64,000 nucleotides of DNA from Thermosynechococcus sp. (GTDB lineage Bacteria; Cyanobacteriota; Cyanobacteriia; Thermosynechococcales; Thermosynechococcaceae), in NCBI RefSeq assembly GCF_025999095.1, contig NZ_AP024678.1, positions 1,953,527-2,017,526 of the forward strand, given 5' to 3'. Below are positions 1-64,000 of this stretch, piece by piece (the stretch's first letter is position 1; the number at the start of each line of letters is the position of its first letter). Made by a program: the position numbers and the translations under genes. The notes beneath the pieces are model-generated. The model saw only the letters and a list, made by a program, of their open reading frames with translations, was not told where the DNA came from and made no database searches.

Positions 1-1599
1 TAAAGGGCAAGGTTGCGATCGCCGAGTGCGCTGTAGGCCATATTCGAGGGCTTCGGCAACCGCTTGGTAAGAGGCTTCAATGATGTTGGCAGAGACCCCC
101 ACCGTAGCCCAGCGATCGCGCCCATTACTGGATTCCACCAATACCCGAGTTTTGGCCGCCGTGCCCGCATGACCATCTAAAATCCGCACCTTGTAGTCCG
201 TTAGGTGAAACTCAGCAATCTCTGGATAAAAGGACATCAAGGCTTTGCGCAGGGCCTGATCCAATGCCGAGACAGGACCATTGCCCTCCGCCGCCGTGAG
301 CATCTCCTCACCATTGACTTCAACTTTAACCGTGGCCAACGACTGGCTGCGAATCGTGGCCTCCAGTTGGCGTGCATCAGTGCGGCAAAAGACATCAAAG
401 CCCTTAAGGGTAAAGGGTCGCTGGCGTTGCCCTAGTACCTCCTGAATCAGAAGTTCAAAGCTAGCCTCCGCCGCTTCAAATTGATAGCCTTCGCTTTCTA
501 GGTGCTTAATGCGCTCCAAAATCGTCCGACTCAGGGGATGCTGCCGATCCAACTCAAAGCCGAGTTCACTGGTTTTCGCCAAAATATTGCTGATGCCTGC
601 CTGCTCAGAAATAATAATGCGCCGTTGATTGCCCACCAAATGCGGCTCAATATGCTCGTAGGTGCGGGGGTTGCGCTGCACAGCACTGACATGGACTCCC
701 CCCTTGTGGGCAAAGGCCGACAGCCCCACATAGGGCGCATGATCATCGGGGGCAAGGTTGACAATTTCACTCACATGGCGGCTTACTTCCGTCAGCGTTG
801 CCAACTGCTCTGGGGTGACACAGTCATAGCCGAGTTTCAGTTGCAAATTGGGAATCAAGGTACACAGATTGGCATTGCCACAGCGTTCGCCATAGCCGTT
901 GAGGGTTCCCTGCACCATCCGCACACCGCTTTGTACTGCCGCCAGAGCATTGGCCACTGCCGTCCCCGCATCATTGTGGGTATGAATCCCCAGACAATCA
1001 ACACCACCCAAGTGCGCCCTCACCTCTGCCACCACCGCCTGAATTTGATGGGGGAGGCAACCACCATTGGTATCGCACAAAACAAGCCACTCTGCCCCGG
1101 CGGCCAAAGCAGTTTCTAGGGTTTGGAGAGCATAGTCAGGATTGGCAAGATAGCCATCAAACCAATGCTCGGCATCATAAATCACCCGTCGTCCCTGGGA
1201 TCTGAGGAACTGGATTGAATCGGCAATCATGGCGCAGTTTTCCGCCAATGTGGTCTTGAGGCCGTCGGTGACATGGAGATCCCAAGACTTGCCAAAGAGG
1301 GTCACCCAGCGGGTACCGGCGGCTAGGATTGGCTCAAACATTGGCTCTTCTGCCGCCTTGCGGCCGGGGCGACGAGTGGCACAAAAAGCAACAATTTCTG
1401 CCTGTTGTAGGGGGGTTTCCTGCAACTGCCAAAAAAACTGTACGTCCTTGGGATTGGCTCCCGGCCATCCCCCCTCAATAAAGGGAATCCCAAGGCGATC
1501 CAGTTGGCGGGCAATCCGCAGTTTATCTTCCAGAGAGAGGGAGAGACCTTCCCGCTGGGCGCCATCGCGCAGGGTGGTATCGTACAGCCAAATTTTCAC
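1..1599 (-). CDS. cimA: (R)-citramalate synthase / 2-isopropylmalate synthase-like (3' end cut by window)
   Basis: The protein is predicted to condense acetyl-CoA with pyruvate to citramalate, or a related 2-oxoacid, for isoleucine/leucine-type synthesis. The N-terminus has the HMGL-like barrel start KIWLYDTTLRDGAQREG, with the catalytic Arg-Asp pair. Later come GIHTHNDAGTAVAN, with the metal-binding HxH, and NGYGERCGNANL. A C-terminal LeuA regulatory dimer domain follows. I read about 533 codons and the frame is still open at base 1, so only a short tail is missing. The start is GTG at 1599, overlapping the TGA of the upstream ComFB gene in a GTGA arrangement, which suggests translational coupling. 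CimA and LeuA belong to one family. The length and the DTTLRDGAQ start fit the cyanobacterial CimA-type branch, but the substrate was not proven. Confidence 0.85.
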   Translation of the reverse strand, partial: MKIWLYDTTLRDGAQREGLSLSLEDKLRIARQLDRLGIPFIEGGWPGANPKDVQFFWQLQETPLQQAEIVAFCATRRPGRKAAEEPMFEPILAAGTRWVTLFGKSWDLHVTDGLKTTLAENCAMIADSIQFLRSQGRRVIYDAEHWFDGYLANPDYALQTLETALAAGAEWLVLCDTNGGCLPHQIQAVVAEVRAHLGGVDCLGIHTHNDAGTAVANALAAVQSGVRMVQGTLNGYGERCGNANLCTLIPNLQLKLGYDCVTPEQLATLTEVSRHVSEIVNLAPDDHAPYVGLSAFAHKGGVHVSAVQRNPRTYEHIEPHLVGNQRRIIISEQAGISNILAKTSELGFELDRQHPLSRTILERIKHLESEGYQFEAAEASFELLIQEVLGQRQRPFTLKGFDVFCRTDARQLEATIRSQSLATVKVEVNGEEMLTAAEGNGPVSALDQALRKALMSFYPEIAEFHLTDYKVRILDGHAGTAAKTRVLVESSNGRDRWATVGVSANIIEASYQAVAEALEYGLQRTRRSQPCPL

Positions 1600-2150
1600 T
1601 GTGCCGCCTCTCCCTTGGGATGCTCATAGTCATTGGCGTAGGCCTGTAGCAGCGAACTGACTTGGCTAAAGACCTCTTTACCGGAGGTTTTGCCAAGGGC
1701 CGATCGCTCCGGATGAAATTGGGGCCGCGCCATGTTGTGGTTAATGGCCTCCTGAACTTGGGTGCGAATTAAGTCCATCAGTTCTTCTTGGGCCCGCTGG
1801 CGCTGGTACTGCGCTCCCTCTTCGGTGGTGGCATAAAGGGGCGGCAGACGGTTGAGGGCATAGGCGGCAATATCCCCCAAATCAAGGGCGCACTTTTGCT
1901 CTGCTTCAATGGCGGCGATGCGGGTCATGGCCTCCGTGAGCACCAGTTCTTCCATGACATTGATAAATTGCTTGCGGGGGACAGCAACCACTTGACCCGT
2001 CAATAGGGCACCCATGAGGCGATCTAACGCCATGTAATCTTCCACGGAAAGTTCTGTGGCTTTATCGCAAATGCGTCCCACTTCCGCTTCCTGCGTTGGT
2101 GTCAAATAGCCGTTGCGCAGTGCTTGCTCGACAATCTCTTGAATGCCCAT
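1596..2150 (-). CDS. comFB: ComFB-domain protein (candidate cyclic dinucleotide receptor)
   Basis: This is a ComFB-family protein of about 184 residues. The core NVMEELVLTEAMTRIAA followed by CALDLGDIAAYALNRLPPLY matches the late-competence ComFB fold. Cyanobacterial ComFB proteins have been reported as c-di-GMP/c-di-AMP receptors affecting competence, motility or cell size; applying that role here is inference. I chose ATG 2150 (protein start MGIQEIVEQALRNG), with GGAAA seven bases upstream. An alternative TTG at 2195 would add 15 residues that look like leader sequence. A TATACT box lies about 60 bases upstream of the ATG. The stop overlaps the GTG of citramalate synthase, so the two are probably co-transcribed. 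Confidence 0.8.
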   Translation of the reverse strand: MGIQEIVEQALRNGYLTPTQEAEVGRICDKATELSVEDYMALDRLMGALLTGQVVAVPRKQFINVMEELVLTEAMTRIAAIEAEQKCALDLGDIAAYALNRLPPLYATTEEGAQYQRQRAQEELMDLIRTQVQEAINHNMARPQFHPERSALGKTSGKEVFSQVSSLLQAYANDYEHPKGEAAQ

Positions 2151-2307
2151 AGGTGTTTCCAATGTAATTTCTCTGGGAACAGTTGCCCCACTCAAATTTA
2201 GTATAGGTGGTTAGTATATGTGGTATATCCTGAAAAACTATCAAGGTCAGATCACAAGATCACAACCTAAAATTATATAGATAAGTAGCACCCTTCCATT
2301 TTAGGGC

Positions 2308-2592
2308 TTGCCGTGGTGGCCTATGGTTGTTTGGTTAGTCTCTTTTTTACAGGCAGTAGGGCCAGTTCTCGTGCCAATTTGTTTTTGTTTTGCTTGGTTA
2401 CTGCTGGCAATTTTGGCTTGGAATCTGTGGCAGCTGACACAGGAGGGGCTGGCGATCGCTCGCCGCCTGCATCAAATTCCCTGTGCCCGCTGCCGCTTCT
2501 TTTCAGGAGACTATCGGTTAAAGTGTTCACTGCATCCCGATTGGGCGGCCACGGAAGCCGCTATTCAATGTCCTGACTATCATTTTGAATAA
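2308..2592 (+). CDS. Small membrane protein with C-terminal cysteine motif
   Basis: Unrecognised protein of up to 94 residues. A strong hydrophobic segment lies at about residues 6-40. A short soluble tail follows with CARCRFFSGDYRLKCSLHP and a later Cys, so four cysteines could bind metal or form disulfides. The long form starts at TTG 2308; ATG 2323 gives an 89-residue version that begins inside the hydrophobic stretch. It is divergent from the ComFB gene and lies just upstream of an FHA-domain gene. It resembles small conserved cyanobacterial proteins, but no function is assigned. Confidence 0.6.
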   Translation: MPWWPMVVWLVSFLQAVGPVLVPICFCFAWLLLAILAWNLWQLTQEGLAIARRLHQIPCARCRFFSGDYRLKCSLHPDWAATEAAIQCPDYHFE

Positions 2593-2643
2593 AGCACTAA
2601 GGAACCTAATTTATTCCTAAAGGGAGTTGGAAGAGGGATCACC

Positions 2644-3522
2644 TTGCTACGACAGTATCCACAATTGGTCATCTCCACAGAGGCAAGCACCTATATCGTC
2701 CCTCTTATTGAAGGAAATTCATGGGTGATTGGCCGGGGCAAAGACTGCACGATTGTTTTGGCAGATCGCTGGGCTTCCCGTCGCCATGCGATGATTCAGC
2801 GTCTGGATAATGATGATTACTACCTGATTGATTTGGGGAGTCGCAATGGCTCTATTCTCAATGGCCAAACAATTCAGGTGCCAACGCTTCTCAAAACGGG
2901 CGATCGCTTCATTATCGGCAAAACAACCCTTGAATTTCGCACCGATGAAGCTGTCTCCACCACACCGCCAGATGCCCCTGTTACCCTTCAACCCACCATT
3001 CTCATCATTCAACCCCCCGGCATTCAGGTACAAATTTGGCAAGAACTCCTGCGCAGTCAGGGTCTAGAAGTTCTCGTTGAATCAGGGCAAATCAACAGCC
3101 GCCGCATCATTAGTGATTTTGTGACCGTGATGCAGCGCAACCCCGACCTGTTGCTCCTTGATTCGCAACTGGAAAAACCGGATATTGGTAACCTCTTGAA
3201 TTGGATCAAGGCAACGTATCCCCAGCTGCGCAGTTTCATCATTGATCGTTACGACAACCATATTTCCCCCGTACAGCGACAATGGGCAGTAGAACATGGG
3301 GCAATGGATTGGTTGCCGGCACTGCCCGATGAAAATCTCACAATGTTTGGGGCGGAAATTGCGGCTCAATTGCGGCGCATTCTCAAGGCCTTGGGGCGCA
3401 ATACATTAGAGCAAGACAAGCTCGCAGTTACTCTTTTGAATCTGCAATTGGCGACAAATGACGATTTGCCCTCCCAGTTGCTCAGTGAGTATGTGAATCG
3501 TCCGCCCTTTCCGCCGCAATAG
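2644..3522 (+). CDS. FHA domain protein with C-terminal pseudo-receiver domain
   Basis: The N-terminal FHA domain (residues about 8-98) has the phosphothreonine-binding signature: GRGKDCTIVLAD, then SRRHAMIQRL, then LGSRNGSILNGQ. From about residue 118 a second domain starts ILIIQPPGIQVQIWQELLR, continues NPDLLLLDSQL and ends near GAMDWLP. That follows the beta-alpha pattern of a response-regulator receiver. The candidate phospho-acceptor Asp is in LLLLD, but the usual N-terminal acidic pair is replaced by QP, so it may not be phosphorylated. The start is TTG 2644 with AGAGGG seven bases upstream; no early in-frame ATG exists. Its last 41 bases overlap the end of convergent scpB. A role as a phosphoprotein adaptor is inferred. 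Confidence 0.75.
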   Translation: MLRQYPQLVISTEASTYIVPLIEGNSWVIGRGKDCTIVLADRWASRRHAMIQRLDNDDYYLIDLGSRNGSILNGQTIQVPTLLKTGDRFIIGKTTLEFRTDEAVSTTPPDAPVTLQPTILIIQPPGIQVQIWQELLRSQGLEVLVESGQINSRRIISDFVTVMQRNPDLLLLDSQLEKPDIGNLLNWIKATYPQLRSFIIDRYDNHISPVQRQWAVEHGAMDWLPALPDENLTMFGAEIAAQLRRILKALGRNTLEQDKLAVTLLNLQLATNDDLPSQLLSEYVNRPPFPPQ

Positions 3523-4003
3523 TTGGCAGTTGATCCACCTGAAAATACTGGTGAAAGCGCTCAGTTACTTGGAGGATATAGGAGCGACTTCGGTTATCCC
3601 GCCGCCGCTGAATAAACCCCAGGGTAAGGAGTTCTTGAATGTGTTGGTAGGCGCTAGAACCCCGCAGTGCAATCACCTCTGGTTGGGGAATGGGTCCACG
3701 AAGGGCAATTAGGGCTAATGTACGTTGGGCCCCAACCCCCAATTCAAGGGGGACAAGGGACTGAACCAATGCTTGAAAGGCGGACTTGAGTTGCAGGCTA
3801 TATTTATCGTCAATTTGAACAACCTCAAGGGCCGTCTGGCGATGGGCATAGTCGTTGAGTAGCTCAATCAGCGCCAGTTCAATGACCTCAGGGTCAGTGC
3901 CGGCGAGGGTTGCCAGTTCCTTCAGTGTAAGGGGCTGTGCCTTGAGGTATAAAATTGCCTCTACCCGCATCGCTAATGTCCGCAGGTCAGTGTCCCCTTG
4001 CAT
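3482..4003 (-). CDS. scpB: Segregation and condensation protein B
   Basis: ScpB is the winged-helix partner of ScpA that clamps SMC during chromosome condensation. The 173-residue product has the family start RVEAILYLKAQPLTLKELA and the second winged helix LALIALRGPIPQPEVIALRG...IQELLTLGFIQRR. Length is typical. It follows fabH in the same direction (fabH stop 4007, scpB start 4003), so it probably sits at the end of the plsX-fabH-scpB operon. Its 3' end overlaps the convergent FHA gene by 41 bases. scpA was not seen in the window. Confidence 0.88.
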   Translation of the reverse strand: MQGDTDLRTLAMRVEAILYLKAQPLTLKELATLAGTDPEVIELALIELLNDYAHRQTALEVVQIDDKYSLQLKSAFQALVQSLVPLELGVGAQRTLALIALRGPIPQPEVIALRGSSAYQHIQELLTLGFIQRRRDNRSRSYILQVTERFHQYFQVDQLPTIAAERADDSHTH

Positions 4004-4006
4004 AGG

Positions 4007-4996
4007 CTATTGCCAGCGAAACAGGGCAGCTCCCCAAGTTAAACCGGCACCAAAGCCAGCAGTGGCAATTAAATCTCCAGGTTGAATATGCCCCTGTTGA
4101 ATCGGCTTGCTAAGGGCAAGGGGAATCGAGGCGGCGGAGGTATTACCACACTGACCCACATTGCTAATCACTTTCTCCTGAGGGATGCCTAAACGTTCAG
4201 CCACCGCGTCAAGGATGCGTTGGTTTGCCTGATGCAACACCAGCCAGTCAATTTCCTCAACCGTACAGCCAGCGCGGTGAAGAGCTTTCTCAATCACTTC
4301 GGGAACTTGGGTGACGGCAAAGCGATAAACTTCGCGGCCATTCATAGTAATGGGAGCAAATCCGCCTTGGGCGATCGCCAGATTTTCCCCTAAAGTCTGG
4401 GGAGTACCCGCAAAGGCAAGGGTAAGGTGCTCATTGAGGCGGCCATCACTACGCAGTTCAAAGCTCAAGAGCTGATCGACATCGCTGGCTTGCAAGACCA
4501 TCGCGCCGGCGCCATCGCCAAAGAGAATGCAGGTACGGCGATCGCCCCAATCTACCCAACGGGAGAGAATATCCCCCCCAACGACAAGGGCACTGCAGTA
4601 GGCACCGGTGCGCAAATACTGAGCGGCCGTGACCAAGGCAAAGAGAAAGCCAGAACAGGCCGCTGTCAAGTCGAAGGCCACGGCATTCACTGCCCCAATG
4701 CGAGTTTGCACCAAGCAGGCCGTACCAAAGAGATCATCGGGCGTCGAGGTGGCCAAGATGATCAAATCTACCGCTGTGGGTTCTAGTCCCGCCATCTGTA
4801 GGGCCGCGCCTGCTGCTTCGCTGGCCAGATCCACAAGGCGCTGATCAGGAGCGGCCACGTGCCGTTCCTGAATACCGGTACGGGACTGAATCCACTCATC
4901 GGAGGTGTCTACAAGGGCACTGAGGTGGGCATTGGTCAAACATTGACGGGGGGTTGCCGCACCCACGCCACTAAATTTAACGCCCTGCACAGTCAC
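4007..4996 (-). CDS. fabH: 3-oxoacyl-ACP synthase III (FabH)
   Basis: FabH starts fatty acid synthesis by condensing acetyl-CoA with malonyl-ACP. The 329-residue product shows the full triad: Cys114 in TAACSGF, His255 in HQANQRI and Asn285 in GNTSAAS. The N-terminus contains SDEWIQSRTGI, a family hallmark. It begins at ATG 4996, where the plsX reading frame ends, so the two genes touch. The pairing of plsX, fabH and scpB on one strand gives a short lipid operon. No anomalies were seen. Confidence 0.96.
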   Translation of the reverse strand: MTVQGVKFSGVGAATPRQCLTNAHLSALVDTSDEWIQSRTGIQERHVAAPDQRLVDLASEAAGAALQMAGLEPTAVDLIILATSTPDDLFGTACLVQTRIGAVNAVAFDLTAACSGFLFALVTAAQYLRTGAYCSALVVGGDILSRWVDWGDRRTCILFGDGAGAMVLQASDVDQLLSFELRSDGRLNEHLTLAFAGTPQTLGENLAIAQGGFAPITMNGREVYRFAVTQVPEVIEKALHRAGCTVEEIDWLVLHQANQRILDAVAERLGIPQEKVISNVGQCGNTSAASIPLALSKPIQQGHIQPGDLIATAGFGAGLTWGAALFRWQ

Positions 4997-6021
4997 TAAG
5001 CCCGATCCTCAACGGCAACGGCATGCTGGCAACAGGCCTGAATCCGCTCTGAAACACGATGATCCACTGCTTCCTTGGCAAGGCGAATGGCATTAAAAAT
5101 CGAGGGCGCTTGGGAACTGCCGTGGCTAATGATACAGATGCCATCCACCCCCAAAAGGAGGCCACCCCCATGTTCTGCATGATCAATGCGCTGCTTAATT
5201 TTGCGGAGATTGGGACGCAGCAGCGCCGTACCCAGTTGACCCCGCCAGCCCCGAGGTAACTCTTCGCGCAGAATTTGTATGAGGACACTCCCCAAGGATT
5301 CAGCAAATTTGAGCAGGACGTTGCCAACAAACCCATCGCAGACCACCACATCAAATTGTCCCGACAGGACATCGCGGCCTTCGGCATTGCCCAAGAAGGC
5401 GATCTGGCGATTTTGCCGTAGGAGTTGATGCGCCTTTAGGGCTAGATCGTTGCCTTTGCAGTCCTCTTCGCCAATGTTGAGCAAGCCCACCTTGGGATTT
5501 TCAACCTCCAGGACGTATTGGCTGTAAATGGAGCCCATGACCGCAAATTGCTCAAGGTATTTGGGGCGGCAGTCCACGTTGGCACCGACATCGAGAACAA
5601 GAACGAATTTGCCGGGGATCAGGGTGGGTAAGACTGCACCAATGGCGGGGCGATCAATCCCAGGGAGTCGGCCTAAGCGCAATAGTGCCGCCGCCATCGC
5701 TGCCCCTGAGTGACCCGCAGAAACTACGGCATCGGCAGCGCCCGTCTTGACGAGATCCATCGCCACGTTAATCGAGGCCTTGGGCTTGCGTTTGAGGGCG
5801 CTCAGGGGTTCTTCCCCCATGTCAACAACATCACTGGCTTCAATAATTTGGGGCTTGGCTGTGGGGGCATGTTCATCAAGGTAGCGCTGAATGGGCACCG
5901 GATCACCCACAAGGAGAATATCGGCATCTAATTCTTCACTGGCCCTGAGGGCCCCAGCAACAATCTCATCGGGAGCATAGTCACCTCCCATGGCATCCAC
6001 AGCAATCCGTGCACGAGTCAT
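4996..6021 (-). CDS. plsX: Phosphate acyltransferase PlsX
   Basis: PlsX makes acyl-phosphate from acyl-ACP, the donor for PlsY in glycerolipid synthesis. The 341-residue product starts RIAVDAMGGDYAPDEIV, the family signature. It also contains SAGHSGAAMAAALLRLGR and GFVGNVLLKFAESLG, typical of the phosphotransacetylase-like fold. Length matches the family. It is the first gene of the plsX-fabH-scpB run, with a 183-base gap upstream (6022-6204) in which I see no gene or obvious RNA. Confidence 0.95.
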   Translation of the reverse strand: MTRARIAVDAMGGDYAPDEIVAGALRASEELDADILLVGDPVPIQRYLDEHAPTAKPQIIEASDVVDMGEEPLSALKRKPKASINVAMDLVKTGAADAVVSAGHSGAAMAAALLRLGRLPGIDRPAIGAVLPTLIPGKFVLVLDVGANVDCRPKYLEQFAVMGSIYSQYVLEVENPKVGLLNIGEEDCKGNDLALKAHQLLRQNRQIAFLGNAEGRDVLSGQFDVVVCDGFVGNVLLKFAESLGSVLIQILREELPRGWRGQLGTALLRPNLRKIKQRIDHAEHGGGLLLGVDGICIISHGSSQAPSIFNAIRLAKEAVDHRVSERIQACCQHAVAVEDRA

Positions 6022-6204
6022 TGGCTGAACTCTTACGACAAAATCCTTCAGAATTTTAGCAGATGGCAGCCCTTTTCCTATGGATGGCCCATCCCCAAGG
6101 GCGGCCAGGGGCGGAGGGTCTTCGCTCCCCCAATCCCTAGCCCAATTTGCAAAAAAGGGGCTGAAGTCCTCCTGAACCTTTCACTTTCAAAGCGGGAAGC
6201 CTAT

Positions 6205-6738
6205 CTAGGCAGAGAAACCTAAATTGTGGCCTGTACCATTGTGGACGTGGGCAAGTTGTTCGTACTTGCGGGCATGCTGACGTAGATCGGCGGCCTCAGT
6301 GTCACTCACTTCACGCACGACTTTGGCGGGAATGCCCAGGACCAAAGAGCGGGGGGGAACATCTTTGCTGACCACTGCCCCAGCACCGACAATACTGCCA
6401 GCCCCCACCCGAACGCCATTGAGAACCACCGCGCCAATGCCAATTAGGCAGCCGTCTTCCACCGTTGCCCCATGAATGACCGCGCGATGCCCAACAGTGA
6501 CCTCTGCACCGAGAATCGTAGGCTGCCCCGGATCGCCATGGAGGATGGCACCATCTTGAACATTGGTGTGGGCACCAATCTCGATGTAGGCTACGTCACC
6601 CCGTAAAACAGCGCCGTACCAAATGCTACAGCCTTCACCCAAGCGAACATCGCCAACAAGGGTGGCATTGGGAGCAATGAAGGCAGCGCGATCGCTGACA
6701 ACGGGTGGCCAAAAAGCACTAGGGGCAGTGATTACCAT
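6205..6738 (-). CDS. Gamma-carbonic-anhydrase-like hexapeptide repeat protein
   Basis: This is a 177-residue left-handed beta-helix protein of the gamma-CA / YrdA / PaaY group. The metal-ligand histidines are present: H68 in ILHGD, H84 in VGHRAV and H89 in IHG. The repeats run through IGIGAVVLNGVRVGAG and the product ends in a helical tail. Gamma-CA-like proteins may hydrate CO2 or act as thioesterases or acyltransferases. This one is stand-alone, not the CcmM N-terminal domain, which is much longer. Activity cannot be decided from sequence. Confidence 0.85.
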   Translation of the reverse strand: MVITAPSAFWPPVVSDRAAFIAPNATLVGDVRLGEGCSIWYGAVLRGDVAYIEIGAHTNVQDGAILHGDPGQPTILGAEVTVGHRAVIHGATVEDGCLIGIGAVVLNGVRVGAGSIVGAGAVVSKDVPPRSLVLGIPAKVVREVSDTEAADLRQHARKYEQLAHVHNGTGHNLGFSA

Positions 6739-6782
6739 GGTTTATCCCAACAAAAACCTAAACGACTGTTTGCAAACTCAAC

Positions 6783-7442
6783 CTAAGGATTCGGAACTGC
6801 TGGTGTTGTGGGTGCCGGTGAGGGCGTGACGGCTTCGGGGGTAGGAGGGGGGGCCTCCTCTCGAGAGGGACGGCGTTCAGGCACGGGTAGGTGGAAAAAG
6901 ATCGCAGCCATGACGGCTACGCTAGCGGCGCCAATACCCAAGGGCATGAGTTGTTTGCGCAAGGGCACAGCAGGGGCGATCGCCCGCCGAGGGAGGGAAT
7001 GGAATGTTGGTCTTAAGGTAGGCAGTGTCTGGCTATCACTACAGAGTTGATCCAGAGCCTCCACCAGATCGGCCAGTTGCAGCCAAGTGAGCTGCACTTC
7101 TAGGGGGTCAGGGGATGGCTCTACATTCTCTTGGGGAGACGTTTGCAGCAACTTGCGCGGAATGTGGAGGGACACTTGATTAAAGCCCTGAATGTTGACC
7201 TGAATCGGGTACTGGGGCGATCGCCGCAACTTGACACCACTCAACCAGGTTTGGGCAGCGGCTGGCACGCTATTGAGCAAGGCCACAAGGAATTCTTTGC
7301 CCCCCTTGAGCCGCTGATTCTGGCCAACAATTTCCCACTCACAGAGAGTGACAATATCCAACTGTTCTGCGCCCGCTTGACCGCTGAGCCCTTCAATTCG
7401 CAGTGTGCAGTTGGGCAATGAATACTGGCGTTGCAGCAGCAT
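6783..7442 (-). CDS. DUF4335 family protein, tail-anchored-like with Pro-rich C-terminus
   Basis: The 219-residue cyanobacterial protein starts LLQRQYSLPNCTLRIEGLSG, the hallmark of DUF4335. A soluble region is followed by one hydrophobic segment at about residues 163-185. The tail is proline/threonine-rich (EEAPPPTPEAVTPSPAPTT) and probably lies on the far side of the membrane. It is the downstream partner of a DUF3038 gene: the DUF3038 stop and this ATG share base 7442. The two families commonly occur next to each other in cyanobacteria, so a shared complex is likely. Function is unknown. Confidence 0.8.
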   Translation of the reverse strand: MLLQRQYSLPNCTLRIEGLSGQAGAEQLDIVTLCEWEIVGQNQRLKGGKEFLVALLNSVPAAAQTWLSGVKLRRSPQYPIQVNIQGFNQVSLHIPRKLLQTSPQENVEPSPDPLEVQLTWLQLADLVEALDQLCSDSQTLPTLRPTFHSLPRRAIAPAVPLRKQLMPLGIGAASVAVMAAIFFHLPVPERRPSREEAPPPTPEAVTPSPAPTTPAVPNP

Positions 7443-8086
7443 TAACTCACTTCCCCGTCAAATAAACTCAACCAAAGGCGTTCCATCCCCTTTGTGCCTG
7501 CGCAGAGCAGAAGTTGTGCCAAAAGCTTTAGACCCAACTCATTGAGGGCTTGGTTATTTTTGTAGAGAAACAGACCCGATCGCTGGAGGTTCATGCGTTT
7601 GCGGAAGTGACGGCGGAAGCGATCTAAATATTCCGCCAAGGGGGCATAGGTTTCCGGGGGCAAATTTTGCGCCTGCAACTGATCCAACACCAACAGTAAA
7701 TGCCGCAGGATTGCCGTCTGCCGCCGCGCCACTTGCACAACTACGGCGGTGAGGGCCTTGGTTTCCGCCAAGGGTAAGGGGGTACGCTGGGTAATTTGGC
7801 GAAAGGGATTGGTACAGCGAATTTGCCAAAATACAACCCGATTGGGGATCATCACTTGCAGTTGCAGATCCCGCAGCACTTGAAACATCAACTCAGGGGC
7901 ATTCAAATCAACGCACTCTAGGGCAAGCAACAATAAGTCTAATTGCCAACGGGCCCGCCGAGGACACACACTCACCCCTTGGGGGTCGGGCAGGGCCGCC
8001 AACATCGGGGGTAGTAGCTCCACCTCAGGGGATTCGATTGTTTCTGGCATTGAGTTTGCCGTTTCCATACTCTCTAGAGTGCTCAC
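7442..8086 (-). CDS. DUF3038 family protein
   Basis: The 214-residue, mostly helical soluble protein contains the conserved block WQLDLLLLALECVDLNAPELM that marks DUF3038. No catalytic motif or signal peptide is visible. It is transcribed towards, and touches, the DUF4335 gene, giving a two-gene unit conserved in cyanobacteria. The 160 bases upstream (8087-8246) separate it from a divergent small gene and show nothing recognisable. Function is unknown. Confidence 0.8.
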   Translation of the reverse strand: MSTLESMETANSMPETIESPEVELLPPMLAALPDPQGVSVCPRRARWQLDLLLLALECVDLNAPELMFQVLRDLQLQVMIPNRVVFWQIRCTNPFRQITQRTPLPLAETKALTAVVVQVARRQTAILRHLLLVLDQLQAQNLPPETYAPLAEYLDRFRRHFRKRMNLQRSGLFLYKNNQALNELGLKLLAQLLLCAGTKGMERLWLSLFDGEVS

Positions 8087-8246
8087 TATACAGCAATGAT
8101 GACAGGACGCATGGTGAAGTAGGTCTAAATGATCTTACCCGTTTCACCGATGACGACTGCCGCCTCGTCCTTAATGTTGCTCACGAGGCTGATTCTTCGA
8201 AAAATCAGGCTAGACTTGAGGGGAACCAGATGATTGTGAGGTTGCA

Positions 8247-8684
8247 ATGAGTCAAGAAATTCCTCCCCCAGAAGCCTATGTGGTGCTTGGACTGGCTCAT
8301 TGTTTTGTGCAAGTAGAGGGAAAACTCCAGCCCGTAGAGATTATTGAGCCAATTCCCTCAGCGGCCTTGGAAGCCTTGCTCCATGGCTTGCCCACTTCTT
8401 ACAGTGAAGCCCATGCCCTCACCTATGGTACTGCCCAAGACCCGCAGCAGGTGCGACAGCAGTTTCCCGCCAATGCCCATCTGTGTGATGACTATGGCGA
8501 TCGCTTGGCAGCGGCCGCCCGCACCTACATTGCCCGTCCCCAAAGTACCCGTCATATTCCCCTTGGCGAAACCTACCGCAACTTTAATACTTCCACAGAA
8601 CGCAAACGGGTGCTCAACTCCGAGCGCATCGTGACCGCTGCCGACAATGTCAAACAACACGCCTATACCCACCAAGTGCTTTAA
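8247..8684 (+). CDS. Conserved cyanobacterial protein of unknown function
   Basis: The product is 145 residues, acidic to neutral and soluble. It starts ATG 8247 just downstream of a GAGGTTGC stretch. Recognisable pieces are VLGLAHCFVQVEGKLQPVEI near the start and GETYRNFNTSTERKRVLN near the end. I do not recognise a named family. Codon use and composition match the neighbouring core genes, and it is followed 27 bases later by a YbjN-family gene on the same strand, suggesting co-transcription. Confidence 0.65.
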   Translation: MSQEIPPPEAYVVLGLAHCFVQVEGKLQPVEIIEPIPSAALEALLHGLPTSYSEAHALTYGTAQDPQQVRQQFPANAHLCDDYGDRLAAAARTYIARPQSTRHIPLGETYRNFNTSTERKRVLNSERIVTAADNVKQHAYTHQVL

Positions 8685-8711
8685 CCTAATTCTTGGATTC
8701 ATTAGAGGGAA

Positions 8712-9173
8712 ATGACCATGGTCAGTGAAGTACAGCCGGCGGACTCAACCTCCCTTGATCCTGCTCCTGAAAATTGGATTGAGACGATTGAAACTGTCAT
8801 TTCCGGTCTTCACCAAGGGGACGCTCCCCGCGTTGGCCAAACGGACAGTGGCAAAATTTGGATGTTTCGCTACGGCAGTGCGGATATTTTCGTACAGTTG
8901 AGTGGCCACACGGAGGAGGACTTTCTCACGATTTGGTCACCGGTGCTGCCCTTGCCTGTAACCGATGAATTTGGACTGTATCGTAAGCTGCTGACGTTGA
9001 ACTGGCTGACTACCCTGGAAGCGCATTTTGCCATTGCCGAGGAACAAGTACAGGTGGTGGCTACCCGTACCCTAGGCGGCATTACTGCGGGTGAAATTGC
9101 TCGCTTAATTACGATTGTGGCCACCCTCGCCGATGAGTATGATGACGCCCTTAGGGCTGAGTTTAAGGGCTAA
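8712..9173 (+). CDS. YbjN domain-containing protein
   Basis: The 153-residue protein has the YbjN-type core [28 protein letters not shown] followed by [20 protein letters not shown] and a closing helix. That layout is also shared with type III secretion chaperone-like folds. YbjN proteins are small cytosolic regulators of uncertain mechanism. The start is ATG 8712; an internal Met at codon 3 is also possible. The last 11 bases overlap the end of convergent pdxJ. Confidence 0.75.
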
Positions 9174-9879
9174 TGAGGGCTTTCATATCCCGCACTGCTT
9201 GTACCATGCCCACCAAAACAGCGCGGCTGATGATGGTGTGGCCAATATTTAACTCTTCAATTCCCTCAAGGCGAGCGATCGCCCCGACATTGGTGTAGGT
9301 CAATCCATGGCCCGCATTCACCCGCAGGCCTAGGGATTTTGCCTGTTGGACACCGTGGGCTAAAATCGCTAGTTCCTGCTGTTGCGCCGCTTCCCCCTTG
9401 GCCTCGGCGTAGCGGCCGGTATGCAGCTCGACGAATTGAGCGGTGGTTTTGGCTGCTGCCTGCAGTTGAGCTGGATCGGCATCAATAAACAGGCTCACGG
9501 GAATTCCTGCTCCTTGCAGGGTTTGCACCACTTGGGTCAAGGGTTCCTGCTGACTCACCACATCTAGACCCCCTTCGGTGGTGACTTCTTCGCGCCGCTC
9601 AGGCACCAATGTCACGTAGTCGGGGCGAATCTCCAGGGCGATCGCCACCATTTCGGGGGTGGCAGCCATCTCTAGGTTCAAATGGGTGCGTACCGTCTGC
9701 CGCAGGAGGCGCACATCCCGTTCTTGAATATGGCGCCGATCTTCGCGCAGATGGACAGTAATGCCATCAGCGCCCCCCAGCTCTGCCAAAACGGCTGCCG
9801 CTAGTGGGTCTGGTTCAACGGTGCGCCGGGCTTGGCGAATCGTTGCCACATGATCAATATTCACCCCTAGGGTTGCCAC
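9163..9879 (-). CDS. pdxJ: Pyridoxine 5'-phosphate synthase
   Basis: PdxJ condenses 3-amino-2-oxopropyl phosphate with deoxyxylulose phosphate to form pyridoxine phosphate (vitamin B6). The chosen start is GTG 9879 ([16 protein letters not shown]), with GGAG about ten bases upstream. This gives 238 residues, the normal size. The open frame runs further upstream to 10095, but those codons lack family similarity and overlap the neighbour. Signature motifs include [16 protein letters not shown] and [12 protein letters not shown]. It is convergent with the YbjN gene. Confidence 0.95.
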
Positions 9880-9964
9880 TGAATCGCTCCTTCGCTGGCA
9901 TAGAAGCTCAACTTTTCGGATAATACACCAACGGCATCCCCGATCGCGGGCACCCCAGCCGCCG

Positions 9965-11164
9965 CTAGCGTCCCAACTTATTGGGAACTCCCTCGCAGCC
10001 ACCGGGAATCGTTTCGCGGGAACGGCTGCCACTCCAAGCACAGCAATAGTAGCGTTGTTCTTCGGAGAGGTTCTTGACATTGGTAAAGTTGGCATCCTCG
10101 ATCACTGCACCGGTTTGTGCCCCCGTGCGAAAGTTGGGGGGATTCAAGCGATCGCGGGGACTGGCCTGCTCAACCGTACCGTAAAATAGGCGCACACGAC
10201 TGAGATCGGCATTCGTGAAATCCGCCCCCTGTAAAATCGCCCCCGCGAGATTGGCTCGTGTCAGATTACAGTTGCGAAAGAGTGTGCCCGTTAGATTGGC
10301 ATCACTCAATTCGGTCCAGCGCAAGTCGGTACCACTCAGATCAGCACCCGCTAGCATACTGCCAAGATTAATCACCCGCACACCGTACTCAATGTCTTCC
10401 TCGTAGCCACCCAACCCATCAAAAATCGCCCGTCCCAGCCGGCGATCGCGCTTCAGCGGCGATAGTAACTTTGCGCCTGACAAAAAGCGAATAATCTTGG
10501 CCTTGCCTTCGGCATCTAGTCCCGCCAGGATGGCAGCAGTGCGTCCTTCGGCGATCGCCCGCTCCGGCGGCCAATCCTCCAATAGGCCCTCATCGTCAAG
10601 GATGAGGTCGGCAATCCCTTGGAAATAACTGTCAATCGTTTGCTGTTGGGTAATGCGGTTCTGTTGAATTGTCAAATCCCGAGAGATGATGTACTGTCGC
10701 CAAGCCACATAGGCCGCTAAGAGGGCCACCAAAATTTGCCCCAAGGCACCGAAGCCTTCAGCCAATGCCCCTACTGCATCCCAATTTGTACCTTGAAACC
10801 GTGCCCGAATCCAGTCCATCGCCCCAGTCATGGCAATGAGTGCCACCACTGTTAAACTCAGACCCAATGCGGCCAAAATGAACTGCCGTTGCTGTTCCGT
10901 CAAATCCTCTGTAAACCAGTGGTAGGTCGAAGTCCAGACCAAGGGGAAACTGAGTCCCCCCAGCACTAGAGCAGCCACCACACCCACCCCATCCCAATCC
11001 AGTCCCCAAGCCACCAAAACAGTGACCATGGCGATTGGCATCAATACCGAACGCAGCGACTGCCAACCCGTGCGCCAACGATGGCGAGCTGCCAACACTT
11101 TACTGAGACGCAAAGCAGCCGCTGTTTGGTTTTCACGGAGCGTCATTTTATCTTCGCCCATCAA
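9965..11164 (-). CDS. Membrane protein with pentapeptide repeats
   Basis: The 399-residue protein has four predicted hydrophobic segments in the first 170 residues. A helical linker follows ([23 protein letters not shown], a conserved element next to such membrane domains). The C-terminal pentapeptide-repeat block at about residues 270-330 reads [20 protein letters not shown] and onwards. The repeats should form a right-handed beta-helix. The role is unknown; similar cyanobacterial proteins are called low-complexity pentapeptide membrane proteins. The start is ATG 11164; a second Met at codon 2 and a third at codon 7 are possible. Confidence 0.75.
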
Positions 11165-11329
11165 GATTTGTCCTTAAAGGAATCAACCCAATCAAATCAT
11201 ACAGACCCTTTCCCCAGGACAAAATATGCTTCAACAGTGGGAAACTGAGGATTAGAGAAAGGGTAGCCTGTCGATGGTTTGGCAAAGGTCTGTGGGAGAA
11301 TTTTTCCTTTGTGACATGGCGTTCCCCCT

Positions 11330-11356
11330 TTCTCTCCTGAGAGAAGGTTGTACAAT
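11330..11356 (+). promoter_or_regulatory. Putative psbY promoter with overlapping dyad
   Basis: A -10-like TACAAT lies at 11351-11356, about 43 bases before the psbY start. Directly upstream is the perfect dyad TTCTCTC-CT-GAGAGAA (11330-11345), where a -35 box would be expected. This suggests an operator or a promoter-overlapping hairpin. No transcription data support it. Confidence 0.4.
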
Positions 11357-11398
11357 AATTCATAAAGTTTTCAGAAAACATTTTGGGAGGTTATGGGT

Positions 11399-11524
11399 AT
11401 GGATTGGCGTGTCCTGATTGTCCTGTTACCTGTGCTACTGGCTGCGGGCTGGGCAGTTCGCAATATTCTGCCCTATGCAGTGAAGCAAGTTCAAAAGCTC
11501 CTGCAAAAAGCAAAAGCAGCCTAG
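11399..11524 (+). CDS. psbY: Photosystem II protein Y
   Basis: The 41-residue, single-membrane-span protein reads MDWRVLIVLLPVLLAAG, then WAVRNILPYAVKQVQ and a Lys/Ala-rich end. PsbY is a peripheral PSII subunit near cytochrome b559. I chose ATG 11399 because GGGAGG (11385-11390) is correctly spaced from it; the nearby in-frame ATG 11393 is too close to that ribosome binding site. It is followed by a strong hairpin with a T-run. The sequence is almost the one I recall for Thermosynechococcus, supporting the host assignment. Confidence 0.95.
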   Translation: MDWRVLIVLLPVLLAAGWAVRNILPYAVKQVQKLLQKAKAA

Positions 11525-11555
11525 GACTCGCATTTGCGACGGTTGTTGGGCAAGT

Positions 11556-11613
11556 TCTCCCCAAAACAGCGGCAGGCGTCCTTCCCCTGGTTTTACTTTG
11601 GGGAGACTTTTTT
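11556..11613 (+). terminator. Rho-independent terminator after psbY
   Basis: The perfect 10-base stem TCTCCCCAAA (11556-11565) pairs with TTTGGGGAGA (11597-11606), with a loop of about 31 bases. A run of six T follows at 11608-11613. It lies 31 bases after the psbY stop. Confidence 0.75.
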
Positions 11614-11665
11614 ATAATGGGAAGTGTATTGTTAATTTTTGTAAATTAGTTTTCAGGTTACTGCC

Positions 11666-12358
11666 ATGCCTTCCCTCGAACAGCTTGCCCAGCAACTGGA
11701 GAGTCCCAATTCCCGCGATCGCCTGCTGGCGCTAGCGGCACTACGGGATGTCCCTTCTGCAGATGCCGTACCCCTGATTAAAAAAGTCCTTTGGGACGAA
11801 AATCTCCAAATTCGCTCAATGGCTGTCTTTGCCCTTGGCGTCAAATCCACACCGGAGTGCTTTGAAATTCTGGTGCAGTTGCTTGAGAGTGAGCCTGACT
11901 ATGGCATTCGTGCCGATGCGGCGGGGGCCTTGGGCTATCTCGAAGATGGGCGGGCCTTTGAACCCCTAGTGCGCGCCTTTTATGAGGACACCGATTGGTT
12001 AGTGCGCTTTAGTGCAGCTGTGGCCCTGGGCAATCTCAAGGATCCGCGGGCAGTAGATGTGTTGCGATCGGCGCTGAAAAGCCAGGAAGTGGTGATGCTT
12101 CAAGGAGCGATCGCCGCCCTAGGGGAAATTGGCGACCCCAGTGTTGTGGAAGATATTTTGCCCTTTGTCACCGCCGAGGATTGGTTGCTACGGCAACGGC
12201 TCGCTGAAGCTCTGGGCAACCTGCCTAGCCCAAAGACCCAAGCTGCTTTGGAATACCTCGCCAAAGACGAGCATCCCCATGTGGCATTAGCAGCTCAGAT
12301 TTCTTTGCAACGCTTGCAGGAGCGGCTTTCCTCTGAAGTTCAGGGCACCGGCAATTGA
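11666..12358 (+). CDS. HEAT-repeat protein (CpcE/NblB-like)
   Basis: The 230-residue protein is built of about six HEAT repeats. Typical units are LQIRSMAVFALGVKSTPE, YGIRADAAGALGYLEDGRA and WLVRFSAAVALGNLKDPRAV. This architecture in cyanobacteria occurs in phycobilin lyase subunits (CpcE/F) and in NblB-type phycobilisome degradation proteins. The length and single-domain layout fit the NblB-like group best, but HEAT repeats alone do not prove this. It has no signal peptide. It sits downstream of psbY, behind a terminator, so it probably has its own promoter. A small hairpin, TGCGGC-TTCT-GCCGCA (12380-12395), follows the stop but lacks a T-run. Confidence 0.75.
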   Translation: MPSLEQLAQQLESPNSRDRLLALAALRDVPSADAVPLIKKVLWDENLQIRSMAVFALGVKSTPECFEILVQLLESEPDYGIRADAAGALGYLEDGRAFEPLVRAFYEDTDWLVRFSAAVALGNLKDPRAVDVLRSALKSQEVVMLQGAIAALGEIGDPSVVEDILPFVTAEDWLLRQRLAEALGNLPSPKTQAALEYLAKDEHPHVALAAQISLQRLQERLSSEVQGTGN

Positions 12359-12444
12359 GATCGCAAACTTTTTGGCTACTGCGGCTTCTGCCGCAACTCT
12401 CTAAACTGGAAAGAAAGGCGCGGCATCCGCAGTAACCTATCTCT

Positions 12445-12951
12445 ATGTCTATCCGCATTAAATTTCTTCCTTACCTCGTGGCAGTGCTGATCGGGGTGAT
12501 TGGTGCGATTATTCTTTCCCAACGGCACTTTACACTGTGGTGGGAGCCAGACCTACTGACGCAACCGCCACCCATTGTGGAGGCAGAATCAGAAACCACT
12601 GCTGTTGAACCCTTACCGACTCCCCAGGTGCCAGCCAACCCGCAACCGAATGGTCTGCGCGTCAGTAATCAGACGGCCTTTCCGGTGCGCGTGGTCTTGC
12701 TCGCTGCCCGCGATCGCGCCCATCCCAACACCGGCGCAGTTCATTGGGATTTTGCGCCTATGGAAGGTAACGTTAAGGGATTACTGTTAACCCTGCCCGA
12801 AGGTAAGCTCACCCTCCAGTCGGGGGATATTGTCTTGGCCTTTACCCTCGATGGTTCTAAACGCTATTGGGGCCCCTATGTGATTGGTGAAAATGCGGAG
12901 CTAGCGCGCGATCGCCAGAGCCAAGAGTGGCAGTTGGTCCTCCGCCCCTAG
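12445..12951 (+). CDS. Membrane-anchored protein of unknown function
   Basis: The 168-residue protein has an N-terminal hydrophobic anchor (residues about 7-26). A proline-rich linker follows (PPPIVEAESETTAVEPLPTP) and then a beta-rich domain from about residue 70, starting LRVSNQTAFPVRVVLLAARD. The domain most likely faces the periplasm. I do not recognise a named family. The neighbours are a HEAT-repeat gene upstream and convergent lrtA downstream. Confidence 0.65.
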   Translation: MSIRIKFLPYLVAVLIGVIGAIILSQRHFTLWWEPDLLTQPPPIVEAESETTAVEPLPTPQVPANPQPNGLRVSNQTAFPVRVVLLAARDRAHPNTGAVHWDFAPMEGNVKGLLLTLPEGKLTLQSGDIVLAFTLDGSKRYWGPYVIGENAELARDRQSQEWQLVLRP

Positions 12952-12986
12952 GTCAGCGGCGGGAAGCTCAGGCCACTGAGCCTATC

Positions 12987-13616
12987 TTAGTGGCTAGCTT
13001 TGGCCGGGGCTTTAGCAGCGGCATCAGCAGTATCGTGATGGTGGTTATTGGAAGTAGGACGGGGTTGAATCACACCATAGCCGCCATGATTACGTTCATA
13101 GACCACGTTGATTTCTCCCGTATCGCGATTGCGGAAGACATAGAAGTCGTGATCCACCATTTCTAGGTGCTCAAGGGCTTCTTGGATTGTCATCGGCGGC
13201 ATGGCAAAGTATTTCATCCGCACCACTTGTTCGGGCAGTTGTGGTGTGCGATCGCCCACTAAATCGGTCACCACTTCGGGTTCAACAACACTATTGGTGT
13301 CCTTAGCACGGGACTTGTCCTGCCGTTTTTCTTTGAGTTTGCGAAGTTTGCGGGCAATTTTGTCCGCAACGAGATCAATACTGGCGTAGAGGTTCTCACT
13401 GCTTTCTTCGGCGCGAATCACTGAGCCATTAACAAATAGGGTCACTTCCGCGGTTTGTTTGGGGGCTGTGCTGCGGTTACGAGCCACGGAAAGATGCACA
13501 TCAACTTCGTTAATCACATTCTGGAAATGACTGGTGGCTCGCTCAATTTTTTGGTTCACATAGCTGCGAATGCCATCCGTAATGTCAATGTTTTTACCGT
13601 GAATCACTAGCCTCAT
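12987..13616 (-). CDS. lrtA: Ribosome hibernation promoting factor, long form (LrtA)
   Basis: LrtA/HPF binds the 30S decoding region and drives ribosome dimerisation in stationary or dark conditions. The chosen ATG 13616 gives 209 residues, with GGGGAGG eight bases upstream. The open frame continues upstream to 13805 but only through leader sequence. The N-terminal S30AE domain begins [19 protein letters not shown]. The long-form C-terminal domain contains [20 protein letters not shown] and [19 protein letters not shown] His/Ala/Lys-rich tail ends the protein. In other cyanobacteria lrtA mRNA is dark-stabilised through its leader; the 148-base gap to lipB would hold such a leader here. Confidence 0.93.
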
Positions 13617-13722
13617 AGGGTTGCCTCCCCTGAGCAAAACAGGCTGATCTACTTCCACCCTAACATCTTCGTATCGGGGATTACAGGGCATCCTGAGGCT
13701 CTTCACCTTTATTCGTGTTCTG

Positions 13723-13737
13723 TGATAATTCTTATCA
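13723..13737. promoter_or_regulatory. Dyad between divergent lrtA and lipB
   Basis: The perfect palindrome TGATAA-TTC-TTATCA sits in the shared 148-base lrtA/lipB upstream region. On the lrtA strand a TTGTCA (13752-13747) is placed so that a -10 box would overlap the dyad. The half-sites recall Fur-type GATAAT elements, but the regulator is unknown. Confidence 0.4.
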
Positions 13738-13764
13738 TCTAGCTCTTGACAATTTGGCACCCCT

Positions 13765-14445
13765 ATGAAAAATGCCCTCGGTTGGCATTGTGCCTTGGGA
13801 ACCATCCCCTACCGCGATGCTTGGCGCTGGCAACAGCAACTGGTGGCTGAGCGCCGTCAAAATCCTGCAGCCCCAGATGTTCTCCTCACCCTTGAGCATC
13901 CCGCCATCTACACCCTTGGCCAGGGGGCAACCACCACCCACATTCACTTTGATCCCGTGGCTACGGGCATTGAGGTATTGCGTATTGAGCGGGGAGGGGA
14001 TGTCACCTACCACTGCCCCGGCCAATTGGTGGCCTACCCGATTTTGAATTTACGCCGCCACTGCTGCGATTTGCATTGGTATCTCCACCAGTTGGAGGAA
14101 GTTGTAATTCAAACCCTAGGACACTATGGCATTAAAGGGGAGCGCGTTGCTGGCCTGACGGGTGTTTGGGTAGAGGGATACAAGGTGGCCGCCATTGGGA
14201 TCAAGGTGACCCGTTGGATTAGCTTCCACGGCATTGCCCTCAATGTGGTGAACGATCTAAAGGGGTTTGGTCGCATTGTCCCCTGTGGCATTGGCGATCG
14301 CCCGGTGGGCAACCTGCGGCAATTTTGTGCCGACATTCAACTGGAGGATGTCCGGCAGCAGTTTGTTGCTGCCTTCAGCCGTGTTTTTGGGCTCGAATTT
14401 GCCCCCAAAGCCCTTGCTGATCTCCTAATCCCCCTCTCTGGTTGA
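13765..14445 (+). CDS. lipB: Octanoyltransferase LipB
   Basis: LipB transfers octanoyl groups from ACP to lipoate-dependent enzyme domains. The 226-residue product has the substrate loop [12 protein letters not shown] (76-87). It also has the catalytic Lys140 region ([19 protein letters not shown]) and the catalytic Cys174 in VPCGI. Length is normal. It is divergent from lrtA, with a shared regulatory gap. The 198 bases after its stop (14446-14643) contain no gene that I can see. Confidence 0.95.
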
Positions 14446-14643
14446 CAAGGTTTAATCTTTATTTCAGGAATCGACTGTTATGAATTGGCAACTTTCAGGG
14501 CACAATTTAAGTCTAAGTAGATTAGGATACAGGTCAACTCCGTCTCCTTTGCTAGGCTAACCCTATACAAACCTCAGCTTTATAGTACGAGTCGTCATCT
14601 TCATCTCGATAAATCTTTTATCTACATTCTTCCTTGCCAAATA

Positions 14644-15648
14644 GTGTTTAGAACCTGTGCTGCTATGATGAACTCCGCTTCTAAAACGCCATCCCCTACC
14701 CCCACCGTTAGCACCGACATGGTGCGCACCTACCTCCAGGAAATTGGGCGCGTGCCGCTGCTGACCCATGAGCAGGAAATTATTCTGGGTAAACAGGTGC
14801 AGCAAATGATGGCACTGCGGGAAAAACGCGATGCCTTGACCAAAGAACTCGGACGCGAAGCCACTTTTGAAGAATGGGCGGCGGCCTGTAATCTGACGCC
14901 TACGGAATTGCGCCATATCCTCAAGCGCGGCGAACGCGCCAAGCAAAAAATGATTGAAGCCAACCTACGGCTGGTGGTTTCGGTGGCCAAGAAGTATCAA
15001 AAACGTAATCTTGAATTGTTGGACTTGGTGCAAGAGGGTACCCTGGGTCTTGAGCGCGGGGTGGAAAAGTTTGATCCCACGCGGGGCTACAAGTTCTCGA
15101 CCTATGCCTACTGGTGGATTCGTCAGGCAATTACACGGGCGATCGCCCAACAGGCGCGGACAATTCGGCTGCCCATCCATATCACTGAGAAGCTCAACAA
15201 GATCAAACGCACCCAACGGGAACTGGCGCAAAAACTGGGACGGAGTGCGACGCCTGCGGAGGTGGCCGAGGCTCTAGAACTCGAACCCGAGCAAATTCGG
15301 GAATACCTGACCCTCGCTCGCCAACCCGTTTCCCTTGATCTACGTGTGGGGGACAATCAGGACACTGAACTTGGTGAACTGCTCGAGGATGACAGTCTTT
15401 CGCCAGAGCAGTTTACCACGGTGGAGTCCCTGCGGGATGATGTCAACCTGTGGCTGGCGGAACTCACCCCCCAACAACGGCAAGTCCTCACCCTGCGCTA
15501 CGGGTTGGGGGATGGCCAAGAACGGTCTCTTGCCAAGGTGGGTGAGCAACTCAACCTCAGCCGTGAACGGGTGCGGCAACTGGAGCGGCAAGCCCTTGAT
15601 CACCTGCGGCGGCGGCGCCAGCAAATGTATGAATACTTGGCCAGCTAA
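14644..15648 (+). CDS. Group 2 sigma-70 family RNA polymerase sigma factor
   Basis: This RpoD-related sigma factor lacks the long region 1.1 of the primary sigma factor and is about 334 residues. Region 1.2 is [17 protein letters not shown]. Regions 2.2-2.4 run from [13 protein letters not shown] through [14 protein letters not shown]. Region 4.2 contains [14 protein letters not shown]. This is the layout of cyanobacterial group 2 factors (SigB-SigE), used for stress, dark or nitrogen responses. I cannot say which member it is. The start could be GTG 14644 or ATG 14665; the latter removes seven residues. Its end overlaps the downstream cupin gene by 20 bases. Confidence 0.9.
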
Positions 15649-16138
15649 GGCGTGGATTGAGGCACTTGACCTGCAACCCCATCCGGAGGGGGGCTATTTC
15701 CGCGAGGTTTATCGCTCAGCAGAGAGCATTCCCAGAGCGGTTTTGCCCTCACGCTTTCAGGGGGGCGATCGCGCCTACTGTACGAGCATCTATTTCTTGC
15801 TCCCCTCCACGGCCTGCTCGCGACTACACCGCATTGCCAGTGATGAACTGTGGCACTTTTACACAGGCAGTAGCCTAACGATCCATGTAATTCTACCCAC
15901 GGGTGAGTACCAGCTCCTACGGTTGGGGATCAATTTGGATCAGGGGGAGCAATTGCAACAGGTGGTACCGGCGGGGGCATGGTTTGGAGCAACGGTGGAG
16001 ATGCCAGATAGTTTTAGCCTTGTGGGCTGTACGGTGGCACCGGGATTTGACTTTCGTGATTTTGAATTGGGCGATCGCCAGCAGTTGCAGCAGCAGTTTC
16101 CCCAACACCAGAGATTAATTGAACGCTTGACGCTCTAA
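15629..16138 (+). CDS. Cupin family protein (DUF985 / Cupin_5)
   Basis: The 169-residue predicted cupin begins near [22 protein letters not shown], the DUF985 hallmark. It continues with [29 protein letters not shown], the first cupin motif with metal-ligand-like His and Glu. A second motif, [11 protein letters not shown], follows. I chose ATG 15629, which overlaps the last 20 bases of the sigma factor gene. The frame is open further upstream only as a shadow of that gene. Family members are sugar-epimerase-like cupins of mostly unknown substrate. The position suggests co-transcription with the sigma factor. Confidence 0.8.
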
Positions 16139-16166
16139 ACATTAAACATTTTTAAACATTAAACAT
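16136..16166. repeat. Four copies of TAAACAT between convergent genes
   Basis: The heptamer TAAACAT occurs at 16136, 16143, 16153 and 16160, with TTT-type spacing in the middle. The array carries both stop codons of the convergent cupin and MscS genes. It probably arose by slippage. Confidence 0.6.
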
Positions 16167-17940
16167 TAAAGAGGGTTTGCAAACGCTGACGAATCCACTG
16201 CAAGGGGGGCAGGCTTTTGATGTCTTGGGAGTTCACTAGGCCAAGTTCTTGAAGCACCTGCTGTCGTGCCGCCAGTTCATGGGCAATTTCCTCTGCCAAT
16301 TGGGGGTGAGCTTGCAGCAGTCGCTGTACGGCTGAGCGCGGGACAACGAATAATGAAGTTGCTTCTAGTGCCCGCACGGTGGCGGATCGCGGCATTCCCG
16401 TGAGCACTGAAATTTCCCCAAAGAAACTCCCCCCATAGAGGGTGGCTAGGATTTGATCCAACTGCTCAGAGTACACTTCCACTGATCCCTCAAGGACAAT
16501 GTAAAAGGCATCTCCCGGGCTCCCCTCGCGACAAATCGCTTCCCCCTTACCATAAAACTGATGAGTACCCAACTCAATCAGCACTTGCAACTGGGCATTG
16601 GAACAGTGGGAAAAATAACTGATATTGCGCAGCATATCCGCCAAGGAGAGTTTAGCCTTAGTGGTTTTGCCAACAGTGGGTTCAGCAGCCGTCGGGGGCT
16701 CGGAGTCCCTTGCCCCTGCATGCTGGTAATACTGGGTCAAAGAACGCAGTTCCCCCAAATCTCGCAACCGTAGATCCAACTGGGGAAAGGGAACCTCAAT
16801 ATGCCGCTGCCGTAGCTCCTGCTCAATGAGGAAATTGAGAGCACTTTTAATGGGTTCAGAATCTTGGGGGCGGTTAATCCAGACCAGCAATTCAAAGAGA
16901 TAGGCACTCTCTCCAAAGCCGCGAAACCAAACGCTAGGGGGTGGGGTTAGTAGGACGCGCGGATCCTGACGGGCAGCACTCAGGAGCGCTTCGGTGACCA
17001 GAACCGTATCACTGCCGTAGGCGACACTTACGGGGATATGGATGCGGCTATCGGGGCTACCGTAACTCCAGTTGACGACGTTCTTTTCAATAAAGCGGTT
17101 GTTGGGGACAATGACGTACTGGCTGTCGTTGGTGCGGATAATCGTAGCCCGAATAGAGATTTTCTCAACGGTACCCAACAGACCATCTACTTCGATAAAG
17201 TCACCCACTTTAATGGGGCGCTCCAGTAGAAGCGCTAGGCCACTAATGAAGTTACTGGCGAGGGTTTGTAACCCAAAGCCAAAACCAATCCCCAAAACCC
17301 CCGCCAACACTGTGAGGGAACTGAGATCAATGCCTGCTGTTTGCAGGACAACAATAAAACCAATAAAACTGAGGCTATAGCTGAGAACACGGGTAATGGT
17401 TTCTTGACTGCCCCGATCCACCCGCAACTGCGCGAGAATTCGGTCTTTGAGCCATTCACTGACCCAGCGGGAGGTAAAAATCACCAGAACAGAAAGAAAG
17501 ACAATTAAAAAGAGAAAGTTCAGTGTGATTTTTGTTCGCCCCAACTCTATAAGGGGGGTATTAAAGACGACCCCGACTCGCTGCAGGAGGAACTGAATTG
17601 CATGTTCAATGCGCCCCTGCCAAGGGGCTAAACTTTCAACCGATTGCAGCACCCAAGACAAAATTAATGCCCAAAGTAAAACCCGCAACGTCAGGCGCAA
17701 TAGACTGACCACTAGTGAAAACCAAGGTTGGGAGTGTTGACTAACTTGCCTATGGAGCCGCTGTTGCAGTTGATCAATGCCCTTGAGCAGTAGCCAGTCG
17801 GTGACAACGGCGATCGCCACAAGGGCAACGATTTGCCCCGCCTCAATCAATGCCACCCGCAGACGTTGGAGGGGTGCGAGTTGGGCAATGAGCAGACTGG
17901 CAGGCACTGCCGCTAAAAATAGATTCAAGTACTTCATCAT
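16159..17940 (-). CDS. MscS-family channel with C-terminal cyclic-nucleotide-binding domain
   Basis: The 593-residue protein has hydrophobic segments at about 5-45, 60-85, 125-160 and 190-215. An MscS core follows (LGIGFGFGLQTLASNFISGLALLLERPIKVGDFIEV, split in two conserved parts: the pore helix and the beta domain). A linker leads to a cNMP-binding domain at about 450-570. That domain contains FYIVLEGSVEVYSE and the phosphate cassette FFGEISVLTG followed by PRSATV, with the key Glu and Arg present. The layout matches the bacterial cyclic-nucleotide-gated (bCNG) branch of MscS channels. It shares four bases with the upstream ankyrin gene, so coupling is likely. Gating by cAMP or cGMP is inferred. 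Confidence 0.88.
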   Translation of the reverse strand: MMKYLNLFLAAVPASLLIAQLAPLQRLRVALIEAGQIVALVAIAVVTDWLLLKGIDQLQQRLHRQVSQHSQPWFSLVVSLLRLTLRVLLWALILSWVLQSVESLAPWQGRIEHAIQFLLQRVGVVFNTPLIELGRTKITLNFLFLIVFLSVLVIFTSRWVSEWLKDRILAQLRVDRGSQETITRVLSYSLSFIGFIVVLQTAGIDLSSLTVLAGVLGIGFGFGLQTLASNFISGLALLLERPIKVGDFIEVDGLLGTVEKISIRATIIRTNDSQYVIVPNNRFIEKNVVNWSYGSPDSRIHIPVSVAYGSDTVLVTEALLSAARQDPRVLLTPPPSVWFRGFGESAYLFELLVWINRPQDSEPIKSALNFLIEQELRQRHIEVPFPQLDLRLRDLGELRSLTQYYQHAGARDSEPPTAAEPTVGKTTKAKLSLADMLRNISYFSHCSNAQLQVLIELGTHQFYGKGEAICREGSPGDAFYIVLEGSVEVYSEQLDQILATLYGGSFFGEISVLTGMPRSATVRALEATSLFVVPRSAVQRLLQAHPQLAEEIAHELAARQQVLQELGLVNSQDIKSLPPLQWIRQRLQTLFNV

Positions 17941-18416
17941 GGGGTTAAAGACTGGGCACGGGCGGCTTTAATGACTGCCACCACATCAGCATGTTTCCCA
18001 TCCAGTGCCCACACCAGAGCGGTCCAAGAATTTTGATCCTTGGCGTTGAGATCTGCACCGGCAGCAATCAGTTGTTTAACGGTAGCCGTTTGTCCCTTCG
18101 CTGCTGCGGCCATTAAGGGGGTCAGACCAAAGACGGTTTGAGCATTGACATTGGCACCGGCTGCTAGGAGTTTCTCAACAATGGCGGTATGTCCTCCACC
18201 GGCTGCAGCCATCAATGGTGTCCAACCCTCACTGTCCCCTTGGTTGACCTCTGCCCCTGCGGCAATCAACGCCTCTACAATTTCTGTGTGACCCAGTTCT
18301 GCCGCTAGTGCCAAGGCCTCCGCTGGGATTTCAGTACCGCGGGCGATCGCTTCCTGAATAGCGGCCAAGTCTCCTTGCTCAATGGCGGTTTCAATGGCTG
18401 TCATTCGCTGCATCAT
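17937..18416 (-). CDS. Ankyrin repeat protein
   Basis: The product is about 159 residues of ankyrin repeats. Units include ALALAAELGHTEIVEALIAA, GWTPLMAAAGGGHTAIVEKL and GLTPLMAAAAKGQTATVKQL. The final unit is less perfect. I chose ATG 18416 (MMQRMTAIETAIEQGDL). A longer frame reaches 18593 but would run antisense across petN. The stop overlaps the ATG of the MscS-cNMP channel by four bases, so the two products are probably made together and may interact. There is no signal peptide. Confidence 0.8.
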   Translation of the reverse strand: MMQRMTAIETAIEQGDLAAIQEAIARGTEIPAEALALAAELGHTEIVEALIAAGAEVNQGDSEGWTPLMAAAGGGHTAIVEKLLAAGANVNAQTVFGLTPLMAAAAKGQTATVKQLIAAGADLNAKDQNSWTALVWALDGKHADVVAVIKAARAQSLTP

Positions 18417-18498
18417 TGCCTGTAGCCTGCCTCTAATAAGGAAAAGATAATCTATCTGAGTTAAAATGAGGTCTGCATTGAGTTCAGGATCGCATGCC

Positions 18499-18588
18499 AT
18501 GGATATTATCACGCTCGGTTGGGTGGGTGTTCTCAGTGTCTTTACGCTCTCGATCGCCTTTGTGGTCTGGGGTCGCCACGGCATGTAA
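18499..18588 (+). CDS. petN: Cytochrome b6f complex subunit VIII
   Basis: The 29-residue single-span protein begins [18 protein letters not shown] and ends VVWGRHGM, the PetN pattern. PetN is an essential small subunit of the cytochrome b6f complex in the thylakoid membrane. A TAAAAT box at 18462-18467 is a possible -10. The gene is divergent from the ankyrin gene. It is followed 17 bases later by another small membrane-protein gene and then argS. Confidence 0.95.
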
Positions 18589-18605
18589 CCCATAGGGCTG
18601 GGGGT

Positions 18606-18761
18606 ATGACCACTTCATTGGCGGATCTTTTGGTTCTGGTGGCTCTGCTGCTGCTGATTGTCGTGACTGGCGGCATTGGCTATCTGACCTTTGCGGAGTG
18701 GCGCGATCGCCGGCGTCTGCAAGCGGAGCAAAAAGCACAACGACGGGGGCGCAAGCGTTAA
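18606..18761 (+). CDS. Small single-span membrane protein
   Basis: The 51-residue product has a hydrophobic stretch [20 protein letters not shown] at about residues 8-27. A strongly basic tail ([20 protein letters not shown]) follows. The start is ATG 18606; the frame also extends upstream to 18519 with non-membrane sequence that I reject. Its TAA shares a base with the ATG of argS in a TAATG junction, which argues that it is translated. Charge distribution suggests that the tail is cytosolic or stromal. I do not recognise the family. Confidence 0.7.
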
Positions 18762-20515
18762 TGGTTGCTCCTCTACAGATTTTGGGCGATCGCCTCCGCA
18801 GTGCTCTGCAAGCTGCCCTGCCCCTAGATACCTATCCCCAGCCCCTGTTAGTACCAGCCAGTCAAGCCAAGTTTGGCGACTATCAATCCAATGTTTGCCT
18901 CAGCCTCGCCAAGCAACTGGGCAAAGCGCCCCGTGAGCTCGCCCAAGAGGTGGTGGCCCATCTTAAGGTTGAGGATGTCTGTCAAGCCGTTGAGATTGCG
19001 GGGGCTGGCTTCCTGAACTTTCGCCTGAAACCAGCGTTTTTGGCCTCTACTCTGCAAGCTGCTCTCGGGAGCGATCGTTTGGGCATTCCAGCAGCAGGAG
19101 AGCCAAAACGGGTGGTGGTTGATTTTTCCAGCCCCAACATTGCCAAGGAAATGCACGTGGGTCATCTGCGCTCCACAATCATTGGGGACTGTATTGCCCG
19201 CATTCTTGAATTTCAGGGACACAATGTCCTGCGACTCAACCATGTGGGGGACTGGGGTACCCAATTTGGCATGCTGATTGCCTACTTGGATGAGGTTTAT
19301 CCTGACGCCCTGACTACCGCCAATGCCCTTGACTTGGGGGACTTAGTAACATTTTACAAAAAGGCCAAGCAACGCTTTGACAGCGATCCTGAGTTTCAAC
19401 AGAAAGCACGGGCAAAGGTGGTCGCACTTCAGCAAGGGGAAGAGCAGAGTCGCCGTGCTTGGCAGCTCCTGTGTGAGCAATCCCGCCGCGAGTTTCAAAA
19501 GATCTACGATCTGCTGGATATTCAACTCACAGAGCGAGGGGAGTCCTTCTACAATCCCTTTTTACCGGCGGTGATTGAGGACTTGGCTGCTTGCGGCCTC
19601 CTGGTGGAAGATCAGGGGGCAAAGGTGGTCTTCCTCGAGGGCTTCACCAATAAAGAGGGGCAACCCCAACCCTTGATTATTCAAAAGTCCGATGGGGGCT
19701 ACAACTACGCAACCACGGATTTAGCTGCCCTCCGCTATCGCATTGACAAAGACCAAGCGGATTGGATTATTTACGTCACTGATGTTGGGCAGTCCACCCA
19801 CTTTGCCCAGGTATTTCAGGTGGCGCAGCGCGCCGGTTGGGTGCCGCCCCATGTAAGGTTAACCCATGTCCCCTTTGGTTTGGTGCTGGGGGAGGATGGC
19901 AAACGCTTGAAAACCCGCTCAGGGGAAACAATTCGCCTCATCGATTTACTGACGGAGGCGATCGCCCGCAGTCGAGCGGATTTAGAGCAGCGTCTTGCTG
20001 CCGAAGGTCGCACCGAGTCCCCTGAATTCATTGATACCGTGGCACGGGCGATCGGCATCGGTGCTGTCAAGTATGCCGATCTCAGTCAAAACCGCAACAG
20101 CAACTACGTCTTTAGCTACGACAAGATGCTCTCTTTACAAGGCAACACTGCGCCCTACCTCCTCTATGCCTATGTGCGTGTCCAAGGCCTAACACGGCGC
20201 GGCGACATTGATTGGTCTACCCTCTCACCAGATACCCCCCTATTTCTAGAGGATGAGACCGAGCAAAACCTTGCCAAGCACCTTGTGCAACTCGAGGAAA
20301 CCCTTGACTTTGTTAGCACGGAGCTATTGCCCAACCGCCTCTGCCAATACCTCTTTGAACTAAGCCAGCTTTTCAATCAGTTCTACGATCGCTGCCCCAT
20401 CCTCGCGGCTACTGAGCCAACGAAGCAATCCCGTCTAACTCTGGCCTATCTCACTGCTCAAACGCTGAAACTAGGGCTATCCCTCCTGGGGATTCCAGTT
20501 TTGGATCGGATTTAG
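18761..20515 (+). CDS. argS: Arginyl-tRNA synthetase
   Basis: ArgS charges tRNA-Arg. The 584-residue product has an N-terminal additional domain (residues 1-120). The class I HIGH-type motif [12 protein letters not shown] and [15 protein letters not shown] follow. The KMSKS-equivalent loop is [13 protein letters not shown]. The C-terminal anticodon-binding domain ends [13 protein letters not shown] 18761 overlaps the preceding small gene; the open frame further upstream (to 18698) is in that gene and is rejected. Confidence 0.97.
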
Positions 20516-20580
20516 GGCCTACTGGTTATACTGGGGCACAACACGACTCACGCCATTTCCGGGAAGGAATTTTCTAAAGG

Positions 20581-20922
20581 ATGGGCGGCCTCTTCTCTAG
20601 TCTGTTGCTGGCGGTTATCGTCCTGCTGAGTTGGCCCCATCTCTACCTCATCCAGTTTTATTTTTGGCTATTTCGCCGCCAGTTGCCCAACAGCCTAGGA
20701 CTGGGTGGCTTGTTCATCATGCTGGTGATCGCAGGGGGTACGGGTCTTGGCTTCCTAGTTAGTCTCGCCCTTGGGTTGGTTCTATTGCCGTGGCTTTGGC
20801 CAGAGGTAAATCAGAGAGGGCAATGGTTCACTGTGGCTGCGATCTACTTTGTCAATTCCCTAATTTGGTTTGAATTGGGCTATCGCTGGGGTCAGTGGCA
20901 AGCAAAGCGTTCCCAGGGTTGA
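20581..20922 (+). CDS. Small integral membrane protein, function unknown
   Basis: The 113-residue protein has three probable membrane spans: about 4-24, 41-71 and 83-102. It begins MGGLFSSLLLAVIVLLSWPH and ends in a basic tail. No motif links it to a named family. It stands alone, 65 bases after argS and 66 bases before dcd, on the same strand, so it could be part of an argS-to-dcd run. Confidence 0.6.
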   Translation: MGGLFSSLLLAVIVLLSWPHLYLIQFYFWLFRRQLPNSLGLGGLFIMLVIAGGTGLGFLVSLALGLVLLPWLWPEVNQRGQWFTVAAIYFVNSLIWFELGYRWGQWQAKRSQG

Positions 20923-20988
20923 GGGCGTTTTTTTGATGCGAAAAGGGCTGTAATATACATGGGTGGTTTGTGCGGTTGCGGCAGCGCA

Positions 20989-21570
20989 ATGATTAAAAAT
21001 GACATTTGGATTCGGGCCATGGCTGCCCAAGGCATGATTCAGCCCTTTGAGCCAACATTAGTGCGGCGGGTGGCTGAGCAGCCCGTGATTAGTTTTGGTC
21101 TTTCTTCCTACGGTTACGATATTCGCCTCAGCCCCAAGGAGTTTCGTATCTTTCGCCATGTGCCGGGGACAGTGGTGGATCCAAAGAATTTTAACCCTGC
21201 CAATTTAGAATTTGCCCCCCTCCATGAGGATGCCAATGGCATGTTTTTTATTTTGCCTGCCCATTCCTACGGCCTTGGGGTTGCCCTAGAACGGCTACAG
21301 GTACCCGAAAATGTTACGGTTCTGTGTATTGGTAAAAGTTCCTATGCACGGGCGGGGATTATCGCCAACTTGACACCGGCAGAAGCAGGCTGGCGAGGCC
21401 ATCTGACCTTGGAATTCTCGAATTCCTCCAGTGCCGACTGCCGTATCTATGCCAATGAGGGAGTTGTGCAGTTGCTCTTTTTTGAGGGTGAACCCTGTGA
21501 TGTGAGTTATGAAACACGGCGGGGCAAATACCAAGATCAGCCGGAGGCTGTTACTTTGGCGCGGGTTTGA
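20989..21570 (+). CDS. dcd: dCTP deaminase
   Basis: Dcd converts dCTP to dUTP for dTTP synthesis. I chose ATG 20989 (MIKNDIWIRAMA), giving 193 residues. The frame opens at 20959, but those ten codons look non-conserved. Motifs are SYGYDIRLS near the start, CIGKSSYARAGI, and the catalytic-Glu region WRGHLTLEFSN. Length is normal. The last 34 bases overlap the convergent GTPase gene. Confidence 0.94.
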   Translation: MIKNDIWIRAMAAQGMIQPFEPTLVRRVAEQPVISFGLSSYGYDIRLSPKEFRIFRHVPGTVVDPKNFNPANLEFAPLHEDANGMFFILPAHSYGLGVALERLQVPENVTVLCIGKSSYARAGIIANLTPAEAGWRGHLTLEFSNSSSADCRIYANEGVVQLLFFEGEPCDVSYETRRGKYQDQPEAVTLARV

Positions 21571-22613
21571 GTGAGTTGCTGCAACAGTCGTTGGGGTCCA
21601 TGGTGTCCCCACTGATACCCCTGCTGAAGATAGGGGTCGAGCCGGCGGCGAATCTGTTGGTAACCCCAGAGGATCACTCCCCCCTGTAGAACAACATTGG
21701 TATTTACTCCCCAGAGTTCAGTGCCGAAGGTTAAGCCTGGCCAACTGGCGAGATAAATCGCCGCATACCAGAGCAAGACAAACTGACTTAGACTCCCAAA
21801 CGCCGGCAGGGGAAAAGGCACGCCGTAGGCTTGGCACGCGTTGCGGATATAAGCAAGGGTACTGATCATGGCCAGCACCACATCGAAAAATCCCCCCGGC
21901 AGCAGCAGACTAGCCACCATCTGTGTGGTTAACCAAGACCATGCCGACGTGTCTTGAGGGCCAAGAGCTGCCCCGAGGCTCTGTTCAACTTGACTGGCTT
22001 GGTGGAGAATTCGTAGAGCACGGGCTTGAGGAGCCTCCCGTTGTAGCCACTGTTGCAGCAGCTGTCGCAGTTCTGGAATTCCCTGACCCGTTGTGCTGCT
22101 CACGGCAATACCTTCAGCCATGGGTGGGTAGAGATCCGCCTTGGCGAGAATGAGCTTGTGGGGAATCCTAAGGGTGCGCAGGCGATCGCGGGCTTGGCAT
22201 TCGACGGGGGTGAAGCTGTCTTGGGTCACAAAAAGGACAAGATCGGCAGTTTCCACTGCTGCCCACGTCATGGCTGCCCGTTCGCTCCCCGCCACTTCAT
22301 CCAGCCCGGGAGTATCTGTGAGATCAACGATTTGATCTTGACAGTGCCAGCGAACGGTGCGCGGCCATTGGGTGGTGCCATGAATAGCGCCCACGGGAAA
22401 AATGGCTTCGCCATAGAGGGCATTCAAAAGCGCAGACTTGCCCCGGCCCACTTGGCCAAGGACAACAATGTGCCATGCCTTCTGGTGCAGCCGATCGCGC
22501 AACCCATAGAGAGTCTGCCAGTGGGTGGCCAGATGCGGGTGATGCACCTGATGCCAGGCGAGGAGTTCCTCTAGACATTTGGCCGTTGCGTCTAGGCTGG
22601 GGAGGCTACTCAC
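21537..22613 (-). CDS. Membrane-associated GTPase (Era/DUF697-like)
   Basis: The 358-residue protein has a G domain: P-loop GQVGRGKSALLNAL (about 53-66), G3 DTPGLDE and a G4 with AKAD in place of NKxD. The C-terminal third is hydrophobic with two or three probable spans (about 230-310). This resembles the cyanobacterial DUF697-type GTPases, thought to act at membranes. The start is GTG 22613 (SSLPSLDATAKCLEELL). It overlaps by eight bases a small membrane-protein gene upstream, suggesting coupling. The 3' end overlaps dcd. Confidence 0.8.
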   Translation of the reverse strand: MSSLPSLDATAKCLEELLAWHQVHHPHLATHWQTLYGLRDRLHQKAWHIVVLGQVGRGKSALLNALYGEAIFPVGAIHGTTQWPRTVRWHCQDQIVDLTDTPGLDEVAGSERAAMTWAAVETADLVLFVTQDSFTPVECQARDRLRTLRIPHKLILAKADLYPPMAEGIAVSSTTGQGIPELRQLLQQWLQREAPQARALRILHQASQVEQSLGAALGPQDTSAWSWLTTQMVASLLLPGGFFDVVLAMISTLAYIRNACQAYGVPFPLPAFGSLSQFVLLWYAAIYLASWPGLTFGTELWGVNTNVVLQGGVILWGYQQIRRRLDPYLQQGYQWGHHGPQRLLQQLTQTRAKVTASG

Positions 22614-22758
22614 GGCGAAAGAGCGACCAATTGGAGGCCACCACTAAACCCACAGCAGCAATTAAGAGGACAGGTAAGGGAATCAGCCACTGCCGTAGGT
22701 ACAATACGACTTCGCTGAGCAGAAACAAAATAATAAAGCTGGCGATCGCAATCTCCAT
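22606..22758 (-). CDS. Small two-span membrane protein upstream of the GTPase
   Basis: A 50-codon open frame starts at ATG 22758 and ends at TAG 22606. It reads MEIAIASFIILFLLSEVV, then a short loop around LRQW, then LPVLLIAAVGLVVASNWSL and a basic end. Its stop lies inside the start of the GTPase gene (8-base overlap). It fills the gap between the GTPase gene and the pentapeptide gene. The hydrophobic two-helix pattern and coupling support a real gene. No family is recognised. Confidence 0.6.
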   Translation of the reverse strand: MEIAIASFIILFLLSEVVLYLRQWLIPLPVLLIAAVGLVVASNWSLFRRE

Positions 22759-22761
22759 AGG

Positions 22762-23223
22762 CTAGGGACGGCGGGTGGAGTCTTCTAAAAAGAAGGCTTT
22801 TTCGCCATTGGGCAATGTGGCATCCCGGAATGTTTTCACCTGTGCCAAGCGATCGCGCCCCCCTAGAATCGCATCTACCAAGTGTGCCCCCACAAGAATT
22901 GCTCCATCCAAGCGCGTGATGAGAACACTGGCGCCCGTGAGTTTGGCATTTGTGAGATTGGCTTTCGTTAAATCAGCATTGTTAAGGATAGCGCCACTTA
23001 GGTCAGCACCCATCAGGTTGGCACCGCGCAGATTGGCAGCGTTGAGGTTAGCTCCCCGCAGATCGGCTCCCTGGAGATTCCATCCCCGCAAATGGGCATA
23101 GCTCAGATCGCACTTGGGGCAGCTACCCGTGCGCCGCAGTTGTTCTAAATCAGCGGGATTGGTAGCCCAAGCCGGAGCAACTAAAAGGAGCAATAAAAAG
23201 ACCAAAGCACCCTTAGCGGCCAT
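22762..23223 (-). CDS. Exported pentapeptide-repeat protein
   Basis: The 153-residue product has an N-terminal signal peptide ([15 protein letters not shown], residues about 6-20). A short Cys pair follows (SCPKC, about 34-38). Then come about ten pentapeptide repeats of the A(D/N)LxG type (for example [19 protein letters not shown]). It should fold as a right-handed beta-helix in the periplasm or lumen. Role unknown. It ends three bases before the small membrane-protein gene, so the three genes form one run. It is the last clearly host-like gene before the island. Confidence 0.8.
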
Positions 23224-23371
23224 TACAACTTCCCAAGAGCATCTAATCTATAGGTTACAAGTCAGATAGACTTCACAATACTTCTCTACAGTCTTCTTGC
23301 CCACTTATTTTACAGGATGAAGCAAGAGAGCACTAGTTACTGGTGCAACCCTCCTCACTAGCTTTCCAACT

Positions 23372-23496
23372 ATATCTACCCACACCCCGGCATCGTCCGG
23401 CCCGCGGTGGGTGAGCGTATCCGCTATGCGGCGGGCGGTATCGCCAAGTGACTCGCCGATTGGGGCGGGCGCCCAAAATCCACTCAGGCCGCACAT
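23372..23496 (-). pseudogene. Truncated asparagine synthetase (AsnB-type) stub at island edge
   Basis: The product starts MCGLSGFWAPAPIGESLGDT, followed by LTHRGPDDAGVWVD. This is the N-terminus of a glutamine-hydrolysing asparagine synthetase, with Cys2 as the amidotransferase nucleophile. After about residue 42 the reading frame continues into unrelated sequence and stops at 23305. Such enzymes are about 600 residues, so more than 90 percent is gone. Its ATG lies 13 bases after the GT2 pseudogene, as in an operon. The break near 23372 is the best candidate for the left island junction. Confidence 0.8.
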
Positions 23497-23509
23497 GACC
23501 TCGCCCTCT

Positions 23510-24431
23510 TCAAACCCGCCTGTGCCGCCAACGGCGAGCCCACCGGAGCACCCTGCTAGGCACCAACGAGAGCGGCCACAGTGATGCTGCCACCATGTAG
23601 CGCTTCGCCGTCCAAGCTAACTGCCGTATGGCCGCGACGCCAACGTAATCAGCGTTCATCGCGAAACCGGCTGCCGTAAAGAATGCAATACGCTCAAATA
23701 AGAGAGCCACGCCCTTGCGCTGCCTATCCGGCAACCCAGGTTTCACCAGCAACGAGGCAAGAAACCGCAGTGACCCTGGTGGCTCGGACTCACGCAAACG
23801 GTCGGTTCTGTTGACCGCCTCCTGGTTATAGACGGCCGTAACGATCTCCGCATGAGCCACGGGGTGATCCAGTGCCAACATACACCAAGCGACGATGTCT
23901 TCGCCGCGACGAATGCCAACCGGGAATCCACCTTTTTCTAGCAGCCACTTACGCTTTGCGCAGGCCGTAATGGAATTGACAAGCGCAAGCCCCCGTGCAT
24001 AGCGAGAAAAAATCATCCACCAGCCCAACCCAGCCATCTGCATAACTGGATCGTGGCCTCACATAGATTTGATCGCGATATATCAGGTGAGCCGTGCTGT
24101 ACAGCCCCGCCTGGGGATATTGTTGTATTAAGCGTGCCAGCGTCTCGATGTGATTCGGCATCCACCAATCGTCAGCATCCAAAAAAGCGACATGCTCACA
24201 CGCAGCTTCTTCAACTCCTCGATTGCGTGCCACACTGACACCATCATTGGCCTGCTGAATCAACCGCACCCCGCGATCGAGGTAGCGGCGAACAACCTCG
24301 GGTCCGTCATCGGTCGAGCCGTCATCGACCACGATGATCTCGGCTGGCGGCACCGTTTGAGCCAGCACGCTATCCAGCGTTTTGGCAATATGCGGACCTT
24401 TGTTGTAGAGCGGGATAACGACAGAGATCAT
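23510..24431 (-). pseudogene. Family 2 glycosyltransferase, frameshifted
   Basis: The N-terminal part (from ATG 24431) is a clear GT-A GT2 domain: ISVVIPLYNKGPHIAKTLDS, VVDDGSTDDG and FLDADDWW. After DDFFS the frame runs into a short wrong tail. The +1 frame continues sensibly as ARGLALVNSITACAKRKW and on to RGEDIVAWCML. The switch lies in a run of six A on the plus strand near 24005-24012; removing one base joins the two halves (...DDFSRYARGL...). The joined product would be about 306 residues. Either the gene is inactive or phase-variable, or the homopolymer was miscalled. Confidence 0.8.
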
Positions 24432-24442
24432 AATGGCGACGC

Positions 24443-25504
24443 TCAGAACCTGGTAAACGACGTCAGCCTATTTCGCAGCCTTCTAAGAGCGTGATAACCC
24501 TGACTGCCACTTCGCAAATGCAATACAGAAATTCCTGCAATCACGCTAGCGCGCATCCAACTGCGCAAGGCACTGGATTCGTAGCGGCAAGATGAGGTCA
24601 ATCGTACCCAATTCCATGCCGAAGAACGATCGCCCCCCGCCAACCTGCGAAATATCCAGTAAATGTCAGACAGCAATATCTCCCGCGCTTCCCCGGAATA
24701 GTGGGCGAGCAGCCGCTCGAAGACAGGTACAAAAAGATCTGTCTTACCTTGCTCACAGTCCATCACCTGGACTAAGTTGGCGACTTCCTCCTCCCCAAGA
24801 TCAGGTAGCAAAGCTTGCCAGTGCCGAATGCGTACCGCCTTAGACGTTTCTTTTTGTTCTTTTTTCTTCCGAGACGAAACCTGCCCCGCGTGAATCCGGT
24901 AACGCAAAACAATCTCCGGTACGTTCACGAAGCGATAGCCTGCAGCCCAGGCCCGTTGCCAAAGGTCATAGTCCTCAGCGTAAGGAAATTCAGGCTGGTA
25001 CCGTAACTGAGCAAAGGCTTCGCGCCGACCTATCACCGTCGGATGCGCAACGGGCACCGCGAACAGCAAGTGTACTTCACACGCCTCATGGGTCGCAGGA
25101 TAACGCCACACAGTGCGCCAGCCGCCGAAACACTCCACCGACCCGCCGCAAAAGTCCGCGTGAGTTGCCTCCAGATGCTTCACCTGCAAAGCCAGGCGCT
25201 GGGGCAAAGCAACGTCGTCGGCATCCATGCGAGCAATCCATTGCCCGCGGGCAAGCCCGATGCCTTCATTGAGCGTTGCCACCAGCCCGCGGTTTTCGCG
25301 GCTGACCAGCCGAATGCGAGAATCCCTTGCCGCATACCGTTTGAGGATGTCCAACGTCCCGTCGGTCGAGCCGTCGTCGATGATGATGAACTCGAAATCC
25401 TGGAATGATTGCCTCAGGATGGACTCGATCGCCTCCGCAACATAGCGTTCGGCGTTGAATACAGGCATCAGCACCGAAACGAGCGGTGAGGTTTTCACGG
25501 TCAT
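24443..25504 (-). CDS. Family 2 glycosyltransferase
   Basis: This GT2 protein of about 353 residues starts at ATG 25504 (MTVKTSPLVSVLMPVFNAER). It has the nucleotide-sugar site FIIIDDGSTDGT and the metal-binding MDADD. The acceptor-side motif is EDYDLWQRAW. A basic C-terminal half ends LRRLRNRLTSF. Alternative upstream starts exist inside the fucosyltransferase gene, which ends at 25510. It is predicted to add a sugar to a surface glycan in the cytoplasm. Composition is GC-rich compared with the core genes. Confidence 0.88.
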   Translation of the reverse strand: MTVKTSPLVSVLMPVFNAERYVAEAIESILRQSFQDFEFIIIDDGSTDGTLDILKRYAARDSRIRLVSRENRGLVATLNEGIGLARGQWIARMDADDVALPQRLALQVKHLEATHADFCGGSVECFGGWRTVWRYPATHEACEVHLLFAVPVAHPTVIGRREAFAQLRYQPEFPYAEDYDLWQRAWAAGYRFVNVPEIVLRYRIHAGQVSSRKKKEQKETSKAVRIRHWQALLPDLGEEEVANLVQVMDCEQGKTDLFVPVFERLLAHYSGEAREILLSDIYWIFRRLAGGDRSSAWNWVRLTSSCRYESSALRSWMRASVIAGISVLHLRSGSQGYHALRRLRNRLTSFTRF

Positions 25505-25509
25505 GACAC

Positions 25510-26391
25510 TCACAGCACAGTCCACCCCGGGCAATACAGATTACGTGTGTCGAAGTCATCGACGTTGAACCAGCGCTTGGGCGCCACCACGAGCTTGTGC
25601 GGCTGCGGATTCAGCCACGCGCCCCACCAACTGAAGCTGCTGTTGGCCAGGATATGGTGACGACAAGCGCTCATGAGCTGCATGTCGCGGAAGCTGTGTT
25701 CACCACGGTTGTGGTCGATCACGATCATAGGCGCAGGGAGCTTCAAATTGGCCCGCACCCAATCGGGGTCGTCGGAAAAAACATAAAAGCGGGGTTCGCG
25801 CGTGCGCTCCATCAGCAGCGCGACGGCGCGCGGGTAATAGGCCGATAAATCCACGCCATGCACACGGCGAACGACCGGATCCTGGACGAAGTCTCCCCTC
25901 CTCACGTGCAGGGAGACGCTTTCGCATGCCGCCATCTCCGCGACGATCTGCCGGTTCCTCTCCTCCAAAGGCAGCGCAAAGCGAAAGGCTGCGCGCACGG
26001 CGTCCTGATATTCCGAAAAGTACCGTTCAGACTGCCAGTAGCCGTCGAGATACGCCTTCGGACCCAGCGCCTCAAACCCAGGCCAATAGTGAAAATGCGG
26101 CTCCAGGGCATAGCCTTGCGGCAGCAGCCAGCGCAGACGTCTGCGAGCGAGCAAGCGCCGCACGAGCGGATGGGAAAAACTTCCAAGCACCTGCCGCATC
26201 TCCGAAGGGGCCACCCGTGGCAGCTCGATGTCGAACACCCGGTGTAGTTCCAATCCCTGGTGCAAACGCACACCATCGAACCAATCGAGATCAAAGCGCA
26301 GCGGCACACCATGCCGAAGCGATAGCGCCAGTCCCGCCGCGTATTGGAACATCTGGTTGCCCAAGCCGCCGCACAAACGAACGATGACCAT
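25510..26391 (-). CDS. Alpha-1,2-fucosyltransferase (GT11)
   Basis: The 293-residue GT11 protein begins VIVRLCGGLGNQMFQYAAG, the family start. It contains the donor-binding motif SLHVRRGDF and ends with LMSACRHHILANSSFSWWG, a strong GT11 block. The enzyme is expected to move fucose from GDP-fucose to a galactose 2-OH (H-antigen type linkage). No GDP-fucose synthesis gene is in the window, so it must be elsewhere if the enzyme is active. Its stop is close to the start of the next GT2 gene. The base composition is foreign to the core. Confidence 0.9.
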   Translation of the reverse strand: MVIVRLCGGLGNQMFQYAAGLALSLRHGVPLRFDLDWFDGVRLHQGLELHRVFDIELPRVAPSEMRQVLGSFSHPLVRRLLARRRLRWLLPQGYALEPHFHYWPGFEALGPKAYLDGYWQSERYFSEYQDAVRAAFRFALPLEERNRQIVAEMAACESVSLHVRRGDFVQDPVVRRVHGVDLSAYYPRAVALLMERTREPRFYVFSDDPDWVRANLKLPAPMIVIDHNRGEHSFRDMQLMSACRHHILANSSFSWWGAWLNPQPHKLVVAPKRWFNVDDFDTRNLYCPGWTVL

Positions 26392-26960
26392 GGATTGTCA
26401 TCTTAACTATTTCAAAGATCGTTATTATCTTAACTTGACATTCAGCATACAAACCCTGCCGACGTCCGCAGATTCAGGTAGCTAGTCATTACGCCGGTCA
26501 CTCCCCTTACAAACAACACAACCGCTGTAAGCTACCCACCGTGTCATCATTCTGCCCTGCTCAGGTCTGGGCTGCTGCTGCCACGACTAGGATAAGCAAC
26601 GCAAACTCCAGGCGCTCTATCGGCATGACTGCTAGGCAGTGCTCTAGGACTAAATCAGCACCCCATACCACACAGTTGCCGCTGCTCCAAGGGTTAGCGC
26701 TCCCCCATGACCAGTAACTCCGGTTCTCCTGCAGCTGCCACTTCAGTTCTATGGCATCCTGCATTCATCGAGATGCCGTTGCAGCGACTGCCCACGTGGG
26801 ATTGACGAGAAGCAATCCTGCAAAAGCCAGGAACGTGTTAAGCAATGCAACGAGTGCGTACTCAGCTGATGGCAAAAGTGCGTCACCACAGCGAACCGAC
26901 CAAGCGCGGTGACTATCTTCAGCATGCGTCCAACAGTCATGAACACAGCTTTGGTTCTGC
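26392..26960. other. Island gap without a supported gene
   Basis: 569 bases separate the GT11 and GT10 genes. Several short frames occur on the minus strand, one with a signal-like stretch (LLNTFLAFAGLLLVNPTWA), but none has a consistent start, ribosome binding site and length. It may be a decayed gene. I see no repeat, tRNA or insertion sequence. Confidence 0.5.
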
Positions 26961-28001
26961 TCATGGGGCATAACGCTTGAGCACCGATATGATTCCACCG
27001 GCCACAGTCCCGGCAAACTGCTCGACCGAAAAACGCTGCGCGGCTTCAGATTGGAGAAAATCGGCGATCGCGCGCTGATAGGCCAAGTAACGGTCCTCCG
27101 GCATCGTCCGCAGGTGGTCGTAGAGGTCGGCGTAGGAGGCGAAACGCCGCCGGTCGATGAAGCAGTCCTCGGGAATGTAGTCCGTGACATCCTCTGCGCC
27201 CCAATAGACCGGGACATTGCCAGCGCAGAATGCATCGAAGATTTTCTCGGTGATATAGCCGCGCAGCCCCGCGACGTTTTCATAGACGAGCGAAAAGCGC
27301 GCCCGTTCGAGCACCGGCGCCTTGGCGGGTATGGCGCCCCGCCATGAGGGAAACCAACGCACAAGTCTGGGCAACCTCCTTTCGATCCGATGAATGACTC
27401 CACCTAACCGAGTCGGGAGTCGTGGTGACAAATCCCACCCTGGGCCATAGAGCGCAAAATCCTCTGGCGCATGGCGTTCGAACCAGCGAATCGCCCGCAC
27501 CCGCTCCCGATAGAGATCCTTGGCGGGTCGCCAGACGGGCAACGCTTTGTTGGCGGCGATCATGACGAGAAGTTGGGGCCGCTCTCCGTAACCATCCACG
27601 ATGCCTTTACCCAAGGGGTGCGCCAACTGAATTTTGATTGCCAGCCCCTTTTCCACCAGCTCCGGCATCCACGTGAACACCCCCTGGTAGCGGCGCAACC
27701 GGTGCTCATCGACATTGGGCGGATGCACCAGCCCGCATTCCGTCAGGATCGCAAAGGTGGGAACGGCATGCTGGGTCGCATGGACGTTGACGTGAATGAC
27801 GAAATCCGGCTTACGGCCGTGGAGATCATCCGCGGCCAGCAGCTCCCAACCCGCTGCCCGAAGTGCATCACGCAGCGCCAGCCAAGGGCGGCTTAACCCG
27901 TCACGCGTGCTCGCGTCGAGAAATGCTGCCGCGGAACCGCCACTATAGGAGAGAGCACCGAGCAGCGCTGCCGAAGGGAAACCAGAAACAGCGCTCATCA
28001 C
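26961..28001 (-). CDS. GT10-family fucosyltransferase (alpha-1,3/4 type)
   Basis: The 346-residue protein has the GT10 C-terminal signature: FSLVYENVAGLRGYITEKIF followed by AFCAGNVPVYWGAEDV. The family transfers fucose from GDP-fucose to N-acetylglucosamine or glucose in Lewis-type structures. The N-terminal half is divergent, with ILTECGLVHP and acceptor-domain-like segments. The ATG overlaps the FkbM methyltransferase stop (ATGA, 27998-28001). With the GT11 gene nearby, a difucosylated glycan is possible; acceptor specificity cannot be read. Confidence 0.88.
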   Translation of the reverse strand: MMSAVSGFPSAALLGALSYSGGSAAAFLDASTRDGLSRPWLALRDALRAAGWELLAADDLHGRKPDFVIHVNVHATQHAVPTFAILTECGLVHPPNVDEHRLRRYQGVFTWMPELVEKGLAIKIQLAHPLGKGIVDGYGERPQLLVMIAANKALPVWRPAKDLYRERVRAIRWFERHAPEDFALYGPGWDLSPRLPTRLGGVIHRIERRLPRLVRWFPSWRGAIPAKAPVLERARFSLVYENVAGLRGYITEKIFDAFCAGNVPVYWGAEDVTDYIPEDCFIDRRRFASYADLYDHLRTMPEDRYLAYQRAIADFLQSEAAQRFSVEQFAGTVAGGIISVLKRYAP

Positions 28002-28711
28002 TCACTCCGCCGCGACATGGGGGAGATGAGGTTTTTTTTCGCCACCCAACTCTCCCAAACGAATTCGTAGTTCCACATCTCGACATGAGTTGCGGATAAC
28101 TTTTCCCGAATCGCTCGCCTGCGTTCATTTGCATTCGGAACGAAGTGATGAAACTGGATCTGGAGGAAACGCACATGATTGACCCATCCCGTAGTGATCA
28201 GGGTATCCAGAAGATCGTATTCCCCCCCCTCAATGTTGATTTTCATCAGATCGACATTGTGCACCCCGAGCGCCTCCAGGGCCTTATCGACCCGTCTCAA
28301 TTGCGCAAGCCTTTGCGGTTGCGGAGTCGATAACTCTCCGATGAAAGAGGAGCCGTCACCTTTGATCTCAATGGGCCGGTTTGCATCCTGGGCGCCCAAA
28401 CCATAGTTATGAATTTCAATCTTTGGGTTGGCAGCGAAGCGTTCAAGGCATTGGCGGTAGTATTCCTCCACAGGCTCGAAGACCAAAACCCGACAGCCGT
28501 ATCGGCTGTGGATCGCATCGGCGAAATCGCCCAAATAGCCTCCGATGTCCACCACTGTGCTATGAGCGGTCAATGGATAATTGAGTCGCAACGTCTCATC
28601 GCCCTTATCCTTGAACCAGCGTCTTACCTCAAGGAGGAAGGGGTCGCGTCGGATATATAGACCATAAAGCCAGCGAAGCCGCGCCTTTATCGCACGCACG
28701 GTTTCCCTCAT
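27998..28711 (-). CDS. FkbM-family methyltransferase
   Basis: The 237-residue SAM-dependent methyltransferase has the glycine motif VVDIGGYLGDFADAIHSRYG. Motif II is VLVFEPVEEYYRQC, and MKINIEGGEYDLLDTLI is the FkbM hallmark. Such enzymes in surface-glycan loci usually O-methylate sugars. It overlaps both neighbours by four bases, so it is part of a tight operon with the Methyltransf_11-type gene upstream and the GT10 gene downstream. Confidence 0.87.
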   Translation of the reverse strand: MRETVRAIKARLRWLYGLYIRRDPFLLEVRRWFKDKGDETLRLNYPLTAHSTVVDIGGYLGDFADAIHSRYGCRVLVFEPVEEYYRQCLERFAANPKIEIHNYGLGAQDANRPIEIKGDGSSFIGELSTPQPQRLAQLRRVDKALEALGVHNVDLMKINIEGGEYDLLDTLITTGWVNHVRFLQIQFHHFVPNANERRRAIREKLSATHVEMWNYEFVWESWVAKKNLISPMSRRSE

Positions 28712-29247
28712 TTCACAGGTTTCTCACACTCGACATTCAGGCTGATCAGAATCCCGTTTTCCTTGTCCATGTGGGGAATATAAGCCTGCGAAAAATCGTC
28801 CACATGGGCATGCTCGGTCTCCCGCCAGTCGTAATGGCGGACGTTGACAAATCCCGCCTCGGTGAGGTTGCGGGAAAGCGAGTCGAAATCGAAGACGTTG
28901 TAGTGGATGTTGTAGAGATAGTCCTGCCGTCCGAACAAGGGGCCGATTACGAGATCGAGCTTGCCGAAGCGCCGATAGACTTTGCAAATCTGGGCGAAAT
29001 CGGGGACGGAGATGCGCAGCACACCGCCCGGTTTGAGCACCCGATGCCATTCCTTGAGAACGCGGGGTACGTCGCGCCGCTTGAAGTGTTCCAGCACATG
29101 GCAGTTGTAGATCAGATCGACCGAATCGTCCGCGATGAACGACAGGTTGTCGATCGTGGCGACGTGATCCACATGGGGATAGTCGATGGCGTCGATGTGC
29201 ACGAAGCCGGGGATATGGCGCTTGCCGCAGCCGAGGTGGAGTTTCAT
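28708..29247 (-). CDS. Class I SAM-dependent methyltransferase
   Basis: The 179-residue methyltransferase starts KLHLGCGKRHIPGFVHIDAI, the SAM-binding motif I of this short group. It continues DLIYNCHVLEHFKRRDV (motif around the HVLEH signature) and VLKPGGVLRISVPDF. Substrates of this group in glycan loci are lipid-linked sugars or unknown. The ATG overlaps the acetyltransferase stop and its TGA overlaps the FkbM start. Confidence 0.87.
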   Translation of the reverse strand: MKLHLGCGKRHIPGFVHIDAIDYPHVDHVATIDNLSFIADDSVDLIYNCHVLEHFKRRDVPRVLKEWHRVLKPGGVLRISVPDFAQICKVYRRFGKLDLVIGPLFGRQDYLYNIHYNVFDFDSLSRNLTEAGFVNVRHYDWRETEHAHVDDFSQAYIPHMDKENGILISLNVECEKPVK

Positions 29248-29792
29248 GAGCGTGTCCTCTTTGCATTCAAGGCTCGGCGACCGTTTTCCTGCCGAATCTC
29301 AGCAGGGAGCAAGGTTTTCACGATCCGGGCGGGTACACCAGCGACCAAGACGTCCTCTGGCACATCCTTCGTTACAACCGCTCCCGCCGCAACGATGCTG
29401 CGGCTGCCGATTCTAACCCCCGGAAGAATGATCGCACCTGTGCCAATCCAGACATCGTCGCCGATTTCTACGGACCGGTTGATGCGGACCGCTGCAATGG
29501 GCAGTGCAGCAGGATCGTGCGTGGGAGTAACGATGCGGATGTAAGCCGCGATGGCGCAGTGTTCGCCGATGTTGATGTGGCCTTGTGACGAAGCCCACAG
29601 GTAAACGCCGGGACCTATCGAGGTGTCGGCACCGATGCGGACATGCCGCGGCCATTCAACCCCTACCCCCTTAGAGAGTAGTGCACGCGGCCCCAAGTAT
29701 CCCAGCCGCAGACGGAAATAGGCCATACGGATGCCCATGAAAGCTTCCCTCGCAAAGGCAAAGGCGTACGCGATTGATTTCGCAAAGGTCAT
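29244..29792 (-). CDS. Hexapeptide-repeat O-acetyltransferase (WcaF/CysE-like)
   Basis: The 182-residue left-handed beta-helix acyltransferase has repeat units such as VRIGADTSIGPGVYL and WIGTGAIILPGVRIG. The catalytic-type His lies in TPTHDPAALP. The end, VVTKDVPEDVLVAGVPARIV, is the classic tail of maltose/colanic acid acetyltransferases. It is the first gene of the leftward glycan operon. It probably acetylates a sugar of the surface polymer. A TATAAA (29816-29811, minus strand) precedes it. Confidence 0.88.
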   Translation of the reverse strand: MTFAKSIAYAFAFAREAFMGIRMAYFRLRLGYLGPRALLSKGVGVEWPRHVRIGADTSIGPGVYLWASSQGHINIGEHCAIAAYIRIVTPTHDPAALPIAAVRINRSVEIGDDVWIGTGAIILPGVRIGSRSIVAAGAVVTKDVPEDVLVAGVPARIVKTLLPAEIRQENGRRALNAKRTRS

Positions 29793-30068
29793 CTTATCAA
29801 CTTTGTAAGCTTTATAGCACAGTGTATCATCATAGTGTCTGCTCCCAACCCGCTAAGGGGGGCGAGCGTCTAGGGATTAGATACTCAGAGATTGCAGCCC
29901 CACTCTCAAAGTGTCTTAGGCAGAGTTCTGTGCTATCTATGTTGACTTATTGACTGACCAGAAAGATCGATGTTGTCCTGAGGAAGGGGGCCCGTCTCTT
30001 AGTGTTTTGGTCAATGTCGTCAGGATCCAGTACACTGACTGGCATCAAGCTTCTTTGGCACCAAGGTC
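29793..30068. other. Right edge of the glycan island, no gene seen
   Basis: 276 bases lie between the divergent island operon and the FHA-ABC transporter. On the minus strand TATAAA (29816-29811) is a possible -10 for the island operon. The right island junction must be here or inside the acetyltransferase start. No direct repeat matching the left edge, tRNA remnant or insertion sequence was seen. Confidence 0.45.
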
Positions 30069-33000
30069 ATGACTCAAACAGCGTGGTTAGAACTGGTCAA
30101 ATCAGTGAGTGAGCAGGGCGTCCAGTTACCCACCGGCGGACTGAAAATTGGCCGTGCCCCTGATAACGACATTGTTCTCAACGATCCTTCTGTTTCCCGC
30201 CACCATGCTTACTTTGGATGGCAAGAAGGGAGAGTACATTTAACTGATCTTGGCAGTAAGGCAGGTACCCATCTCAATGGCCAGCCAGTCGTGCCCAACA
30301 CTCCTATTCCTCTAGAAAATGGTGACTTAATCACGCTTGGCAACTCAGCAGTGCGGTTTCGCCTGGTTTGGCAGTATCAGGAATATCAGCCCGGCACTCT
30401 CGAGGTGGGTAGGCCTACTGAAGTTCCTGTGGTTGAAGTTCGCACAAAAACGTGGCGACAACGTTGGGGATTAAGGGAGCAAACTAGTCTTTTGGGAACG
30501 CATCCTGGCTGCGATGTCGTGGTGGATACTCCTGAACTGCTGCCCTGCCATTTGAAATTGCGCTTTGTCGATCAGCATCTTCAGGTCACGGATCTCAGTG
30601 ATCCACAGCTAGCGACGCACCCGTATTTGGGAATCGGGGAAAGCTATGCTCTGACAGAGTTTGTCACTCTCACCTATGTAGGACGGGAGTTGCCTGATTG
30701 CATTGATACCCAGCGCCATGCCGTTGCCTTTAGCCCAGCAACGGAGTTGCGTTTGATGGGGACAGCAACCCTGTTGGCGACTCCTGAGTCAGGTCAGCCA
30801 GATACAAGCTCCACTGTTCCTGTGAAGACAATTTCTTTAGTGGGCTACAACACGTTCACGATTGGCCGCGATCCTAGTAATGATTTAGTCATTGAGCATC
30901 CGACAGTCTCGCGTCACCACGCCAAAATTGAGCGCCGCAATGGCGATTTAATTCTCACGGACTTGGCATCCAGCAATGGCACGTTTGTCAATGGGCATGA
31001 GGTAGAAACATCCACACTGCTGCGGGTGGGGGATAGCATCCGCATTGGCAGCGATCGCCTGGTCCTCAATGCCGATGAGACTCTCACGCAGTATGCTGAA
31101 TCCGGTCACCTGCGCCTGGATGCCATCAACCTCACTAAGGTGGTGGGTAAGGGGACGCGAATTCTCCACGATATTTCGCTGTCAATTATGCCCAAAGAGT
31201 TTGTGGCCATTCTGGGTCCCAGTGGCAGCGGTAAGTCAACGCTCCTCGATGCCCTGAGTGGATTGCGGCCAGCAACGACGGGTACAGTACTGGTAAATGG
31301 CACAAGTTTTTACCGCAATTATCGGCTCTTTCAAGGGCAAGTGGGCTATGTGCCTCAGAAAAATATCCTCCACGAGGAGCTGACAATCGCTCAAGCACTG
31401 ACATACGCTGCCAGGTTACGAATGCCCCCAGATACGACACCGGCGGAACGCCAACAGCGGGTGACTGAAGTGTTGACTGAACTGGGGCTGACCCATCGTC
31501 GGGATGTTGCGATCGCCCGTCTCAGTGGGGGTCAACAGCGGCGGGTATGTATTGGCGCAGAATTGCTGACCCAACCGAGTCTGTTCTTCCTCGATGAGGC
31601 CACCTCTGGCTTAGATCCAGGAACTGAAGCTGACATGATGTTCCTGCTGCGACAGTTGGCAGATGGGGGGCACACCATTCTCATCATCACCCATGCCACC
31701 CAAAACATCCGGGAGTGTGATCTAGTGATCTATTTGGCGGAGGGCGGACGGCTGGCCTACTTTGGACCACCGGATCAAATGTTGCCCTATTTCCGCGCCA
31801 CCTTCGGCGATCGCTTCAGTGACATGAAGTTAGAGGATTTTTCAGGCATTTACCGCGCCCTGGATAAGGAAAAGAATCCCAATGCCCCCACCCCAGAAGA
31901 GCTAGAGCTAGCCTACCGGCGATCGCGCCTCTATCAGGAATATGTTGTGGGACGCCAACAGGCGCTGGCTTACATGCCCGATGAAAGTCAGCGGTCCCCC
32001 AAGGACAAATCCCGCCGCAGCAGTGAACCCAAAGCCAAGATCTCCCCCTGGCAACAATTTCTGATTCTGAGCCACCGCAATCTCACCATCCTCAGTCAAG
32101 ATCGCATCCACCTGTTGCTGACCCTTTTGATTGCTCCCTTGCTCGGCAGCCTGAGTTTTGTCTCTTGGCGGCGGGATCTGTTTAATCCCGAAACGGGGAA
32201 TGGGGGTCAAGCCCTGACGATGATTTTTGTCACCAGTCTCATTGCGGTAATGATCGGTGCGATGACAACAATGCGCGAGTTGGTCAAGGAGGTAGAAGTT
32301 TATCGGCGGGAGCGGTTGGTTGGCCTGCGGCTGTTGCCCTACCTTGGCTCCAAGGTGGCGATCGCCCTTGGTCTGGCCCTTTATCAAGCGGCCACCTATC
32401 TGGCGGTAACAAAACTAGCAGTGGATTTACCGGGAGATTGGGGTGTCACCTTTGCTATGTACCTCACCCTCGCCCTTGCCATTTTTGGCGGTATGGCGAT
32501 GGGCCTTTTGGTGTCTGCCCTTGCCCCTAGCCAAAACATTGTGCCCCTGCTGGTGCTGATGTTTTTAGTGCCACAAATTATCTTTAGTGGTGGTATTCAG
32601 CCCGCCTCCACCTTTGGATTACCGGGGCAGATCATCAGCCATCTGACAGTAATTAAATGGCCCTTTGAGGCGATGGTAAAGCTCACGGGTATGGGGGATG
32701 ACATTGCCAATGACCCCTGTTGGCGGGAGCCAGAGGAAGAGCGGCAAAAAATGACCGAACAGATGCAGCGGCAGTTTTGTCTTTGCTATGGCCCGGGCCT
32801 CTTTCAAACCTGCAACTTCCCCGGAATTCGCTCCAAATACGTACCCGCCGTGGATGCACCCGCACCGCCGCAGCCAGAGCCTCCCGGCGATCCCCCCAAT
32901 GATCCGGCGGCGCTCCAGGACTACCTCCGACGGCTGCAAGCCTATCGGGCGGCAATGGACGAGTGGGAAGTAAAATACGCCGAGTGGAATCGCCAGCGCA

Positions 33001-33167
33001 GTCGCGCCATCAATGAAGCGCAGGGCACTATCAGTCGCTTCCAGCGGGATCAAGGGTATATGTTTACTGTGGATGTGCAACGCCATTGGCGGAATCAAAG
33101 CCTTCTCATCTTGGCAATGCTAGTGGCTTTACCCTTCTGCCAAAAACGCCGTGACTTTGGCCGTTGA
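30069..33167 (+). CDS. FHA-domain ABC-2 type (ABCG) transporter, copy 1
   Basis: The 1032-residue half-transporter begins with an FHA domain (GRAPDNDIVLNDPSVSRHH, about 28-46). A degenerate FHA-like repeat follows (about 120-195), then a second good FHA domain (GRDPSNDLVIEHPTVSRHH, about 268-286). The ABC domain has Walker A GPSGSGKSTLLDAL, signature LSGGQQRRV and Walker B LFFLDEATSGLDP. The ABC-2 membrane domain runs about 680-870. Near 895-935 a Cys-rich loop (DPCW, CLCYG, CNFPG) is followed by a Pro-rich, helical segment and a last hydrophobic stretch. Rv1747 in mycobacteria has a similar layout and is controlled by phosphothreonine; regulation here is inferred. Confidence 0.92.
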   Translation: MTQTAWLELVKSVSEQGVQLPTGGLKIGRAPDNDIVLNDPSVSRHHAYFGWQEGRVHLTDLGSKAGTHLNGQPVVPNTPIPLENGDLITLGNSAVRFRLVWQYQEYQPGTLEVGRPTEVPVVEVRTKTWRQRWGLREQTSLLGTHPGCDVVVDTPELLPCHLKLRFVDQHLQVTDLSDPQLATHPYLGIGESYALTEFVTLTYVGRELPDCIDTQRHAVAFSPATELRLMGTATLLATPESGQPDTSSTVPVKTISLVGYNTFTIGRDPSNDLVIEHPTVSRHHAKIERRNGDLILTDLASSNGTFVNGHEVETSTLLRVGDSIRIGSDRLVLNADETLTQYAESGHLRLDAINLTKVVGKGTRILHDISLSIMPKEFVAILGPSGSGKSTLLDALSGLRPATTGTVLVNGTSFYRNYRLFQGQVGYVPQKNILHEELTIAQALTYAARLRMPPDTTPAERQQRVTEVLTELGLTHRRDVAIARLSGGQQRRVCIGAELLTQPSLFFLDEATSGLDPGTEADMMFLLRQLADGGHTILIITHATQNIRECDLVIYLAEGGRLAYFGPPDQMLPYFRATFGDRFSDMKLEDFSGIYRALDKEKNPNAPTPEELELAYRRSRLYQEYVVGRQQALAYMPDESQRSPKDKSRRSSEPKAKISPWQQFLILSHRNLTILSQDRIHLLLTLLIAPLLGSLSFVSWRRDLFNPETGNGGQALTMIFVTSLIAVMIGAMTTMRELVKEVEVYRRERLVGLRLLPYLGSKVAIALGLALYQAATYLAVTKLAVDLPGDWGVTFAMYLTLALAIFGGMAMGLLVSALAPSQNIVPLLVLMFLVPQIIFSGGIQPASTFGLPGQIISHLTVIKWPFEAMVKLTGMGDDIANDPCWREPEEERQKMTEQMQRQFCLCYGPGLFQTCNFPGIRSKYVPAVDAPAPPQPEPPGDPPNDPAALQDYLRRLQAYRAAMDEWEVKYAEWNRQRSRAINEAQGTISRFQRDQGYMFTVDVQRHWRNQSLLILAMLVALPFCQKRRDFGR

Positions 33168-33257
33168 AATACTGCAAGCTTTTAGGCCAAATTTTTTAGT
33201 GATTTTTTAATCAATAATGGATAAAGTCATCCGCCGCCGTTTTGTCTTTACAATCCT

Positions 33258-36095
33258 ATGTCCGCCCCCAATCTGCTGCTGATTGATGGCCATTCCTTGG
33301 CCTTTCGTGCCTACTACGCCTTTAGCAAGGGGCGAGACGGGGGCTTGCACACCTCTACGGGGATTCCTACCAGTGTGTGTTTTGGCTTTCTCAAGAGCCT
33401 CCTAGAGATTCTGGAGCAGCAGCAATCCCACCATGTAGCCATTGCCTTTGACTTGGGGGGACCAACATTTCGCCACGCCGCCGATGAAAACTACAAAGCA
33501 GGTCGCGCCGAAACCCCGGAGGACTTTATTACCGATATTGCCAATTTGCAGGCCCTGCTGCGGGCCCTGCGTTTGCCCCTATTGAGTCAGCCGGGCTATG
33601 AAGCGGATGATGTAATTGGTACGGTGGCTCACCGCCTGCGATCCCAAGGGTGGCAAGTGTCCATTGTCAGTGGCGATCGCGACCTCTTTCAATTGATTGA
33701 TCGCGAGGGTCAAGTCCAGGTCTTGTATCTAGGGAATACCCTTGGCCAGCGCAAACAGGGTCTGGAGGCCTTTGATGCCCTCAAGGTTAGGGAAAAAATG
33801 GGGGTTTGGCCAGAACAAATTGTGGACTATAAAGCCCTCTGTGGCGATGCCAGCGATCGCATTCCCGGTATTAAGGGCATTGGCCCCAAAACCGCTGTGC
33901 AATTGCTGAGTCAATACCCCACCCTGGAGGACATTTACGCCCACATCCATGAGATCACGCCCCCCAGCCTAAGAACCAAGCTGATCAATGGGGAGGCGGC
34001 TGCTCGCCATTCCCGTACCTTGGCCCAAATTGTCCACGATGTCCCCTTGGAACTCCCCCTGGAGGACCTGCATCTGAGTCCCTTTGACTGGCCAGCGCTG
34101 GAGCACCTGTTAGATCAGTTGGAGTTTCGCGCCCTGCGAATGCAACTTCAGGACTGGCACCGACGCTTGGGGGGTATACTCCCCGATTTAGAGACTGACT
34201 CAGAGGAAACGTGGTTTTTTGCGGCCACGGATACCCCCCCTCCCTTGAATGTGCAACTCATTGAAACGCCCGAGCAGCTGCAATGGCTGATTAGCCAGTT
34301 AGAAACCTGTACAGAGGCGAATCATCCGGTGGCTTGGGACACAGAAACAACGGCCTTGAACCCCCGCGATGCTGCCCTGGTGGGCCTGGGTTGCTGTTGG
34401 GGAGCCGCTCCTGATCAGGTGGCCTATCTGCCCTTGGGGCACAAAGCGGGCCAGAACCTCCCCCTGCAAGAGACCCTGAGCGCTTTGCGACCGATTCTTG
34501 AGGGCGATCGCTACCCCAAAGTCTTGCAAAATGCTAAATTTGACCGCTTGGTGTTGCGCTTTCAGGGGATTCAGCTGCGGGGCGTAGTCTTCGACACAAT
34601 GCTGGCGAGCTATGTCATTAATCCTGAAGCCAGCCACAACCTTAAGGATCTGTGTCACCGCTATCTGCCCCTCCAAGCCCAAAGCTACCGCAGTCTTGTC
34701 GGCAAAGACCAAACCCTTGCGGATCTATCACCAGCCACGGTAGCCCAATACTGTGGCCTCGATGTCCATACCACCTATCTTCTCAAGGAGAAACTAGAGG
34801 CAGACCTGACCCCCCGCTTGCGGCAACTGCTCCTAGAGGTGGAATTGCCCCTCGAACCCATTCTGGCGGAAATGGAAGCTACGGGCATTCGCATTGACAG
34901 TGACTATTTGCGGCAACTCTCCCAAGAACTCGAACAGCAACTGGCAGCCCTGCAACAACAGGCTTGGGATGCCGTAGGACAACCCTTTAACTTGGCCTCC
35001 CCCAAGCAACTGAGTGAACTGCTCTTTGGCACGTTGGGGCTAGATACGAAAAAGACCCATAAAACGAAATTGGGCTATTCCACCGATGCCGCAACCCTTG
35101 AAAAACTCCGGGGAGATCATCCCGTGATTGACCTCATTTTGAGCCATCGCACCCTTGCCAAGCTCAAATCCACCTATGTTGACGTGTTGCCCACGCTGGT
35201 GCGTCCAGACACAGGCCGTGTTCATACGGAATTTAACCAAGCGGTGACTGCGACCGGTCGCCTCTCGTCCTCCAACCCCAATCTGCAAAATATCCCCATT
35301 CGCACCGAGTTTAGTCGGCAAATTCGACGCGCCTTTATTCCAGAGCCGGGCTGGCTACTGGTGGCAGCCGACTATTCCCAAATTGAGTTGCGCATCCTCG
35401 CTCATCTGAGTCAAGAGCCTGCCCTGCTGGCGGCCTACCAAGCGGGGGCGGATGTCCATCGCCTCACGGCGCAGTTTCTCTTCGAAAAAACCGATATTAG
35501 TTCCAGTGAGCGTCGCCTGGGCAAAATTATTAACTTTGGTGTCATTTACGGGATGGGCCCCCAGCGGTTTGCCCGCGAGGCCGGCGTGAGTGTCGCCGAT
35601 GCCAAAGTGTTTATTCAGCGGTTTTACGATCGCTATCCACGGGTCTTTGACTATCTGCGGCAAATGGAACGGCTTGCCCTCAGCCAAGGCTATGTGGAAA
35701 CGATTTTGGGACGGCGGCGCTACTTTGCATTTGAGAGTCGCGAATTACAATCCCTGCGGGGCAAGCCCTTGGAAGTCTTAGCCGATGTCGATCCCAGTAA
35801 ACTAAAGATGAGCAATTATGAGCGGGGACTCTTGCGGGCGGCAGCCAATGCCCCCATTCAAGGTTCCAGTGCCGATATTATCAAGTGTGCAATGGTGAAG
35901 CTGGCACCCTTGTTGCCGTCAGAAAAGGCTCGCCTGCTGCTGCAAGTTCACGACGAATTGGTGTTGGAGATGACCCCTGAGGCGTGGGAACACCTGCAAA
36001 CCACGATTCCTGAAGTGATGAGTACGGCGGTGCCCCTGAGTGTGCCCCTGGCGGTGGATATTTACGCAGCGGCCAACTGGCTGGAGGCCAACTAG
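33258..36095 (+). CDS. polA: DNA polymerase I
   Basis: PolA fills gaps after Okazaki primer removal and in repair. The 945-residue product has the 5' nuclease domain (1-290; LLIDGHSLAFRAYYAF, GYEADDVIGTVA and GDRDLFQL). The 3'-5' exonuclease looks active (WDTETTAL, later QYCGLDVHTTYLL). The polymerase domain has DYSQIELRILAH, the O-helix GKIINFGVIYGMG, and VHDELVLE. All three activities therefore look present. The M16 protease gene starts two bases after the stop. Confidence 0.97.
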   Translation: MSAPNLLLIDGHSLAFRAYYAFSKGRDGGLHTSTGIPTSVCFGFLKSLLEILEQQQSHHVAIAFDLGGPTFRHAADENYKAGRAETPEDFITDIANLQALLRALRLPLLSQPGYEADDVIGTVAHRLRSQGWQVSIVSGDRDLFQLIDREGQVQVLYLGNTLGQRKQGLEAFDALKVREKMGVWPEQIVDYKALCGDASDRIPGIKGIGPKTAVQLLSQYPTLEDIYAHIHEITPPSLRTKLINGEAAARHSRTLAQIVHDVPLELPLEDLHLSPFDWPALEHLLDQLEFRALRMQLQDWHRRLGGILPDLETDSEETWFFAATDTPPPLNVQLIETPEQLQWLISQLETCTEANHPVAWDTETTALNPRDAALVGLGCCWGAAPDQVAYLPLGHKAGQNLPLQETLSALRPILEGDRYPKVLQNAKFDRLVLRFQGIQLRGVVFDTMLASYVINPEASHNLKDLCHRYLPLQAQSYRSLVGKDQTLADLSPATVAQYCGLDVHTTYLLKEKLEADLTPRLRQLLLEVELPLEPILAEMEATGIRIDSDYLRQLSQELEQQLAALQQQAWDAVGQPFNLASPKQLSELLFGTLGLDTKKTHKTKLGYSTDAATLEKLRGDHPVIDLILSHRTLAKLKSTYVDVLPTLVRPDTGRVHTEFNQAVTATGRLSSSNPNLQNIPIRTEFSRQIRRAFIPEPGWLLVAADYSQIELRILAHLSQEPALLAAYQAGADVHRLTAQFLFEKTDISSSERRLGKIINFGVIYGMGPQRFAREAGVSVADAKVFIQRFYDRYPRVFDYLRQMERLALSQGYVETILGRRRYFAFESRELQSLRGKPLEVLADVDPSKLKMSNYERGLLRAAANAPIQGSSADIIKCAMVKLAPLLPSEKARLLLQVHDELVLEMTPEAWEHLQTTIPEVMSTAVPLSVPLAVDIYAAANWLEAN

Positions 36096-36097
36096 GT

Positions 36098-37615
36098 TTG
36101 TTGAGGCGGCAGCAACACCCCTGGCAAGTGTCCTTTTGGCCAATTCTTCTCTGCCTTCTTGTGGGGGCGATCGCCTGCTGCTGGCCTGCTGATGCCCAAA
36201 CAATTCGCCCCTACATTGACCGTGCCATGGCTCAAATTAGTGAATTCTATCTTGACAATGGAATGCACTTCATTGTCATGGAGCAACACCAAGCCCCGAT
36301 TGTGTCGTTTCTCACCTATGTGGATGTGGGGGGCGTGGATGAACCCGCAGGCCAGACGGGTGTCGCCCACTATCTCGAACACTTGGCCTTTAAGGGTACC
36401 CGCCGTATTGGCACAACGGATTATGCTGCCGAAAAAGAGAAACTGGCCCACCTGGATCGTCTCTTTGAGCAACTGCAAGCTGCAACCGATGAGCGGCAAC
36501 GTCAGGCATTGATCACAGAATTTGCGGCTGTGCAGCAGGCGGCCGATCGCTATGTGATTCACAATCAATATGGCCAAATTGTCCAACAGGCTGGCGGAGT
36601 AGGTCTCAACGCCACCACCTCCGCCGATGCCACCCGTTACTTTTACAGTTTTCCCGCCAACAAATTGGAACTGTGGATGTCCCTAGAGTCAGAACGCTTT
36701 TTGGAGCCCGTCTTTCGCGACTTCTATCAGGAAAAAGCCGTCATCCTTGAGGAGCGGCGACTGCGCACAGAAAATTCCCCCACAGGGCAGCTTTTTGAGG
36801 CTTTTTTGGCCACGACCTTTCGGGAGCATCCCTACCGCCGACCCGTCATTGGCTACCGTGAAGACATTCAAAACCTGCGCCGCGCCGATGTGGAGCAGTT
36901 CTTTCGCCAGTATTACACCCCCGAGAAAATGACAATGGTGTTGGTGGGAGACGTGGATCCGCAACAGGTTAAGGAATTAGCCACAGTTTATTTTGGTCGC
37001 TATCCCAGGGGGACGGGCAAGACCACAACCATTCCCCCCGAAGCACCGCAAACAGCCCCTCGCCAAATCACCCTCCAATTAGCAAGCCAGCCCCTCTACA
37101 TCGAAGCCTATCCCTGCCCACCCCTGCGCGAGCCTGCCTATCTGACCTATGAAATTTTGGCTCGCCTCCTCACTGGCGGTCGCACCTCCCGTCTCTATCG
37201 TTCCCTGGTTCTTGAGCAAAAACTTGCCCTCAATGTGCAGGCCTACGTGGGGTTTCCGGGTAATAAATACCCCAATCGCTTTCTCATCTATGGGGCGCCA
37301 GCTCCGGGGCAAACAACGGCTGCCCTGGCCGCAGGCATTGCCCAGGAACTCAAGGCACTGCAAACTACCCCCGTGACCCCAGTAGAATTGGAGCGGGTGA
37401 AAACGCAACTGCGGATGGAGCTGCTGCAAAACCTGATGTCCAATGAGGGCATGGCCAAACTCTTGGCGGAGTATGCCGTAAAGGGGGGTGGCTGGCAACA
37501 ACTCTTTACTCGCCTAGAGGCAATTAATGACATTACCCCGGCCGATATTCAGCGGCTGGCTCAAGCCCTGAAACCTGAGCAGCGAACTGTGGCGCAGATT
37601 CAAACCCGTCTATGA
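36098..37615 (+). CDS. M16-family zinc metallopeptidase, exported
   Basis: The 505-residue protein has a signal peptide (about 12-33, PILLCLLVGAIACCWPADA). The inverted zinc motif HYLEH is at 91-95 and the distal Glu lies in EKAVILEERR. It is a single catalytic M16 unit with the usual two-lobe fold. It starts at TTG 36098, just after polA. M16 proteins often occur as an active/inactive pair; only the active one is here. It is followed by cobS with a four-base overlap. Confidence 0.88.
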   Translation: MLRRQQHPWQVSFWPILLCLLVGAIACCWPADAQTIRPYIDRAMAQISEFYLDNGMHFIVMEQHQAPIVSFLTYVDVGGVDEPAGQTGVAHYLEHLAFKGTRRIGTTDYAAEKEKLAHLDRLFEQLQAATDERQRQALITEFAAVQQAADRYVIHNQYGQIVQQAGGVGLNATTSADATRYFYSFPANKLELWMSLESERFLEPVFRDFYQEKAVILEERRLRTENSPTGQLFEAFLATTFREHPYRRPVIGYREDIQNLRRADVEQFFRQYYTPEKMTMVLVGDVDPQQVKELATVYFGRYPRGTGKTTTIPPEAPQTAPRQITLQLASQPLYIEAYPCPPLREPAYLTYEILARLLTGGRTSRLYRSLVLEQKLALNVQAYVGFPGNKYPNRFLIYGAPAPGQTTAALAAGIAQELKALQTTPVTPVELERVKTQLRMELLQNLMSNEGMAKLLAEYAVKGGGWQQLFTRLEAINDITPADIQRLAQALKPEQRTVAQIQTRL

Positions 37616-38343
37616 AATCCCTTTGGCAGGAATGGCTGGGGGCGATCGCCTTCTACACCTGTTTGCCCATCTCCCCTAGCTGGCCAATTCAGTTGGCGGG
37701 GGCAGCCAAGTGGTGTCCTTGGGTGGGGATTGTGCTGGGGGGAATGCTCTGGGGAGTGCAGTGGCTGCTGGATTTTTTGCAGATTCCCTCCCCAGTGGCG
37801 AGTGTGGTGCTGGTGGCCCTTTGGTTGGCACTGACGGGCGGATTGCACTTGGATGGGGCGATGGACACTGCCGATGGTTTAGCTGTCAGGGATCAACAAC
37901 GGCGTCTTGAGGTGATGGCAGATAGTCGAGTAGGGGCTTTTGGCGTCATGGCCGCAATTGTGATCCTGCTTTTGAAAGTCACAAGCCTAAGCAGTCTGGC
38001 AAAGGGCAGCGTCTTGGTTTGGGTATTGGTGGTGGGGCGCCTCGCTCAGGTGTGGGCGATCGCCCGCTATCCCTACTTGAAACCCCAGGGCACGGGTCAG
38101 ATCCATAAAACCAGTGGTGTCTTTCCCCGCGATTTTTGGCCGAGTGGTTTACTTGTGCTCTTACTCAACTTCCTGCTGCCGCTGCCCCTTGGGCAATTGC
38201 TTTTTGGTCTGCTTTTAATTCTCTTGATCCCTGCATGGTTTCAGTGGCAGTTGGGGGGTCACACGGGGGATACCTACGGTGCCGTGGTGGAGTGGACGGA
38301 AGCCTTGATGCTGGCTGCCTTTACGGTTGGATCAGCCAGTTGA
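37612..38343 (+). CDS. cobS: Adenosylcobinamide-GDP ribazoletransferase (cobalamin synthase)
   Basis: CobS joins adenosylcobinamide-GDP with alpha-ribazole in the last steps of corrinoid synthesis. The 243-residue membrane protein has the motifs GGLHLDGAMDTADGL and ADSRVGAFG, which carry the acidic active-site residues. About six spans are visible. Its ATG overlaps the M16 stop (ATGA), and its last 70 bases overlap the convergent comFC gene. Cyanobacteria usually make pseudocobalamin; the class II ribonucleotide reductase later in this window would use the cofactor. Confidence 0.92.
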   Translation: MKSLWQEWLGAIAFYTCLPISPSWPIQLAGAAKWCPWVGIVLGGMLWGVQWLLDFLQIPSPVASVVLVALWLALTGGLHLDGAMDTADGLAVRDQQRRLEVMADSRVGAFGVMAAIVILLLKVTSLSSLAKGSVLVWVLVVGRLAQVWAIARYPYLKPQGTGQIHKTSGVFPRDFWPSGLLVLLLNFLLPLPLGQLLFGLLLILLIPAWFQWQLGGHTGDTYGAVVEWTEALMLAAFTVGSAS

Positions 38344-38987
38344 TCGGGTAGGGCCACAGCCACGGTGATGATGCCCAAAACCTTGTATCCTGCCTTGCGC
38401 AATACGGTGGCGGCGCTGCGTGCCGTTGTTCCCGTTGTATAGATGTCATCGCACAGCAATAGCCAGCGTTGTCGCTCCAGACCGTGCCCAAGGCAAAAGG
38501 CATTTTCCAGATTGGCCTGGCGTTCTGTCAGGGAAAGGTGAAACATCGACTGGGTTGGCCGTTGGCGGATTAATCCTGCTGGGGCAAGGGGTAGCTCAAG
38601 GGCACGGCAAAAACCCTCAGCAATGAGCGCCGCTTGATTAAAGCCGCGGCTTTTCAATTTGTCGCGATGGAGGGGAACAGGCACAATCTGGAGGGGAAGG
38701 CGTTCGACGATCCTCGATTCTAACCAACTCAAGGCCAGCCATTGGCCAAAAAGGGCACCCAGCTCCGGCTGGTTGTTGTATTTCATGGTGGCGATCGCCC
38801 GCTTGAGGTCTTGCTGATAGTACCCCCAAGGAAAAAGGGGCAGACTGCCCCGCCAGTAGCGTTGCCGTTGGCGCACTTCCCATGACCTCAGGCGCCGGAC
38901 ACAATCCCTACAAATCCTTTGGGGACTTGCCCGACCACAACAGGAACAGGGCTGCTGCACTAAAAAGGAGGTCAGCGATCGCCACAC
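38274..38987 (-). CDS. comFC: ComF-family phosphoribosyltransferase-like protein
   Basis: The 237-residue protein has an N-terminal Cys-rich zinc motif (CSCCG then CRDC). It also has VPVPLHRDKLKSRGFNQA and the PRPP loop LLCDDIYTTGTTA, the ComFC/GntX type I phosphoribosyltransferase signature. In competent bacteria ComFC helps DNA uptake; Thermosynechococcus is naturally transformable in the laboratory, so that role is plausible. The gene overlaps the 3' end of cobS by 70 bases. Confidence 0.88.
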   Translation of the reverse strand: MWRSLTSFLVQQPCSCCGRASPQRICRDCVRRLRSWEVRQRQRYWRGSLPLFPWGYYQQDLKRAIATMKYNNQPELGALFGQWLALSWLESRIVERLPLQIVPVPLHRDKLKSRGFNQAALIAEGFCRALELPLAPAGLIRQRPTQSMFHLSLTERQANLENAFCLGHGLERQRWLLLCDDIYTTGTTARSAATVLRKAGYKVLGIITVAVALPDQLADPTVKAASIKASVHSTTAP

Positions 38988-39005
38988 TAGGGCACCCCCT
39001 ATGGG

Positions 39006-39296
39006 CTAACAGTAAGCACTAATATCCTCATGGCACTCATTTGCCAAGTAGCAAAGGGCGCGGTAGCGCAGCACCATCAGTTCCTCATAGAGGGGATTCA
39101 GGTGGCACAGCGGCGGAATGTGAATGTGCCATTTGGCAACCACAATATCGCGTTCAAAGGGACACTGGGCCGGGATCAAGCGGCACAGACGATGGGCAAG
39201 CTGGCGATCGCGCACTTCCAGATGCTCTAGCCACTGCCGTACCGGCCACAGGATCGTGCGGAGCAGACGTTGCCCCAACGTAAAAATCATCATCAA
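39006..39296 (-). CDS. Mo-dependent nitrogenase C-terminal-domain protein (orphan)
   Basis: The 96-residue product contains CHLNPLYEELMVLRYRALCYL and ends NECHEDISAYC. I recognise the small cyanobacterial family called Mo-dependent nitrogenase C-terminal domain. Despite the name these are stand-alone proteins in non-fixing strains too. No nif genes are near. Two to three Cys/His pairs could bind metal. The function is unknown. Confidence 0.65.
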   Translation of the reverse strand: MMMIFTLGQRLLRTILWPVRQWLEHLEVRDRQLAHRLCRLIPAQCPFERDIVVAKWHIHIPPLCHLNPLYEELMVLRYRALCYLANECHEDISAYC

Positions 39297-39316
39297 CTCA
39301 ACACCTCAACTCAATC

Positions 39317-39350
39317 ATTGAAGTTGGCAGCGCATTGAAGTTGGCAGCGC
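39317..39350. repeat. Tandem repeat of a 17-base unit, two copies
   Basis: ATTGAAGTTGGCAGCGC occurs at 39317-39333 and again, identical, at 39334-39350. It looks like a recent slippage or duplication and lies just upstream of the Mo-dependent nitrogenase C-terminal-domain gene. Confidence 0.85.
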
Positions 39351-39391
39351 TCAATTCCCTTCCCCACCTTTTCAGAAGGGAATTGCAATCA

Positions 39392-39410
39392 CTTAAAATG
39401 ATGTTTTAAG
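39392..39410. promoter_or_regulatory. Dyad CTTAAAA-TGATG-TTTTAAG
   Basis: A perfect 7-base inverted repeat with a 5-base centre lies in the intergenic gap. It could be an operator or a weak hairpin; nothing ties it to a gene. Confidence 0.35.
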
Positions 39411-39509
39411 AAGAGCAAACTTGTCGCTGCCTCTTATGGCAAAAAGGTGGTTCTGATTCACTTTGGATCATCCCTAGCGAGGCGCGACACCCCAGACAAA
39501 TCTCAATGA

Positions 39510-39761
39510 AAATGGCATCACGATAGACAATCTCCTTGTTTCAGAGTTGTTTCAGAGAGATTTAGTAGTAGTGGATACATTGTTGAATTTAATGATGATC
39601 CTGTATCCATCCTTATTCTAGTGACTCCTGTTGAAGTTGACGATGAGGTTTTCCGAAAAGTTGCCCTTATAGCCACTGAAGTCCGCGGCGGCCACTTCAG
39701 ATGCAGAAATTATAGCCTTGGAATTCAAAGGATGAGGGGGCATCATGCCAACCGCAGGTGA
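39510..39761 (+). pseudogene. Possible gene remnant without a start codon
   Basis: 84 codons, TGA included, are open in one frame between stops at 39507 and 39759. No early ATG exists; the first GTG is near 39624. The translation includes SGYIVEFNDDPVSILILVT and FRKVALIATEVRGGHFRC, which look protein-like but are not assigned to a family. It may be a decayed or 5'-truncated gene, or chance. Confidence 0.25.
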
Positions 39762-39841
39762 GTGCTAATCACAGCCTACTAGCACACATCCCCCTTCCTA
39801 AGCTAATCTGCAATTAGAGTCTGGCATTGGGGAGCACTGGT

Positions 39842-40723
39842 ATGTTTAAGAACATATTGATTCCAACGGATCTCCATGATGGCCTCCCCAAACTCACCCA
39901 CTACCTTGAGGCACTGCAAACCGCAGGTGCCCGCAAATTGATCTTTTTCCATGCCCGCCCCATAAACGAGGATGGGGATAAGCCTCGGCTACGGGAGGAA
40001 AAGCTGCAACAGGCGCGTGAGTTACTCAAAATTGACCCCACCAATGTGCCAGCCGATTTTAAAGCAGAGGTGATCATTGAAAATCGCCGCCCCGCTGATG
40101 CCATTCTGGACACCGTTGAAAAACATCACATTGACTTGGTACTGGCTAGCCGTCCCGTCCGCAATCTATTGGATGAGAAACTCTTTGGCAGTACAACCAT
40201 TGAGGTACTGCAACGGATTAAAGTCCCAGTCATGATTATGCGCCCGCACCTGTTGTGGGTGATGACCACCGCAGAACTGAATCTCCGCTGTCAAAATCTC
40301 TTTCGTCATCTCCTTGTCCCCTACGACCACAGCCCCTCAGCCCAGCACCTCGTCCAAAAACTGCGGCAGGGTGTCCAACAGCCCGGTCAAACGAGCATTG
40401 CTTCCCTAACGTTTTGCTGGATTATTAGTGATGCGGGTCAAAGGGAGCTGGGGATTGCTGAGGAGCGCCCCAAGGCGGAAAAAATCCTGGCCCAGCTAAA
40501 GCAGGAATTCACTGGCTATGGCCTGAGCGTTGAAACAGAGATTCGCTTTGGCAGTCCGGTTGTGGAAGTCCAGTTGGCAGCTCAATATCGGGACATCTAT
40601 GGAATTGCGGTTTCCTCTAGTTCCGTTGGTAAAATTTGGGAATTATCAATCCCCAGCTTTGCCGGGGAAATCATTCGCCGTTGCCTCTTTCCTGTGATCT
40701 ATTTTCCGCCCGCTGGTCGCTAA
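39842..40723 (+). CDS. Universal stress protein, two tandem Usp domains
   Basis: The product is about 293 residues from ATG 39842 (MFKNILIPTDLHDG). The open frame extends 15 bases upstream to a TTG, but GGGGAG favours the ATG. Domain 1 (about 1-140) ends LQRIKVPVMIMRPH. Domain 2 starts at FRHLLVPYDHSPS and ends FPVIYFPP. The ATP-binding Gly-rich motif is only partly kept, so nucleotide binding is uncertain. Tandem Usp proteins respond to starvation, light or redox change. Confidence 0.87.
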   Translation: MFKNILIPTDLHDGLPKLTHYLEALQTAGARKLIFFHARPINEDGDKPRLREEKLQQARELLKIDPTNVPADFKAEVIIENRRPADAILDTVEKHHIDLVLASRPVRNLLDEKLFGSTTIEVLQRIKVPVMIMRPHLLWVMTTAELNLRCQNLFRHLLVPYDHSPSAQHLVQKLRQGVQQPGQTSIASLTFCWIISDAGQRELGIAEERPKAEKILAQLKQEFTGYGLSVETEIRFGSPVVEVQLAAQYRDIYGIAVSSSSVGKIWELSIPSFAGEIIRRCLFPVIYFPPAGR

Positions 40724-40725
40724 TA

Positions 40726-40768
40726 GATTAAAGCATGGGGCAGCAAAACTACCCCAAGGAGTTTAATC
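40726..40768. terminator. Hairpin between convergent Usp and DUF5132 genes
   Basis: The outer stem GATTAAA (40726-40732) pairs with TTTAATC (40762-40768). An inner stem TGGGG pairs with CCCCA. It lies between two convergent genes, so it could stop both. Confidence 0.5.
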
Positions 40769-40780
40769 GGGAGCTAAGAC

Positions 40781-41095
40781 CTAGCTAATCGTCACTTCGC
40801 GGGGTTCCTCAGGAGCAGCGGCCTTTGCTGCTTTTTGCTCCATCATTTCCGAGCGGGCTTCGGCAACCAAGTCCTGGAAAGACTCACTGGCTTCAGCGAT
40901 CGCCGTCTGGGCTTTCTCATAGGTTTCAAAGGCCCACATCAAACCTGATTTTGCCGCATTGCGAGCTTGCTCTGCCAAGTTGTGACCGGTCATTGAGTCA
41001 ACAGCACCCACAACAGGAGCAACAGCAACAGCACCAACCCCAAGGGCAAGCACGGCGAGTGGTTCTAAACCAAGTAACAGGGCTTCAAACTCCAT
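40781..41095 (-). CDS. DUF5132-like small membrane-associated protein
   Basis: The 104-residue protein starts at ATG 41095 (MEFEALLLGLEPLAVLALG), with GGAGG upstream. A hydrophobic N-terminal segment (about 12-40) is followed by an amphipathic Ala/Glu-rich helix (EKAQTAIAEASESFQDLVAE). A short KAAKAAAPEEP tail ends it. The layout resembles cyanobacterial DUF5132 proteins. It could be a membrane-stress or vesicle-type protein; this is not established. Confidence 0.65.
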   Translation of the reverse strand: MEFEALLLGLEPLAVLALGVGAVAVAPVVGAVDSMTGHNLAEQARNAAKSGLMWAFETYEKAQTAIAEASESFQDLVAEARSEMMEQKAAKAAAPEEPREVTIS

Positions 41096-41226
41096 TCTGC
41101 GGCATCCTCCAAAGAAAGAGCAATGATAAGTACATCGCACCTATGATAGCAAAGGTGCAGGGAGGGCCATGTCCCCACTCGCTTAATCGCTCCACCCAGA
41201 ATCTTATGCAGGGCTGAGCCAAAAGC

Positions 41227-41436
41227 TTAGGAGAGCTTGAGGGCAGTACTGGGAACATCATCCCAAGAGGCCACGGTACGCAGGCGAACTTGCCAACCAG
41301 CAGCTTTTTGTTCTGTTGTCAAGTTTTTCTCAAAGGACTGCACACACTCCCTCGCCTGGGCTTCATTACAACAGGCAATGCAGGCATAAAGCAAGCCAGA
41401 GGGATCTATTTGCTCACTTACCCAAATCGTCATCAT
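41227..41436 (-). CDS. Small protein of unknown function
   Basis: The 69-residue product is MMTIWVSEQIDPSGLLYACI, then ACCNEAQARECVQSFEKN, then VRLRTVASWDDVP. It has three Cys in its first third. I do not recognise a family. Composition is core-like and the frame is isolated between the DUF5132 and bioF genes, so I think it is real but small. Confidence 0.5.
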   Translation of the reverse strand: MMTIWVSEQIDPSGLLYACIACCNEAQARECVQSFEKNLTTEQKAAGWQVRLRTVASWDDVPSTALKLS

Positions 41437-41517
41437 CGCTCACTCCTTGGTGCAGTTTGCCGATTTCACAGAACTATCTACAGCCTAGGCGAAATACCCT
41501 GGGATCGTCAGGCCTTC

Positions 41518-42693
41518 TTAACAGCACTTTAATAAAGCTGCCAATGCTGCCAGTAGTTGTTCAATGTGCGCGGGGGTATGATCGGCTCTTAGGGTAATGC
41601 GCAGACGACTAAAGGGCACAGTCGGTGGCCGTACCGCCGCCACCCAACATCCGGCCTCTTGTAATTTCTGACCCCATTGGAGGACGGTGGCTGGATCGGG
41701 AGCAGGCAGGCAAAAGATAGGAGTCGGTAGGGGACGGGGCAAAACCGGGCAACCCAATGCTTGCAGGCCTTTTTCTAGTTGTTGAATGCGCTCCTCTAGG
41801 GCTTGGCGCCGGGAAGGATCTGTTTGGAGTTGCTCAAGGGCAGCAAGGGCAGCAGCAGCGTCCGCCGGTGAGAGGCCAGTGCTATAGATCCATGTGCTGG
41901 CACGGTGTTGCAGATAGGTGATCAGGGCGTGGGAGCCGGCAATGTATCCCCCTAAACTACCGAGGGCTTTGCTGAGGGTACCCATTTGAATGACCGCCGC
42001 GCTGGCTTGCCCCAAGGCGGCTAAGGTACCAGCACCATTGGTTCCCAACACCCCTGTGCCGTGGGCATCATCCACTAGAACCATAGCCCTATAGGCCTCT
42101 GCCAAAGCCAAAATTTCCGGTAGGGGAGCAATATCCCCATCCATACTGAAGACCCCATCAGTAAGGATGAGACAACGACGGTATTGGGAGCGATGAGTCT
42201 CTAGGAGTTGAGCAAGGGCGGCAACATTGTTGTGGGGGTATTCATAGAACGTAGCCTGGCTGAGGCGGGCGCCTTTTTTCAGACAGGCATGGTTGTAGGC
42301 ATCCCCAAGCACCACGTCCCGCTGATCCACAAGGGCAGCAATGGTGCCAAGATTGGCCGCAGTACCGGAACTGAAGACCAAGGCAGCTTCTGTACCCTTC
42401 CACTGGGCGATCGCCCCCTCGAGTTGGGCATGGAGGTGGCGCTGCCCACTGAGCAAGCGAGAGCCTGTGGCTCCGGTACCCCACTGTTGAATGGCTGCAA
42501 TGGCGGCGGCTTTCACCTGCGGGTGGTTGGCCAGACCTAGATAGTCATTGCTGCAAAAGTTAATCAATGGACGAGGCGGCTCGCCTACACTCACTACGGC
42601 CGCCGGTGCGCCACTGAGCAGGGGCTGGCGGTACCAATGGGCACGGTGCAGCGTATCTAGGGCAGGCTTTAGCCAGTCAAAGGGATCGCTCAT
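41518..42693 (-). CDS. bioF: 8-amino-7-oxononanoate synthase
   Basis: BioF makes 8-amino-7-oxononanoate from pimeloyl-ACP/CoA and alanine in biotin synthesis. The 391-residue PLP enzyme has LINFCSNDYLGLANHP at the start. VDDAHGTGVLG and the PLP lysine K242 in GTLSKALGSLGG follow. Length is normal. No other biotin gene is in the window. Confidence 0.92.
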   Translation of the reverse strand: MSDPFDWLKPALDTLHRAHWYRQPLLSGAPAAVVSVGEPPRPLINFCSNDYLGLANHPQVKAAAIAAIQQWGTGATGSRLLSGQRHLHAQLEGAIAQWKGTEAALVFSSGTAANLGTIAALVDQRDVVLGDAYNHACLKKGARLSQATFYEYPHNNVAALAQLLETHRSQYRRCLILTDGVFSMDGDIAPLPEILALAEAYRAMVLVDDAHGTGVLGTNGAGTLAALGQASAAVIQMGTLSKALGSLGGYIAGSHALITYLQHRASTWIYSTGLSPADAAAALAALEQLQTDPSRRQALEERIQQLEKGLQALGCPVLPRPLPTPIFCLPAPDPATVLQWGQKLQEAGCWVAAVRPPTVPFSRLRITLRADHTPAHIEQLLAALAALLKCC

Positions 42694-42740
42694 TTGGGAA
42701 TATTTTAGGGCAGAGTTGACAAAGTCTAAAAAGACGTGGT

Positions 42741-43487
42741 CTAAACCAATACATGGCGGGGCGATCGCGGGGGACGGAGTTGATTGCCATGCTGCTGGTG
42801 GCGCCCATTCAATGGCTCAAGGTGCAGCCGATAGCCGACATTGCGCACGGTTTGAATCAAACGTGGCTGTTGCGGATCCACTTCAATTTTCTTACGCAAA
42901 GATAAAATATGCGTATCGACGGTGCGGGGGTTATCAATGCTCTCTGGCCAAGCGCGCCGCAGCAATTCCTGACGACTCAAAGGCGTGCCCCCCATTTGGG
43001 TGAGGACATAGAGCAAGCTAAATTCCTGCGGTGTTAAGTCCACTGGGACATTGCGTACTACCACTCGCCGCTGCACCAAATCTATTTGCAACTCACCTAG
43101 GTTCAAGATGCTGGGTAAACAGGGGCGTGCTCGCCGTCCCAAGGCCTCGACGCGGGCAAGAAACTCCTGCATCCCAAAGGGCTTGGCCAAATAATCATCG
43201 GCGCCTGCCCGCAGCGCCGTCACCACCTCCGCTTCATTCTCACGGGCGGAAAGGACTAAAATCAAAACGGGGCTTTGATGGTGGAGCCAGCGGCATAATT
43301 CCAAGCCGTTTCCCTCATTTAAGTCCAGATCGAGAACAACTAAATCGGGATGGCGCAGTTGAAACACCTCCTGTCCCTGTTGACAGCCACTGGCAAGGTG
43401 AACAATGTGCCCCACTTGTTGTAGGTGCCAGCCAAGGAGGGAACGCAGGTGGGGGTTGCTTTCAATAATTTCAATGTGCATCAACAT
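42741..43487 (-). CDS. OmpR/PhoB-type response regulator
   Basis: The 248-residue protein has a receiver (1-120) and a winged-helix DNA-binding domain (about 125-225). The phospho-acceptor Asp is in VVLDLDLNEGNG, the Lys in AKPF and the switch Ser in LVLSARE. The first acidic pair reads IIESN instead of the usual EDD, so the metal pocket is weaker. The output domain has VDTHILSLRKKIE and VGYRLHLEP. The tail is His/Pro/Arg-rich. No kinase gene is adjacent, so it is an orphan regulator. Confidence 0.87.
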   Translation of the reverse strand: MLMHIEIIESNPHLRSLLGWHLQQVGHIVHLASGCQQGQEVFQLRHPDLVVLDLDLNEGNGLELCRWLHHQSPVLILVLSARENEAEVVTALRAGADDYLAKPFGMQEFLARVEALGRRARPCLPSILNLGELQIDLVQRRVVVRNVPVDLTPQEFSLLYVLTQMGGTPLSRQELLRRAWPESIDNPRTVDTHILSLRKKIEVDPQQPRLIQTVRNVGYRLHLEPLNGRHQQHGNQLRPPRSPRHVLV

Positions 43488-43670
43488 GAATACATCCCCA
43501 CAACAAGATGTGGTTCTACATTTCTGGGAGACTTTGGCAGAAGGTGCAACAGGATGGCAGTATCTGAATGAATTGGATGCTAATTTAGCAAATCTAATAC
43601 CCAGTATTTCGTAACGAATAATACTTTAGGGTTTTTTCTTGTTCCCACAATAGAAAATTCTTACCCCTTC

Positions 43671-43698
43671 TCTAGTGACAAAATTCTAGTGACAAAAT
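43671..43698. repeat. Tandem 14-base repeat upstream of the second FHA-ABC gene
   Basis: TCTAGTGACAAAAT is present twice in a row (43671-43684 and 43685-43698), 25 bases before the transporter start. It may be part of the leader or an operator. Confidence 0.8.
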
Positions 43699-43723
43699 GA
43701 AGTGGGGTTTCTAAACAAGGGAT

Positions 43724-46705
43724 ATGGCTGTGCCCATTCTCAAGCTCTTAGGGGCTGATGGTTCACAACAGCAAATTCAACTGGGGCGCGATCGCCTGAG
43801 CATTGGTACTGACCCCCAAAGCCAAGTGATTCTCGTCGGCGAGGGGATTTCCCGCCACCATGCCTTGATTCTTCGCACCGAAACAGGCTACCAAGTGGCG
43901 GATCTCGGGAGCGCCAGTGGCACTTTTTTGAATGGCACAAAGCTGCGGCCCCGCACCCCTGTGGTTCTCAAGGCGGGCGATCGCCTACGAATTGGTGACT
44001 TTGAAGCCATTTTCGAGCCAGATGGCGTGACAACAACGGAACTGCCGGGCACGGTCGTGATGGGGGCTGCGAGTACCCCTATTTTGCAGGTGGCCACGCC
44101 TCACTGGTTGCAGGAGTTTCCGCTGCTCAAGGAGGAACTGATTCTCGGTCGGGATCCGAAGGCAGACATTACCATTGACCATCCCTTTGTGTCCTTTCAC
44201 CATGCCAAGCTGGTGCGATCGGCGGATCACTACAAAATCATTGACTTGGGCAGCAAGAATGGCCTTCACTGGCGCGGCACAACGATTAGCGAACATACCT
44301 TGGCACCGGGAGATGTCATTCATGTGGGGGAATCTCTGCGCCTCACATATCTGTTGATGCCTGCCACGGAGGTTGTTGAGCAAACTCGCCCCCTCCAACT
44401 GCGCGATCGCCAGCGGGTTCGGATTGGCCGCGATCCCAGCAATGATATGGTGCTGGATCATCCCGTTGTCTCACGGTTCCACGCTCGCCTCTATCTCCAA
44501 GAGGGACAGTGGTACATCGTCGATCTCGACTCCGCCAACGGCACCTTTGTCAACAACCGGCGCCTTGACCCCCGCAAACCGACGCCCTTGCCAGCGGGAG
44601 CCCTGGTGCGCATTGGTCCCTATAGTTCTGTTTTTACCCCCGACGAAACCATTGTTCCCCACAATGACAGTGGTAACCTACGTCTCGATGCCATCCACCT
44701 CAGTAAAACCACCCCTAAGGGGGCGAAGCTCCTGCAAGATATTTCCCTTTCCATTTTGCCCCGCGAGTTTGTCGCCATTGTCGGTGGCAGTGGTGCTGGT
44801 AAATCCACGCTGCTCGATGCCCTCAATGGTTTTCGTCCTGCCACCGAGGGCACGGTACTGGTCAACGGCTATGATCTGTACCGCTACTTTGGAACATACC
44901 GCACCCAGATTGGCTATGTGCCTCAGGATGACATTATTCACCGGCAGTTAACTGTGGCTCAAGCCCTAGATTATGCAGCACGACTGCGCCTACCCGCTGA
45001 TTTTAGCGATCAAGAGCGACAGGAACAGGTGAACCGGGTTCTGGCGGAGTTGGAGTTGACAGCGCAGCGGCATGTCCTTGTCAAGGAACTGAGTGGTGGT
45101 CAGCGCAAGCGGGTGTCGATTGGTGTGGAATTGCTCACCCGCCCTAGTTTGTTTTTCTTGGATGAGGCAACCTCTGGCTTGGATCCGGGCACGGAAACCC
45201 AAATGATGCGCCTCTTGCGCCAGTTGGCGGATCAGGGGCGAACGATTTTACTCATTACCCATGCCACTAAGAATGTGATGCTCTGCGATTTGGTGGTGTT
45301 TTTGGCGCGGGGCGGCCACCTTGCCTATTTTGGGCCACCGGATCAAGCCCTCAGCTATTTTGATGTTCAAGATTTTGATGAAATTTACCTCAAGATTGAG
45401 AGCGAAGCTAATCCAGCCCTCTGGCAGCAACGTTATCGCCAGTCTCATCTGTATCAAACCTATGTGGTGGAGCGACAGCGTCCCCTCAATGTGGATACAG
45501 GGGCAACGCGCCAGGTCCAACCCCAACGTCAAAAAGCCACGATTCCGCGAGTGGCACCATGGCGGCAGTGGTGGATTCTCATCCAGCGAAACTTGGCCAT
45601 TTTGCGACAGGATCGGGCGGCCCTTATTCTCATGCTCTCTTTGGCACCAATTTTGGGAGCCTTGGATTTTGTCCTCTGGAAGCCAATGATTCTTGATCCA
45701 GATCAGGGGGATGCGGGGCAGGCATTTACGATGGCCTTTGTCACGGTGCTCATTGCCGTGATGGTGGGCAGTTTAACCACAATGCGCGAAATTGTCAAGG
45801 AACTGGAGATCTATCGCCGTGAGCGGATGGTGGGGTTGGGGCTGTGGCCCTATATTTTTTCGAAGCTTGGCCCAGCGGCGGTCCTGGCACTATACCAAGC
45901 AGCCATTTTCTTGGGGATGAAGTTTTTGGCGATCAACCTGAGCCTGGGAATTGGGGCGATCGCTGGCCTTTACTTGACACTGTTTCTAGTGACCTTTGGC
46001 GGCATGGTAATGGGGTTACTGGTTTCTGCCCTCTCCCCCACTCAGACGGTGGCTCCTCTACTCACGATTCTCTTTTTGGTGCCGCAGATTACCTTTGCCG
46101 GTGCCATTATTCCCCTCAAGGATCTAGGGCCACTGGGCAATTGGCTCAGCAATGTCACCTTGACCCGCTGGGGCTATGCCAATGTCGTTTCCCTCTTGGG
46201 CTTTGGTCAGGATGTGGCTCAAGATCCCTGCTGGCAGCAACCAAAGTCGGTACGGGAGAAGCGAAGTCCTGAAGCTTTGGCTGAGTGTCCCTGCTTTGGC
46301 GAGAACCTCTTCCGGCGTTGCCGCTTTCCGGGAGTGCGCAAGGAGTACCACCCCGCTGTGGATGAACCAGAACCCCCCCGACCTGCGGAACCAGGTGATC
46401 CACCGGCACTGCCCAAGTCTGTCTTAGAGTTTGATCAGGCCTATCGCGATCGCGTTGAGGAGTACAATCAGCGGGTCAAAAACTATCAGACGGCCATGGA
46501 GCGCTGGCAAGACCAATTTGCCCTCTGGAAAGAGCAGCGAGGGCGGGCGATCGCCAGCGGTGAAGCCCTCATTGATCGCTTTTGGAGTCTTCAGGGGCAG
46601 ACCTTCAAGGCCAATGTTACTGCCAATCACCTGCGCTTAGGGGGCATTATTGCCCTCATGCTGGGACTAGTGGGGGTCTTTCAAAAGCGTCAGGATGTGC
46701 TTTAG
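43724..46705 (+). CDS. FHA-domain ABC-2 type (ABCG) transporter, copy 2
   Basis: This is a 993-residue paralogue of the 30069 transporter. The first FHA domain (SIGTDPQSQVILVGEGISRHH) is followed by a second (GRDPKADITIDHPFVSFHH). The third is GRDPSNDMVLDHPVVSRFH, where one His is Phe-His. The ABC part has GGSGAGKSTLLDAL, LSGGQRKRVSIG and FFLDEATSGLDP. The membrane domain and the Cys-rich loop (DPCW, CPCFG, CRFPG) match copy 1. A Pro-rich segment and a last span finish it. The cargo is unknown. Confidence 0.92.
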   Translation: MAVPILKLLGADGSQQQIQLGRDRLSIGTDPQSQVILVGEGISRHHALILRTETGYQVADLGSASGTFLNGTKLRPRTPVVLKAGDRLRIGDFEAIFEPDGVTTTELPGTVVMGAASTPILQVATPHWLQEFPLLKEELILGRDPKADITIDHPFVSFHHAKLVRSADHYKIIDLGSKNGLHWRGTTISEHTLAPGDVIHVGESLRLTYLLMPATEVVEQTRPLQLRDRQRVRIGRDPSNDMVLDHPVVSRFHARLYLQEGQWYIVDLDSANGTFVNNRRLDPRKPTPLPAGALVRIGPYSSVFTPDETIVPHNDSGNLRLDAIHLSKTTPKGAKLLQDISLSILPREFVAIVGGSGAGKSTLLDALNGFRPATEGTVLVNGYDLYRYFGTYRTQIGYVPQDDIIHRQLTVAQALDYAARLRLPADFSDQERQEQVNRVLAELELTAQRHVLVKELSGGQRKRVSIGVELLTRPSLFFLDEATSGLDPGTETQMMRLLRQLADQGRTILLITHATKNVMLCDLVVFLARGGHLAYFGPPDQALSYFDVQDFDEIYLKIESEANPALWQQRYRQSHLYQTYVVERQRPLNVDTGATRQVQPQRQKATIPRVAPWRQWWILIQRNLAILRQDRAALILMLSLAPILGALDFVLWKPMILDPDQGDAGQAFTMAFVTVLIAVMVGSLTTMREIVKELEIYRRERMVGLGLWPYIFSKLGPAAVLALYQAAIFLGMKFLAINLSLGIGAIAGLYLTLFLVTFGGMVMGLLVSALSPTQTVAPLLTILFLVPQITFAGAIIPLKDLGPLGNWLSNVTLTRWGYANVVSLLGFGQDVAQDPCWQQPKSVREKRSPEALAECPCFGENLFRRCRFPGVRKEYHPAVDEPEPPRPAEPGDPPALPKSVLEFDQAYRDRVEEYNQRVKNYQTAMERWQDQFALWKEQRGRAIASGEALIDRFWSLQGQTFKANVTANHLRLGGIIALMLGLVGVFQKRQDVL

Positions 46706-46958
46706 TCTCGAGCAATAGGGTTACCGTTTCAGCAGCGGATAAGTCCCGAGGCCAGCACCAATGGGCTAGCCACCACCGCCCTTTGAGCCATTTCTCCAAC
46801 ACCGAGCATCCCTGAGGCAAGGCAGAGCTCATACCAAGGGCAAAGCCAACCCCAGATGCCCCAGCAGGGCACAAAAAAATAGCACTTACTAGACAACCCG
46901 CTGACCCTGCTAAACCATTTGGCCACCTTCTGGCTCCTCATCTCCTGAGGCTCAAGTA

Positions 46959-48197
46959 TTAGGCTGTTAAGTGGGCAAAGGCTCGGCCCATTGCCCCTAA
47001 GGCCATATCAATCTCGGCAGCACTGACAATGAGAGGAGGGACAAAGCGCACCACCTTCGGCCCCGCCGGCACCAGCAATAGCCCCTCAGCAAGGGCGGCT
47101 TTGACGACTTCAGCAGCGGTGAGAGGGGTGTCGGGTTGGAGTTCAAGACCGCGGATCAGCCCCCAGCCGCGCACTTCGGCAATAACTTGGGGATAGGCGG
47201 CCGCCAGTTCCTGGAGTCCTGTCCGCAGTTGCTGCCCGCGATCGCGCACATTTTCGAGGAGATTCTCTTTTTCAAGGGTCTCACAGACGGTGAGGGCTGC
47301 TGCTGTGGCCAAGGGGTTACCGCCAAAGGTACTGGCATGATCCCCCGGCTGAAAGACGGCACAAAACTCCTTGGCAATCATGGCACCAATGGGAACGCCC
47401 CCGGCAAGGCCTTTGGCGGCGGTGAAAATATCCGGTTCGACACCGAGGGTTTCATAGCCCCACAGGGACCCCGTGCGACCCATGCCCACTTGCACTTCAT
47501 CAAAAATCAGGAGAATGCCTTTTTCTGTGCAGAGTTGGCGTACCTGCTCAAAGTAGGCGCGATCGCCGGGGCGGACTCCCCCTTCCCCCTGCAAGGGCTC
47601 CAAAAGAATGGCGGCCACTTGCGGTTCCGGTTGATCCAAGGAGGCCACGAGGGCTTCTAGGGCACCTAAGTCGTTGTAGGGCACATAGGCAAAGCCGGGC
47701 ACCAAGGGGTCAAAGTGTTTTTGGTATTTTGGTTGCCCCGTAGCGGTAATCGTGGCCAGGGTACGTCCGTGGAAGCTGGCCTGTGCTGTAATGATGATCG
47801 GGTTAGCAATGTGGCGAACGGTATGGGCATATTTACGGGCCAGTTTAATGGCAGCTTCGTTGGCTTCAGCACCAGAATTGCAGAAAAAGACGCGATCGCC
47901 ACAGGAGTGAGCCACCAACCACTGCGCCAATGCCCCCTGTTGGGGAATGTAATACAGATTCGAAACGTGGTGCAGCGTTTGCATTTGGCGGCTGACCGTC
48001 TCCACTAAGGCCGGATGGGCATGGCCGAGGGTACAGGTGGCAATTCCCGCCACAAAGTCTAAATAGCTGCGGCCTTGATCATCCCAAACCCGACAGCCTT
48101 CACCGCGCACGAGCGTAATCGGAAAGCGGCCATAGGTGGTCATCACCACTTGGTCAAAGGCCTCAGTACTGAAGGATGTCGAGGGAGCAGCAACCAT
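46959..48197 (-). CDS. argD: Acetylornithine aminotransferase
   Basis: ArgD transaminates N-acetylglutamate semialdehyde in arginine synthesis. The chosen ATG 48197 (MVAAPSTSFSTEAFDQ) gives about 412 residues; a TTG at 48212 is the alternative. Family motifs are FVAGIATCTLGHAHP, FFCNSGAEANEAAIKLAR and LLIFDEVQVGMGRTG. The PLP lysine is in FTAAKGLAGG. Length is normal. Confidence 0.93.
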   Translation of the reverse strand: MVAAPSTSFSTEAFDQVVMTTYGRFPITLVRGEGCRVWDDQGRSYLDFVAGIATCTLGHAHPALVETVSRQMQTLHHVSNLYYIPQQGALAQWLVAHSCGDRVFFCNSGAEANEAAIKLARKYAHTVRHIANPIIITAQASFHGRTLATITATGQPKYQKHFDPLVPGFAYVPYNDLGALEALVASLDQPEPQVAAILLEPLQGEGGVRPGDRAYFEQVRQLCTEKGILLIFDEVQVGMGRTGSLWGYETLGVEPDIFTAAKGLAGGVPIGAMIAKEFCAVFQPGDHASTFGGNPLATAAALTVCETLEKENLLENVRDRGQQLRTGLQELAAAYPQVIAEVRGWGLIRGLELQPDTPLTAAEVVKAALAEGLLLVPAGPKVVRFVPPLIVSAAEIDMALGAMGRAFAHLTA

Positions 48198-48352
48198 TGA
48201 CTCTGGACCCAAAGCAAAAACTTCCTGCTATCTTAGCATCTCCCTATCGCTGTGGCAGGGGAGTTGGGGATCACCCTAGGATTAGTGCTTATTGACCGCC
48301 AAGGATGGCTTCGGTACACTACACCTAGTATTAGCCATTAAATCCTGACCCT

Positions 48353-50626
48353 ATGGTGCAAAATCCTCCCCGTCCCCAAACCAGCTTCCCCACGACAGCC
48401 CCCACAGCCTATCCCGTGTTTTACCGTACCTACAGCCGCCAAAATGAAGCGGGCGAGCGGGAGAGTTGGCAACAGGTGTGCGATCGCACCCTCAAAGGCC
48501 TACAGGAAGTGGGACACCTCACCGAAGCAGAAGTGGCACTGCTAAGAGAAATGCAGCAGGAGCTGAAGGCACTGCCCTCTGGCCGTTGGCTGTGGGTCGG
48601 CGGCACTGATTGGGTACGCCAGCCGGAGAACTTTTCCGGTGCCTACAACTGCACCAGCACCAATGTCGTGGATTGGGACTCCTTTGGCCTCATGATGGAC
48701 TTGGCCATGCAGGGCTGTGGCACGGGGGCGATTCTGGAGCCAAAATACATCTCTCAGTTACCCCCCATTTGCAATCGCCTAGAGGTCACCGTTGTCGGCA
48801 ACATTGGTCAAACCCCCAGGGAAGCGCGTCAAGAGCACACCACCGTCACACTCAGCGGGCAGACCTGCCAGATTAAAGTGGGGGATAGCCGCCAAGGCTG
48901 GGTGAAGTCCTACCAAACGCTTCTTGAGCTAGCCAGTAACCCGCACCTCGGTGGTTCAGTGCAGGTAACGATTGACATAAGTGATGTGCGTCCGACAGGT
49001 GAGCGGCTCAAGGGGTTTGGGGGAGTGGCCAATCCAGTCAAGCTGCCAGAGCTCTACCATCGCTGTGCTGCTCTGTTGAATGCTGCAGTGGGTCGGCAGT
49101 TGACCGCTGTGGAGTGCTGTCTGCTGATTGATGAGGCAGCCGTTGTCGTCGTTGCAGGTAATGTGAGGCGATCGGCTGGCATGCGTCAGGGCGCTAGTGA
49201 TGATGAGGCGTTTGCCCAGGCGAAGCAAAACCTCTGGCAGCAGGATGAGCAGGGCAATTGGCGCATTGATCCCAAGCGGGATGCCCTGCGAATGGCCAAC
49301 CATACCCGTGTCTTCCACAGGAAGCCTAGTCTTGAAGAATGTATCAATGCGGTGCGGAGTCAGTTCTATTCTGGGGAAGGGGCTATTCAATGGGCAGGGG
49401 AGGCGATCGCCCGCGCCAATGCCGATCTTCTAACCACACCCCATCTAAAGCAGGCTTTTCTGCGTGCCTATGAAAATCAACAGGGGGACGCCTTTTTGCA
49501 GAAGCTGTTGCCTGCCATGGATCAGCGGGAGCTTGCCCACCGCCTGGGTCGCTATGGCCTCAATCCCTGTGGGGAAATTATTGGTGCGGATTTTCACTGT
49601 AACCTGGCGGAAATTCACCTCAATCAGATTGATCCAGCGGATACAGCCACCCAAGAAAAAGCGTTCAAAGCCGGCGCCCTCTCCGTTGCCGCCCTGTTAA
49701 ACCATCGGTTTGTGGTTGAGCGCTATCAATACTCCCGTGCCGTTGATCCCATTGTGGGCGTCAGCTTTACGGGACTCTTCGATTTCTTTGTCCATGCCTT
49801 TGGTGTGCCTTGGCTCCAATGGTGGGCCGCAGGGCGTCCCGATACACCCCAAGGGCGGGAGTTCAAGGCCCAAGAAGCAGCCTTCCTCCAACGCTGGCGG
49901 CGGATTGTCCATGAAACCGTTTGGGAGTATTGCGATCGCCATGGCCTCAAGCGCCCCAACCGTTGTACCACTGTCCAACCCTCCGGTACTAAATCCCTGC
50001 TGACGGGTGCCTCCCCCGGTTGGCATCCCCCCAAGGCCCAACGCTTTATTCGGCGGATTACCTTCCGCAAGGGCGACCCAGTAGCGATGGCTTGCTATGA
50101 CTATGGCTACAATGTCATTCCCTCCCAGTCCGATAAGGATGAGACGGGTAAGCTTCTGGATGATCCCTTTGATCCGCGGTGTACCGAGTGGCTGGTCGAA
50201 ATTCCCGTTGCTGTCTCTTGGGCAGATCTGGCGGGGGCAGACACGATTGATATTAGCCAGTTTTCCGCTTTAGCGCAGTTTGACTTCTATATGCAGGTGC
50301 AGCAACATTACACCACCCACAACACCAGTGCCACCATTGAGCTACGGGAAGCTGAAGTGGAACCCCTTGCCACAGCAATTTACACGGCGATTCAGCAGGA
50401 TCAAGGGTATATTTCTGCGGCCCTCTTGGCACGCTTTGATGCCCATGAAACATTCCCCCGGCTGCCCTTTGAACCCATTAGCAAAGAACGCTATGAGCAG
50501 GAAGTTGCGGCAGTTGCTCGGCGCAAGCGGGTCCATGATTTCCATGAAGCCCTATCGCGCTATAGCCAACCCCTGACGGAGGCAGGGCCAGCCGGCTGTG
50601 ACTCCGATAAGTGTCTGATGTCCTAA
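48353..50626 (+). CDS. nrdJ: Adenosylcobalamin-dependent ribonucleoside-triphosphate reductase (class II)
   Basis: This enzyme reduces NTPs to dNTPs with a cobalamin radical. The 757-residue monomeric-type protein has YNCTSTNV (first active-site Cys) and NPCGEI (thiyl Cys and Glu). The C-terminal redox pair is in CDSDKC (C749 and C754). Family members in cyanobacteria can carry an intein; this one has normal length and no inserted block. cobS in the same window is consistent with the cofactor need. It is convergent with the kinase gene, with a hairpin between them. Confidence 0.94.
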   Translation: MVQNPPRPQTSFPTTAPTAYPVFYRTYSRQNEAGERESWQQVCDRTLKGLQEVGHLTEAEVALLREMQQELKALPSGRWLWVGGTDWVRQPENFSGAYNCTSTNVVDWDSFGLMMDLAMQGCGTGAILEPKYISQLPPICNRLEVTVVGNIGQTPREARQEHTTVTLSGQTCQIKVGDSRQGWVKSYQTLLELASNPHLGGSVQVTIDISDVRPTGERLKGFGGVANPVKLPELYHRCAALLNAAVGRQLTAVECCLLIDEAAVVVVAGNVRRSAGMRQGASDDEAFAQAKQNLWQQDEQGNWRIDPKRDALRMANHTRVFHRKPSLEECINAVRSQFYSGEGAIQWAGEAIARANADLLTTPHLKQAFLRAYENQQGDAFLQKLLPAMDQRELAHRLGRYGLNPCGEIIGADFHCNLAEIHLNQIDPADTATQEKAFKAGALSVAALLNHRFVVERYQYSRAVDPIVGVSFTGLFDFFVHAFGVPWLQWWAAGRPDTPQGREFKAQEAAFLQRWRRIVHETVWEYCDRHGLKRPNRCTTVQPSGTKSLLTGASPGWHPPKAQRFIRRITFRKGDPVAMACYDYGYNVIPSQSDKDETGKLLDDPFDPRCTEWLVEIPVAVSWADLAGADTIDISQFSALAQFDFYMQVQQHYTTHNTSATIELREAEVEPLATAIYTAIQQDQGYISAALLARFDAHETFPRLPFEPISKERYEQEVAAVARRKRVHDFHEALSRYSQPLTEAGPAGCDSDKCLMS

Positions 50627-50633
50627 GAGAATG

Positions 50634-50649
50634 GGGGCAAACTTGCCCC
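50634..50649. terminator. Hairpin between convergent nrdJ and kinase
   Basis: GGGGCAA and TTGCCCC form a 7-base stem with a very small centre, right after nrdJ and before the kinase stop. It is probably a bidirectional terminator. Confidence 0.5.
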
Positions 50650-50650
50650 T

Positions 50651-52225
50651 CTATTTAGGCAACTTTGTAAACCAGTTCTTCTTGGCGTGATCGAGCTGAC
50701 CTTGAACGAATCCCGAGACCATACTAAAGTCTGCTCCAGAAATGTCGGCACCGGTAAAGTTTGCTCCTGAGATCGAGGCATCCAGTAGTTTTGCCCCCTT
50801 CAAATTTGCCCTCTCAAAGTTGGCTTGCACCAGATAGGCACCGCAGAGATTGGCATCATTCAGGTTAGCTCCCTGAAAATTGGCTTCCCGCAATACAGCA
50901 TTGGCAAGAATACAGCCTTTCAAATCTGCATTGGTAAAATTGGCGTTGGCAAAGTTAGCCCCCGCCAGATCCGCATTGCGGAGGACAACATTGGAGAGAT
51001 CGACATCCATAAAATCTCGCTCTCCCCGTTTATAGGCTGTGAGCACCTGTGCCGCTGTCATCCGTGGTGTGACTTTGGCGCGGAGGTGTTGACCGGGACC
51101 AGTTCCGACAACGGGTGGGCCTCCCAATTGGGTCCCTGTCATCTTTGATTGGCGCACTCGCGCCGCTTGGGCATTTTGACTCACCGATGAGGCATAACTG
51201 GAGCGCTTAGGTGCTCCAGGAACACGGGAACGGTTTTGGGTCGGCGGGGTCGAAAGGGCATTGCTGAGGTCATCATCCTCTGCGGCAACAGTAGGAGCAG
51301 CCCCACCAGCTGCTTGTTTGGACTCAAGTAGTTGCAGATCCGCAAGGACATCCATGGCGGTTTGGTAGCGATCTTTAACCGCATCCTGGAGCATTTTGTT
51401 GAGGAGAGCAGCAAACTCAGGGGAAATATTCTTGACGTAGCGCTGCCAATGCCATTCGCCGGTGCGCGGATCCCGTTCAATTTCCTTGGGGGATTTAGCG
51501 GTCAGTAAATAGACACAGGTGACCCCAAGGGCATAAATGTCACTGGCATAGACCGGACGCATGGCCATTTGCTCTGGCGGCGCATACATGGGGGTTCCCA
51601 CGGCGAAGCTGGTAAATGTGGATAGCTCCGGGGCATTTTCCACCATGGCCTGCGTGACTTTGTCTTTCACGGCACCAAAGTCAATCAGCACCAACCTGTT
51701 ATCAAGATCACGGCGGATGAGATTAGCCGGCTTAATGTCGCGGTGAATGACACTATTTTGGTGTAGGTAATCAAGGATGGGCAGCACTTCCTGCAAAACC
51801 TGCTTTACCTCTTCTTCGCTTTTGGGCCCAAAGCGCTTGACCTCCTGTTGCAGGGTAAGGCCACCCACGTATTCTTGGATCAGGTAAAATTCATTTTCAT
51901 TTTCAAAGTAGCCGAGCAGCCGAGGCAATTGTGGGTGATTGCCAACTTTACCCAAGGTTGTGGCTTCCCGCAAAAAAAGCTCCCGCGCCATCGCTATGAT
52001 GTGGGGAGCTGTGGCGGCGGGTCGCAACTGTTTAATCACACAGGTGGGATTGCCCGGCAGTCGCGTATCAATGGCCAAAAAGGTAGCACCGAACCCCCCT
52101 CGCCCTAGAACTTTAATTGCCTTGTATTGATCATTGAGTAGAAGTTTGCTGCCGCAGGCTTGGCAAACATCGACATCGTCAGGGTTGTCTGGTTTGGTAC
52201 AGTTCGGATTTAGGCAATAACTCAT
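50651..52225 (-). CDS. spkB: Ser/Thr protein kinase with zinc ribbon and pentapeptide repeats (SpkB-like)
   Basis: The 524-residue kinase starts with a Cys motif (C4, C9, C21, C24: CLNPNC and CQAC). The kinase domain (about 32-300) has the glycine loop GRGGFGATF, the Lys in VIKQL, the catalytic loop HRDIKPANL and DFG in LIDFGAVKD. A Ser/Pro-rich linker follows, then pentapeptide repeats at about 405-500. This layout is that of SpkB, which in Synechocystis is linked to oxidative stress. It may phosphorylate threonines read by the FHA proteins in the window, but that is inference. Confidence 0.87.
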   Translation of the reverse strand: MSYCLNPNCTKPDNPDDVDVCQACGSKLLLNDQYKAIKVLGRGGFGATFLAIDTRLPGNPTCVIKQLRPAATAPHIIAMARELFLREATTLGKVGNHPQLPRLLGYFENENEFYLIQEYVGGLTLQQEVKRFGPKSEEEVKQVLQEVLPILDYLHQNSVIHRDIKPANLIRRDLDNRLVLIDFGAVKDKVTQAMVENAPELSTFTSFAVGTPMYAPPEQMAMRPVYASDIYALGVTCVYLLTAKSPKEIERDPRTGEWHWQRYVKNISPEFAALLNKMLQDAVKDRYQTAMDVLADLQLLESKQAAGGAAPTVAAEDDDLSNALSTPPTQNRSRVPGAPKRSSYASSVSQNAQAARVRQSKMTGTQLGGPPVVGTGPGQHLRAKVTPRMTAAQVLTAYKRGERDFMDVDLSNVVLRNADLAGANFANANFTNADLKGCILANAVLREANFQGANLNDANLCGAYLVQANFERANLKGAKLLDASISGANFTGADISGADFSMVSGFVQGQLDHAKKNWFTKLPK

Positions 52226-52572
52226 AAGCAGCCAAGAAGATGAACAGCACGTTCAACAAGGGGGGAAGGGAGATAGGGTGACCTGTTTTTTTTGAAGTCA
52301 AAGCTTACAGGAATATACCCCCACCGCTAGCATAACTCAGTAGTTTTCACAAAACGATTCTGTACTTTTACGATACTCTTTTTTCTTTGCCTCGCCCTAT
52401 CCGTGAAATTACGGAAGTTTGACAAGAAGTCTGGAGCCCTTTTCTCAAGTATGGGATGTCTCAGGAGAACGCTGATCCTTCCCGACAGGGGCTTTGACTG
52501 TTTTGAAGATCTCCCGACCTTGTGAAAAGAGCCTTTGTTATGATACAAGGGTAGCACTTCATCCTCCCTGGT
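52226..52572. other. 347-base intergenic region, no gene seen
   Basis: The region separates the divergent kinase and yqeK genes. It has a TTTTTTTT run near 52286 that may be part of a weak hairpin for neither gene. A TATGAT near 52539, ahead of yqeK, could be a -10. No tRNA or conserved RNA was recognised. Confidence 0.5.
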
Positions 52573-53247
52573 GTGGCTTTGGCTATGACCCCGCTTGTGA
52601 CAGCTAGTCCTAAGGACTCCTTGTGCGATCGCCAGCAGGTTTTGGCCTGGCTAGCGGCAAATGTACCTGCGCCACGACTACAGCACATCCTGAGGGTGGA
52701 AACAATGGCGGCGGAGCTAGCTCTACACCATGGCTTGGATGTGGATCGCGCTGCTTGGGCTGGATTACTGCATGATTTGGCGAAGTACTTTCCTCCAGAG
52801 CGATTGTTAAGTATGGCACGGGAGGCGGGGCTACCCATTACAGAGGTAGACGAAGCAGATCCCCATTTGCTCCATGCCGACATCAGTGCTTTGGTGGCGC
52901 GGCAGCAATTTGGTGTGACTGATGAGCAGGTCTTAGCAGCCATCGCCAATCACACCTTGGGTCAAGCCGGCATGGATGCCTTGAGTTGTGTCGTGTTTCT
53001 TGCGGATAGCTTGGAGCCAGGGCGGGGCCAGACGGTGGAGCTCGAGGAATTGCGCAAGGTGGCTCACCAAAATTTACAGGAGGCGGTGTGGCGAGTGTGC
53101 GATCGCACGCTGTTGTGGCTGATTGATCAGCATCGCTTAATTCATCCACGCATGCTCCTCACCCGCAATTGGGCAATGCAGGTGGCACCGGCAAAGCCGA
53201 AAAAGAGCGAAAGGACAGCTACCGCCAAGGTTGAGAGGCATTGTTAA
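52573..53247 (+). CDS. yqeK: YqeK-type HD-domain hydrolase
   Basis: YqeK hydrolyses diadenosine tetraphosphate symmetrically. The 224-residue product has HILRVETMAAELA, the HD motif LLHDLAKYFPPE, LLHADISALVAR and NHTLGQAGMDALSCVVFLADSLEP. The start is GTG 52573 or ATG 52585; the latter drops four residues. A Lys/Arg-rich tail (PAKPKKSERTATAKVE) is longer than in most YqeK. It is 33 bases upstream of an ABC permease gene. Confidence 0.85.
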   Translation: MALAMTPLVTASPKDSLCDRQQVLAWLAANVPAPRLQHILRVETMAAELALHHGLDVDRAAWAGLLHDLAKYFPPERLLSMAREAGLPITEVDEADPHLLHADISALVARQQFGVTDEQVLAAIANHTLGQAGMDALSCVVFLADSLEPGRGQTVELEELRKVAHQNLQEAVWRVCDRTLLWLIDQHRLIHPRMLLTRNWAMQVAPAKPKKSERTATAKVERHC

Positions 53248-53280
53248 CCTAGAAAGTAGGTTTAATCTTGGAGTTGCCCT

Positions 53281-54126
53281 ATGAGCACCGCTGCAGCAAC
53301 GGCTGTTCCCAGTATTTTCTCAGGTGAATTTGTTCAGGAAACACTGGCTTTAACCCGTCGCCTGTTTATCCAACTGCAACGGCGCCCTTCCACACTGGTG
53401 GCGGGGGTGGTACAACCCTTGATTTGGCTGGTCCTCTTTGGTGCCCTCTTCCAAAATGTGCCGCAGGGCCTCTTTGGCGAGAGCACGAGTTATGGTCAGT
53501 TTCTTTGCGCTGGCATTATTGTCTTTACGGCCTTTAGTGGTGCCCTCAATGCGGGGTTGCCGGTGATGTTTGACCGTGAATTTGGGTTTTTGAATCGGCT
53601 GTTGGTGGCACCGTTGGCTTCGCGGTTTTCAATTGTTCTCGCCTCGGCGTTGTTTATTACCACCCTAAGTCTGATTCAGGTGGGGGCGATCGCCAGCTTG
53701 GGGGCACTCCTAGGAACGGGGCTACCCAATTTAGCGGGTATTGGGGTTGTCTTGGCAACGGTGCTGATTTTGGTTTTCGGCGTAACGGCCTTGAGCCTCG
53801 GTCTTACCTTTGCCTTGCCGGGGCACATCGAATTGTTGGCCGTTATTTTTGTCATCAACCTACCGTTACTCTTTGCCAGTACCGCCTTGGTGCCCCTGTC
53901 GTTTATGCCTCGCTGGTTGCAGTGGATTGCTAGCCTCAACCCCCTCAGTTTGGCCATTGAACCAATTCGCTATGTCTATCTGCACCCCGATTGGCGGTTG
54001 AGCGATGTGGTGATGGTGGCTCCTTGGGGGTCACTGAGCTTGGGAGCGGCACTGCTAATCCTTTTGACTGTCGCCCTAGGAATGAGCCTACTGATCCAAC
54101 CGCTATTACGGCGCCGCTTGGCCTAG
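53281..54126 (+). CDS. ABC-2 type transporter permease
   Basis: The 281-residue protein has about six spans. It starts after a soluble amphipathic N-terminus (ETLALTRRLFIQLQRRPSTL) and has the ABC-2 motif region VMFDREFGFLNRLLVAPL. Near the end MPRWLQWIASLNPLSLAIEPIRY is followed by the last span. No ATPase gene is adjacent, so its partner must be encoded elsewhere. It belongs to the DrrB/NodJ-like exporter group; cargo unknown. Confidence 0.85.
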   Translation: MSTAAATAVPSIFSGEFVQETLALTRRLFIQLQRRPSTLVAGVVQPLIWLVLFGALFQNVPQGLFGESTSYGQFLCAGIIVFTAFSGALNAGLPVMFDREFGFLNRLLVAPLASRFSIVLASALFITTLSLIQVGAIASLGALLGTGLPNLAGIGVVLATVLILVFGVTALSLGLTFALPGHIELLAVIFVINLPLLFASTALVPLSFMPRWLQWIASLNPLSLAIEPIRYVYLHPDWRLSDVVMVAPWGSLSLGAALLILLTVALGMSLLIQPLLRRRLA

Positions 54127-56000
54127 ACCACCCGCAATGTGAAGCCTTGGGTACACCACTCCCGCACATCCAAGCAAAACTCATTCCCTTCCGGTTCACT
54201 GCTGAGATCCCCTAGCAGACCGAGAACCAAGGCAAGACTATCCTCACCAGAAATTAGGAATGGCTCTGAATGATTGGGGTGGCTACTCAGTTGACTAAAA
54301 CGGCTCAGAGGACGGGGGCTGCTGATGATAAAGACCTTCAGCCATTGGCAAGGGCGATTCAGCGTCCAAGTATAGAGGGGAATATTCAAGCCGGGGGCAA
54401 CCGCTAACTGCCACGACTGCGTTTGCAGCGGCAGCAGGAGCATCCCCTGACTGCTATCCCAGGCAAGGGCGACAATGTTGAGGGGGCGATCGCCATAGTT
54501 GTAGAGGCTCCAGCGGCAAGTATCTCCCTTGGCCAAGGTGAGGGGGCTGTGTAAATTCATGGCTGGCAGCTTAGTGCTCAGGACATCTGGAAGGGGATTG
54601 GGACTGCGGGGGGGGGATTGGCGGCTCAAGAGTTTTGCTGTTGGCGATAGTTGTTCAAGAGTTGTACACACAGCCACCTGACTGGAGGTGGGATTGAGCG
54701 TTAGGGTCAGCCATTTCTGGGCCAGGAGGGCATTCAGTAGGGGGTTCAAGCGACGGATACCGGCTTTGGCGGCTTCATTGCTACCACTACAACTGTGTTC
54801 CAACAACGTCCCTACTGGCCACTCCAGCCCATAACTGCCCGCTGTCTCACTTTTGGTGAGAACCACATCCGGCAGGGAGTCACTGCTGTTGAGGACGGCA
54901 GCTTTTTCTTCATTGGCCAGGGCATTGATGGCATCCACGCGCTCAATTTTGCTGAGGTTGGTGTCGAGGGCCACCTGCAGATGGAGATTTTTCCCTAAAC
55001 GCCGCTGTTGTTCATAGAGGCGATCGCCCACTTGCAGAGGCTGACTGCTGACTCCTTGGGCCAGCAGGCCATTAAAACTCGCCATATCAACCACGGTGCC
55101 ACCATCGGCAGTGCTCCAGCGACTGTGGGGATGACAGTAGGTCAACAGCCAAGGACTGAGGCCGCCACACCAGATTTGTAGGGAGCGATCGCGCCCTATT
55201 GCCTGCACTACACCATCAAATCCTGGGGATAGGGTGAGGTTCGCCGCTAACCCGTCGCTCACCAGACGCATTTCTGCCCCCGTTTGCCAGCGCAGTTCAT
55301 CGGCTGTGTACATCAGGCTCGTTGCCAAGGGGCGATCGCCCCCCAAAGCCGCTAGATAATGGCTAAAACTAGCAGTAAAGAGTCCCATAGGGACACCATT
55401 CAGGTGTGTTTCTACTCCCAAATCAGCCCAGAGGAGATGATCTTTGGGAACTTGGCCTATGCCACGGGTCTCTCCGGGGTGCAACGGGACAAATCGCCAA
55501 CGCAGCATCTCCCCCTCAATGGGGGGCGGGCTAAAGCGAGTGTCGAGCCATACCTGTACCCCTTTGGTACGCAGTAATTCAGCCAGAGGTAAGATGCCCT
55601 CACCAGCTCTTGTGGCATCCGCCAAAACCAGCGCTGGTTGTTGCTGCCAGAGGGTGCCATAGCCACTAAAGTAAACCAAAAGGGGCTGACCAGAGCGCTC
55701 CAGCACCCCTAGGGTTTCTTGGACAGCATCCAGGGTTGCCGCCTGTTCCGTCAGGAGTGTAATGTCACCGTCCGCCAGCCCCCACCCGTCTAACAACAGG
55801 TTTTTCACTAGCTGAACATCTGTCAGACAACCCGCTAAGGGGGGCACACCGGCCAACTGGGGATAGTGGTTAATGCCAATCAGGAGGACTCGCCACGGAC
55901 GAAGGGAGTCTGCCCAGGAGCCGCCTGCCGTTTGCCAAACCCACGGCATCAGTGTCAGTGCCGCAGCACCATACAAAAAAGAACGACGGCTTAACCGCAT
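54123..56000 (-). CDS. Tat-exported caspase-like (p20) protein lacking the catalytic dyad
   Basis: The 625-residue protein starts SRRSFLYGAAALTLMPW, a twin-arginine signal. A p20-like domain follows (about 34-220): VLLIGINHYPQL, then YFSGYG (110-115) where active caspases have SGHG, and WLDTRFS (151-157) where they have LD-C-S/H. The His is Tyr114 and the Cys is Arg155, so peptidase activity is not expected. A C-terminal domain (about 450-600) resembles the beta-rich, DUF4384-like half found with cyanobacterial caspase homologues. It is convergent with the ABC permease (four-base overlap). Confidence 0.83.
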   Translation of the reverse strand: MRLSRRSFLYGAAALTLMPWVWQTAGGSWADSLRPWRVLLIGINHYPQLAGVPPLAGCLTDVQLVKNLLLDGWGLADGDITLLTEQAATLDAVQETLGVLERSGQPLLVYFSGYGTLWQQQPALVLADATRAGEGILPLAELLRTKGVQVWLDTRFSPPPIEGEMLRWRFVPLHPGETRGIGQVPKDHLLWADLGVETHLNGVPMGLFTASFSHYLAALGGDRPLATSLMYTADELRWQTGAEMRLVSDGLAANLTLSPGFDGVVQAIGRDRSLQIWCGGLSPWLLTYCHPHSRWSTADGGTVVDMASFNGLLAQGVSSQPLQVGDRLYEQQRRLGKNLHLQVALDTNLSKIERVDAINALANEEKAAVLNSSDSLPDVVLTKSETAGSYGLEWPVGTLLEHSCSGSNEAAKAGIRRLNPLLNALLAQKWLTLTLNPTSSQVAVCTTLEQLSPTAKLLSRQSPPRSPNPLPDVLSTKLPAMNLHSPLTLAKGDTCRWSLYNYGDRPLNIVALAWDSSQGMLLLPLQTQSWQLAVAPGLNIPLYTWTLNRPCQWLKVFIISSPRPLSRFSQLSSHPNHSEPFLISGEDSLALVLGLLGDLSSEPEGNEFCLDVREWCTQGFTLRVV

Positions 56001-56132
56001 GCCTTACCTCCCAACAAACCCATCCTCAGGTTAGAGCACGGGCACAACAACACTTATGAATTAGGACTAGTTCTATTCTCAAAGGTTGTGGACTCAATTA
56101 GGTCCACAGCGAGCATAAAACATCAATTTTTC

Positions 56133-56783
56133 CTAAAGGCCTTCCCCCCGCACAATGAAGCGGACACGCTGGCTAATAGTTGTCGCATGGTCACCAATGC
56201 GCTCCAAGTTGCGAATCAGCAGCAGTAGGATCAAGCGCAGTTCCACCGGCTCTTGGGGATTCAAAGGGGCGCAAAGTCGCCCATAAAGACGTTGGTAGTC
56301 GGCATCGACGGCATCATCGCAGTTGGCTAGGGCGACTCCCGCCTCAGGATCAAAATTGGCAATGGCGGATAGGGCGGCCGATAGCAACAGTTGCGATCTC
56401 TCGAACATCAAGCGGAGGTCCTCAAAGTAAGGTGGGGGTGGGTACCGCAGCAGCGTTTGAGCAGCACGGCCAATTTCAAGGGCATCATCGCCGATGAGCG
56501 CTAGATCGCGACAGAAGTGGGAAAGCATGACCAGAAATCGCAGATCCTCTGCCACAGCGGCTTGCAATGTCAGCAGGGCGATCGCCTGGCGATTGAGTTC
56601 TTGAGCACTGCGGTTAATGTCTTGTTCCCTTTGGATCAACTGCTCAACACTGAGGAGATTTCGCTCAATCAGAGCACCATAGGCCAGTTGACAGGCACTT
56701 TCCACCAGTGCCCCTAGGCGCAGCAAGTCACTGCGCAGACGTTTTAGTTGCCGTTCAAAATGGGTGGCCACAGTCTCAGGCAC
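56133..56783 (-). CDS. phoU: Phosphate signalling protein PhoU
   Basis: PhoU links the Pst phosphate transporter with the phosphate sensor kinase. The 216-residue all-helical product has two repeats, with conserved metal/acidic patches such as DLALIGDDALEIGRAA and LLIRNLERIGDHATTIS. Length is normal. No pst gene is in the window. It is divergent from the branched-chain amino acid permease gene. Confidence 0.9.
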   Translation of the reverse strand: MPETVATHFERQLKRLRSDLLRLGALVESACQLAYGALIERNLLSVEQLIQREQDINRSAQELNRQAIALLTLQAAVAEDLRFLVMLSHFCRDLALIGDDALEIGRAAQTLLRYPPPPYFEDLRLMFERSQLLLSAALSAIANFDPEAGVALANCDDAVDADYQRLYGRLCAPLNPQEPVELRLILLLLIRNLERIGDHATTISQRVRFIVRGEGL

Positions 56784-56867
56784 CCACCCTTGCTCAAATA
56801 ACTGTGCTCCCTAGTGTGCCAAAAAATGGGGTGAGTTGTGCCTTGGGCACAGCCGGAATCAATGATG

Positions 56868-56873
56868 TATAAA
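56868..56873 (+). promoter_or_regulatory. Possible -10 box upstream of livM-like gene
   Basis: TATAAA lies in an AT-rich patch at 56868-56873, 85 bases before the chosen start. A TTGGGC is 19 bases further upstream, which is wide for a -35. Confidence 0.3.
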
Positions 56874-56952
56874 ATATAGGCATTTTGATTCTTGCATCCA
56901 CTGGCGCGATCGCAACCGCACAGCTGTATTGGCCTTCACTTCCAGGACCTCA

Positions 56953-58203
56953 ATGGTTGGTTATCTCATTTCCCTTGGTATTTTCACTGCCACCTTTGCC
57001 CTCTTTAGCTTGGGGCTAAATTTGCACTGGGGCTATACGGGGCTAATTAACTTTGGCCATGTCGGCTTTTTGGCCATTGGTTCCTACACCACGATTTTGT
57101 TGGGGATTGCTGGCGTGCCGATGTTCTTTGCCGTCCTGGCTGGGGTGGTGCTGGCCATGGGACTAGGCTTTTTAATGGGGATTGCTACGCTGCGACTGCG
57201 GGAAGATTACCTGGCAATTGTGACCATCGGCATGGCGGAAATTGTCCGCCTGATTGCCCTCAATGAGGATTGGCTAACCCGAGGGGGTCGGGGAGTGTAT
57301 GGGTTTCCGCTGCCCCTTGCTCAGTTCAATCCCAATATACCGACTAAGCTGGGGATGATAGCTCTTTTTTGGGCTGTGGTGGGGGGGGCTGCATGGCAGT
57401 GGTGGCAATGGTTACAGCGGCAGTATGGGCGATCGCACCCCCGCTGGTTACTCCCGAGCTATGCAGCGTTATTGATTGCCAGTACCCTCAACCTTTGGGC
57501 AACGTTACTGCCTTTGAGCTTGGGACGGGGAATTGCCATTTTGCCTCTTGTGTTGACACTGGTGACCCTTGGTGGAGCGATCGCTCTTGTGAGCTACTAT
57601 TGCCGTCCAGAAAGACGAGCGGTGCTTCCCATTGCCCTGAATACCTTGGCCGCTGCCTTAGTTGGTCTTGTGGTCAAAGCCCTCACCCTTGGCCTATGGG
57701 AGTTTAGTTACCGAGCTGGGCTATTGTGGCTGTTGGTCTTGGTTTTGGCTTTGGTGGTGTGGCAGTTAGAGCGTTGGATTCATTCCCCCTGGGGACGGGT
57801 ACTCAAAGCAATCCGCGAAGATGAGGAGGTGGCCAAAGCGCTGGGCAAGAATGTCTTTGCTTACAAAATGCAATCGCTGTTGTTGGGGGGAGCGATCGCC
57901 GCGGTGGCAGGATCTTTTTATGCCTGGCAGCTCACATTTATTAACCCCGATGGCTTTTTATCTCTGATTACATTTCAGGCGTGGACAATTGTGGTTTTGG
58001 GGGGGGCAGGCAACAACATGGGACCTCTCCTCGGTGCCGCCCTTTTTTGGGCCTACACTGCACTGACCCGCTTTATTCCCCTAGATGGCGGTCGCTTAGA
58101 GGCGCTGCGGATGATGCTCATTGGCCTTGTCCTCATTGTCTTGATGATGTGGCGACCCCAGGGTATCTTGGGCAAAAAGGAGGAACTCAGCCTTGGTCGA
58201 TAA
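56953..58203 (+). CDS. Branched-chain/neutral amino acid ABC transporter permease (LivM/NatD-like)
   Basis: The product is about 416 residues from ATG 56953 (MVGYLISLGIFTATFALF); the frame opens at TTG 56929. LivM-type motifs are LNLHWGYTGLINFGHVGFLAIGS (in two parts), the EAA-like loop LKAIREDEEVAKALGKN and FYAWQLTFINPDGF. Relative to typical LivM proteins there is an extra hydrophobic middle part (about 145-265). In cyanobacteria NatD belongs to this family and imports neutral amino acids. It overlaps the ATPase gene by 11 bases. Confidence 0.87.
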   Translation: MVGYLISLGIFTATFALFSLGLNLHWGYTGLINFGHVGFLAIGSYTTILLGIAGVPMFFAVLAGVVLAMGLGFLMGIATLRLREDYLAIVTIGMAEIVRLIALNEDWLTRGGRGVYGFPLPLAQFNPNIPTKLGMIALFWAVVGGAAWQWWQWLQRQYGRSHPRWLLPSYAALLIASTLNLWATLLPLSLGRGIAILPLVLTLVTLGGAIALVSYYCRPERRAVLPIALNTLAAALVGLVVKALTLGLWEFSYRAGLLWLLVLVLALVVWQLERWIHSPWGRVLKAIREDEEVAKALGKNVFAYKMQSLLLGGAIAAVAGSFYAWQLTFINPDGFLSLITFQAWTIVVLGGAGNNMGPLLGAALFWAYTALTRFIPLDGGRLEALRMMLIGLVLIVLMMWRPQGILGKKEELSLGR

Positions 58204-59005
58204 GCCTTCTCTCGCACCTGTCTCTAGCGGTGTCAGTCAAGTCTTGCCCTCAGACCTCCTAGTGGCCACAGGCCTATGCAAAAGTTTTGGTGGCATTCGC
58301 GCCGTCGATCATGCGGAAATTCGAGTTGCCCGTGGCAGTATTACTGGTCTCATTGGTCCAAACGGTGCCGGCAAAACCACCCTATTCAACCTCTTGTGCA
58401 ACTTCCTTACGCCCGATCAAGGCCGTGTGATTTTTGATGGTGTCCCCATTAGTCATCTGCCAACCCACCAAGTTGCCCTTCAGGGACTCCTGCGCACCTT
58501 CCAAGTGCCGCGGGTACTCTCACGCCTATCGGTTCTCGAAAATATGCTCTTGGCAGCCCCGCTGCAAACTGGAGAGAAGTTGTGGAATAGCTGGCTTCAG
58601 CCCCTGCGCATTCGCCAAGAGGAACAGGAACTGCAGCAACGGGCGTGGGCAATTTTAGAGTCTGTGGGGCTAGCAGCCAAGGCCAATGACTATGCGGGTG
58701 CATTGTCGGGAGGGCAGCGAAAACTCCTTGAAATGGCGCGAGTCATGATGCACCGTCCCCGCATGGTCCTCCTCGATGAGCCAGCCGCCGGCGTCAATCC
58801 GACCTTGATCAACCAAATTTGTGGGCATATTGGGCGCTGGAATCAAGAGGGCGTGACGTTTCTGATTATTGAGCACAATATGGACGTGGTCATGTCCCTG
58901 TGTCAGCACATCTGGGTCTTAGCGGAGGGGAAAAATCTGGCTGACGGTCCTCCGAGCGAGATTCAAAGCAATCCTGAGGTCTTGAGAGCTTACCTTGGAC
59001 AATAA
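58193..59005 (+). CDS. Branched-chain/neutral amino acid ABC transporter ATPase (LivG/NatA-like)
   Basis: The 270-residue ATPase has Walker A GPNGAGKTTLFNLL, signature LSGGQRKLLEMAR and Walker B MVLLDEPAAGVNP. The switch His is in IIEHNMD. LivG-specific features are LLRTFQVPRVLSRLSVLENM and the C-terminal EVLRAYLG. It starts at TTG 58193 inside the permease gene. No LivF/NatE, LivH/NatC or binding protein is in the window, so the transporter is encoded in scattered pieces. Confidence 0.9.
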   Translation: MVDKPSLAPVSSGVSQVLPSDLLVATGLCKSFGGIRAVDHAEIRVARGSITGLIGPNGAGKTTLFNLLCNFLTPDQGRVIFDGVPISHLPTHQVALQGLLRTFQVPRVLSRLSVLENMLLAAPLQTGEKLWNSWLQPLRIRQEEQELQQRAWAILESVGLAAKANDYAGALSGGQRKLLEMARVMMHRPRMVLLDEPAAGVNPTLINQICGHIGRWNQEGVTFLIIEHNMDVVMSLCQHIWVLAEGKNLADGPPSEIQSNPEVLRAYLGQ

Positions 59006-59138
59006 ACCTTGGACAATCAGTCCGTTGGGGTGGGTCAGGGGTTCTCGCCTCTATCGCTTCTCACGTGACGTTGCTCATGTTTTTTGGGGGACAGCCCTCT
59101 TCGCAGCGATCGCCCACACTCAACACTCCGAAAGCCAA

Positions 59139-61224
59139 TCAAGAATAGTCACGGATCACCGCCAAGGAAGGACAGCGCTGCTGATCCAATTGCTGCAGGT
59201 ATTTGCGATGCCGATAGTAGTCACGCCGTAGTTGTTCAAGGCGTTGCAGCCCCTCTGGTGCCACACCCGAAATATCGTCAATCTCAGTGTCGCTGTTGGT
59301 GAGTACCAGATAGCGGCGTAGGTCTTCAGTGGCAGGAGATTGCCTTAAAATCAAGGCAACAGTTTCCTGCCAAGACTGCAGGAGGCAGCGACAGCGCTTT
59401 TCAACGGCAATGCGCTCAAGGGCAGCGGCGGCGGCCTGGATGACTAGTTTGGGGCGATCGAGACTGCTGGCAGTAGTCTCATCTAAATGGAGTAGCGGCG
59501 TCAGCAGAGAAGCATCTTCTGCTTCATTGAGGCGATCAAAAAGATGACTGACCAAATCCAAGTCCCTCAGTTGTGTTCCAGTCTCCGTGGGTGAATGCAG
59601 TGGCCATTCAGCGTTATAGAGATCATCGGGTGCAGGCAGGCCGGCACAGTGTTTTTCTTCAATGGCCAAGATCTGCCGCCACAGCCAACGGTGGTGGGAG
59701 AGGCTAAATTCAATATCCCGTGCCTGCAGCGTTTGCCGAATGAGGGGGCGATATTCGCCACAGTGGAGGTAGAGGCGCAGGAGCTGTTCTTCAGCTGCTT
59801 GACGCAAATTATAGTCCGCTGGACGCTGCCATTTTTGCGATCGCCCCTGCCAGCGGTGCCCCCGCACCTGTTGCCGCAGTGCCTCTTCAATACGGAGCGT
59901 CAAACGACTATCGTGGCGTCCCAATAGCTCAGCACAGTGGTGAATGTAGTGGCTGCGCAGGGTGGCGTTGGGAAGCTTGGCCAAAAGTTCACTGAGGGCT
60001 TGGCTGGCTTGCTGAAATTGATCGCCCTGCTCCAGATCGTACTGCTGCACAAGGGTCTGAATTTGCCAGTCCAGCCAAAGGGGGGCTTGATCCAACAGGC
60101 CTTGGTAGGCTGCCTGCTGTGCCGCTAAGGTGGCCTCATCGCCTGTGAAAAAGTCCGCCGCATCCTTACCCGCTGGCAAGGTGAGAATCCGCAGTCGTAG
60201 ATCCCCCCGATAGGCCAAATCCGCAGCCTCGCCAATGGCGCGATCGGCAGCCCGCTGTCCCGCCTTATCTGCATCAAAGTTGAGAATAATTTGCTTTGAC
60301 TCGGTGTAGCGCAGTAGCAACTTAATTTGGGCCTGACTGAGGGCAGTCCCTAAACTGGCCACCGCCTGGGGAAATCCCGCCTGGTGCAGAGCCATCACAT
60401 CAAAGTAGCCCTCAACAACGATCGCCTGATCCCTTTGGGCAATCGCCTGCCGTGCCTTATCGAGGCCAAAGAGCAACTGCCCCTTTTTAAAGATCAGGGT
60501 TTCTGGGGAGTTGAGATACTTCGGCTCCTGATTACTGAGGGTGCGACCGCCAAAGCCTACTACCCGTCCCTGGGCATCCATAATTGGGATCATCAGGCGA
60601 TCGCGAAAGCGGTCGTAGTAGCCATCCCCGTTGGACCGCGGCAGAATTAAGCCGGCCTGTTCCACAAGGGCAGGGGGATACCCCTTTTGCTCCACAAGAT
60701 AAGTATAAAGAACTTGCCACCCTGGGGGGGCATAGCCCAAGCGAAACTGCTGGATGGTTTCCTCCCTGAGCTGGCGCTGCCGCTGCAAATAGTCTTGGGC
60801 GTCTTGACCAACGGGTTGCCGCAGGGCGTGCTCATAGAAACGGGTGGCGATCGCCAGAATCTCGTAGAGTTGCTCTTGAAGGGATAGCCGCGCCTGTAGT
60901 GCCTGTTTTTGCTCACTAGCGAGGGTGCGCACGGGAATCTGATAGCGTTGGGCAAGGTCGAGCACCACCTCAGTAAAGGAGCGCTTTTGCAGTTCCATCA
61001 GGAACTTAATTGCATTGCCCCCGGCACCGCAGCCAAAACAGTAGTAAAAACCCTTGCAGGGGGCTGACCGTAAAACTGGGGGTTTTCTCCTCATGAAACG
61101 GACAACAGCCAACATATTCTTGGCCGCGCTTGCGTAGGACAACGTGCTCGGCCACCACATCAACAATGTTGACCGCTTGCCGCACAGCCTCAATTGTGTC
61201 GGGGTGTAGGGGAGGCATGTCCAT
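59139..61224 (-). CDS. dnaG: DNA primase, frameshifted near the zinc finger
   Basis: DnaG makes RNA primers for replication. The N-terminus from ATG 61224 reads MDMPPLHPDTIEAVRQAVN and CPFHEEKTPSFTVSP. The frame then breaks: the shifted frame carries CKGFYYCFGCGAGGNAIKFL, the rest of the CHC2 zinc domain. The shift lies in a run of five G on the plus strand (61059-61063); four would restore the frame. After the break the protein reads normally through the TOPRIM region (IVVEGYFDVMAL) to 59139, about 694 residues if repaired. As primase is essential, an extra base call is the simplest explanation. Confidence 0.85.
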
Positions 61225-61416
61225 AGACCATTAGTTTAGCCGATCCCCTAAGTCAGATCTTCCCCGCTGGCAAATTCAACAGTTCCTGAGCATGTTGCAA
61301 ACTCTTAACTGGAGCAGTCAGGGGCGATTCACCTTCGCTAGGATGTTGACGTTGCCCTTGTTAGGTGCAGAGGCAGGCTTTGAGGCCATAACCGTTCACA
61401 TAGGGAGCCAATATTC

Positions 61417-62527
61417 ATGAGTACCAGCCGCAAACGACTTGGTGTGTTCACCAGTGGCGGAGATTGCCCAGGTCTAAATACAGCTATTCGTGCCATTGTT
61501 GCCCATGCCACCTTAAGTTACGGTTGGGAGGTTCTTGGCATCCTCCACGCCACTCAGGGGCTAATTGAGCGGAAGGCGATCCCCCTCAATGCCGAAGGCC
61601 TCGGGGGCATGGACGTACTGCTCAACATGGGGGGAACCATTCTCGGCGCGATTAATAAGGGCGATACCCTTGGCCATGCCGATGAAGTGATTGCCGGGTA
61701 CTATGAATTGGGCTTGGATGCCCTCATTGCCATTTGTGGCGATGGCAGCCTGAAAATTTTGCATCAACTGGCGCAAAAGGGAAACTGGAATTTTCTTGCA
61801 GTGCCGAAAACCATTGATAACGATGTCGCCTTGACCGATCGCGCCATTGGCTTTGATACCGCTGTCAACACTGTTGTCGAAGCTCTGAGTCGAATTACCT
61901 CCACCGCCGCTAGCCACGATCGTGTTTTTGTAGTGGAAGTGATGGGGCGCACCGCTGGTCACTTGGCTCTGTATTCGGGCATTGCTGGCGGCGCTGACAT
62001 TATCCTGATTCCAGAAATTCCCTACTCCATTGAAGGCATTTGCCAGCACCTCCAGAAGTTGCGCGATCGCTGGGGACGTCAAGTTTGCCCTCATCGTCGT
62101 TGCTGAAGGCTGCCAGGAGCTAGAAGAAGACGCCAACCATCCTCGTCATTGCGGTATTGGCCAGTATATTGCCAATAAAATTGATCAGCACAGTCCCATC
62201 CCCATTGAGCTACGGGTTTCGGTGTTGGGTCACATTCAGCGGGGGGGCGCCCCAATGGCCATGGATCGGCTGCTGGCAGCAGGCATGGGCAATACCGCTG
62301 TCGATTTGGCGGCTCAAGGGACGTTTGGCCGCATGGTGGCGTGGCAGGCAGGGCAAGTGGTGACAGTGCCCATTGCCGATGTTGTTGCTAAATCCCCGCG
62401 CCATGTAGATCCGAATAGCTTCTTGATTCGCACCGCTCAAGGATTGGGGATTTACGTTGGTGACAAGCCGATGCTGCCCTACGTAGATCCCACCCTCTGC
62501 CGTGATCAAGTGATTTGCGCGATCTAG
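61417..62527 (+). CDS. pfkA: 6-phosphofructokinase, frameshifted
   Basis: PfkA phosphorylates fructose 6-phosphate in glycolysis. The first part (61417 to about 62075) has TSGGDCPGLNTAIRAIV, ICGDGSLKIL, PKTIDNDV and EVMGRTAGHLAL. The second part, in another frame, continues FALIVVAEGCQELEEDANHP and LGHIQRGGAPMAMDR to 62527. The switch lies near 62071-62087, around a run of four G; one base fewer or two more would join them. The Gly in GDGS is the ATP-type residue. With dnaG next door also frameshifted, a sequence error is likely. Confidence 0.85.
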
Positions 62528-62538
62528 AACCCCCTGAA

Positions 62539-63891
62539 TCAGCAAACTAAGGAGTAGTCCGCAAGGGGCACGCCACTGAGGCTAAAAGCTCGCGCCGCGG
62601 TAATGCGGACACGCACCAGTTGTCCCCGTAGGGTCTCAATATCGCCAGGTAGGTACGTAAGGCGGTTACCATCGGTGCGGCCATAGACTTGCTGCGAATC
62701 CTTGGGATTTACCCCCTCCACCAGCACTACCTCTTCCCGTCCGAGATAGCGTTGGGAGCGATCGCTGGCGATCGTGGCCACCAGACGATTCAGTCGTTGG
62801 AGGCGATCTTCTTTAATTTCTTCTGGTACTTGATTCTCCCAGGTGGCCGCTGGTGTATTGGGTCGCGGAGAATAGGCCGCCGTATTCAGTTGGTCAAACC
62901 CCACCGCCGCCACCAGATCGAGTGTGCGCTGGAATTGTTCTTCTGTTTCACCGGGAAAGCCCACGATAGCATCCGCACTAATGGCAGCATCCGGCATGTA
63001 GCGGCGAATGGTCTCGATGATCTGCAAATAGCGCTCCCGGGTGTAGCCCCGGGCCATGGCCTTGAGAATCTCGTTATCCCCTGACTGAAAGGGAATGTGA
63101 AAATGCTTACACACCTTGGGCAGTTCGGCACAAGCCCGAATCAATCGCTCCGTAAAATAACGGGGATGACTGGTGGCAAAGCGAATCCGTTCAATACCTG
63201 CCACATCATGGATGTAATAAAGCAAATCGGTAAACGTGTGCTGTCGCCGGCCCTCTGGGGTAATTCCCGGCAAATCACGACCGTAGGCATCAATGTTTTG
63301 CCCAAGGAGTGTCACTTCTTTATAGCCTTGAGCTGCCAGCTCCTCAATTTCAGCGCGGATTGCCTCGGGGCGGCGGGATTGCTCTTGTCCCCGTACCCCC
63401 GGCACTACACAGTAGGTACAGCGTTCATTACAGCCATAAATCACGTTAACCCAAGCGGTAACCGTACTATCGCGCCGGGGTTTGGTAATGTCCTCAACAA
63501 TCTGCAGCGGCTCTGTGGCCACCACTTGGCTGCCATTCCACACCTGCTCAAGCAGCTCACCAAGGCGATTGGCATACTGGGGCCCCATCACCAGATCCAC
63601 TTCAGGAACTCGCCGCAGCAGTTGCTCCCCCTCCTGTTGAGCAACACAACCAGCGACAATTAACGTTAGGTTGGGGTCTTGATGCTTGCGCTTCGCCTGC
63701 CGCCCTAGGTAGGAATAGAGCTTTTGCTCGGCGTTGTCCCGAATTGTGCAGGTGTTGTAGAGCAACACATCGGCCTCATCCGGTTCAGCCACCGGTTCTA
63801 AACCCATGGCTTCCAAGACCCCGGCCATGCGCTCGGAGTCAGCTTTATTCATTTGGCAGCCAAAGGTGGTGATGTAATAGCGGCGTGGCAT
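62539..63891 (-). CDS. miaB: tRNA-2-methylthio-N6-dimethylallyladenosine synthase
   Basis: MiaB adds the methylthio group to i6A37 of tRNAs with radical SAM chemistry. The 450-residue protein has the N-terminal UPF0004 domain ([41 protein letters not shown]; three Cys for the auxiliary cluster). The radical SAM motif is CNERCTYC. The C-terminal TRAM domain ([20 protein letters not shown]) follows. Length is normal. Confidence 0.95.
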
Positions 63892-63913
63892 TCTCTTTCT
63901 CTTTAAAGTGCCC

Positions 63914-64000
63914 CTATGCGTCGGTTACATCATTCGTGGGTTTGATCTCGCTGCCACTGCCCTCTTCAGGTGCAGCAGCCACCTTGACCATGGCATGGCG
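63914..64000 (-). CDS. C-terminal end of an unidentified gene (cut by window)
   Basis: 28 codons plus TAG are open to the window edge: [16 protein letters not shown], then [12 protein letters not shown]. The acidic, Ala/Pro-rich tail gives no family. It lies 22 bases upstream of miaB on the same strand, so the two may be co-transcribed. Confidence 0.45.

Follow-up and report, generated by a model that had tools for sequence, protein, structure and literature searches.

To our knowledge, the molecular function of pseudo-orthocaspases is not known, though most cyanobacteria retain these proteins. The combination of a Tat-like signal with a dead catalytic dyad in cyanobacterial pseudo-orthocaspases was published in 2019 (PMC6426788). 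The proteins described there, which carry mainly Tyr-Ser (YS) or Tyr-Gly (YG) at the dyad positions, contain a caspase p20 domain that has lost the His-Cys (HC) dyad, an N-terminal twin-arginine (RR) signal, and a long C-terminus without a clear domain; Klemencic and co-workers reported that the acidic specificity pocket is retained and hypothesized a thylakoid-lumen location (PMC6426788). Passages of two papers from 2020-21 name Tyr-Arg (YR) among the rare dyads (PMC7475262, PMC8283722), and a passage of the former cites an earlier report that no such proteases occur in T. elongatus BP-1.

Experiments on two members have been reported, and both are the single pseudo-orthocaspase of their genome with Tyr at the His position. 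Deletion of sll0148, which encodes SyOC of Synechocystis PCC 6803, results in higher H2O2 tolerance (PMC7889975); the knock-out data thus point to a stress role and name no ligand. In PCC 7002, A0101 ("ICE-like protease p20") was enriched in PsbU-APEX2 labelling of the thylakoid lumen (mean log2 7.64 over the cytoplasmic control), was detected in no cytoplasmic control sample, and corresponds to sll0148 by reciprocal best BLAST (PMC7880944). Also comparable are the metacaspases TbMCA2, whose S1 pocket consists of Cys92, Asp95, Ser156 and Asp211 (PMC4357240), and Arabidopsis metacaspase 9 (MC9). Here, we analyzed a window of 64,000 nucleotides from a Thermosynechococcus genome, which carries a pseudo-orthocaspase gene with a different residue, Arg, at the catalytic Cys position.

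Results

The gene is an exact open reading frame of 625 codons with an ATG start and a GGGAGG directly 5' of it on the minus strand (read by eye). Its features are as follows.

54123..56000, minus strand: pseudo-orthocaspase gene with Tat-type signal, 625 aa (open reading frame; PF00656 above cut-off; sole family member of the genome)
55908..56000, minus strand: Tat-type signal peptide, residues 1-31, MRLSRRSFL... (SRRxFL motif; RR in 101/105 orthologues; tatC present)
55356..55895, minus strand: caspase p20 domain, residues ~36-215 (Pfam, family profile against the PDB, alignment)
55827..55829, minus strand: Cys58, putative S1 pocket, equivalent of TbMCA2 Cys92 (Cys in 94/105 orthologues; PMC4357240)
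55818..55820, minus strand: Asp61, putative S1 pocket, equivalent of TbMCA2 Asp95 (105/105 orthologues)
55665..55667, minus strand: Ser112, putative S1 pocket, equivalent of TbMCA2 Ser156 (105/105 orthologues)
55659..55661, minus strand: Tyr114, replacing the catalytic His (sequence and alignment with HC members)
55542..55544, minus strand: Asp153, putative S1 pocket, equivalent of TbMCA2 Asp211 (105/105 orthologues)
55536..55538, minus strand: Arg155 (CGC), replacing the catalytic Cys (11/11 Thermosynechococcus, 0/94 other orthologues)
54126..55103, minus strand: C-terminal region, residues 300-625, with a GxxLxExxR...ALxxxLxxIERVDA block and a weak DUF4384-like stretch (alignment)

Across Thermosynechococcus the gene is under purifying selection (dN/dS 0.09-0.19), and it is therefore a selected gene rather than a chance reading frame. 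The 3' end of the gene overlaps by four bases that of a convergent ABC-2 transporter gene (53281-54126, plus strand), and the gene is located downstream of phoU (56133-56783, minus strand). This neighbourhood, which also includes an HD-domain gene, is conserved within Thermosynechococcus only, and its comparison across the loci gave no lead to function; a promoter scan 5' of the gene found none. Several side observations were made at these loci. In 7 of 13 loci outside Thermosynechococcus, belonging to several families (L128, L131, L132, L133, L134, L137 and L139), the gene immediately 5' of the pseudo-orthocaspase gene and in the same orientation encodes ATP sulfurylase (sat), an arrangement not seen in Thermosynechococcus itself. 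In two loci of one family (L133:8550-10229 and L139:8591-10231), a related protein gene comes next after the pseudo-orthocaspase gene, and the L133 copy of its product matches DUF6930/DUF7309. One Thermosynechococcus genome has its orthologue broken into two frames (L012 and L033; G021:C1:666944-668817) because a poly-C tract is one base shorter there, with 8 C against 9 C in the window gene (54608-54616); either slippage or a sequencing error would account for the difference. Elsewhere in the window, the product of 50651-52225 (minus strand) looks by eye like a serine/threonine kinase that carries pentapeptide repeats at its C-terminus.

The p20 framework proposed by the first-pass annotation was borne out by profile searches. 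Residues 38-120 match Pfam Peptidase_C14 (PF00656) with 23.0 bits (cut-off 21.4), and the family profile found metacaspases in the PDB with E-values down to 2.3e-19, aligning FSGYG of the window protein to HYSGHG. A separate p10 domain was sought, and no second Pfam domain was found in the protein; the profile alignment does, however, extend over the region of metacaspase 9 that corresponds to p10. AlphaFold models, built from an input of four sequences only, were of low confidence (mean pLDDT 33.5 for the full protein and 44 for the p20 part), and no geometry of Arg155 or the pocket was read from them. A fold search with the low-confidence p20 model (pLDDT 44) gave metacaspases as all of its 22 best matches, with weak scores (best E 1.5e-3). 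TbMCA2 and MC9 share the profile match and, through this low-confidence model, the fold match with the window protein; they differ from it in that they possess His and Cys, cleave after Arg/Lys, and are not known to be Tat substrates.

Residue 114 of the window protein is Tyr and residue 155 is Arg, and the His-Cys dyad is absent. That these are the true dyad positions follows from the metacaspase profile alignment and from two orthologues (L109 and L117) that keep HC there, reading FHYSGHGS...VLDSCHSGGG where the window protein has VYFSGYGT...WLDTRFSPP; Tyr114 and Arg155 thus fall on the catalytic His and Cys positions, just as the first-pass annotation had assigned them. The window protein is a pseudo-orthocaspase by substitution of both dyad residues, and probably has no peptidase activity. 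The two HC orthologues themselves combine an intact dyad with an RR Tat-type start and are candidate exported active orthocaspases. A nearby alternative dyad, which would have contradicted the first-pass annotation, was also sought: no other His/Cys pair is conserved among the 105 aligned orthologues, and H45, H214, C278 and C404, which are the other His and Cys residues shared by the whole genus, occur in at most 7 of the 94 orthologues from outside it.

The family is widespread, with matches in 29/29 genomes of the order and in 291/388 sampled genomes of the cyanobacterial class. Orthologues are mostly missing from the small genomes of family f2, a pattern consistent with published findings that Prochlorococcus and Cyanobium lack such proteins if f2 is, as it appears, the corresponding group. 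The window genome has one copy, the family profile finding no second member even at an E-value of 10. Dyad states and conservation were counted in 105 aligned non-redundant orthologues, namely 11 from Thermosynechococcus and 94 others. Outside the genus, YS (34) and YG (29) dominate, followed by LS (6), LG (5), HG (5), FG (4), FS (4), YC (2), HC (2), and one each of LA, CG and CS. YR was found in 11/11 Thermosynechococcus orthologues and in 0/94 of the others. The described YS/YG-type pseudo-orthocaspases have Ser or Gly at the Cys position (Gly in SyOC of 6803, Ser in A0101 of 7002), whereas Thermosynechococcus has Arg. In a FastTree tree computed without the two dyad columns, the YR sequences fall into a single clade (support 100) next to two Tyr-Gly sequences of the same family (L015 and L016), showing that Arg155 had a single origin beside Tyr-Gly sisters. 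Because Arg155 is encoded by CGC or CGT and the Gly codons of these sisters are GGC and GGG, a single base change from Gly to Arg (GGC to CGC) is possible.

The N-terminus of the window protein (MRLSRRSFLYGAAALTLMP) contains an SRRSFL motif, a hydrophobic stretch and a signal peptidase site (SRRSFLYGAAALTLMP), with cleavage likely after Ala30, from S-W-A / S-L-A before Asp31. The twin Arg is intact in 101/105 orthologues, the four exceptions having a missing or shifted N-terminus; at the second and third residues after it, Phe occurs in 85 and Leu in 100 orthologues, respectively. Lys never replaces either Arg, which is in keeping with a Tat signal rather than a generally positive start. Dedicated Tat models stayed below cut-off on the single protein (TIGR01409, 13.2 against 16.7 bits; PF10518, 12.3 against 22.7 bits) and gave weak matches in 8/27 family members. 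TatC is encoded in the window genome. By motif and conservation, though not by a dedicated model, the protein is a putative Tat substrate, and the Tat-type signal noted in the first-pass annotation stands on this basis. Its view of the combination of YR with this signal as notable does not, since the Tat-like signal is family-wide and was already published (PMC6426788); nor is the pair itself a novelty, given its naming as a rare dyad in passages of PMC7475262 and PMC8283722.

The GCxxD, FSG(H/Y)G and LDxC motifs correspond between TbMCA2 and the window protein, so the TbMCA2 pocket residues Cys92, Asp95, Ser156 and Asp211 map to Cys58, Asp61, Ser112 and Asp153, respectively. Only 8 of 224 columns are invariant in the p20 region, and three of these are Asp61, Ser112 and Asp153; Cys58 is present in 94/105 orthologues. 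By contrast, the two dyad positions come 74th and 134th when the columns are ordered by conservation. This invariant pocket set against a decaying dyad is the strongest hint at a putative retained binding function, although the pocket Asp and Ser residues also belong to structural motifs (FSG, LD), and their conservation need not imply ligand binding. The C-terminal region is likewise constrained. Purifying selection was stronger in residues 300-625 than in the p20 domain in 7 of 8 dN/dS comparisons, E330 is invariant, and several C-terminal columns are at least 97% conserved among the 105 orthologues; DUF4384 matched this region of relatives below cut-off only.

Discussion

What could a caspase homologue without its dyad do? 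The best explanation of these data, which we consider fairly probable, is a lumenal or periplasmic protein that binds a basic segment without cleaving it, possibly with self-plugging by Arg155. The folded protein would use the Tat pathway to reach the thylakoid lumen (or periplasm). Since both catalytic residues are lost, it would cleave no peptide; the acidic S1 pocket, which holds Arg/Lys in metacaspases, would still bind a basic segment of a lumenal peptide or protein and leave it uncut, and the conserved C-terminal half would be the partner-binding part. The scaffold or binding role suggested by the first-pass annotation is plausible as a likely consequence of dyad loss. In Thermosynechococcus, Arg155 may occupy the pocket as an internal pseudo-substrate, so that function would shift to the C-terminal half. 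A stricter form of this idea holds that Arg155 inserts into the invariant Asp61/Asp153 pocket and blocks it for good, so that what is a lumenal Arg/Lys-peptide reader in the Tyr-Gly and Tyr-Ser relatives would here be constitutively occupied; this is speculative and seems rather doubtful to us.

The same data could be read with the p20 domain as a structural remnant, the pocket being kept for folding and the C-terminal half doing everything; it might, for instance, be an assembly factor or a stress factor of the lumen. The mostly lower dN/dS of residues 300-625, the invariant E330 and the highly conserved C-terminal columns favour this, as does the thought that Arg155 could ruin the pocket while the gene persists; yet Asp61, Ser112 and Asp153 are invariant across lineages with many different dyad losses, and we judge a mere remnant unlikely. 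An enzyme working through another residue, such as Cys58 or a different His/Cys pair, is highly improbable: Cys58 is common and sits at the pocket position of TbMCA2 Cys92, but the His position is lost, 11 orthologues lack Cys58, and the genus-fixed His and Cys residues are rare outside the genus. The idea of a second nucleophile relates to Cys29/Cys147 of metacaspase 9, and our literature search on these two residues found nothing relevant.

An inactive partner that modulates a true caspase of the same cell is a known mode of action for cFLIP and TbMC4/TbMC3 (discussed in PMC6426788). Here it is scarcely credible, as the family profile at an E-value of 10 detects no second member in the genome and a partner is thus unlikely; a Peptidase_C14 search of the genome found no other either, though the same search missed the window gene too.

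For the favoured reading, that of an exported, non-cleaving binding protein, location matters. The window gene is probably orthologous to sll0148, judging by the single-copy, class-wide family and not by direct sequence comparison. Because the sll0148 orthologue A0101 was labelled in the lumen, the Thermosynechococcus protein would be lumenal as well. In our literature search only PMC6426788 named both orthocaspases and the thylakoid lumen, and the orthocaspase papers found seem not yet to have joined the family to the lumen labelling data. For 6803 SyOC the knock-out phenotype is known and for 7002 A0101 the location, whereas the window protein is known from its sequence. Inactive caspase homologues with a Tat-type signal are common among cyanobacteria and have been described before. 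What this analysis adds is that Arg155 is fixed throughout Thermosynechococcus, that it arose once, that a single base change could have produced it from a Gly codon, and that the lumen data can be connected with this family.

Overall, the invariant pocket, the free decay of the dyad and the lumen location of an orthologue lead to a testable idea, namely that the pocket binds basic peptides uncut. Thermosynechococcus offers a natural experiment in this respect, in which a natural Arg at the Cys position may plug the pocket, and its protein, coming from a thermophile, is a good candidate for the first solved structure of the family.
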